Positions 1 to 33,145 of a stretch of DNA of 33,145 nucleotides are shown here, in pieces. Position numbers and translations under genes: made by a program. Under the pieces are notes generated by a model. That model saw only the letters and a program-made list of their open reading frames with translations. It was not told the origin of the DNA and did no database searches. The number at the start of each line of letters is the position of its first letter. The first letter of the stretch is position 1. Source of the DNA: Salinisphaera shabanensis E1L3A (GTDB lineage: Bacteria > Pseudomonadota > Gammaproteobacteria > Nevskiales > Salinisphaeraceae); contig NZ_AFNV02000034.1 in the NCBI RefSeq assembly GCF_000215955.2, forward strand, positions 1 to 33,145. Reading direction: 5' to 3'.

Positions 1-44
1 CGCGAAACGGCAACACGCCCTAACGTCAGAAATTTTCTGATCAT
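1..44 (-). CDS. 5' end of an unidentified gene, cut by the window edge
   Basis: An ATG at 44-42 on the minus strand follows a near-perfect Shine-Dalgarno sequence (AGGAGG, about 5 bases upstream). It opens a frame reading MIRKFLTLGRVAVS up to the window edge. The gene lies downstream of the serine-glyoxylate aminotransferase on the same strand, with a 114-base gap, so it may be co-transcribed with it. Fourteen residues are too few to name a family. The 15-base palindrome TCAGAAATTTTCTGA (26-40) falls inside this coding start, so it is probably coincidental. Confidence 0.5.
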   Translation of the reverse strand, partial: MIRKFLTLGRVAVS

Positions 45-158
45 GCTCTCCTCCTTTTATTTTATTTGTCTGGCACCCGACGGCGAGCGACCCCGAATCC
101 CCTCATGAATTCGCCAGGCAGGGCCGATTATGGAACTGGTATTTGTTGTTCAGGCCAC

Positions 159-1341
159 CTACGCCGCGCTGCCCGCGGTCTCGGCCAGATAATTCAGAGC
201 GGCCTGCACGCCACCCGGTTGGTAATCGATGCCGGCGCGCTGAAGGCCCATCTCAACGCCGCTGAGCGTGCCCGCGAGCGTGAGGTCGTTGAAGTCGCCG
301 AGATGGCCGATACGAAATGCCTTGCCCTTGAGCTTGGATAGCCCGGCGCCCAGGGACATATCGAAATCGTCGAGAATAATCCGGCGCAACGCGTCCGGAT
401 CGACCGAATCGGGCACCATCACCGCCGTGAGCGCACTCGAATACTCGTCGGGATTCATGCACACGATATCGAAGCCCCAGGCCTTGACCGCGCGTCGCGT
501 GGCCTCGGCATGGCGATCATGGCGCGCGAAAACATTATCGAGCCCTTCTTCCTCGAGCATGTCGATGGCTTCGCGCAGCCCGTAGAGCAGATTGGTGGCC
601 GGCGTGTACGGGAAGAAGCCGGAATCGTTCGGCCCCATCATGTCCTCCCAGTCCCAGTAGGAGCGCGGCTGGCTCGAAGCCTTGGCCGCTTCGAGTGCCT
701 TGTCGGACACGGCGTTGAAGCTCAGTCCCGGCGGCAGCATCAACCCTTTCTGCGAGCCGGAGACCGTGACGTCCACGCCCCAGGCGTCGTGTTCATAACG
801 GATCGAGCCGAGCGAGGAAATGGTGTCGACCAGCAGCAGCGCCGGGTGATCGGCGTTATCGATGGCTTTACGCACCTCGGCCACCCGGCTGGTTACGCCG
901 GTAGAGGTTTCGTTGTGCACCACGGCGACTGCCTTGATCTCGTGGTTCGTGTCCTCGGCCAGGCGTTTCTCCATCGCCGCCGGATCGGCGCCGCGACGCC
1001 AATCGCTTTCGATGAGCTCCGGCTCGAAACCCAGCCGCTGCGCCATGTTGCGCCAGAGCGTGGCGAAATGCCCGGTTTCAAACATGAGCACCTGGTCGCC
1101 CGGCGAAAGCGTATTCACCAGCGCCGCTTCCCACGCTCCGGTACCCGAAGCCGGGAAAAATAATGACCGGATTGGTGGTGCCGAAGATCGGCCGAATGCG
1201 TTCGAGCACGTCGGCGCCGAGCGCCTGGAAATCCGGCCCTCGGTGATCGATGGTCGGATACGACATCGCGTGCAGTACGCGATCGGGCACGTTGGTCGGC
1301 CCCGGAATCTGTAAAAAATGACGGCCGCTTCTATAACTCAC
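159..1341 (-). CDS. Serine-glyoxylate aminotransferase (class V, PLP), interrupted by one +1 frameshift
   Basis: This class V aminotransferase would convert L-serine and glyoxylate to hydroxypyruvate and glycine. The N-terminal part contains the family opening QIPGPTNVPDRVL. The rest contains the PLP-lysine segment SGSQKGLMLPPG (Lys codon near 749) and DTISSLGS. The two parts lie in different frames. Removing one base from the GGGAAAAA run at 1153-1160 restores IIFPASGTGAWEAAL and gives one protein of about 393 aa, the usual family length. I place the start at the GTG at 1341 because GGAGGAG lies 6 bases upstream; an upstream GTG at 1356 lies inside that ribosome-binding region. The enzyme belongs to the serine cycle of methylotrophs and to glyoxylate or photorespiratory-type metabolism. 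No other serine-cycle gene is visible here. It could be a true pseudogene or a base-calling error. Confidence 0.85.
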
Positions 1342-1499
1342 GCAATGCTCCTCCACACCACGGTTTCAATCGTCGCGCGCAGCCGACCTTGCCGGCCACG
1401 CGCTCGCGTAGTTCTTCGATCATCGTGCCCGACAGAATTGGCATGCCCCGCTCTTATTACGGCGCTCGGCAATCGGGCAGCGATGACCTGAATTGCAGC

Positions 1500-1620
1500 G
1501 CAGGCGAATCGAATAATGAATTCAATTTATATTTGGCAAAGACTAAGTTGGCCAATATTAATAATATCTTGCTGATTATAAAAATATTTTAATATAATTA
1601 AACTGAATTCAATTCCGATA
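1500..1620. promoter_or_regulatory. AT-rich divergent promoter region between aminotransferase and SDR
   Basis: The 1342-1764 gap holds no convincing gene. Inside it, 1551-1610 has only 10 G or C bases out of 60, in sharp contrast to its surroundings. The 11-mer TGAATTCAATT occurs at 1517-1527 and again at 1604-1614. The segment also has the palindromes TTGGCCAA (1548-1555) and AAAATATTTT (1581-1590). Perfect TATAAT hexamers lie on both strands (plus 1593-1598, minus 1580-1575), consistent with divergent promoters for the flanking genes. Confidence 0.5.
1569..1598 (+). promoter_or_regulatory. Candidate sigma-70 promoter for the SDR gene
   Basis: A perfect -10 TATAAT (1593-1598) sits 18 bases after a poor -35 TTGCTG (1569-1574). 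It would leave a leader of about 160 bases before the SDR start at 1765. Supported by sequence pattern only. Confidence 0.35.
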
Positions 1621-1764
1621 CTGCGGCACCATACGGCTAAGACTTTCGGTGTAGGCCGCTGCGCATAGGCGTTACAACAACCGCGTAATCGCCGGCAGAA
1701 CTGACGACACCGCCTCGACTGAGCTACTCTGACAAACCCATTACCTGCTCAAGAGGTTGAACGC

Positions 1765-2631
1765 ATGACGACGCTCGCGAACAAGACGCTTTTCATCTCC
1801 GGCGCCTCGCGCGGCATCGGTCTGGCGATCGCCCTGCGTGCGGCCGCCGACGGCGCGAATGTCGCCATTGCCGCCAAGACCGATACGCCGCACCCCAAGC
1901 TGCCGGGGACGATCTACACGGCAGCCGAGGAAATCGAGGCAGCCGGTGGCAAGGCGCTACCGATCGTCTGCGATATTCGTGAAGAAGATCAGGTGGACGC
2001 CGCGGTCAAACAGACTGCTGAGCACTTCGGCGGTATCGATATCTGCGTGAACAACGCCAGTGCGATCTCGCTGACCGGCACCGAAGAAACGCCGATGAAA
2101 CGCTACGATCTGATGAATCAGATCAACGCACGCGGCAGTTATCTGGTCAGCCAGAAATGTATTCCGTACTTGAAAAAGGCCGAGAACCCGCATGTGCTCA
2201 TGCTCTCGCCGCCCCTGGACATGAAACCGAAATGGTTCGGCCCGCATGTGGCCTACTCGATCGCCAAGTACGGCATGAGCCTGTGCGTACTCGGCATGGC
2301 CGAGGAGTTTGCCGAGGAAGGCATTGCCTTCAACGCGCTCTGGCCGCGTACCGGCATCGCCACCGCGGCGATCAATCTCATCGGCGGCGAAGAGATGATG
2401 GCGCATTGTCGCAAGCCGGAAATCATGGCCGACGCGGCCCACATCATCCTCACCCGAAACAGCCGCGATTTCACCGGTCGTTTCTGTATGGACGATGTGC
2501 TGTTGCATGAAAACGGCGTCGACAACTTCGACCAGTACGCCGTGGACCCAACCAAGGAACTCTGGCCCGATTTCTTCGTACCGGACGACGTACCGCCGCC
2601 GCCCGGCTCCATGGGCAACCGAACCGACTAG
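1765..2631 (+). CDS. HSDL2-like short-chain dehydrogenase/reductase
   Basis: This is a 288-aa NAD(P)-dependent oxidoreductase of the classical SDR fold. It has the glycine-rich cofactor loop GASRGIG (13-19), NNAS (96-99), and the catalytic pair in YSIAK (Tyr164, Lys168) with Ser148 in the expected place. The segment PKWFGPHVAYSIAKYGMS and the following CVLGMAEE are characteristic of the HSDL2-like branch rather than FabG. The start has AAGAGG upstream at suitable spacing. The C-terminus ends in a proline-rich tail. It is monocistronic and converges on the porin gene. The substrate is unknown; relatives are annotated as acyl or terpenoid alcohol dehydrogenases, and I see nothing that ties it to the aromatic island. 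Confidence 0.85.
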   Translation: MTTLANKTLFISGASRGIGLAIALRAAADGANVAIAAKTDTPHPKLPGTIYTAAEEIEAAGGKALPIVCDIREEDQVDAAVKQTAEHFGGIDICVNNASAISLTGTEETPMKRYDLMNQINARGSYLVSQKCIPYLKKAENPHVLMLSPPLDMKPKWFGPHVAYSIAKYGMSLCVLGMAEEFAEEGIAFNALWPRTGIATAAINLIGGEEMMAHCRKPEIMADAAHIILTRNSRDFTGRFCMDDVLLHENGVDNFDQYAVDPTKELWPDFFVPDDVPPPPGSMGNRTD

Positions 2632-2643
2632 GCCCGGTGCCTG

Positions 2644-2677
2644 GCATGCCCGGCGACCCATCGGCCGCCGGGCATGC
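2644..2677. terminator. Inverted repeat between convergent genes, probable bidirectional terminator
   Basis: Perfect 12-base arms GCATGCCCGGCG (2644-2655) and CGCCGGGCATGC (2666-2677) flank a 10-base loop. The hairpin fills the 51-base gap between the convergent SDR and porin stops. There is no clear T tract on either side, so termination efficiency is uncertain. Confidence 0.6.
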
Positions 2678-2682
2678 TGTCG

Positions 2683-4053
2683 CTAAAAGCTGACGATCGC
2701 GATGACCTGCGAATAGATGTTGGTATCGTCATCGCCGAGTTGTGTGCCGCCTTCAGCCGCCGAGTTGTCGGCGCTATAAAAGCCGACCAACGGGCTGATC
2801 ACGAGATGCTCGTTGACGACCCACTGGGCATAGAGGTCGAACTCGTTGCCATCCAGGAAACCGTCGCCTGCATTGTCGAACTGGAAGAACAGCGCCCCCA
2901 GCTCAACAGTGTCCGAGGGCGCAAGCGTTAGGCCGACGTGGTGTACATCGGTATCGCTGTTGAATGGTCCGGCATAGTTGGCCGCGACCTCACCCTGGAA
3001 CCAGGTGCCGTAGCCGCGATTAAAGCCGAAGAACAACGGGTCGAAGCCGCCCGAGAAGCTCGAGAAGCGATAGCTCAGCTTCGGTGACCACGGCATGTCG
3101 GCAAAGGTCCAGCCGGCTTCGCCGTACCAGGCATGATCATCGCCGTCGCCGAGGTAATCGTCGCCGTTGTCCTGGTCGACATACTCGCCCGACAGGAACA
3201 GATTCTCGACCCCGAGACTGCCATTGGCACGAACGGCCACCGTCTTCTGGCCGTCGCGATGCTGATAGCCGAGGAATTCGGCCGATTCGTCGTCGACGTC
3301 CAGGCCCTCGAGATAAGTCACGCCGACGGTGCCGTAGGCCTCGCTGCGATACTCCAGATTGGCGCCGGCCAGTTCCATTTCAGCCTGGGCCTTGTTGTCG
3401 GACTCCAGCCAGAAACCATCGAAATGAAAACCGGTCTCGCCGCCTAAACGCAAGATGGCGGTCTTGTCGAATGCCTTGCGTGCTGCCAGCCAGTAGGCGC
3501 CGCCACGGCTGAGCCCGTTGGGTGCGATGCCGGCATCGGCGAGCGGTTGGAACCCCTCACCGAAGTTCAACGAGTCGCCGTTGATGAGAAAGCCATCGCC
3601 AATGGTGAAACTCTGGCTACCAAAAGACAGGTCGATGCCGTCTTCACCCAGCCACGGCACCAGATCGCCCGAGGTCCAGCCAATATAGGCATCTTCGACC
3701 TGGGTGTCTTCTTCCTTGCCGGTGGAAAAGCCGCCGGCATCGCCGTCGCCGCGGGTGGCAGAACTCAGCAGATTGAAGGCGCCGTATACGCTGCCTGCCC
3801 CATCGAGCGACTGCGCCGCACTCAGGCCGTACTTGGCATAGCCTTCCTGCCAGGTCGGGCTGGCGTCTTCTTCGATGAGAACCTGGTTATAGGCCTTCTG
3901 ACTGTTGAACACGCCCACGGCCGCTTCGAAGTCAAAGTTGAGTAGCGTGTCATCGCTTTCGTACAAGGTATAAGCGCCGGCCTGGACCGAGCCCAGCAAC
4001 GCTGTTCCGGCAAGCGCAATTCGAGCCACGCGCCGGCTGCTTGATGTCTTCAT
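2683..4053 (-). CDS. Outer-membrane beta-barrel (porin-like) protein of the amine dehydrogenase operon
   Basis: This is a 456-aa protein with a signal peptide (MKTSSSRR, a hydrophobic stretch, then a cut near VQAGA-Y). The body has alternating aromatic and polar strands and many Asp and Gly residues, and the last residues are VIAIVSF. The C-terminal Phe is the usual outer-membrane barrel signature. The start at 4053 is chosen because AAGGGGG lies just upstream; an in-frame upstream start would add 18 residues that are not signal-like. It is the last gene of the TTQ amine dehydrogenase operon, 71 bases after the cytochrome gene. A role in letting aromatic amines or acids cross the outer membrane is inferred from position only. 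The high acidic content suits a saline habitat. Confidence 0.7.
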   Translation of the reverse strand: MKTSSSRRVARIALAGTALLGSVQAGAYTLYESDDTLLNFDFEAAVGVFNSQKAYNQVLIEEDASPTWQEGYAKYGLSAAQSLDGAGSVYGAFNLLSSATRGDGDAGGFSTGKEEDTQVEDAYIGWTSGDLVPWLGEDGIDLSFGSQSFTIGDGFLINGDSLNFGEGFQPLADAGIAPNGLSRGGAYWLAARKAFDKTAILRLGGETGFHFDGFWLESDNKAQAEMELAGANLEYRSEAYGTVGVTYLEGLDVDDESAEFLGYQHRDGQKTVAVRANGSLGVENLFLSGEYVDQDNGDDYLGDGDDHAWYGEAGWTFADMPWSPKLSYRFSSFSGGFDPLFFGFNRGYGTWFQGEVAANYAGPFNSDTDVHHVGLTLAPSDTVELGALFFQFDNAGDGFLDGNEFDLYAQWVVNEHLVISPLVGFYSADNSAAEGGTQLGDDDTNIYSQVIAIVSF

Positions 4054-4071
4054 GAATCCCCCTTGGATGAT

Positions 4072-4087
4072 GGGCGCTACAGCGCCC
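4072..4087. repeat. Intercistronic hairpin GGGCGCT-AC-AGCGCCC
   Basis: Seven-base perfect arms are separated by two bases, within the 71-base gap between the cytochrome and porin genes. There is no T tract. It may be an RNA processing or stability element that sets porin expression relative to the upstream genes. Confidence 0.4.
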
Positions 4088-4124
4088 GGTTTGATAGCTG
4101 ACCTCACATGGCCGGGCCGGCTTT

Positions 4125-4664
4125 CTAGGGCCGGTCCTCAAGACCGTCGCGAACAGCAATCTGCTGGTCGCGCATGCGCTGCAGCAACACATCGCGCGTG
4201 GCGTCGATCTGTTCCAGCGGCTTCGCTCGCAGGGCTGCGACTTCGGTCGCGCTATACGGCTGAAAATCCGTTGGCGTGCTGTCGCCAGCGATATCGCTGG
4301 TGAGCATCCAGTTCATCAACGCCGCCAATTGCGCATCGGTAAAACCGGACAACGAGACCCCCGGTACGCGAACAAGAAACTCGCGGCCCCCTTCAACTTC
4401 AAGAAAATGACCCACGAAATCCTTCATCCGCGGCACATCGTTCTTACGGGAGCCCTCGCCATCGACCCGATGACAGCCCGAACATTGGAGCTGGTAATTC
4501 ACCTGCGGCCGATAGCCAGCCTGGCGCGGTGTCAATGCCGGCACTTCGTTGCCGGGCGCCGGTCTATTGTCGGGGCCCGGCAGGCTTTGGGCTGACGCGA
4601 GCCCGCCCCCGAGCAGGCTCGCGCAGCCCAGTACCGCCGCAGCTGTGAGCAGGCGAACTTGCAT
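4125..4664 (-). CDS. Periplasmic monoheme c-type cytochrome
   Basis: This 179-aa protein has an N-terminal signal peptide (cut likely after GGGLASA) and one heme c site, CSGCH (Cys61-His65). Met80 in DVPRM is a plausible sixth ligand. It begins 3 bases after the small-subunit stop, so it belongs to the amine dehydrogenase operon. Periplasmic TTQ dehydrogenases pass electrons to a cupredoxin (azurin or amicyanin) or a cytochrome. No cupredoxin gene is present, so this protein is the natural candidate acceptor (inference). It has only one CxxCH, so it is not the diheme TTQ-maturation enzyme MauG. The long C-terminal region after about residue 115 has no motif I recognise. Confidence 0.85.
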   Translation of the reverse strand: MQVRLLTAAAVLGCASLLGGGLASAQSLPGPDNRPAPGNEVPALTPRQAGYRPQVNYQLQCSGCHRVDGEGSRKNDVPRMKDFVGHFLEVEGGREFLVRVPGVSLSGFTDAQLAALMNWMLTSDIAGDSTPTDFQPYSATEVAALRAKPLEQIDATRDVLLQRMRDQQIAVRDGLEDRP

Positions 4665-4667
4665 CGC

Positions 4668-5192
4668 TTAGCTGGCCACGTCCCGAATGGTGGCGATCGT
4701 GCAGTTATAGGTCAGGTGCTCGGCGCCCAGACACCAGTTGATGTCGTTGTTGTTGAACGGCCGATAGAGCGGCTGCTCACTGTCGTTGCGATTACAAGCG
4801 CACTGGCCGCAGGCCTGCTTGCCGCAGCAATCGTTGTAGGCAATGACATAGTCGCGACCGTCGGCCGGGTTGTGGCAAGTGCCGACCCAGGTGACTTCGG
4901 ATACATCGGTGCCCGGCGGGCAGGCATTGATCGTGCCGCCGCAACAGGTACACAGAAAGCCGTCGACCGAGCAGTAGCGCCAATAGTCACAGCTTTGCGG
5001 GTCGCCCGGATCGCCGGGTGTACCCGGCTCGGCCGCGTGCGCATTACCGCTGCTGCGGTCCACCGGCAGGATCAACGGCAGTGCACTGCCCACGACGACC
5101 CAGGACCCGAAGCGTACCAACGCATTACGGCGCGAAGTCGAATACGCGACGTGACGGGTCGAGCGCTCGAAGAAACGATCTAGAAATTTCAT
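4668..5192 (-). CDS. aauA: TTQ-dependent amine dehydrogenase, small subunit (AauA/MauA type)
   Basis: This is the 174-aa catalytic subunit that carries tryptophan tryptophylquinone. Trp102 (EVTWVG) and Trp153 (DINWCLGAE) are 51 residues apart, exactly as the two TTQ tryptophans are in methylamine dehydrogenase (57 and 108). Asp77 and Asp121 fall at the positions of Asp32 and Asp76 there. The N-terminus has a twin-arginine signal (TSRRNALVRFG plus a hydrophobic stretch), so the protein is exported folded. The mature part has 14 cysteines, two more than I recall for the Paracoccus protein, in LCTCC and QACGQC. I prefer an aromatic amine dehydrogenase to methylamine dehydrogenase because of the neighbouring phenylacetate genes. 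The family is secure; the substrate is inferred. Confidence 0.9.
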   Translation of the reverse strand: MKFLDRFFERSTRHVAYSTSRRNALVRFGSWVVVGSALPLILPVDRSSGNAHAAEPGTPGDPGDPQSCDYWRYCSVDGFLCTCCGGTINACPPGTDVSEVTWVGTCHNPADGRDYVIAYNDCCGKQACGQCACNRNDSEQPLYRPFNNNDINWCLGAEHLTYNCTIATIRDVAS

Positions 5193-5207
5193 GGTGTCCC
5201 CCGGTGA

Positions 5208-5807
5208 TTAGTGCGCTGCACGCTTTTGGCCGTGCATGTATTCCTGTAGCGAGCCCACGCCCATGGACTGGGCTTCGAACAGGCTTTCGAGGTGTTCGCG
5301 ATTGTTGACCAGCCCCTTGGCACGCAGCACGCCGTCGGCGTCGATGAGCACGGCATAAGGCAGTTTGCCGATCTGGTAGGTCATTCCGATTTCGGGCCCG
5401 ACGACATAGGTCGCATCTTCAAGACCGTGCTCACGCACCAGCGTCTGCTGCGATGCGGCGTCGCCGTCACTGACATAGACCACGTCCAGATCGCGACGAT
5501 AGCTGCGCGCCAGCGAGCGCAGACTCGGCAACAGCGACTTGCAGATCGGACAGGTGGGCGACATGAAGAACAGCAGCTGGCCTTTTTCGCCCTTGTAACC
5601 GACGTTCACCGGCCGCTCATGGCGATCCATGGCGGTGACCTGCGGCGCGGGGCTGTTCACCGCTACGCCCTTGTCGAGCATGAGCGCGCCCGCGGGTGCA
5701 ATACGCGAGTGCAAGACACCCACCTGACGCACCAATGCCATGACCACGAAGGCCAAGGCGACGACCACGATCCAGAGCAGAATCTGGGATAACACAGCGA
5801 CATCCAT
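5208..5807 (-). CDS. aauD: MauD/AauD-like thiol-disulfide protein for amine dehydrogenase maturation
   Basis: This 199-aa protein has one N-terminal membrane segment (about residues 5-28) and a periplasmic thioredoxin-like domain with the active-site motif CPIC (Cys86, Cys89) in FFMSPTCPICKS. MauD proteins are needed to form the many disulfides of the small subunit; without them the subunit is degraded. The gene sits 15 bases before the small-subunit gene and 2 bases after the MauE-like gene, the conserved E-D-A order. Confidence 0.88.
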   Translation of the reverse strand: MDVAVLSQILLWIVVVALAFVVMALVRQVGVLHSRIAPAGALMLDKGVAVNSPAPQVTAMDRHERPVNVGYKGEKGQLLFFMSPTCPICKSLLPSLRSLARSYRRDLDVVYVSDGDAASQQTLVREHGLEDATYVVGPEIGMTYQIGKLPYAVLIDADGVLRAKGLVNNREHLESLFEAQSMGVGSLQEYMHGQKRAAH

Positions 5808-5809
5808 GA

Positions 5810-6346
5810 CTATCTCCCGGAGAGCGACTTCAAGCGCGGCTGATTGCTCAGCAGCCCTTCAGTCGCGGTGTAAAGAATGAGAACGGCCGCCACACTGGCG
5901 CCGATCAGAAACAGGCCGAATCCGTGTAGCGCAATCGCTCCCACAGGCAGGGCCGCCAGCACGGCCATAACAATCAACACGCCGTTGCGTACCAGCAGCG
6001 CGCTCGACAACGGCCGCTCGAGACCGGGCCCGCTGCAGCCACAATCGATATCGCGACGCCCGCGCCAGAGGTTGATCGAAATCGCCCCGGTATACAGCGC
6101 GAGTAACAGCGCCGCAGCGGCAGCCGCCCAGGCCCGCAAGCCGGGCACGAGCAGTGCCACCGCGATCACGATCTCGACTATGGGCAGCGCCCGCGCGGCC
6201 ATCGCGACCGCCGTACCGGAGAGCAGCGCATAGTCATCAATCTGACGCGCAAAGCGATGCGGCGCACGCAACTTATGGCTGGCGCCGGTAAACAGAATCA
6301 CCGCCAGCACCAGCGAACAGGACACAGCAACAATCGGGTGAATCAT
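5810..6346 (-). CDS. aauE: MauE/AauE-like membrane protein, DoxX-type fold
   Basis: This 178-aa protein has about four hydrophobic helices and a CGC motif in DIDCGCSGPG between helices 2 and 3. That matches the MauE family, which acts with MauD in export or disulfide maturation of the TTQ small subunit. It starts 8 bases after the large-subunit stop, and its own stop is 2 bases before the next gene, so the genes are tightly coupled. Similar MauE/DoxX proteins occur elsewhere, but the position fixes the assignment. Confidence 0.87.
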   Translation of the reverse strand: MIHPIVAVSCSLVLAVILFTGASHKLRAPHRFARQIDDYALLSGTAVAMAARALPIVEIVIAVALLVPGLRAWAAAAAALLLALYTGAISINLWRGRRDIDCGCSGPGLERPLSSALLVRNGVLIVMAVLAALPVGAIALHGFGLFLIGASVAAVLILYTATEGLLSNQPRLKSLSGR

Positions 6347-6354
6347 CTCGCCCC

Positions 6355-7500
6355 CTAGTGGCTGCTGAGCACCAGTGCCGGTATCGCACTGATGCCATCC
6401 ACGGTATGCATGTATTCCATCTTGGTCAGATCGAACACATCGAGACCGCCGTCGATGTTCACACCCAGCAGCAACGGCGCGTCGTCGGATGTGGCATTCA
6501 TGCTCCAGACATAGTTTTCGGTCTTGAGCTCGCCAACCTTCTCGTGGGTATCGAGATCGAACGCCCAGATGGTATCGCTGGGGTCTTCCCAGTTGCGATC
6601 GCCGTGATCCTTGTGCACCAGCACATACAGCTGGTTGAGCGCCGGCGAGATGGTCATCAGCTGCCAGCCGCCCACGCCCCAGCCCGCTTCACGCTGGGCA
6701 TCCGTGAACAACGACCAGCGTTTGCCTGTTTTCGGCGTCTCACCCGATACATCGATCGGCTGAATCACGCCGTCGAGCGTGGTGAAGTAATACATATCGC
6801 CGTTACGCGCGGCGCGTTCGTTCATCGCGGTTTCGTTCGGGTCGAAGAACTGCGTGCGTACGCGTGAGACTTCATGACCGCTATCGTCGAGTTTGACGCG
6901 CTGGAACGTACCATCGCCACAAACCGAGCCGAACGCGCGCTTGCCGATCGGGTAGTTGAGCACGCAGCCGGCGATATCGATCTCGCTGGCGACGCTCTGG
7001 TTCTTGGTATCGACCACCGTCACCGAAGTCGACGGCGTGAAGTTGTAGATATAGACGAAGCGATCATCGCCGCTCATGGTCAGCATGTTGCGTTCCATGA
7101 GGATATTGGCGCGCTTTTTGGGAATCTCGACTTCCCATTCCGATTCCAGCGTCTGCGTATCCCAGGCCGTGAGCACATCGGTGCGCTCGCCACGTACGCC
7201 GCGTGACCAGAACGTATCGGCCGAATAAAGCCGGCTATCATCGTGGGATAACACCGACGGCGCGAGATAGCCGGTCGGAATCATGCCCAGCATTTTCTTT
7301 TCTTCAGGGTCAACGACCACCACCTTGCCGGTGGTGGCGTTATCGAACTGGGTATCGATGATGTAGGCGCGATGCGGGCCCGGCTTATCGAGCGTCACCG
7401 TGCCGATTTCGTCGGGCGGCAGCTGCGACCACGCACTGGCACTCCAGGCCAGCGCCGCCATCGCGGCAACACCACCGGCACGAAACAGTCGTTTGTTCAT
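6355..7500 (-). CDS. aauB: TTQ-dependent amine dehydrogenase, large subunit (AauB/MauB type)
   Basis: This 381-aa protein has a Sec signal peptide (MNKRLFRAGG onward, cut near SAWSQ) followed by a seven-bladed beta-propeller. Recognisable segments are GKVVVVDPEEKKMLGMIPTG, YSADTFWSRGVRGERTDV and GYLAPSVLSHDDSRLY. It pairs with the small subunit as an alpha2-beta2 periplasmic enzyme that oxidises primary amines to aldehydes and ammonia. It heads a six-gene operon; the B-E-D-A order is that of the aau and mau clusters. Phenylethylamine, tyramine or dopamine are the likely substrates, inferred from the phenylacetate and homoprotocatechuate genes in the window. No mauF or mauG homologue lies in the window. 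Confidence 0.88.
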   Translation of the reverse strand: MNKRLFRAGGVAAMAALAWSASAWSQLPPDEIGTVTLDKPGPHRAYIIDTQFDNATTGKVVVVDPEEKKMLGMIPTGYLAPSVLSHDDSRLYSADTFWSRGVRGERTDVLTAWDTQTLESEWEVEIPKKRANILMERNMLTMSGDDRFVYIYNFTPSTSVTVVDTKNQSVASEIDIAGCVLNYPIGKRAFGSVCGDGTFQRVKLDDSGHEVSRVRTQFFDPNETAMNERAARNGDMYYFTTLDGVIQPIDVSGETPKTGKRWSLFTDAQREAGWGVGGWQLMTISPALNQLYVLVHKDHGDRNWEDPSDTIWAFDLDTHEKVGELKTENYVWSMNATSDDAPLLLGVNIDGGLDVFDLTKMEYMHTVDGISAIPALVLSSH

Positions 7501-7794
7501 AGTCGTTCCTCGCTTGAGCTGTTCGATGCGAACGGTCGTAGCGCCTGGGAACGCCGCGCCGATCGAATAAGCCGGTGCGTTCGCCGCCCCGAGCGGCGCC
7601 CCCCCCCGATACGTCCTCTCGCCTGTTACAGCGATTCATCAAGACTGCGCCGACGCGTGCAGTAGCCGCATGTCCGCCGGTGCAATTCGGTTTGTCGTGA
7701 CGTGCATCAAGGCATGCTTATTTCCAGCTGTGATAGCCCGTGCGGGCCATACCGCCCGACGCCGCCGTCGAGCCGTTGACGACTTCACAGCATG
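7501..7794. other. Upstream region of the amine dehydrogenase operon, no gene seen
   Basis: About 290 bases separate the large-subunit start from the terminator of the PQQ dehydrogenase gene, so the operon must have its own promoter here. No convincing -35/-10 pair or sigma-54 motif was found. A run of nine C (7599-7607) follows the hairpin-forming GCCGCCCCGAGCGGC; this run is prone to length errors. Confidence 0.4.
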
Positions 7795-7830
7795 AAAAAC
7801 GGGCCGGTCTTCACAAGAAAACCGGCCCGT
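7795..7830 (-). terminator. Rho-independent terminator of the aldehyde/alcohol dehydrogenase operon
   Basis: Perfect 10-base arms ACCGGCCCGT (7821-7830) and ACGGGCCGGT (7799-7808) enclose a 12-base loop. On the minus strand the stem is followed by TTTTT (plus-strand A at 7795-7799). It lies about 50 bases after the PQQ dehydrogenase stop and separates that operon from the amine dehydrogenase operon. Confidence 0.9.
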
Positions 7831-7881
7831 GAATCGCCTTACGCGCATCAGAACGCGCGCCCTGATGGCGGCACTAATACC

Positions 7882-9999
7882 CTATGAGTCGTTCGCGCTC
7901 ATCTCATCAGCCAGATCGTGTTGTCGCTTGATCAGGTACTGATGGATCGCATTGATCTGGTCCTTCGACAGGCGATCGGCGAACGAGGGCATCCCGTTTC
8001 CAATCAACGCGCCGCCCGCAACGATATGCAGGAAATCGTTATGCGTTTGCGGAGCCATGTTGCGCAGATTGGGCACGACGCCGCCGCTGTAGGCGCTGAA
8101 ACCATGGCAGGCACCGCAGTGCATATTGAACAGATCACGGCCTTTGGCGATTGTTTTTTCGTCAGCATCCAGCGGCGGGATACTGGCAGCGATCGTCAGC
8201 TTACGCTTGGGCTCGTCGGGCAGCGTGGCCGTGCCGCCCAGCTTGTAGGTGAGCACGCGGGCCCGCGGTTCGACCCGCGTGTTGTCAGCCAGCCCGCCGA
8301 AACCGGTTGGGAAAATGCCACCCCAGCCGACCATGAAGGTCACGTACTGCTCTCCATCCACGGCGTAGGTTACGGGGCCGGCCATCACGCCGGTATTCGC
8401 AGGTGAGCGCCAGAGCAGTTCACCGTCATCGGCGGCGTACGCGCGTACTTCGCCGTTTGCCGTGCCCTGAAAAACGAGTCCGCCGGCAGTCGACAAGGTG
8501 CCGCCGTTCCAGATGGTCGGGTAGTCCTGGCTCCAGACCTCGCGCTGGGCGACCGGATCCCAAGCCAGCAGCTTGCCGCGATACATGTCCACGACCTGGG
8601 CGCGTGCTTCGGCGTCTTCGGGCAAGGCGGGCGGCTTCGTGCCGAGCTGCAGGGTGCCACGACCTTGCCAGGTCGCCTCGTTGTCAGGCTCGAGCAGCGC
8701 CGGCGCGATCTGGGCGGGAATATAAACCAGCCCGGTTTGCGGGTTGAACGACATCGGCATCCAGTTATGCCCGCCCAGCGGGCCCGGCATCATCAGCTTC
8801 GGTCCCTTCGTCCAGTCGGCCTTGTCGAGGTCGACCACCGGCCGACCGGTTTTCATGTCGATACGCTTGGCCCAGGTGACCGGCACATATTTCTCGGCCG
8901 AGATCAGTTCACCGTTGGTCCGGTCGAGCACGTAGTAGAAACCGTTTTTGGGCGCCTGCATGAGCACCTGGCGCGTCTTGCCGTCGATTTTCAGATCGGC
9001 CAGCGTGATTGTCTGGGTCGAGGTGAAATCCCATTGGTCGCCGGGTGTCTGCTGGTAATGCCAAACGTATTCGCCGGTTTCCGGACGAATCGCCACGATC
9101 GAGGCGACGAACAGGTTGTCGCCCTTGCCTTCGCTACGCACCTGGCGATTCCAGAGACTGGCGTTACCGACGCCGATATAAAGCAGGTCCAGCTCGGGGT
9201 CGTAGGCCATCGAGTCCCAGACCGTGCCGCCACCGCCCTGTTTCCAGTACTTGTCCCCGAACCAGGTCTTGCGCGCCATTTCCATGGCTTCGCTCTCGGC
9301 CGGCTTGGACGGATCGCCGGGCACCGTGAAAAAACGCCAGGCCTGTTTGCCCGTATCGGCGTCGTAAGCGGTGATATAACCGCGCACACCCATTTCGGCG
9401 CCGCCGTTGCCGATAATCACCCGACCTTTAACCACGCGCGGCGCGCCGGTAATGGTCTGGCTACGCTCCTCGTCGATGAGCGTATTCACGCTCCAGACCT
9501 CGTTGCCGGTATCGGCATCGAGGGCGATCAGGCGGCCATCGAATGCGCCGACAAACACCTTGCCCTTCCAGACCGCGACCCCGCGGTTAACCGGCCCGCA
9601 ACAACCGTCGCGCGCGGCGGTCCTTGCCACTTCCGGGTCGTATTTCCAGAGTAATTCGCCCGTCTTGGCATCGAAGGCATAGACGACGCTGAACGCGCCG
9701 GTGGTATACATGACGCCGTCAACCACGATCGGCGTAGCTTCCACGCCCCGGTCGATATCGAGGCGGTACGACCAGGCCAGACCCAACTCATCGACATTGT
9801 CCTGATCAATCTGATCGAGACGACTGAATCGCTGTTCCTGATAAGTGCCGCCGTGGGTCATCCAGTTCGCCGGCTCCTGCGCCGCCGATTGCAACCGCTC
9901 TGCATCAACCGCCGCTGGCGTGGACGCGGCATGGACGGTGACGGTATATCCAAGCGACGATGCCAGAACGAGCATTGCCGCTGCCGAAAATTTCGACAT
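7882..9999 (-). CDS. PQQ-dependent quinohemoprotein alcohol dehydrogenase (type II, exported)
   Basis: This 705-aa protein has a signal peptide, an eight-bladed PQQ propeller and a C-terminal cytochrome c domain. Visible features are the vicinal disulfide in DGCCGPVNRG (Cys133-Cys134), Glu202 and Asn279 as metal ligands, and catalytic Asp324 in GDQWDFTSTQ. Heme c binds at CGACH (Cys628-His632), with Met670 as likely axial ligand. Thr326, two residues after the catalytic Asp, replaces the extra Asp of lanthanide enzymes, so this is a Ca-type enzyme. It oxidises alcohols to aldehydes in the periplasm. 2-Phenylethanol or a related arylethanol is a reasonable guess given the adjacent aldehyde dehydrogenase. 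GAGGAG precedes the ATG. Confidence 0.92.
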   Translation of the reverse strand: MSKFSAAAMLVLASSLGYTVTVHAASTPAAVDAERLQSAAQEPANWMTHGGTYQEQRFSRLDQIDQDNVDELGLAWSYRLDIDRGVEATPIVVDGVMYTTGAFSVVYAFDAKTGELLWKYDPEVARTAARDGCCGPVNRGVAVWKGKVFVGAFDGRLIALDADTGNEVWSVNTLIDEERSQTITGAPRVVKGRVIIGNGGAEMGVRGYITAYDADTGKQAWRFFTVPGDPSKPAESEAMEMARKTWFGDKYWKQGGGGTVWDSMAYDPELDLLYIGVGNASLWNRQVRSEGKGDNLFVASIVAIRPETGEYVWHYQQTPGDQWDFTSTQTITLADLKIDGKTRQVLMQAPKNGFYYVLDRTNGELISAEKYVPVTWAKRIDMKTGRPVVDLDKADWTKGPKLMMPGPLGGHNWMPMSFNPQTGLVYIPAQIAPALLEPDNEATWQGRGTLQLGTKPPALPEDAEARAQVVDMYRGKLLAWDPVAQREVWSQDYPTIWNGGTLSTAGGLVFQGTANGEVRAYAADDGELLWRSPANTGVMAGPVTYAVDGEQYVTFMVGWGGIFPTGFGGLADNTRVEPRARVLTYKLGGTATLPDEPKRKLTIAASIPPLDADEKTIAKGRDLFNMHCGACHGFSAYSGGVVPNLRNMAPQTHNDFLHIVAGGALIGNGMPSFADRLSKDQINAIHQYLIKRQHDLADEMSANDS

Positions 10000-10149
10000 C
10001 GCTTTTTTCTCCTCGATTTTTTATTCTTTTTGCTACCTGAGCTGATCACGCGACTGGGCGCGATGTGCCCGTTTTTTTATCCAGCTCTTACGGCTGCACG
10101 CCGCATTGCGGCACCCGGCCATCCAACTTCATGAACGAATCTCAGCGCA

Positions 10150-10169
10150 CGCTCGGCGCGCGCCGAGCG
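10150..10169. repeat. 20-base perfect palindrome after the amidohydrolase stop
   Basis: CGCTCGGCGC is followed directly by GCGCCGAGCG, 5 bases past the amidohydrolase stop and 150 bases before the PQQ dehydrogenase start. There is no T tract. It may be a partial terminator, an RNA-stability hairpin or a protein-binding site. Confidence 0.45.
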
Positions 10170-10174
10170 ATCAG

Positions 10175-11878
10175 TCAGGGCGATTGCGCCTCGTAAACAG
10201 TCTTGCCGCGGAACACGGTCCTGAGCGCTTTGGTATCGGCGATTTCGGCATTCGGAATATCGAAAATGTCACGGTCGAGCACGACCAGATCAGCCGATTT
10301 ACCTGCCTCGATCGAGCCGATCTCGTCAGACAAATTCAGCGTGTACGCCGCGCCGCGAGTCATCGTGTCCACGGCCGCTTGCAACGAAATGCTCTCCTCG
10401 GGACCGATCTCGCGTTCGACCATCGAAGCCAGATGCGGCCAGGGATTGATGGAGCTCGATATCGAAGGCCAATCCGAGCCATAAGCAATCACCGCACCCG
10501 CGTCGAGCAGCGCTTTCGTGGGCGGGGTCTTGTCATAGCGATGGCCGATCGCGTTGCGCATGGCCGAGCTGTAAGGCCCGCGAATCCACAACGGCGGGGC
10601 CACATCGGCCGCGACATCGAGTTCGGCAAAACGCTTCAGATCGGCCGGTGCAACCACGCTTGCATGGGCAATCGAATGGTGCAGCTCGCCCTCAGGGTTG
10701 GCTTTGCGCGCCGCTTCGAATGCATCGAGCGCGGCGCGCACCGAGCCATCGCCGGTCGCATGCATTTTGACCGTCACGCCCTGCCGGGCGAGCTCGATCG
10801 CATCCTGGGTGATGGCGTCCGGCTTCATGCGCAACTCGCCTTTATAGTCGGCAGGCTGACCTTTTGCCTCGAGCACTCCTGCTTCATAGGGTTCGAGCAA
10901 TGACGCCGTCAGCGCAGGTGGCACGCCGTCGAGGTAGAGCTTGGCAAAGTCGGGATAGACATTGTTCGAGCGGTACTGCGCTCGATCGGCAAGCGTCTTG
11001 CGCTGTTCGGCAGCTGTTTCGTTGAAGTCGGTGTCGTACTGGAGAAAAGTCGCCACGCGGGCATGCAAGCCATCCTTCTGGTCGACATCGTGGTAAGCAC
11101 GCACGGTGGGCCGATCAGTACGGGCTTCGACGAACGTGGTGATACCAAAACGATTGGCCTCGTTGACCGACCGCCGCACGGTTTGCTGATACTTCGCATC
11201 GCTCATCGGCGGTATCGCCTGGGTGAGCTCGCCGGCCGCTTCTTCAAACAGAATGCCGTTGGGTTCGCCATCGGCGTCGGTCTGTATGGCGGCCATCTCG
11301 GCCGCTCGTTTTTTGGTGAACCCGGCCGCTTTCAGCGCTTTCGAGTTCACATAACCGTTATGGCCAGTGTCGTCGAGCAGATAAACCGGGTTGTCGGGCG
11401 ATACCGCGTCGAGTCGGGTCCTGTCGATCTTGCCGGAGTCGGCGTACGCCGAGGCCCATGCGCCGCCGACAACCCACTCGCCCGGTTTCGCATCGGCTAC
11501 GCATTGCTTCACCCGCTCGGTTATCTCGTCGGGTTCGGCGCTGCTGGGAAAGTCACAGCTGAACAGTTGCCGCTTGAAGCCGCGTACGTAGTGACCGTGC
11601 CCGTCGACAATGCCGGGCACTACAGTCTTGCCGTGCAGATCGATGATGCGCGTGCTGTCATCTGCATGAGCTCGCACCGTCTCCTCTTCGCCCACCGCAA
11701 TGAAGCGTCCCTCGGCGATGGCTACGGCGTTGGCGATCGAGCGCTCGCTATCCTGTGTATGAATGCGGCCATTCAGATAGATTGTCTCAGCGCTCGGCGC
11801 TGCCGCAGTGGCCGAGCCGACCAGGCATACGCCGGCCAGGGCAAGCGCGGCGCCCGCCGACCGTAGAACTGTACGCAT
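10175..11878 (-). CDS. Exported YtcJ-like amidohydrolase
   Basis: This 567-aa metal-dependent hydrolase of the amidohydrolase-3 (YtcJ) family carries an N-terminal signal peptide (MRTVLRSAGA onward, cut near ATA-APS). Metal ligands are visible in order: HGH in VPGIVDGHGHYVRG, His in VKMHATGDG, His in HHSIAHAS, and Asp in IAYGSDWPSISSS. The C-terminal composite domain ends ADLVVLDRDIF...TVFRGKTVYE. It lies between the aldehyde and alcohol dehydrogenase genes on the same strand. It may release an amine, acid or alcohol from a conjugate such as an N-acyl arylethylamine, but that is inference; the substrates of most family members are unknown. Confidence 0.85.
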   Translation of the reverse strand: MRTVLRSAGAALALAGVCLVGSATAAAPSAETIYLNGRIHTQDSERSIANAVAIAEGRFIAVGEEETVRAHADDSTRIIDLHGKTVVPGIVDGHGHYVRGFKRQLFSCDFPSSAEPDEITERVKQCVADAKPGEWVVGGAWASAYADSGKIDRTRLDAVSPDNPVYLLDDTGHNGYVNSKALKAAGFTKKRAAEMAAIQTDADGEPNGILFEEAAGELTQAIPPMSDAKYQQTVRRSVNEANRFGITTFVEARTDRPTVRAYHDVDQKDGLHARVATFLQYDTDFNETAAEQRKTLADRAQYRSNNVYPDFAKLYLDGVPPALTASLLEPYEAGVLEAKGQPADYKGELRMKPDAITQDAIELARQGVTVKMHATGDGSVRAALDAFEAARKANPEGELHHSIAHASVVAPADLKRFAELDVAADVAPPLWIRGPYSSAMRNAIGHRYDKTPPTKALLDAGAVIAYGSDWPSISSSINPWPHLASMVEREIGPEESISLQAAVDTMTRGAAYTLNLSDEIGSIEAGKSADLVVLDRDIFDIPNAEIADTKALRTVFRGKTVYEAQSP

Positions 11879-11945
11879 AGCCTCTCCTCATTTATTGGTT
11901 GTATTGGCTTATGCAGGCGCGTATCGCACCTTGAGTCGGTTTCGA

Positions 11946-13400
11946 TCAGCCGAGCATGACAGTGGTGACCTTCTCTTCGGTGTATGCCAGCACGCCTGCC
12001 AGGCCGCATTCGCGGCCCAGCCCGCTCTCCTTGAATCCGCCCCAGGGCAGCTGCGGATCGATCGGCGCCCAGGCGTTGATGCCGATCGCGCCAGCCTCGA
12101 CCTGTCGCGCCACACGATGGGCGCGGGCCACATCTGCCGTCCATACCGTCGCAGCGAGGCCATAGCGCGTATCGTTGGCAATCGTGATCGCTTCGGCCTC
12201 GTCACGAAAGGTCATCACCGTGCCAACCGGGCCGAAGATCTCATCGCGCGCAATGCTCATGTCGTTGTTCGCTTCGACGAATACGGTAGGACGGACATAC
12301 CAGCCCGCGTTCGCATTGTCGGACGGCCCACCGGCAAGCAGCTTTGCGCCCTCGTCGCTACCGCGCCGGATATAGTCGTTGATCTTGTCGTACTGGCCCT
12401 GGCTGGCCACCGCGCCCATTTGGGTGCCTTCCTTGCCGGGGTCGCCCACCTGAATGCTGCGCGCGGCATCGGCGAGTTTCTGGCTGAAGGCATCGGCCAC
12501 GTCTTCGTGCACGAGAATGCGCGTACCGGCGGCACAAACCTGGCCCTGGTTGAAGAACAGTCCCATCGCGCAGCCACCCACGGCAGCTTCGAGATCGGCA
12601 TCGTCGAACACGATCTGCGGGCTCTTGCCACCCAGTTCGAGCGCAACATGCTTGAACAACGGCGCAGCCAGGCGCTGGATTGTGGCGCCCGTTTCCGGGC
12701 TCCCGGTAAAGGTCACCTTGGCCACATGCGGGTGTTCACACAGCACCGGCCCCAGCGTTGCACCATGACCGGTCACCACATTGACCACGCCGTCGGGAAT
12801 GCCCGCTTCCTGACAGAGCTTTGCCAGATGCAGTGCCGACATCGGTGTCTGTTCCGCCGGTTTGATCACCGTCGTGCAGCCGGCAGCCAGCAACGCGGCG
12901 AGCTTCCAGCAGGTAATCATCAACGGCGTGTTCCACGGCACGATGGCCGCGACCACACCCACCGGCAGACGCTCGGTGTAGGACAGCGTGGGCTGGCCCA
13001 TATAGCCCGCCGTGGGGATCGTGCGGCCTTCGAGCTTGTCGGCCCAGCCGGCGGCATGACGCAGGGTGGCAATAGCATTGGGCAGATCGAGCATGCGCGG
13101 TTCTGCCGGCGGGCGGCCGATGGCATTGGCATCCATGTCCGCCATCTGGTCGGCATCGCGCTCGACCAGGTCGGCCAGCCGGTGCAGGCACAGCCCGCGC
13201 GCCGCGCCGCTCATCTGCGACCACTCGCCGCCCTTGAGCTGTGCATAGGCCGCCTCGATTGCTCGAGTGGCGTCGTCGGCCGTACCCGCGGCCGATGTCG
13301 CCAGCGTTTCGCCGGTGGCCGGGTCGGGCAGCGTCATCGTCGCACTATCGGAGGCGTCGACCGCCTGACCTGCTATGAAGTGTTGATATGCCTGATTCAC
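11946..13400 (-). CDS. feaB: Aldehyde dehydrogenase, probably phenylacetaldehyde dehydrogenase
   Basis: This 484-aa NAD(P)-dependent ALDH has Asn157 in VPWNTPLM, FTGSPETG (231-238), general base Glu255 in ELGGKSPQ, and nucleophile Cys289 in GQVCAAGTRI. I take the GTG at 13400 because GGAGAAGG lies just upstream and the protein then begins at the normal ALDH N-terminus; the open frame upstream has no ALDH similarity. It diverges from a FeaR-like AraC gene, as feaB does in the phenylethylamine pathway. It would turn phenylacetaldehyde from the amine and alcohol dehydrogenases into phenylacetate for PaaK. The predicted protein has no signal peptide, so the aldehyde must enter the cytoplasm. The exact substrate is inferred. 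Confidence 0.88.
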   Translation of the reverse strand: MNQAYQHFIAGQAVDASDSATMTLPDPATGETLATSAAGTADDATRAIEAAYAQLKGGEWSQMSGAARGLCLHRLADLVERDADQMADMDANAIGRPPAEPRMLDLPNAIATLRHAAGWADKLEGRTIPTAGYMGQPTLSYTERLPVGVVAAIVPWNTPLMITCWKLAALLAAGCTTVIKPAEQTPMSALHLAKLCQEAGIPDGVVNVVTGHGATLGPVLCEHPHVAKVTFTGSPETGATIQRLAAPLFKHVALELGGKSPQIVFDDADLEAAVGGCAMGLFFNQGQVCAAGTRILVHEDVADAFSQKLADAARSIQVGDPGKEGTQMGAVASQGQYDKINDYIRRGSDEGAKLLAGGPSDNANAGWYVRPTVFVEANNDMSIARDEIFGPVGTVMTFRDEAEAITIANDTRYGLAATVWTADVARAHRVARQVEAGAIGINAWAPIDPQLPWGGFKESGLGRECGLAGVLAYTEEKVTTVMLG

Positions 13401-13578
13401 GCCTTCTCCTCGAACAGTAAAAGCCGGCGGCCTCACGCTCGCGACAAACGTGATCGATGGCCGCAGTCGCCGGTTGTATGTTTGGTCGAGCCTGCGCTGG
13501 CTGACCTCGCCACGCATGTTGCTACGTGCATATCGACTTGTCGCTGTGTGCAGCAAGCCAGGCGCCCTGCCGGGGTCT

Positions 13579-13607
13579 TTGACAGTGCGCAGACAACGGC
13601 GTAAACA
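13579..13607 (+). promoter_or_regulatory. Candidate sigma-70 promoter for the AraC-type gene
   Basis: A perfect -35 TTGACA (13579-13584) is followed, after 17 bases, by a weak -10 TAAACA (13602-13607). It lies 100 bases upstream of the regulator start and just upstream of a sigma-54-type motif. Confidence 0.35.
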
Positions 13608-13641
13608 CGAATAAAAGCGTTGCAGCGCGCCGAACGAGTCT

Positions 13642-13657
13642 GGCACGCGCATTGCAA
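13642..13657 (+). promoter_or_regulatory. Sigma-54-type promoter motif upstream of the AraC-type gene
   Basis: TGGCACG (13642-13648), four bases, then TTGCA (13653-13657). The GG and GC dinucleotides are exactly 10 bases apart, as the -24/-12 class requires, and the match to the known consensus is very good. Transcription would start near 13668, 35 to 45 bases before the start codon. The motif overlaps an inverted repeat with GTTGCA (13619-13624) and TGCAAC (13654-13659). No sigma-54 activator gene lies in the window. Confidence 0.55.
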
Positions 13658-13701
13658 CCTAATTCGACCCGAATCAATCGGGCGTCACGGGCTGGAGACC
13701 G

Positions 13702-14664
13702 TTGAATCACATGCCATATCCGCAACACCGACCGCATGTATCCAATGCGAGCCGCTTTTCCGATCTCGGCGGCTGGCAAGACTATGTCAACGCACACTTT
13801 CCGCCGCTGCAAATGACCAGCCGGACGGCGGCGGCGTTTCACGCGCAGGCCAATAGCTGCCAGCTGGGCGAGTGCACACTGACTCATATCGGTACTGCCG
13901 CCTCGGATGTCTCGCGCACGCCACAATTGGCGCGACGGGCCAATGCCGGTTACCTGAAGGTTTTGTGGCAACTCGCCGGGACGATGGAACTCAGCCAGGA
14001 CCGTCGCTCGGTACATCTGGATGCGGGCCGTGCGGCGCTGTGCGATACCACGCGTCCCTACAGGCTCCGCGTCAGCGACGGCGCACGTCTGGCAGTTCTG
14101 CTGATTCCCTACGATGTCGACAGCCGCCTGCCGCGATACGCCGAACGCGTGAGCGCAACGGAGCTTACCGACGTACCGACCATGCAGGCCGCCCTCGGTG
14201 CGATTACCGGATTGGCACGCTCGCGACCGCAAGCCCACGACCCGGGCATTGGCGACGTCATGCAAGGCGTGGGCGCGATGCTGGCTGCGACCTTCGCGCG
14301 TGCCGCCGAGCCCGACGAGGCCGATCTGGACGCACAGCGTATCCAGCGTGCCCGCCACTACATCGCGACGCATCTGGCCAGCAGCGATCTCACCCCCGAG
14401 CGCCTGGCGAGTGCGTTGTGTGTATCACGACGCACGCTTTACGGGTTGCTGGGGCGCCACGGCACGACGCCGGCCCGGCTGATCAGCGAAACGCGCCTAC
14501 AGCATGCCCGTACCGCGCTGGCGCGCGACCCGGCGGGTCAGCAGTCAATCACCGATATCGCGCTTGCCCACGGTTTTGGCGACAGCGCGCGCTTCAGCCA
14601 TGCCTTCAAGGATCGCTTCGGCCAGGCGCCGAGCGTATGGCGAGCCGGCAACGCGCAAAGCTAA
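13702..14664 (+). CDS. feaR: AraC-family transcriptional regulator, FeaR-like
   Basis: This 320-aa regulator has an N-terminal AraC-binding-like ligand domain (through about residue 190) and a C-terminal double HTH. The first helix-turn-helix is in LTPERLASALCVSRRTLYGL and the second in ITDIALAHGFGDSARFSHAF, ending FGQAPSVWR. It is divergent from the aldehyde dehydrogenase gene with 301 bases between them, the arrangement expected for a FeaR-type activator of aromatic amine oxidation. The TTG at 13702 has GGAG upstream; an ATG at 13711 is an alternative start. It likely activates the aldehyde dehydrogenase genes and perhaps the amine dehydrogenase operon. The family is secure; the FeaR name rests on context and domain layout. 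Confidence 0.8.
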   Translation: MNHMPYPQHRPHVSNASRFSDLGGWQDYVNAHFPPLQMTSRTAAAFHAQANSCQLGECTLTHIGTAASDVSRTPQLARRANAGYLKVLWQLAGTMELSQDRRSVHLDAGRAALCDTTRPYRLRVSDGARLAVLLIPYDVDSRLPRYAERVSATELTDVPTMQAALGAITGLARSRPQAHDPGIGDVMQGVGAMLAATFARAAEPDEADLDAQRIQRARHYIATHLASSDLTPERLASALCVSRRTLYGLLGRHGTTPARLISETRLQHARTALARDPAGQQSITDIALAHGFGDSARFSHAFKDRFGQAPSVWRAGNAQS

Positions 14665-14692
14665 AAAAGGCGCCGGCTCGAAGGCCGGCACC
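14663..14692 (-). terminator. Rho-independent terminator of the paa operon
   Basis: On the minus strand GGTGCCGG (14692-14685) and CCGGCGCC (14676-14669) form a stem with one mismatch and an 8-base loop. It is followed by TTTTTT (plus-strand A at 14663-14668). It lies 28 bases beyond the paaK stop, and the T tract abuts the stop of the convergent AraC gene. Confidence 0.8.
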
Positions 14693-14719
14693 CTAGCAGC
14701 AAGCAGCGATGCGCTGCGC

Positions 14720-16033
14720 CTAGCCGCGATGCAGGCGACGGTCGATCACGTGCTTGGCCTTGCCCAGCGAGCGCTCGAGCGTACCCACAGCCGATAGCGT
14801 GATCTTGGTGCTGATGCCGATATACGACTTGATGTGCTGCTGCAGATTGCTCAGCGTTTCGTCTTCGGTGCTGTGATCGTCGAAGTCGTGACCGCGCTCG
14901 ACGGTGAGCGCCACGTGATCGAGATTGCCTTCGCGGGTGAGCTCGATGAGATAGTGCGGCGCCAGGCCTTTCTGCTTGCAGATGATCTCCTCGATCTGGG
15001 TCGGGAAGACATTCACCCCGCGGATGATGAGCATGTCGTCCGAGCGGCCGGTGATCTTGTCGATACGCCGCATGGAACGTGCGGTCGGTGCCAGCAAACG
15101 CGTGAGATCGCGGGTGCGATAGCGCACGATCGGCAAGGCCTCCTTGGTGAGCGAGGTGAATACCAGTTCGCCAGGTTCGCCGTCGGGCATCACTTCGCCG
15201 GTCTCGGGGTCGATGATTTCGGGATAGAAATGATCCTCCCAGATTACCGGCCCGTCCTTGGTCTCCACGCATTCGTTGGCCACGCCAGGGCCCATGACTT
15301 CCGATAGACCGTAGATATCCACCGCGTCGATACCGGCGCGGCGTTCGATCTCTTCGCGCATGGCATTGGTCCAGGGCTCGGCGCCGAAGATGCCGATCTC
15401 CAGCGAGGAATCGCGCGGGTCCAGGCCCTGGCGCTCGAATTCCTCGATGATGTTGAGCATGTAGGATGGCGTGACCATGATGATGCGCGGCTTGAAATCG
15501 CGGATCAGCTGCACCTGTTTTTCGGTCTGGCCACCCGACATCGGGATCACGGTACAGCCGAGTTTTTCGGCGCCGTAGTGGGCGCCGAGACCGCCGGTAA
15601 ACAGGCCGTAGCCGTAGGCCACATGCACGATATCGCCCGGCTTGCCACCGGCCGCACGGATAGACCGCGCGACCAGATTGGCCCAGGTTTCGATATCGTT
15701 TGCCGTATAGCCCACCACCGTCGGTTTGCCGGTGGTCCCGCTGGAGGCATGGATACGCGACACCTGATCGCGCGGCACCGCGAACATATCGAACGGATAG
15801 GCGTCGCGCAGATCCTGTTTGGTGGTGAACGGAAACTTCGCCAAGTCGGCCAGCGTTTCCAGATCGCTCGGGTGTACGCCGGCCGCGTCGAACTTGGCCT
15901 TGTAGCGCGGCACGTTGTCGTAGGCATGCTGCAGCGACCATTTCAGCCGTTCGAGCTGCAGGGCCTGCAGTTCGTCACGGCTGGCGGTCTCGATCGGCTC
16001 GAGAAACGACTCGGGTTCCATCAGTGCGGCCAT
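14720..16033 (-). CDS. paaK: Phenylacetate-CoA ligase
   Basis: This 437-aa enzyme activates phenylacetate to phenylacetyl-CoA with ATP, the entry step of the paa pathway. The P-loop SSGTTGKPTVVGYT, GAEPWTNAMR, YGLSEVMGPG and the C-terminal RSDDMLIIRGVNVFPTQIEE are all present. The start at 16033 is preferred because GGAGGG sits 7 bases before this ATG; upstream starts at 16048 and 16039 overlap that site. The resulting length equals that of E. coli PaaK. It is the last gene of the paa operon, 122 bases after paaI, with a strong hairpin in the gap. Confidence 0.96.
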   Translation of the reverse strand: MAALMEPESFLEPIETASRDELQALQLERLKWSLQHAYDNVPRYKAKFDAAGVHPSDLETLADLAKFPFTTKQDLRDAYPFDMFAVPRDQVSRIHASSGTTGKPTVVGYTANDIETWANLVARSIRAAGGKPGDIVHVAYGYGLFTGGLGAHYGAEKLGCTVIPMSGGQTEKQVQLIRDFKPRIIMVTPSYMLNIIEEFERQGLDPRDSSLEIGIFGAEPWTNAMREEIERRAGIDAVDIYGLSEVMGPGVANECVETKDGPVIWEDHFYPEIIDPETGEVMPDGEPGELVFTSLTKEALPIVRYRTRDLTRLLAPTARSMRRIDKITGRSDDMLIIRGVNVFPTQIEEIICKQKGLAPHYLIELTREGNLDHVALTVERGHDFDDHSTEDETLSNLQQHIKSYIGISTKITLSAVGTLERSLGKAKHVIDRRLHRG

Positions 16034-16100
16034 GTTCATTCCCTCCATCTCGTTGCTGTTTTCTACAAGCCGCGCGTGCGCGCTTGTCTTGTTTTAGTAA

Positions 16101-16130
16101 CGCGCCAACCGCTCGGTTGGCGCGGGTTTT
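16101..16130 (+). terminator. Stem-loop with T run on the plus strand between paaI and paaK
   Basis: Perfect 10-base arms CGCGCCAACC (16101-16110) and GGTTGGCGCG (16115-16124) enclose GCTC. They are followed on the plus strand by GGTTTT, which looks like a terminator facing against the paa operon. On the minus strand the hairpin is followed by TTACTAAAAC, so it should not stop paa transcription. It may protect the upstream mRNA or stop antisense transcripts. Confidence 0.5.
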
Positions 16131-16155
16131 ATCGTTCGTCGCCGTGGCCCTGGCG

Positions 16156-16632
16156 CTAGGACGCCATGACCTCGAGCACTTCGCCGCGGACCTGATGAGC
16201 CCGCCCACGAAACAGCACGACGGTTTCGTCGTGCTGGTTGCGAACGGTGACGTCGTAAACCCCGGTTCGGCCCGAGCGCGAACGCTGCTCGGCTTCGGCG
16301 ACGAGTACGTCGCCGGCAAACGCCGGGCGCAGGTAGTCGACATTGCAAGCCGCGCCCACCGTGTTCTGATTGCCGCTGTTACAGGCAAAGGCAAACGCAC
16401 TGTCGGCGAGCGAAAAGATCAGCCCGCCGTGGCAGGTCTTGTGGCCGTTGACCATGTCGTCGCGTACCGGCATGGACACACGGGCATAGCCCGGCGCCAT
16501 GGCGTCGATATGCATGCCGAGCATGCGCGAGGCCTCGTCGCGGGCGAACATCGCCTCGCCGACGCGCTCGGCCAGCGCCTGGGCGTCCGTATCCACGGGC
16601 GCGACCGATGCGCCGTTCTGGCTGGATTGCAT
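16156..16632 (-). CDS. paaI: Hydroxyphenylacetyl-CoA thioesterase
   Basis: This 158-aa hotdog-fold thioesterase has the family core NGHKTCHGGLIFSLADSAFA, with the HGG and ADSAF elements of the PaaI active site. It hydrolyses dead-end aryl-CoA esters and so relieves CoA sequestration in the paa pathway. The start at 16632 follows AAGGAGA with good spacing; the open frame upstream overlaps paaG and is not similar to PaaI. It lies 88 bases after paaG. Confidence 0.94.
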   Translation of the reverse strand: MQSSQNGASVAPVDTDAQALAERVGEAMFARDEASRMLGMHIDAMAPGYARVSMPVRDDMVNGHKTCHGGLIFSLADSAFAFACNSGNQNTVGAACNVDYLRPAFAGDVLVAEAEQRSRSGRTGVYDVTVRNQHDETVVLFRGRAHQVRGEVLEVMAS

Positions 16633-16720
16633 TGCCTTGTCTCCTTTCCGAAAGAGCCTGTTCGGGGCGGCGCGCTGCTTTTTTTGATGTTCGTTGCAGC
16701 GTCGCCGGTGTTTTCGTTCT

Positions 16721-17512
16721 TCAGCGGCCTTTGAATTCGGGCGTGCGTTTTTCGCTGAACGCAGCCACGCCTTCGGCATAGTCGGCACTGCGGCCGAGCT
16801 CGCCCATGGCATCGCGTTCGGCATCCAGCTGCGCATCGAGATTGTTGTTGGCGCCGGCGTACATCAGTTCTTTCGTTCGGGCCAGGCCCCGGGTCGGCGC
16901 TTTCGACAGATGCTCGACGAGCTTGTCGATTTCGGCCTCGAAGGCGTCGTCGTCGACACAGCGCCAGATCAGGCCCCAGTCGGCCGCGGTCGGCGCATCG
17001 ATGGGTTCGCCGAGCATGGCAATGCCCATGGCTCGGGCCATGCCGATCCGGCGGGCCAGAAAATAGGTGCCGCCGGTATCCGGAATCAGACCGAGCTTGC
17101 AGAAGCTCTCGATGAACCTGGCCGAACGCCGGGCCACGACCAGATCGCAGGCCAACGCGAGATTCGCACCCGCGCCCGCGGCCACGCCGTTGACGCCACA
17201 GACCACCGGCAGCGGCAACGCACGCAGGCGCCGCACCAGCGGTGCGTAATAGGTTTCGACCGAATAGGCCAGATCGGGCGCTTCGCCGGCGGTCGATACC
17301 GCGCGATCGCCGAGATCCTGGCCGGCACAAAAGCCCTTGCCAGCACCGGTGAGCAGCAGCACGCGCACCGAGTCGTCGGCTTCGACCGTGTCGAGCGCTT
17401 CGGCGAGCGCTTCGTGCATGGCCACATTGAAGCTGTTGAGCTTGTTCGGGCGGTTGAGCGTGATTCGGGCAATGCCGGAATCGATGCTCAGGATGATGGA
17501 ATCGTCTGCCAT
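16721..17512 (-). CDS. paaG: 1,2-epoxyphenylacetyl-CoA isomerase
   Basis: This 263-aa crotonase-fold protein contains GKGFCAGQDLGDR, NGVAAGAGANLALACD (oxyanion hole) and LIPDTGGTYFLAR with the catalytic Asp. FCAGQDL is typical of PaaG and not of the hydratase PaaF. It converts ring-1,2-epoxyphenylacetyl-CoA to the oxepin. The ribosome-binding site GGAG overlaps the paaZ stop codon (TAAGGAG) and the gap is 10 bases, so translation is likely coupled. No paaF partner lies in the window. Confidence 0.94.
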   Translation of the reverse strand: MADDSIILSIDSGIARITLNRPNKLNSFNVAMHEALAEALDTVEADDSVRVLLLTGAGKGFCAGQDLGDRAVSTAGEAPDLAYSVETYYAPLVRRLRALPLPVVCGVNGVAAGAGANLALACDLVVARRSARFIESFCKLGLIPDTGGTYFLARRIGMARAMGIAMLGEPIDAPTAADWGLIWRCVDDDAFEAEIDKLVEHLSKAPTRGLARTKELMYAGANNNLDAQLDAERDAMGELGRSADYAEGVAAFSEKRTPEFKGR

Positions 17513-17522
17513 GAGAATCTCC

Positions 17523-19583
17523 TTAAGCGGCGGCCGTTTCTTCGGCCTCCGGCGTCCAGTCGGTGGTGGCGACCATGGTCAGCACGTCGTACTGGGCCAC
17601 GACTTCGTCGTTCTGATTGGTCACGGTGGCGTCCCAGCGCACTTCGCCGTATTCGGTGTTCTCGCGCTTGGTCTTGTGTTTGCAGGTGAGTGCCACCCTG
17701 AGCGCATCCCCCGGATAGGCCGGCGTCATGAAACGCAGGTTGTCGACACCGTAGTTGGCCAGCACCGGGCCCGGATTGGGCTCGACGAACAGGCCGGCTG
17801 CCAGCGACACGATGTAGTAACCGTGGGCCACGCGCCCGTCGAAGAACGGGTTCGCCTTGGCGGCGTCCTCGTCCATATGGGCATAGAAGGTATCGCCGGT
17901 GAAATTGGCGAAATGCTCGATATCCTCGAGGGTGACCTCGCGGGCATCGGTGAGAATCGCGTCGCCGATTTCGAGTTCGTCGAAATGCTTCTGGAACGGG
18001 TGGCGATCGGTTTGTACGCGCTTGCCGCCCGGCAGCCAGTGGTCGATCACATCCGCCAGCATGTCGGGCGAGCCCTGCAGGGCACTGCGCTGCATGTAAT
18101 GAAACACGGCACGCATGCCGCCCAGCTCTTCGCCGCCGCCGGCACGCCCCGGCCCGCCGTGTACCAGCATGGGCATGGGCGAGCCGTGGCCGGTGGATTC
18201 CTTGGCACAGTCGCGATCGAGCACGAGCAGACGGCCATGGAACGGCGCACAGCCCAGCGTCATCGCCTGGGCGAAGCCGGCGTCGTAGGTCACGATCGAG
18301 CCGACCAGGCTGCCGCCCCCCAGACGGGCAAGCGCCACGGCCTCTTCGGTGGTTTCGTAAGGCATGACGGTCGCGACCGGGCCAAAGGCCTCGATCGTAT
18401 GAATCGCCGTATGCTCGAACGGCGCATCGGCCGAGAGCACGACCGGCGCGACGAATGCGCCCTTGTCGGCATCGGCATCGACCACCTCGCAGCGCGCCGG
18501 ATCGCCGTAGACGATCTTGGCGCCCTCGGCCAGATCGGCAATGCGGGCGCGCACTTCCTCGACCTGATCGCGGCTGGCGAGCGCACCCATGGTCACGCCT
18601 TCGGCCTCCGGGTTGCCGACCACTACCTTGTCGAGCTTTTCCGAGAGTGCATCGATGAACGCCTGCTGGTGATCACGGGCCACGAGCACGCGCCGGATGG
18701 CCGTACATTTCTGGCCGGCCTTGACCGTCATCTCGCGCATGACTTCTTTTACGGCCAGCTTGAATTCGGGCGTGTCCGGACCGGCGTCGGGGCCGAGCGC
18801 GAGGAAGTTGAGCGAATCGGCTTCCATGGAGAAGCGGGTCGCGTTCTCGACGATCGCCGGATGCTGCTTCAATTTGCGACCGGTCGCCGCCGAACCGGTG
18901 AAGGTGACCACATCCTGGCAGGTCACATGGTCGAGCAGATCGCCTACGCCGCCGCTGATCAGCTGCAGAGCGCCTTCTTCGATCAGCCCGGAATCGACGA
19001 TGGCGCGCACCACGTCTTCAGTGACATAGGCCGTCTGCGTTGCCGGTTTGACGATGGCCGGCAGGCCGGCCAGGTAGTTGGCCGCGAATTTTTCCAGCAT
19101 GCCCCACACGGGGAAGTTGAATGCATTGATATGCACGGCCACGCCTTCCAGCGAGGTATGGATATGCTGGCCGATGAAGCTGCCGTGGCGCGACATGGGT
19201 TCGGGATTGCCGTCGAGCGCGAACGTGGCGTTGGGCAGCTCGCGCCGGCCCTTGCTGGCATAGGTGAACAGCGTGCCGATACCGCCGTCGATATCCACCC
19301 AGGAATCGGTACGCGTGGCGCCGGTCGCAGTGGAGAGCTTGTAGAAGCGCTCCTTGTCGGCCATCAGCGTCTGCGCGAGCGCCTTGAGCTGCAGCGCGCG
19401 CTGATGAAACGTCAATGCGCGCAGCTTCGGGCCGACCTGGGTCCGGGCATAGTCGAGCATGGCGGCGAAATCGATGCCGTCGCTGGATACGCGGGCAACG
19501 GGTTCGCCGGTCACCGCGTTCAATACCGTCTTGCCGCCTTCGCCGGTGACCCACTGGCCCTGCACATAGCTGCTGGATTGCAT
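17523..19583 (-). CDS. paaZ: Oxepin-CoA hydrolase / 3-oxo-5,6-dehydrosuberyl-CoA semialdehyde dehydrogenase
   Basis: This 686-aa bifunctional ring-cleavage enzyme is close to the 681 aa of E. coli PaaZ. The N-terminal ALDH domain has FTGS (228-231), Glu254 in MEADSLN and nucleophile Cys293 in GQKCTAIRR. The C-terminal MaoC-type hotdog hydratase has FTGDTFYAHMDED (Asp564 corresponds to the E. coli catalytic Asp) and GRVAHGYYIVS. Both active sites look intact, so it should both hydrolyse the oxepin and oxidise the reactive aldehyde. A 135-base gap separates it from the upstream PaaA-like gene, more than elsewhere in the operon, and contains two CCTGAATAT copies. Confidence 0.96.
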   Translation of the reverse strand: MQSSSYVQGQWVTGEGGKTVLNAVTGEPVARVSSDGIDFAAMLDYARTQVGPKLRALTFHQRALQLKALAQTLMADKERFYKLSTATGATRTDSWVDIDGGIGTLFTYASKGRRELPNATFALDGNPEPMSRHGSFIGQHIHTSLEGVAVHINAFNFPVWGMLEKFAANYLAGLPAIVKPATQTAYVTEDVVRAIVDSGLIEEGALQLISGGVGDLLDHVTCQDVVTFTGSAATGRKLKQHPAIVENATRFSMEADSLNFLALGPDAGPDTPEFKLAVKEVMREMTVKAGQKCTAIRRVLVARDHQQAFIDALSEKLDKVVVGNPEAEGVTMGALASRDQVEEVRARIADLAEGAKIVYGDPARCEVVDADADKGAFVAPVVLSADAPFEHTAIHTIEAFGPVATVMPYETTEEAVALARLGGGSLVGSIVTYDAGFAQAMTLGCAPFHGRLLVLDRDCAKESTGHGSPMPMLVHGGPGRAGGGEELGGMRAVFHYMQRSALQGSPDMLADVIDHWLPGGKRVQTDRHPFQKHFDELEIGDAILTDAREVTLEDIEHFANFTGDTFYAHMDEDAAKANPFFDGRVAHGYYIVSLAAGLFVEPNPGPVLANYGVDNLRFMTPAYPGDALRVALTCKHKTKRENTEYGEVRWDATVTNQNDEVVAQYDVLTMVATTDWTPEAEETAAA

Positions 19584-19718
19584 TACACGCTCCTGATTCT
19601 TGTCGTCGGTGTCTTGACACCCTGAATATTCGGCTCGGCCGATCGACCTCGTCTTCAGCGCGGGTGCGCGCCTGAATATCGAGCCCGGCGCCGAGTGCGG
19701 ACTGCTTTTGCGTTGTTG

Positions 19719-20489
19719 TCAGGCCAGCTGCAGACGCGACAAATGGGTGCGCGCCCGGTTCTGCCAGGCGGCGCGCAGTTCTTCGTTGGTTGTATGTCGC
19801 AGCCCCATCCGGGCCAGCCGTGTAAAGCGCTCCGACTGGGCGCTACCAAAGGTTTCTGCGACCCGTGGATACCAGTACGCCACGCAGGCTTTGGCCTCCT
19901 CTCGGCCCGCTTTGTTGGCAACGATGCGATCAAGACCCTCGAAGCCCAGCTCCATGTGGCGTTGCTCGCGCGGCAGCACCGCGCGTACGACATCGGCGAA
20001 CGGCGCGTATGAGCACTCGCGCAGTTCTTCGAGCTGCACCACGGTCGCCAGGCCCATGAGCACGTTCATGACAACGGCATCGGTCCAGTTTTCCAGCGGA
20101 TAGTGAAAGACCGACAGCCGCATGTCCCCGCCCTGGCGCGCCGGGTCGATATCGGCATCGCGGCTGGCGCGCGCCGACCAGTTGTGGGCTTTGTTGTAGA
20201 GCGCCTTGTCGGTACCGAAATCGCTCATGAGGTCGAGCACGCGCTCGGCGTGGTCGGCTTTTTCCAGCACGATCCGGCTGGCTGCGATGCGTTCCTTGAT
20301 ACCGGGGGCCCAGTTGATCGAATCGGCAAACCCGGCCGAGCCGGCCAGCTCGCTGTCCACGAAGGAGGACATCAGCCGGAGCAGCTCGCCGCGATAGCGT
20401 GGCGGCGGGTTGTCCGGCGAGGTCAGCTTGCCGCCGCGGGCCAGATAATCCTCGATCGGCATGGTCTGATCGAACGGTTCACTCGTCAT
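19719..20489 (-). CDS. Degenerate PaaA paralogue (PaaA/PaaC family, ferritin-like)
   Basis: This 256-aa protein can be aligned by eye with the PaaA encoded in this same window. SEL and the following NW match SEIV and NW, Glu47 to His80 spans 33 residues as in PaaA, and FHYPLENWTD matches [10 protein letters not shown]. The second ExxH is kept (Glu175, His178). The first ExxH glutamate is replaced by Lys77, the aspartate ligand by Gly146, and the nearby conserved lysine by Ile73. An intact di-iron site is therefore unlikely. Its ATG overlaps the end of paaE by 11 bases, which implies translational coupling with the epoxidase genes. It is probably a structural or accessory subunit of the epoxidase or a separate assembly; I know no characterised equivalent. 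Confidence 0.75.
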   Translation of the reverse strand: MTSEPFDQTMPIEDYLARGGKLTSPDNPPPRYRGELLRLMSSFVDSELAGSAGFADSINWAPGIKERIAASRIVLEKADHAERVLDLMSDFGTDKALYNKAHNWSARASRDADIDPARQGGDMRLSVFHYPLENWTDAVVMNVLMGLATVVQLEELRECSYAPFADVVRAVLPREQRHMELGFEGLDRIVANKAGREEAKACVAYWYPRVAETFGSAQSERFTRLARMGLRHTTNEELRAAWQNRARTHLSRLQLA

Positions 20490-21554
20490 AGCTGAGTACC
20501 ACCGTGTCGGTGACCGGCACGCTCTGGCAGGTCAGCACATAGCCGGCCTTGACTTCATAGTCCTCGAGCGCCTGGTTGTTCAGCATCTCGACTTCGCCTT
20601 CGAGCACCTTGGCCCGGCAGGTCGAACATACGCCGGCCTTGCAGGATACGGGGCGTCCATGGCGCTGGCGAGCGCACCGTCGAGCACCGCGGTGCCGTCA
20701 TTGGGCATTTCGATCGTACGCGTGGTGCCATCGAGCGTGACCGAGACCGTGCAGGTCGCCCCGGCCCGTGCGTCCTGGCGAGAAATGGCCGGTTTCTTGG
20801 CCCGGCCCGGCTGCGAGGAGGCGAACAGCTCGAACTTGATTCGATCGTCGCTCAGACCGTGCTGCTTGAGCGAATCGGCGATCGTGAGCATCATCGGTTC
20901 GGGGCCACAGATGAACGCGGTATCCACCGAGTTGGCGTCGATCCAGTACTTGAAGAGCTGCTCCATCTTCTCGGCGTCGATCCGGCCCGAGAACAGATCG
21001 ATGTCCTGGCCTTCGCTGGTGAGCACGTGGATGACCGAAAAGCGCCCGAGATGCAGGTTCTTGAGGTCTTCGAGCTCCTCGCGAAACATGATCGACGTCA
21101 TCTGGCGGTTGGCGTAGAGCAGCGTGAACTGGGATTTGGGCTCACGCGCGAGCACGGTCTTGATGATCGACAACAGCGGTGTGATGCCCGAGCCGCCAGC
21201 GAACCCGAGATAGTGTTTTTCGGCGGTCGGTTCAAGCGGCGTATGGAACTTGCCCATCGGCGGCATCGCTTCGATGACGTCGCCGCGGCTGAGCTGTTCG
21301 TTGGCCCAGGTCGAGAACGCGCCGCCATCGACACGCTTGATGCCGACTTTCAGCACGCCCTCGTCGGTTCCGGCACAGATGGAATAGGAGCGGCGCAGTT
21401 CTTCGCCGTCGAAATCACGACGGAAGGTCAGATACTGGCCCTGGGTGAATTCGAAGGCCTCGGCGTTGTCCGCCGGCAGATTGAGCGTGACAACGACGGC
21501 ATCGCGCGTATCGCGGCGCACGTCGACAACTTCGAGAGGATGAAAGCGTGGCAT
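20479..21554 (-). CDS. paaE: Phenylacetyl-CoA epoxidase reductase subunit, interrupted by one -1 frameshift
   Basis: PaaE passes electrons from NADPH to the PaaA di-iron centre. The N-terminal FAD domain has ELRRSYSIC, and the NAD domain has GFAGGSGITPLLSIIK and CGPEPMM. A C-terminal plant-type 2Fe-2S ferredoxin domain follows. As given, the frame goes wrong after ASAMDAPY and ends at 20580. Adding one base near 20645-20648 restores YSCKAGVCSTCRAKVLEGE and a final TCQS, the four cluster cysteines, and gives 358 aa ending at 20479. E. coli PaaE has 356 aa. Without the correction the cluster domain is lost. Sequence error is the likelier cause. Confidence 0.9.
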
Positions 21555-21581
21555 GCAAAACTTTCCGTTAGGCTCTGGCGC

Positions 21582-22118
21582 TCAGAGGCACTTGAAATAG
21601 TCGAAGGGCTCCAGACAGTCCTTGCAGCGATACGACGCCTTGCAGGGGGTGGAACCAAACTGGCTGATCTTTTCGGTGTTCGTGGATTCGCAGCGCGGAC
21701 AGGCGATCGCCGGGCCTGTCACACCGGCCAGGCGCGACGCGCGACTGGCCAGCTGACCGCTCGCGGCGGTGCCATCGACCGGCGGGGCAATACCGAATGC
21801 GCGCAGCTTGTCGCGTGCCGAATCGGTAATCCAGTCGGTCGTCCAGGGCGGCGACAGCCGTCGTTCGACGCGCAATGCGTCGACGCCTTTCGAGCGCAGC
21901 TGTTCGACAATCATCTGGTTGATGACCAGGGTCGCCGGGCAGCCGGAGTACGTGGGTGTCACCGTGACCACCAGGGTGTCGTCCCGGTAGCCCACTTCGC
22001 GGACAATGCCGAGTTCGGTCACGGATACGACCGGGATTTCCGGGTCCGGCACGTCGGCAAGCCATTCCCAGACTTGCTGGGTTGTCGGCTGGGTGTTTAC
22101 GGCCTGTTGCTGTTTCAT
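21582..22118 (-). CDS. paaD: PaaD, Fe-S/MIP18-type maturation factor of the epoxidase
   Basis: This 178-aa protein has an N-terminal MIP18/DUF59 domain (WEWLADVPDPEIPVVSVTELG and PTYSGCPAT) and a C-terminal cysteine-rich zinc-ribbon-like tail (CPRCES, CKASYRCKDC, KCL). PaaD is required for the pathway and is thought to help mature the iron-sulfur or di-iron parts of the complex. It lies 18 bases after the corrected paaC stop and 27 before paaE. Confidence 0.93.
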   Translation of the reverse strand: MKQQQAVNTQPTTQQVWEWLADVPDPEIPVVSVTELGIVREVGYRDDTLVVTVTPTYSGCPATLVINQMIVEQLRSKGVDALRVERRLSPPWTTDWITDSARDKLRAFGIAPPVDGTAASGQLASRASRLAGVTGPAIACPRCESTNTEKISQFGSTPCKASYRCKDCLEPFDYFKCL

Positions 22119-22136
22119 ACGGCACCGCGCCAGCGG

Positions 22137-22987
22137 CTACCAGCTGGCGCCCGGATAGGCGCGCTGCAGAAACTGCATATCGGACAGGATGTAGCCCAGA
22201 TGCTCCGTGTGTTTGCCGGTCTTGCCGCCGGTATGCACGAAGCGTTATCGGGGACGTTCAGGGTCGCTTCGTCGAGCACATCCTCGACCCGCGCCAGCCA
22301 GGCCTCGCGCAACGTATCCGGCGACGGGGCAATACCCGCCTCCGCCATCGTGGCGTCGACGCCGTCGCTGACGAACATGTCGCCCGTGTAGGACCACAAT
22401 ATGTCCAACGCCTGCTGCATCCGATCATGGCTTTCCGGGGTGCCATCACCCAGACGCACCACCAGATCGGTGGAACGCTCAACGTGATACGAGACTTCCT
22501 TGAGCGCCTTGGCAGCGATCTCGGCGACGCGCGGGCTGGTCGATTCGGTCAGCCGCTGCAGCAGTTCGTAGTGGAAGGCGTCGAACAGGAACTGGCGCAT
22601 GGTGGTCACGCCCATATCGCCGTTGGGTACCTCCACGAGCAGCACGTTGCGAAACTTGAGGGCATCCCGCAGGAAGGCCAGCTGATCGGCCGACCGGCCC
22701 TCGTTTTCGACCTCGCCGGCCAGCCCCAACCACAGCTGGGTATGGCCGATGAGGTCGAGTGCGGTATTGGTCAGCGCAATATCCTCTTCCAGGGCCGGCC
22801 CATGGCCGCACCATTCAGAGAGCCGCTGACCCAGGATCAGCGTGGTATCGCCCATGCGGCACAGCCATTCGAAGAACGCCGGCCGGGTTTCGACGTTGGT
22901 GACGTGCGCATCGTGGGTCTGCTCGGCCGCGGCGATGTCAGCCAGCTTTGTGACGTCATCGGTGTTCATGTCGGACAGAGACGGCAT
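22137..22987 (-). CDS. paaC: Phenylacetyl-CoA epoxidase structural subunit, interrupted by one -1 frameshift
   Basis: PaaC is the non-catalytic ferritin-like partner of PaaA. Typical segments are LGQRLSEWCGHGP, DIALTNTALDLIGH and SYHVERSTDLVVRLGDGT. The given frame turns to unrelated sequence after NVPDNA and would end at 22115, inside paaD. Adding one base in the GAAG at about 22239-22242 restores a C-terminus reading VHTGGKTGKHTEHLGYIL and ending in ASW, with a stop at 22137 and 283 aa in total. The ATG overlaps the paaB stop (TAATG). The indel could be a real mutation, but the C-terminal reading frame beyond it is fully conserved. Confidence 0.9.
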
Positions 22988-23271
22988 TACATATTCCCCA
23001 CTTCGTCGGGAATGTTGTAGAACGTGGGATGCCGGTAGATCTTGTCTTCGGCGGGGTCGAACATCGGCCCCTTGTCGGACGGCGTGGACGCGGTGATCTC
23101 GGTCGAACGCGCGACCCAGATCGAAACCCCTTCCTTGCGCCGGGTATAGACATCGCGGGCGTTGTTGATTGCCATCTCGGCGTCGGGCGCATGCAGGCTA
23201 CCGACATGCCGGTGGTTGAGCCCGTGCTGCCCACGGATGAAGATTTCCCAGAGCGGCCATTCGTTCGCCAT
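22987..23271 (-). CDS. paaB: Phenylacetyl-CoA epoxidase subunit PaaB
   Basis: This 94-aa protein of typical PaaB length has the family opening WPLWEIFIRGQHGLNHRHVG and ALHAPDAE-like SLHAPDAEMAINNARDVYTRR. PaaB bridges PaaAC heterodimers in the epoxidase. It follows paaA by 38 bases, and its stop overlaps the paaC start by one base. Confidence 0.96.
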   Translation of the reverse strand: MANEWPLWEIFIRGQHGLNHRHVGSLHAPDAEMAINNARDVYTRRKEGVSIWVARSTEITASTPSDKGPMFDPAEDKIYRHPTFYNIPDEVGNM

Positions 23272-23309
23272 CGTTAGTTCCCGTGCTTCTGCGTTGATTC
23301 AATAACCGC

Positions 23310-24299
23310 TTATGCGGCGACCCGGCGCTTGGCCGCTTTCTCGGCGTAGGCCGCAAGGCCGTCGCGGAACCATTCACCGCCTTCCCAGGCCTTGATCCGG
23401 GCGCCCAGGCGCTCGCGATTGCAGGGGCCGTTGCCCTTGAGTACGGCCTTGAACTCTTCCCAATCCGGCTGGCTGAAGTCGTAGTTCCCGGTCTCCTCGT
23501 TCCAGACGAGGTCGTCATCGGGAATGGTCAGCCCGAGGTAATGCGCCTGCGGGACGGTCTCGTTGACGAAGCGCTGGCGCAGTTCGTCGTTGGTATTCAT
23601 CTTGATCTTCCAGGCCATGGACTGGTCGGAATGCACGCTGTCCTTGTCCGACGGGCCGAACATCATCAGCGCCGGATACCAGAACCGGTTCAACGCATCC
23701 TGGGCCATCTCTTTCTGCGCGGGCGTGCCGGAGACCATCGACATCATGATCGAGTAGCCCTGGCGCTGATGAAAACTCTCTTCCTTGCAGATGCGCACCA
23801 TGGCCCGCGCATACGGCCCGAAGGAGGTCCGCTGCAGGGGCACCTGGTTCATGATCGCCGCGCCGTCCACCAACCAGCCCACGGCACCCATGTCGGCCCA
23901 GGTCAGGGTCGGATAGTTGAAGATCGATGAATACTTCATTTCGCCCGAGTGCAGCTTGTTCATCAGCTCGTCGCGGCTGATGCCCAGCGTCTCGGCGGCG
24001 CAATACAGATACAGGCCATGGCCGGCCTCGTCCTGCACCTTCGCCAGCAGGATCGCCTTGCGCTCGAGCGTCGGCGCGCGCGTGACCCAGTTGCCTTCGG
24101 GGAGCTGGCCCACGATCTCGGAATGGGCATGCTGACCGATCTGGCGGATCAGCGTCTTGCGATACGCAGCCGGCATCCAGTCCTTGGGCTCGATCTTGAT
24201 GTTGCCGTCGATGCGCGCTTGGAACGCGGCCTCTTCCGGCGACAGCTCGTCGGCGTCACGAACCCCTTGGGTGCCGGTACTTACATTCTGTGCATACAT
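23310..24299 (-). CDS. paaA: Phenylacetyl-CoA epoxidase catalytic subunit
   Basis: This 329-aa di-iron oxygenase subunit epoxidises the ring of phenylacetyl-CoA. With the start at 24299 the ligands are Glu61, Glu91 and His94 (QDEAGHG), Asp145 (WLVDGAA), and Glu174 and His177 (EESFHQRQ). The spacings equal those of E. coli PaaA. I prefer the ATG at 24299 (MYAQNVSTG) with GGGAG 8 bases upstream, over a GTG three codons earlier. It is the first gene of the paa catabolic operon and is preceded by a dyad that is a likely PaaX operator. Confidence 0.96.
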
Positions 24300-24384
24300 G
24301 ATTCGCACTCCCGCCTGGAAAAGGCTGTCTTGGCGTTGTAATGCCGGCTCGTGCCGACACCGGCGCCGCGGATGCAGCGCTCGT

Positions 24385-24427
24385 TTTGATACAGATCAAG
24401 TTACATGATCGTACGTTTTGTATCAAA
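24385..24427. promoter_or_regulatory. Probable PaaX operator upstream of paaA
   Basis: Perfect 9-base arms TTTGATACA (24385-24393) and TGTATCAAA (24419-24427). The core is TGATAC-N27-GTATCA, the same geometry as the TGATTC-N27-GAATCA dyad I recall for E. coli PaaX. It lies 86-128 bases before the paaA start. The rest of the 24300-24662 gap is AT-richer than its surroundings and holds no gene I can see. Confidence 0.75.
24398..24426 (-). promoter_or_regulatory. Candidate paaA promoter inside the PaaX dyad
   Basis: On the minus strand TTGATA (24426-24421), 17 bases, then TAACTT (24403-24398). The -35 falls on one arm of the dyad and the -10 between the arms, so a bound repressor would block polymerase. 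The -10 match is weak. Confidence 0.35.
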
Positions 24428-24662
24428 TAAATATCGCGCGCATTCGATTTCGGCGACCCAGTGCGCAACTGGCTGATTACACAAATATAATCCTGAAATC
24501 TGTTGGCTAAAAGGAATTAATCGAGGGGATCGACGACGCAAATAAAAGCCGCTGACAACGTGAGAAACGGCATTGCTGCATTGCAGCGCGATACAGGCGA
24601 ACTCTTTGAGAACGCCAAATGTATCGGGTTATTGCATCCGGCGACCCGGGCCGCCGATGCGC

Positions 24663-25583
24663 TCAGAGACCGCCGAAACGCTCGTAGAAATAGGCGGCCG
24701 GCTCGGGCAGCGGCCCGTCGGCGGTTTCCAGCACTTCGGCCAGATAGCTTTCGGCCTGTCGGAAGGTGGCGCGATAGAGATTGCGACACAAAAGCCGCGC
24801 CGCCGTGCCGTGCCAGTCGCCCGGTAATACATCGTCGGGCAGCTGGGGATCGCGCAGCAGCAGACGACGAATTTCGTGGATCAGCAACGTTCTGATCAGA
24901 AACGCCGCCTGTGGGTCGAGCCCACCGTTGCTGTCGATAGCGCGCCAGACCGGTCGGAACCGATCCAGAAATTCGGCGTATTGCACGCCGAGCGCTTCGA
25001 GATTCCAGCACTCACGCACAAGCCGGTTGAGCGGTGCCGAGGTAGGCAGGCCTTCGTTGCGTGCACGCATGAGCACCACACGACGCTGAACATCCATATC
25101 CTGCAGCACCGACGTCAACGCCGATCGCGGCGGTAGCGGGTGCGCCAGCATATCGCTGGAAAATGCGCCGAAGCCGAGCGTCGACAACTCCTTGCGCAGC
25201 GTGTCGCGCTTGCGCTGCGGCACCTGCCCCATGAGCACGAGCGTCCACTCGCCGTCCCAGGACACCCGCGGCTCGCTATAGACCCGTTCATAGGCCCGTT
25301 CGAAGCTGCGCCAGCCGCTACGCGTGAGGCTGTAGTAGCTGCGCCGGCCAATCTGCTCGGAACTCAGCCAGCCTTCCTTGGACAGCCGATAGACCGAAGT
25401 ACGAACGAGGCGCTCGTTGAGGCCCAGCGGTTCCAGTAATTTGATCAGGCTGCCCAACCAGACGGTGCCGCCCCGCGGCGCAATCGCATCGCCATAGACC
25501 GAAATGATCAGCGATGTCGCGCGCAGAGAGCGGCGGGCGCTGAATTCTTCGATCAATGCATCGATAGGCCGGGATCGTGCCAA
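24663..25583 (-). CDS. paaX: PaaX-family repressor of phenylacetate catabolism
   Basis: This 306-aa protein is close to the 316 aa of E. coli PaaX. It has an N-terminal winged helix (SARRSLRATSLIISVYGD, then LNERLVRTSVYRLSKEGWL and GRRSYYSLT) and the PaaX C-terminal domain (WDGEWTLVLMGQVPQRKRD). In E. coli the repressor is released by phenylacetyl-CoA. The start is a TTG at 25583 with AGGGAG upstream; the open frame runs 47 codons further but without a ribosome-binding site or similarity. It lies upstream of paaA on the same strand with 363 bases between, and downstream of the liv operon terminator, so it has its own promoter. Confidence 0.93.
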   Translation of the reverse strand: MARSRPIDALIEEFSARRSLRATSLIISVYGDAIAPRGGTVWLGSLIKLLEPLGLNERLVRTSVYRLSKEGWLSSEQIGRRSYYSLTRSGWRSFERAYERVYSEPRVSWDGEWTLVLMGQVPQRKRDTLRKELSTLGFGAFSSDMLAHPLPPRSALTSVLQDMDVQRRVVLMRARNEGLPTSAPLNRLVRECWNLEALGVQYAEFLDRFRPVWRAIDSNGGLDPQAAFLIRTLLIHEIRRLLLRDPQLPDDVLPGDWHGTAARLLCRNLYRATFRQAESYLAEVLETADGPLPEPAAYFYERFGGL

Positions 25584-25644
25584 TGTGTTCTCCCTATGAG
25601 CGCTGTCGGACCGCGACAATACGGTCGGACACACAAGCTGGCAT

Positions 25645-25675
25645 AAAAATGCCCGCGGCACAGAGCGCGCGGGCA
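25645..25675 (-). terminator. Rho-independent terminator of the liv operon
   Basis: On the minus strand TGCCCGCG (25675-25668) and CGCGGGCA (25657-25650) form a perfect 8-base stem with a 10-base loop, followed by TTTTT (plus-strand A at 25645-25649). It lies about 85 bases after the substrate-binding protein stop and before paaX. Confidence 0.85.
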
Positions 25676-25760
25676 CCGTATAACCTCGTGATTCTAGAGC
25701 CTGGCGGGCGAGCTTGCGAGCCATACAGGCAAAGCTGCACGGCCCGCAGCCAAACCTGGC

Positions 25761-26915
25761 TCAGTCGATGAGCGTCCAGGTCCCGTCATGGATTTCCAGC
25801 ATACGGAAAGCCGACAGATCCAGGCCCATGTGGTCGTCGGGGCTCATGTTGAATACGCCACCAACGCCCACGAAGCCTTCGGTGTTCTCGATGGCATCAC
25901 GAATGGCGCCACGATCGGCGCTGCCCGCGGCCTCGATTGCTTCGACCGCGATCATCAACCCGTCGTAGGCATGACCGCCGAACTGAGAGATGGACTCATT
26001 GAACGCGTTTTCGTATTCCTGCTTGTAAGCCAATGCGACCTTCTTCTGCGGGTCGTCGTCGTCCAGCTTGGAGGCCACCAGCAGTGCACCGGCGGGCAGA
26101 CGTACACCTTCGGCCGCATCGCCGGCGAGCTCGATATACTTCTCGGAGGCCACACCGTGCGACTGGTAGAACGGCAGCTCGAGACCCAGCTGCTTGTAGT
26201 TGCGCGTCACGATGGCCGGACCTTGGCCGAAGCCGAAGTTGAGCACTGCCTGCACGCCCTGCGTGTTGGCGATGTTGGTCAACTGGGCGGTCATGTCGGT
26301 ATCGCTGTTGTTATAGGTTTCGTCGGCAACAATCTCGATATCGAACTCCGAGGCCGCTTCAAGCGTCTGGGTACGCCCGGACTGGCCGAAGCCACCGGAA
26401 CCCGAAATAAGCCCCACCTTGGTGAAGCCGCGGCTCTGCATGTCCTTGAGAATCTTGCGGGCCGCCATGCGGTCGGTATGCGGCGTCTTGAACACCCATT
26501 TCTTGACCGGGTCGATGATCGGAATACCGCCGGCCAGCGAAATCATCGCCACCCCCGAACGCTCGACCAGCGGTACCGCCGCCATGGTCGTACCCGTGGT
26601 GCTGCCGCCCACGATCACGTCGACCTGATCGGAGTTGATCAGACGCTTGACGAAGGTACGTGCCTTGCCGGCATTGCCCGACGTGTCGTAATGCACGAGC
26701 TCCAGCGGACGGCCGAGCACGCCGCCCTCGTCGTTGATCTTGCCGACCCAGTGTTCCAGCGTCTTGAGCTCGGGGTCGCCGAGAAACGACGCCGGCCCGG
26801 TGACCGATAGAAAGGTACCGACCTTGATCGGCTTGCCGTCGGGCGCCGCGAAAGCGGCAGTGCCAGCGGATGCCAGCGCGAGCAGCAATGCCGCTCCGAG
26901 TGTCTTGATTCGCAT
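25761..26915 (-). CDS. livK: Periplasmic substrate-binding protein of the Liv-type ABC transporter
   Basis: This 384-aa protein has a Sec signal peptide (MRIKTLGAAL onward, cut after AAFA) and a type I periplasmic-binding fold. Typical segments are PIKVGTFLSVTGPASFLGDPELK, VIVGGSTTGTTMAAVPLVE and GGHAYDGLMIAVEAIE. It belongs to the branched-chain amino acid (HAAT) family, which also includes binding proteins for aromatic acids. AAGGAGA precedes the ATG. It is the last gene of livH-M-G-F-K. The position beside paaX and the shared operator motif suggest phenylacetate or a related aromatic acid as ligand (inference). Confidence 0.9.
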   Translation of the reverse strand: MRIKTLGAALLLALASAGTAAFAAPDGKPIKVGTFLSVTGPASFLGDPELKTLEHWVGKINDEGGVLGRPLELVHYDTSGNAGKARTFVKRLINSDQVDVIVGGSTTGTTMAAVPLVERSGVAMISLAGGIPIIDPVKKWVFKTPHTDRMAARKILKDMQSRGFTKVGLISGSGGFGQSGRTQTLEAASEFDIEIVADETYNNSDTDMTAQLTNIANTQGVQAVLNFGFGQGPAIVTRNYKQLGLELPFYQSHGVASEKYIELAGDAAEGVRLPAGALLVASKLDDDDPQKKVALAYKQEYENAFNESISQFGGHAYDGLMIAVEAIEAAGSADRGAIRDAIENTEGFVGVGGVFNMSPDDHMGLDLSAFRMLEIHDGTWTLID

Positions 26916-26974
26916 AACGTCTCCTTGGTTTTCTCACACGGTGTGCCCCGTCGACCGCAATCGACGAGTTGTTG

Positions 26975-27733
26975 TCATTTGTCTTGTTCGTTCTCGGTTG
27001 CCGGCACGTCGCTGATGCCCAGATAGGCACGCCGCACCTCCGGATGGTCGGCCAGCTCGCGACCGGTACCACTGACCGTGATCTCGCCGGTTTCGAGCAC
27101 GAAACCACGGTCGGCAATCGCCAAGGCGCCGGCCGCGTTCTGTTCGACCAACAGGATCGTGATGCCGTCGGCGTTGAGGTTGCGCACGATCTCGAATATC
27201 TCTTCGATGAGTAGTGGCGCCAGTCCCATGCTCGGCTCGTCGAGCAGCAGCAGGCGCGGTCGCGCCATGAGCGCACGCCCGATGGCCAGCATCTGCTGCT
27301 GGCCGCCGGAGAGCATGCCGGCCGCCTGCCGACGCTTCTCGGCCAGGATCGGAAACAGCTCGTATACCCAGTCGATATCGCGATCGACCGCGGCGCCGCG
27401 ACCGCGCACATAGGCGCCCAGCGCGAGGTTGTCGGCCACCGACATCGGCCCGAATACCTGCCGGCCTTCCGGGACCTGGGTAATACCGCGGGCGACGCGT
27501 TTCTGGGCCTTGAGGCGGCTGATCTCTTCGCCATCGAAATGAATTTCGCCCTGACTGTGCGGGTGAATGCCCGAGAGCGTGTTCAGCAGCGTGGTCTTGC
27601 CGGCGCCGTTGGCGCCCACCAGCGCCACCAGTTCACCCTGGGCTACGTCCAGATCGATGTCGCGCAGCGCGGTCACCGCGCCATAGCGGGTATGCAGGCC
27701 GCGAATACGCAGCAATGGTTCGGCGGTACTCAT
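26975..27733 (-). CDS. livF: Liv-type ABC transporter ATP-binding protein LivF
   Basis: This 252-aa ATPase has Walker A GANGAGKTT, signature LSGGQQQMLAIGRAL and Walker B LLLLDEPSMGL, and the LivF-type middle segment VPEGRQVFGPMSVADNL. Its ATG overlaps the livG stop by four bases (ATGA), so translation is coupled. It would pair with LivG as a heterodimeric motor. Confidence 0.94.
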   Translation of the reverse strand: MSTAEPLLRIRGLHTRYGAVTALRDIDLDVAQGELVALVGANGAGKTTLLNTLSGIHPHSQGEIHFDGEEISRLKAQKRVARGITQVPEGRQVFGPMSVADNLALGAYVRGRGAAVDRDIDWVYELFPILAEKRRQAAGMLSGGQQQMLAIGRALMARPRLLLLDEPSMGLAPLLIEEIFEIVRNLNADGITILLVEQNAAGALAIADRGFVLETGEITVSGTGRELADHPEVRRAYLGISDVPATENEQDK

Positions 27734-28491
27734 GCGCCCCCCAGATAAGCAGAGATGACCTCGGGGTCGTTCTGAATCGCGTGCGGCGTGCCCTGGGCCA
27801 GCTTGCGGCCATAGTTGAGCACCAGCACATCGTCGGAGACGTCCATGACCAGCTTCATATCGTGTTCGACGAGTACCACCGTCACCCCACTCGCGGCCAC
27901 TTCACGAATCAGCGCGCCGATGGCGTGGGTTTCGTTGGCGTTGAGGCCCGCTGCCGGCTCGTCGAGAAACAGCAGCTCGGGCTCGGCAGCGAGCGCACGG
28001 GCAATTTCCAGACGCTTGAGCGCGCCGTAGGACATTTCGCTGGGATGCTGGTCGATCTGGTTCTCCAGACCGGTGAAACGCATCAGTTCGATGGCCCGCG
28101 CACGGCAATCGCGATCCCCCGCGCGCACCGACTTCAGCCGCAACAGGGCGGCCAAGAAGCCGCGATTCAAGCGCAGGTGGAGCCCGACCATCACGTTCTC
28201 CACCGCCGACATATTCATGCAGATCTGCAGGTTCTGGAACGTGCGGCCGAGCCCGCGCTGAGCCAGCTTGTAGGGCGCGAGCCCGCGCGTATCGTGGTCG
28301 GACAGGAGAATGCTGCCGGCCGTAGGCGTATAGATACCGGTAAGCAGATTGATCAGCGTGGTCTTGCCCGCGCCGTTGGGGCCGATGATCGAATGGATAT
28401 TGCCGCGCGCGACCGTAAACGACAGATCGGCGACCGCATCCACACCGCCAAAGGACTTGGTCAGCTCACGGCATTCGAGTATTGCGCTCAT
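27730..28491 (-). CDS. livG: Liv-type ABC transporter ATP-binding protein LivG
   Basis: This 253-aa ATPase has Walker A GPNGAGKTTLIN, LivG segment GLGRTFQNLQICMNMSAVENVMVG, signature MSYGALKRLEIARAL and Walker B LLFLDEPAAGLN. The ATG at 28491 overlaps the livM stop (ATGA). The same frame stays open far upstream through livM, but that part is out of frame with LivM and is not protein-like. Confidence 0.94.
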   Translation of the reverse strand: MSAILECRELTKSFGGVDAVADLSFTVARGNIHSIIGPNGAGKTTLINLLTGIYTPTAGSILLSDHDTRGLAPYKLAQRGLGRTFQNLQICMNMSAVENVMVGLHLRLNRGFLAALLRLKSVRAGDRDCRARAIELMRFTGLENQIDQHPSEMSYGALKRLEIARALAAEPELLFLDEPAAGLNANETHAIGALIREVAASGVTVVLVEHDMKLVMDVSDDVLVLNYGRKLAQGTPHAIQNDPEVISAYLGGA

Positions 28492-29432
28492 CGCCGGCCT
28501 CCCGGCACCAGCCGTGCAAGCGTGGGTACCAGACCGGTGGGCATGAAGATCACCACCACCATTAGAATCGCGCCCAGGATCATCATTTCCAGATCGTCTA
28601 CGCCGGTTAGAAACTGCGGCAGCAGGGTGAGAATCACCGCACCGACGAGCGCACCGTAGGTCGAGGCCATGCCGCCGAGCACGACCATGGTCACGAACTC
28701 GATCGAGTAGATGAAGTTCGCCAGCCCCGGCGTCACGAACCCCGAATAGTGGGCGGTGAGTACGCCGGCCAGTGCCGCCAGCACCGCCGAGACCACAAAG
28801 ATGAGCACCTTGTAGCCCAGCGTATGCACGCCGACCACCTCGGCCGCCGTCTCCGAGCCGTGAACCGCGCGCAGGGCCCGCCCCACAGGCGAGTCGATCA
28901 GGTTCAGCGCCAGCCAAACCGTGGCCACCAACAGTATGGCGATCAGCGCATACCAGTAGCGCTCGTCGTAGATATCGGTACCGCCAATCGAGATCGGCGG
29001 CACCATCATGCCGTCCGGGCCGCCGGTGATGCCGGCCTCGGTACGCAGAACGATCGAGATGAGAATCCCCAGACCCAGAGTGGCCATGGCCAGGTAGTGC
29101 CCCGACAGGCGCAGAATGGGCCGCGCGATCACGAACGCCAGTACGGCGACGACCACCAGGGCAGCCGGCATGGACAGGTACACCGGCCAGCCGTAGTTCG
29201 CGCTCAGCACCGCGGTGACATAGGCCCCAAGACCGAAGAATCCGGCATGGCCCAGACTGATCTGGCCGGCATAGCCCATGAGCAGGTTCAGCCCCACCGC
29301 CACCATGGCATTGGTCAGCACATGGATTGCCACGTCGTACTGATACGGATTGGAAAAGATCAGCGGCGCGCTGGCGAGCGCCAGTGCCAGCACGATCAGG
29401 CCCGGACGGGGTATGCGTTTGAGCCAACCCAT
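28488..29432 (-). CDS. livM: Liv-type ABC transporter permease LivM
   Basis: This 314-aa inner-membrane permease has many hydrophobic helices and the family segments GLNLLMGYAGQISLGHAGFFGLGAY (in two parts), GGPDGMMVPPISIGG and EFVTMVVLGGMASTYGALVGA. It overlaps livH by one base and livG by four. Confidence 0.94.
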   Translation of the reverse strand: MGWLKRIPRPGLIVLALALASAPLIFSNPYQYDVAIHVLTNAMVAVGLNLLMGYAGQISLGHAGFFGLGAYVTAVLSANYGWPVYLSMPAALVVVAVLAFVIARPILRLSGHYLAMATLGLGILISIVLRTEAGITGGPDGMMVPPISIGGTDIYDERYWYALIAILLVATVWLALNLIDSPVGRALRAVHGSETAAEVVGVHTLGYKVLIFVVSAVLAALAGVLTAHYSGFVTPGLANFIYSIEFVTMVVLGGMASTYGALVGAVILTLLPQFLTGVDDLEMMILGAILMVVVIFMPTGLVPTLARLVPGGRR

Positions 29433-30307
29433 TACACCCGCTCCGTCGCACGCGAGCCGAACAGGCCGCTGGGCATGAAGAACAACACCAGCAGCACGAT
29501 CACGAACGGCACCGCATCCTTGTATTCGGACGAGATATAGCCGGCCGTGAAAGCCTCCATGATGCCCAGCAACAAGCCGCCGGCCACTGCACCCAGCGGG
29601 CTACCGAGCCCGCCGAGCACGGCAGCGACGAAACCCTTCAAGCCGAGCATCACGCCTACGTCGTAAACGGTGAGCGTGATCGGTGCGGCCACGGCCCCGG
29701 CCACCGCACCGAGCGCGCCGGCGAGCGCGAACGACAGCATCAGAATGAAGCGCGGGTTGATCCCGACCAGACGCGCGGCGTTCGGGTTGTGCGAGACCGC
29801 GAGCATCGCCTTGCCGGTGAGCGTGCGGGTGAAAAACCAGGCCAGAAGGCACACCACGACCGCACCGATACCCAGCACCCACAAACTCTGCGGCAGTATC
29901 GTTGCCCCCGCGATATTGATCGGCGTATTGCCGGTAAACGCCGGCAGCGCATGGATCGATTTGCCCCAGAAGAACTGCGCGCCCCCGCGCAGAAACAGCG
30001 ACGCGCCGATGGTAATGATGATCAACGGCACGATATCGTTCGTGGCCGCCCGTTCGATCGCGAGTTTTTCGATCAGAATGCCGGCGAGTACCGCCAGCAC
30101 GATCGCAGCCACGATCGCCAACGGCATGGGCAGGCCGTACTGCATGAGCATGACCGAACCCAGCCCGCCGATCATCAGGAACTCGCCCTGGGCGAAGTTG
30201 ATGATATGGCTGGCGTTGTAGATGATCGTGAAACCCAATGCGACCAGGGCGTAGGTCGAACCCGCGGTCAGCCCGGAAAACAGGTACTGCAGGAACTCAG
30301 CGAACAT
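29432..30307 (-). CDS. livH: Liv-type ABC transporter permease LivH
   Basis: This 291-aa permease has the family opening GLTAGSTYALVALGFTIIY, NFAQGEFLMIGG, and the C-terminal GGLGSPLGAVAGGLLLG. I place the start at the ATG at 30307 (MFAEFLQYLFSG); the 32 codons upstream are not hydrophobic or conserved in type. It is the first gene of the transporter operon. A GATAC-N27-GTATC dyad lies 279-317 bases upstream. Confidence 0.92.
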   Translation of the reverse strand: MFAEFLQYLFSGLTAGSTYALVALGFTIIYNASHIINFAQGEFLMIGGLGSVMLMQYGLPMPLAIVAAIVLAVLAGILIEKLAIERAATNDIVPLIIITIGASLFLRGGAQFFWGKSIHALPAFTGNTPINIAGATILPQSLWVLGIGAVVVCLLAWFFTRTLTGKAMLAVSHNPNAARLVGINPRFILMLSFALAGALGAVAGAVAAPITLTVYDVGVMLGLKGFVAAVLGGLGSPLGAVAGGLLLGIMEAFTAGYISSEYKDAVPFVIVLLVLFFMPSGLFGSRATERV

Positions 30308-30585
30308 GACGCGCCCGCCCGTCGCTGTAATCGACCGGCCTATCGAAGACCCTGCATTCGGTCGACAAGTCTGCATGCCAGCCGTCGAGCGCATACACAG
30401 CACTCCGGCATTCGGTCGCTTTCACTGATATCTCCTGTCCGTACTCGCGCCGGCGGTGCCGGTCATGCCCGATACGCCTGGGCGTTCGGGCTTTATAAAT
30501 ATTGCGTTCTGTCGGCGCGTCGCCCCGCCTGGGGCGATGACGGCTTATACCCTGCCGTTTAATCGCTGCCGAGAGATCTTTAAAG

Positions 30586-30624
30586 CGATACTACATCAAA
30601 ACACAAAGGCCTAAACAAGTATCA
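30586..30624. promoter_or_regulatory. Second probable PaaX operator, upstream of livHMGFK
   Basis: CGATAC (30586-30591), 27 bases, GTATCA (30619-30624). The core GATAC-N27-GTATC repeats the paaA-upstream dyad with identical spacing; only the first base of the left arm breaks symmetry. The position in front of the transporter operon suggests joint control by PaaX. Confidence 0.6.
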
Positions 30625-30720
30625 TTTTTTGAATAATTAGACGCATGCTACACGCAGAATTCGCGCTGTTTCTGTTATTTTTATTAATAACCAGCCGCTT
30701 ACAAATATGCTTATCGATCC

Positions 30721-30736
30721 CAAAAGACGTCTTTTG
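30721..30736. repeat. 16-base perfect palindrome
   Basis: CAAAAGAC followed directly by GTCTTTTG. It lies in the livH-hpaD divergent region, about 410 bases before livH and 480 before hpaD. The short A/T-flanked symmetric form suits a dimeric regulator site; no gene overlaps it. Confidence 0.45.
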
Positions 30737-31124
30737 AATTCGTGAAACCGTCATTTCGAATCAGCGTCGTATCAAGAAACACGAAAGGCCTCGGCCACCG
30801 CGATTATTCGGCGGCGGCCGGCCGCGACCGTTTACCCGTTGTACCTGTCCTGCCTGCACGACTGTTCCAGCAGTAGTTGAGGGCGCCACGAAGAACGGCT
30901 CACAGGTCGTCCTTCGCTTGACACTCACCCCATTACTTAACATGCTAAACAAAATAAGTCGAACCCTGATGCAGTGCGTCCTGGTCGATCATGTCGATGT
31001 TGGCGCCACGCCCACGACCTATCGGTTTTTGGCTGTACGGCACCTGTCCGGGGCGAATCGGCAGCGGCGTATTCGCGGGTAACAACGGATGTACCCGTCA
31101 CAACGTCATACATAGACGACGAAA

Positions 31125-31140
31125 GGCGTGATGCCACGCC
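31125..31140. promoter_or_regulatory. Inverted repeat GGCGTG-N4-CACGCC upstream of hpaD
   Basis: Six-base perfect arms lie 74 bases before the hpaD start. It is a possible operator for the downstream MarR-type regulator, on position alone. Confidence 0.25.
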
Positions 31141-31213
31141 GAGACCGATAACAAAAGCCGTTCGCCCAGGGTATGCAACGGCGCAGTCATGATCTGCGAT
31201 GAGGAGATTCCAG

Positions 31214-32353
31214 ATGAGCGATAAAACACTGACGTCTGCCGGTTTCTATGTCTCGGCCGAGGCATTCGTGCCAACCGATAACCCGGTGCCCACACCGAGC
31301 GCGCCGCCGCCCGAGATCGTGCGCTGTGCTTATATGGAGATCGTGGTAACGGATCTCGCCGCGTCGCGGGCCTTCTATGTGGACGTGCTGGACCTGGTGG
31401 TGACCGAGGAAAGCGACGACGCAATCTACCTACGCACGACCGAAGAGTTCATTCACCACAACGTCGTGCTGCGTCCGGGCCCGGTGGCCGCGGTCGCTGT
31501 CTTTGCCTACCGCGTGCAGTCGCCTGCGGAGCTCGACAAGGCGGTCGCCTTCTATAGCGAACTCGGTTGTCGCGTGGAGCGCCGCAAGGATGGCTTCACC
31601 CAGGGCATAGGCGACGCCGTGCGCGTTGAAGATCCACTGGGCTTTCCGATCGAATTCTTCTACGAGGTAGCCCACGTCGAACGCCTGGCCTGGCGCTACG
31701 ACCTGCACACTGCCGGCGCCCTGGTGCGTCTGGATCATTTCAACCAAGTCACACCGGATGTGCCGCGCGCGACCCGATTCATGCAGGATCTGGGTTTTCG
31801 CGTAACCGAAGACATTCAGGACGAACACCAGACCGTCTATGCCGCCTGGATGCGCCGCAAATCCACCGTGCACGATACCGCCATGACCGGCGGCGAAGGC
31901 CCTCGCATGCATCACATCGCCTTCGCCACGCACGAAAAACACAACATCCTCTATATCTGCGACAAACTCGGGTCGTTGCGCCTGTCTGACCATATCGAGC
32001 GCGGCCCGGGTCGCCACGGTGTATCGAACGCGTTTTATCTCTACCTGCGCGACCCTGACGGGCACCGGATCGAAATCTATACGCAGGACTATTACACCGG
32101 CGATCCCGACAATCCGGTCGTCACCTGGGACGTACACGACAATCAGCGCCGTGACTGGTGGGGCAACGCCGTGGTGCCCTCGTGGTACACCGAGGCCTCG
32201 CTGGTGCTCGACCTCGATGGCAAGCCGCAGCCCGTCGCCCCGCGCACCGACCGCTCGGAAATGGCGGTCACGATCGGGGCAGACGGCTTCTCCTATACCC
32301 GCAAGAGCGACAAGGACGACAGCAGCGAATACAAGCTCGGCAACCAGCTATAA
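31214..32353 (+). CDS. hpaD: Homoprotocatechuate (3,4-dihydroxyphenylacetate) 2,3-dioxygenase
   Basis: This 379-aa extradiol ring-cleavage enzyme is of the Brevibacterium/Arthrobacter HPCD type (two vicinal-oxygen-chelate domains). Metal ligands are His175 (LDHFNQVT), His234 (MHHIAFATHEKHN) and Glu287 (HRIEIYTQDYYTGDP). Second-sphere His220 is in TVHDTA. All four sit exactly 20 residues later than the well-studied Brevibacterium numbering (155, 214, 267, 200). The offset is an N-terminal extension before VPTPSAPPPEIVRCAYMEIV. The start at 31214 has GAGGAG upstream. It cleaves 3,4-dihydroxyphenylacetate, which dopamine or hydroxylated tyramine products would give. No other hpa catabolic gene is in the window. 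Confidence 0.95.
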   Translation: MSDKTLTSAGFYVSAEAFVPTDNPVPTPSAPPPEIVRCAYMEIVVTDLAASRAFYVDVLDLVVTEESDDAIYLRTTEEFIHHNVVLRPGPVAAVAVFAYRVQSPAELDKAVAFYSELGCRVERRKDGFTQGIGDAVRVEDPLGFPIEFFYEVAHVERLAWRYDLHTAGALVRLDHFNQVTPDVPRATRFMQDLGFRVTEDIQDEHQTVYAAWMRRKSTVHDTAMTGGEGPRMHHIAFATHEKHNILYICDKLGSLRLSDHIERGPGRHGVSNAFYLYLRDPDGHRIEIYTQDYYTGDPDNPVVTWDVHDNQRRDWWGNAVVPSWYTEASLVLDLDGKPQPVAPRTDRSEMAVTIGADGFSYTRKSDKDDSSEYKLGNQL

Positions 32354-32474
32354 GCCAGGCATGAAATACGACGCCTCCTGTCGCGTCTGACCACAGGCGG
32401 GCCATAGCGCACGGTTTGTGGGCGTGCCCTGCAACCCGCGCTGGCCCGTTCGTGCTAGCAACCATGAACGCCTC

Positions 32475-32497
32475 GCCATGGCCCGGTAGGCCATGGC
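32475..32497. terminator. Hairpin downstream of hpaD
   Basis: Perfect 9-base arms GCCATGGCC (32475-32483) and GGCCATGGC (32489-32497) enclose five bases, 120 bases past the hpaD stop. There is no T tract. A second small hairpin, GGCCCG-TTT-CGGGCC, follows at 32536-32550. The 32354-32657 gap otherwise shows nothing. Confidence 0.4.
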
Positions 32498-32657
32498 AGC
32501 TGCTTGATGCACAATAAAAAGAATCCTGCCGCACCGGCCCGTTTCGGGCCTGTCCGTCGATCGAGCATCGCATTGCGTATGGCCTGGCCGTGCGCGCGAT
32601 CGCTACAAGATCGTTCGGGCCGGCGCATCAGTTCAGACGACATCGAGAAGCCGGCCG

Positions 32658-33126
32658 ATGAGCCAGACAAGCAGCCCTGCCCGACAACGCGACTACAAGC
32701 GTCATCCGCTCGAGACCAAACACGCCCTGCCCATGACTCTGCTTCGGGCGCGCGAGTCGGTGATGGCGCGGTTTCGCCCCATGCTCAACGCCCACGGTAT
32801 TTCCGAACAGCAATGGCGCGTCATGCGGGTGCTCGCAGAAGAAGGGGTGCTCGATGCGACCGAGATTTCCGGCCGGGCCTGTATCTTCGCGTCGAGCCTG
32901 TCGCGCATCATCAAGACGCTGGAAAAAACAGGGCGCTCTCATACGCGAGCGCTGCCCAGACGACGCCCGCCGCGTGCAACTACGCCTGTCCGACCAGGGC
33001 TATCGAACCGTCAGCGAAATCACCCCGGAGAGCGTGGCCATCTATCGCGAGCTCGAACACAAATTCGGCAGCGATCGGGTGGCCACGCTGATCGACATGC
33101 TCAACGAACTCGTCGATATGGACTAG
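32658..33126 (+). CDS. hpaR: HpaR-like MarR-family regulator, interrupted by one +1 frameshift
   Basis: A MarR-type winged-helix repressor, 155 aa once corrected. The first part (LPMTLLRARESVMARFRPML, then HGISEQQWRVMRVLAEEG and SSLSRIIKTLEK) continues in another frame as QGALIRERCPDDARRVQLRLSD and ends NELVDMD. Removing one A from the six-A run at 32923-32928 joins the two parts. HISEQQWR-like and RRVQLRLS segments match the homoprotocatechuate repressor HpaR/HpcR. It follows hpaD on the same strand by 304 bases and probably represses it in the absence of hydroxyphenylacetates. As given, the protein would lose its wing and dimerisation helices. Confidence 0.88.
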
Positions 33127-33145
33127 GTGTGTAAACCCACCAGGT

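Follow-up and report, generated by a model that had tools for sequence, protein, structure and literature searches.

The phenylacetate epoxidase is described as PaaABCE together with PaaD. The di-iron ligands of Escherichia coli PaaA are Glu42, Glu72, His75, Asp126, Glu155, and His158, and a lysine bridge joins Lys68 to Glu49, Glu72, and Asp126 (PMC4498308, partial text). Here, we compared this system with an operon found in a stretch of 33,145 nucleotides of Salinisphaera shabanensis E1L3A (contig NZ_AFNV02000034.1), referred to below as the window. The genome contains three genes of the PaaA_PaaC family (PF05138), namely paaA, paaC, and a further one encoding a protein of 256 amino acids with an altered metal site, here called X. 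A preliminary description of the operon had proposed that X may be an undescribed PF05138 protein beyond PaaA and PaaC. This was borne out, since our search of the full-text literature (titles and abstract starts, with few subscription papers covered) returned no description of X, nor of S, a second protein presented below.

The operon lies on the minus strand and starts with a PaaX-like regulator (24663-25724), followed by paaA (23310-24308; TIGR02156, 517.9 bits for a cut-off of 280), which encodes the complete set of di-iron ligands, paaB (22987-23271; TIGR02157, 144.8 bits, cut-off 85.45), paaC (22115-22987; TIGR02158, 240.1 bits, cut-off 133.35), paaD (21582-22118; TIGR02159, 192.8 bits, cut-off 108.15), paaE (20479-21554), and X (19719-20489). 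The gene behind X is paaZ (17523-19583), whose product is 65% identical to Paracoccus PaaZ, and it is followed by paaG (16721-17512), paaI (16156-16836), and paaK (14720-16048), the last three identified by tblastn with annotated Paracoccus proteins. Upstream of the operon, the ORFs between 25761 and 30403 look like a liv-type transporter by inspection. The frame of paaC is broken near the C-terminus, and an extra PF05138 piece at 22140-22256 belongs to the paaC region. The paaE frame is also broken near its C-terminus: the ORF at 20580-21554 scores 351.7 bits with TIGR02160, below the cut-off of 420.8, and, as judged by eye, the homologous frame goes on to a stop at 20479, which is 11 nucleotides into X. 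The overlap of paaE and X given in the preliminary description thus stands as tight linkage through this homologous frame, and not for the paaE ORF itself, which ends at 20580. These two frame breaks are due either to sequencing error or to decay. In a sister genome (G006), the frames of paaC and paaE are unbroken.

The reading frame of X is intact, and its assignment draws on the ORF, profile, alignment, and structural model. The PF05138 profile matched X with 82.5 bits (E 3.8e-23), well over the gathering cut-off of 28.5, and this was the sole Pfam match at E 0.01, a threshold at which no family of ribonucleotide reductase small subunits was matched. All 79 members of the X alignment matched the same profile at E 0.001. 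Scores with the models of the characterized proteins were below cut-off, at 61 bits for PaaA (TIGR02156, cut-off 280), 32.3 bits for PaaC (TIGR02158, cut-off 133.35), and 13.3 bits for BoxB (TIGR03225, cut-off 499.1), and the annotated records of X relatives that we examined bear a family-level name only. In Paracoccus denitrificans PD1222, the X gene is PDEN_RS23920. The AlphaFold2 model of X alone (mean pLDDT 89.5) has the helical fold of PaaA and PaaC. Foldseek ranked first a chain of 3PW8 with the length of PaaA (TM 0.81 by query, E 3.0e-10), and after the PaaA chains came 4MUD, PaaC, and BoxB. The 25 matches with E up to 0.001 were all chains of PaaAC or PaaABC entries, PaaC, 4MUD, or BoxB, and the Foldseek score of PaaC itself (1otk_A, TM 0.69 by query) was lower than that of PaaA. 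The identity between X and PaaA is 21-26%.

The most conserved parts of X are helices B (residues 30-60) and C (64-89), with mean entropies of 0.41 and 0.58 bits, respectively, against 0.93 bits overall. Helices B and C build the bundle of the PaaA-PaaC heterodimer (PMC9493321, partial text). Since these helices also hold Glu47, Lys77, and His80 of X, their conservation alone is no proof of an interface. X also has a segment of its own at residues 98-125 (20115-20198, minus strand), partly absent from PaaA in the alignment. Within it, Trp104, Arg107, Arg110, Asp122, and Arg124 are invariant in the two sets of sequences defined below (84/84 and 30/30), and Arg118 is kept in 84/84 and 26/30. AlphaFold2 was less sure of this part of the model (pLDDT of 83, 64, and 67 for the blocks covering residues 101-130).

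We mapped the residues of X on PaaA with a joint alignment anchored on PaaA motifs, using the E. coli PaaA numbering (PMC4498308, partial text). Conservation was counted in 84 sequences (X of the window, those of three plasmid loci, and the 80 top-ranking ones among 273 relatives), a set chosen by similarity to X and by patterns within X and therefore favoring conserved members, and in a wider, overlapping set of 30 rows (20 operon-linked X, 7 from genomes lacking PaaA, and 3 from Bartonella). All codons given here are on the minus strand. Two metal ligands are replaced: the counterpart of Glu72 is Lys77 (20259-20261; Lys in 84/84 and 30/30) and that of Asp126 is Gly146 (20052-20054; 84/84 and 28/30). 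The lysine of the bridge, Lys68, has become Ile73 (20271-20273; 84/84, and Lys in 0/30), and Glu49, the second acid of the bridge, corresponds to Phe54 (20328-20330; 84/84 and 29/30), a change not listed in the preliminary description. Compared with PaaA, two of the six ligands and all four positions of the bridge are thus altered. The retained positions are Glu47 (20349-20351, PaaA Glu42; Glu in 77/84 and 26/30), His80 (20250-20252, PaaA His75; 84/84 and 26/30), and the two ends of the Glu175-Gln-Arg-His178 motif (19956-19967, PaaA Glu155 and His158; both invariant in 84/84 and 30/30). The residues assigned to X in the preliminary description hold in this alignment, and the broken di-iron site that it reported is fixed across the family.

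The lysine is fixed more tightly than two of the retained ligands, since Lys77 is present in all 30 rows of the wider set and Glu47 and His80 in 26 each. In two operon-linked X proteins (G504 and G622), Glu47 and His80 are both gone and the lysine is still present, and two Bartonella copies carry Ser instead of His80, also with the lysine. Among the PaaA rows, all six ligands were present in 20/20, and Lys68 with Glu49 in 19/20. A search for replacement ligands by conservation gave no clear substitute set in X. Elsewhere in the protein, Phe128 (PaaA Phe108) is Phe in 81/84 and 28/30, and His129 is a well-kept new histidine (82/84). Chance residue changes or sequencing error are excluded as the source of the altered site by the presence of the same residues in 84/84, and so is a decay of the kind seen in PaaC, since the retained residues differ. 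As judged from the alignments, the change of the site is a non-random, family-wide trait, which, together with the loss of the lysine bridge, makes X a poor candidate for PaaA chemistry.

PaaA (TIGR02156; 3PW8, 3PVR, and 4IIT) shares with X the fold, the PF05138 family, the operon, the F-x-Y-P...W motif of the substrate side, and the ligand positions 42, 75, 155, and 158. X differs from it by the replacement of Glu72 by Lys and of Asp126 by Gly, the missing lysine bridge, the score below the equivalog cut-off, a shorter C-terminus, the added segment at 98-125, and its placement in a separate clade. PaaC (TIGR02158; 1OTK) belongs to the same fold family and operon and resembles X in being non-catalytic, in the reading that we propose for the latter. 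Most PaaC rows are without the ligands at 42, 72, 75, and 155 (Glu at 155 is missing in 15/17), whereas most or all X rows keep 42, 75, 155, and 158, and X forms a clade apart. In a single-sequence search of the PDB, X matched best to SSO1313 of Sulfolobus solfataricus (4MUD; E 2.8e-11), a short PF05138-like protein that, unlike X, keeps Glu and Asp at the positions of Glu72 and Asp126, as judged by eye from the alignment.

The phylogeny gave the same picture. In a tree of 84 rows, from which six long-branch rows of the initial 90 had been dropped (two Agrobacterium sequences, one Alteromonas sequence, the Thermus PaaA, one Bartonella X, and one PaaC), X, its kin from genomes lacking PaaA, and the Bartonella sequences formed one clade (99/99). 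The other clades were PaaA (100/98, without the Thermus PaaA, which fell outside the PaaA clade in a quick tree), PaaC (100/100), and S and the subfamily Y (100/100 each), which are presented below. X therefore grouped with none of the characterized families included. It was placed with S and Y with support of 94/72 and with S alone with 54/11, and a sisterhood of X and PaaA was neither rejected nor shown (p-AU 0.446), in an analysis where the program warned of long branches meeting. A recent duplication of the window's paaA is excluded by the tree and the equivalog scores. X is, on this phylogenetic evidence, an old separate subfamily that is neither PaaA nor PaaC, so that the term PaaA paralogue used in the preliminary description applies in a deep sense and not to a copy of the operon's own PaaA.

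A scan with one genome per species identified 273 stretches encoding X relatives; the 80 best, together with L040-L042, gave 83 loci. Since these loci were picked by X, the counts show where X lives and not how frequent it is in paa operons. X lies directly behind paaE in 83/83 (gap of at most 171 nucleotides), with the overlap of 11 nucleotides in 35 of them under the start-choice rule used; paaZ is next in 78/83, and a PaaX-like gene is found within the examined stretch in 67/83. As named in their records, 77 of the best 80 of 273 are from Alphaproteobacteria, the rest being a Spiribacter, a Burkholderiaceae MAG, and an Enemella genome, possibly through contamination. In this Enemella locus (L102, Actinomycetota), X accompanies paaABCDE and lies near alphaproteobacterial sequences in the tree, a case of transfer or contamination. 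No X was found in viral contigs. The mean pairwise identity of X (69.7%, 82 loci) is close to those of PaaC (70.3%, 79 loci) and PaaE (76.4%, 82 loci). Over 59 loci, the distances of X correlated most with those of PaaE (0.92) and PaaZ (0.90), with partial correlations of 0.34 and 0.31, respectively, values that may only mirror gene adjacency.

In the window's genus, X is present in 2 of 14 genomes, and in the second of them (G006) the contig stops at residue 107 of the protein. In a quick tree, alphaproteobacterial sequences are the closest to the window's PaaA, suggesting operon transfer. The X profile matched 70 of 398 genomes of the phylum, and X proper (E 5.3e-99 or better) was found in ten of them, the window's included, each with a second, weaker match. 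All nine others, upon examination, have paaABCDE before X. Among 387 alphaproteobacterial genomes, nine carry X (E 1.1e-87 or better, the next best match being 4.4e-23), and in four of these (G725, G504, G894, and G1028) it stands behind paaABCDE. Conversely, of 27 regions without X, selected because they gave weak matches of the PaaA kind, 25 encode paaABCDE, which indicates that X is optional and dispensable for PaaABCE in general.

Seven genomes have X and no detectable PaaA or PaaC: five alphaproteobacteria (G828, G836, G844, G871, and G999) and two gammaproteobacteria that share a genus (G123 and G246). Their X shows 48-53% identity, and their best PF05138 match reaches at most 97.4 bits, against 280-347 bits for the PaaA and PaaC identified in the other genomes searched. 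They are drafts that are 87-99% complete, so that a gene could be missed in any single one. In all seven, the gene right after X is paaF- or paaG-like; paaI and paaK come next in six, and the contig ends in the seventh. Some of these genomes also have paaH, paaJ, paaN, and paaY (the names paaF and paaH and those of transporters in these loci are labels assigned in this analysis). In 7/7, X is paired with a divergently oriented, short flavodoxin gene. The one that was scanned matched PF00258; it was nearest to the flavodoxin and MioC models, below their cut-offs, and far below the cut-off of NrdI. Neither the window nor the Paracoccus locus has a flavodoxin of this kind. The occurrence of X in genomes without PaaA and of paaABCDE without X shows that X is neither confined to PaaABCE nor required by it. 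This goes against a general role as an extra subunit or regulator of the PaaABCE complex, as put forward in the preliminary description, and leaves standing that X is an extra protein linked to paaE.

Each of these seven genomes encodes one further PF05138 protein, S, of 267-276 amino acids (with starts as chosen here) and 72-96% identical to the copy in G123. S keeps the counterpart of PaaA Lys68 and five of the six ligands, with Thr at the position of Asp126 in 7/7. A profile search in 661 genomes found full-length S in 5 of 387 alphaproteobacteria and 2 of 274 gammaproteobacteria, which are exactly the seven X genomes lacking PaaA (nominal P = 1.8e-9 in the alphaproteobacterial set, whose genomes are not independent). 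One genome (G874) has a broken S and no match to X, and, in a test within one order, two of three genomes of one genus carried both X and S and the third carried neither. The distance between S and X ranges from about 4.5 to 16.5 kb in G999, G844, G871, and G828 and is about 49 kb in G123, and the two genes are on different contigs in G246 and G836. The gene directly behind S is a small orphan in 7/7 (L189:6556-6936 and L248:6437-6862, both on the minus strand, and five more; 126 to 170 codons in six ORFs), and neither Pfam nor NCBIfam matched the two members scanned. In 5/7, S has a divergently oriented PaaX gene beside it, and the one scanned passes TIGR02277. The PaaX of the window shows 52-59% identity to these five proteins and 31-33% to the Paracoccus and Sagittula ones, placing S in a regulatory setting of the phenylacetate type. 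LivK of the window is 54-69% identical to that of the S loci in four genomes and 60% (over a cut stretch) to that of Paracoccus. Since the former is no closer than the latter, only PaaX was taken as a link between the window and the S loci. That S epoxidizes phenylacetyl-CoA is our guess from the missing step.

X was linked to phenylacetate genes in the loci examined, Bartonella excepted. Five Bartonella plasmid records matched X, and we examined two of them, Bartonella sp. HY038, with two copies, and HY329, whose best copies show 47% and 43% identity, respectively. No paaABC was present in the examined plasmid stretches of either. In HY038 (L213:6989-9004), two X genes in a row adjoin a PaaX-family gene, the only paa gene in the examined 12.8 kb, and the examined stretch of HY329 has no PaaX gene. 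Other PF05138 relatives were also recorded. The subfamily Y (about 240 amino acids; 13 loci, L235-L244, L246, L247, and L187, with L245 excluded) has all six di-iron ligands in 13/13, lacks the lysine bridge, and has a PaaE-like reductase nearby in 11/13; it appears to be an undescribed oxygenase that has a dedicated reductase. On an Alteromonas plasmid (L216:5926-8281), a PF05138 protein of 250 amino acids adjoins a radical SAM protein and a MaoC dehydratase, in a setting that is not a paa operon. On an Agrobacterium plasmid (L217:5917-8236), two divergent PF05138 proteins flank a small protein and a protein of iron-sulfur assembly; a CoA transferase and an ABC transporter are encoded nearby, and the whole is possibly another oxygenase cluster.

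Our preferred reading, which we hold tentatively and which draws on comparative sequence evidence, is that X may be a non-catalytic, probably metal-free accessory component of the PaaA/PaaC fold acting in the oxygenation of phenylacetyl-CoA. That some genomes combine X with PaaABCE and others combine it with S would fit a non-catalytic oxygenation component serving either. By analogy with a known case, the charge of Lys77 would fill the emptied metal site and bond the remaining acids, and the filled site would hold the four-helix core of X without iron. Helices B and C would then be the docking face of X for the catalytic subunit (PaaA in this operon, S in genomes without PaaABC), and, once docked, X might tune substrate entry, electron delivery from PaaE or the flavodoxin, or the hand-over of the product to PaaG and PaaZ. 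Against the metal-free part of this reading, the four residues retained in most rows could still hold one metal. Against the part concerning an oxygenase component, it does not explain the X of Bartonella HY038 and HY329, with no paaABC in the stretch examined.

The case that provides the analogy is that of the class Ie ribonucleotide reductase subunit R2. R2e has a fold of the ferritin type, NrdI is flavodoxin-like, and the charge of a lysine in R2e fills the emptied metal site through bonds to the remaining acids. In this metal-free class (QSK and VPK variants), metal-binding glutamates are replaced, one of them by lysine, and NrdI is needed (PMC11846895, partial text). X resembles R2e in having Lys for a metal-binding Glu and, in the seven genomes lacking PaaA, in its flavodoxin neighbor. 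It differs in that there is no sequence kinship, two acids and not three are replaced, and the flavodoxin lies close to the MioC models and scores far under the NrdI cut-off, with none adjoining X in the window. The parallel is one of analogy, not of kinship. An extension of our reading, possible but doubtful, is that X is a metal-free component shared by two phenylacetyl-CoA oxygenases, PaaABCE and an undescribed kind made of S, the orphan protein, X, and the flavodoxin, which would stand in for PaaABCDE in part of the genomes. Taken furthest, this extension would make X, like class Ie R2, a lysine-filled ferritin-fold protein taking part in metal-free redox chemistry with a flavodoxin.

Other functions were considered. 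X could be no subunit at all and bind a CoA thioester (phenylacetyl-CoA, the toxic epoxide, or the oxepin), carrying or shielding it on its way from the oxygenase to PaaG or PaaZ. The conservation of Phe128 is in line with this, as the corresponding Phe108 of PaaA orients the phenyl ring (PMC4498308, partial text), and so are the invariant Trp and Arg of the segment 98-125, where the low model confidence would be that of a loop ordered by its ligand, and the position of X, which precedes paaZ in most loci and paaF or paaG in the seven genomes that also have S. Yet X lacks the C-terminal part of PaaA that bears the door residue Leu286 (PMC4498308, partial text), and such a carrier leaves the flavodoxin neighbor unexplained, so that we regard it as unlikely. 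The same flavodoxin, adjoining X in genomes with no detectable PaaABC, would suit an independent enzyme in which His80, Glu175, and His178, often with Glu47, hold a single metal in the manner of a 2-His-1-carboxylate site and act on a pathway intermediate. The invariance of these three residues in the 84 sequences agrees with this possibility, and the ligands and reductases of the neighboring subfamily Y suggest that X may descend from redox enzymes. In the wider set, however, His80 and Glu47 are each replaced in 4/30 and two operon-linked X lack both, and a strictly fixed lysine in the metal site disfavors the binding of a cation, making an enzyme of this kind rather improbable.

A sensor or regulator of the pathway, working with a PaaX-type repressor, would account for the two X genes beside a PaaX-family gene in HY038 and for the PaaX-like gene in most of the 83 loci. 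It is harder to reconcile with the HY329 stretch, where PaaX is lacking, with the classical operons, which place X between enzyme genes, and with the domain content of X, in which PF05138 is the only Pfam match and no DNA-binding domain was seen; we consider such a role improbable. Finally, the loss of two metal ligands and the frame breaks of paaC and paaE in the window might suggest that X is a decaying, functionless copy of PaaA. This is highly improbable, and already contradicted by conservation: X is intact, its identity across loci is close to those of PaaC and PaaE, its replacements are fixed throughout a deep clade, and G006 has unbroken paaC and paaE.

These results show that a further protein of the epoxidase fold, with an altered metal site, recurs in paa operons, with 273 relatives among the species genomes. 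The shared PaaA_PaaC architecture has been used as a survey marker, and a weak congruence of PaaA and PaaC was reported for some alphaproteobacterial groups (PMC13186573, partial text). Surveys marking by this architecture could miscount X. The seven genomes with X and S and no detectable PaaABC open to testing the assumption that the aerobic use of phenylacetate by this route always needs PaaABCE.
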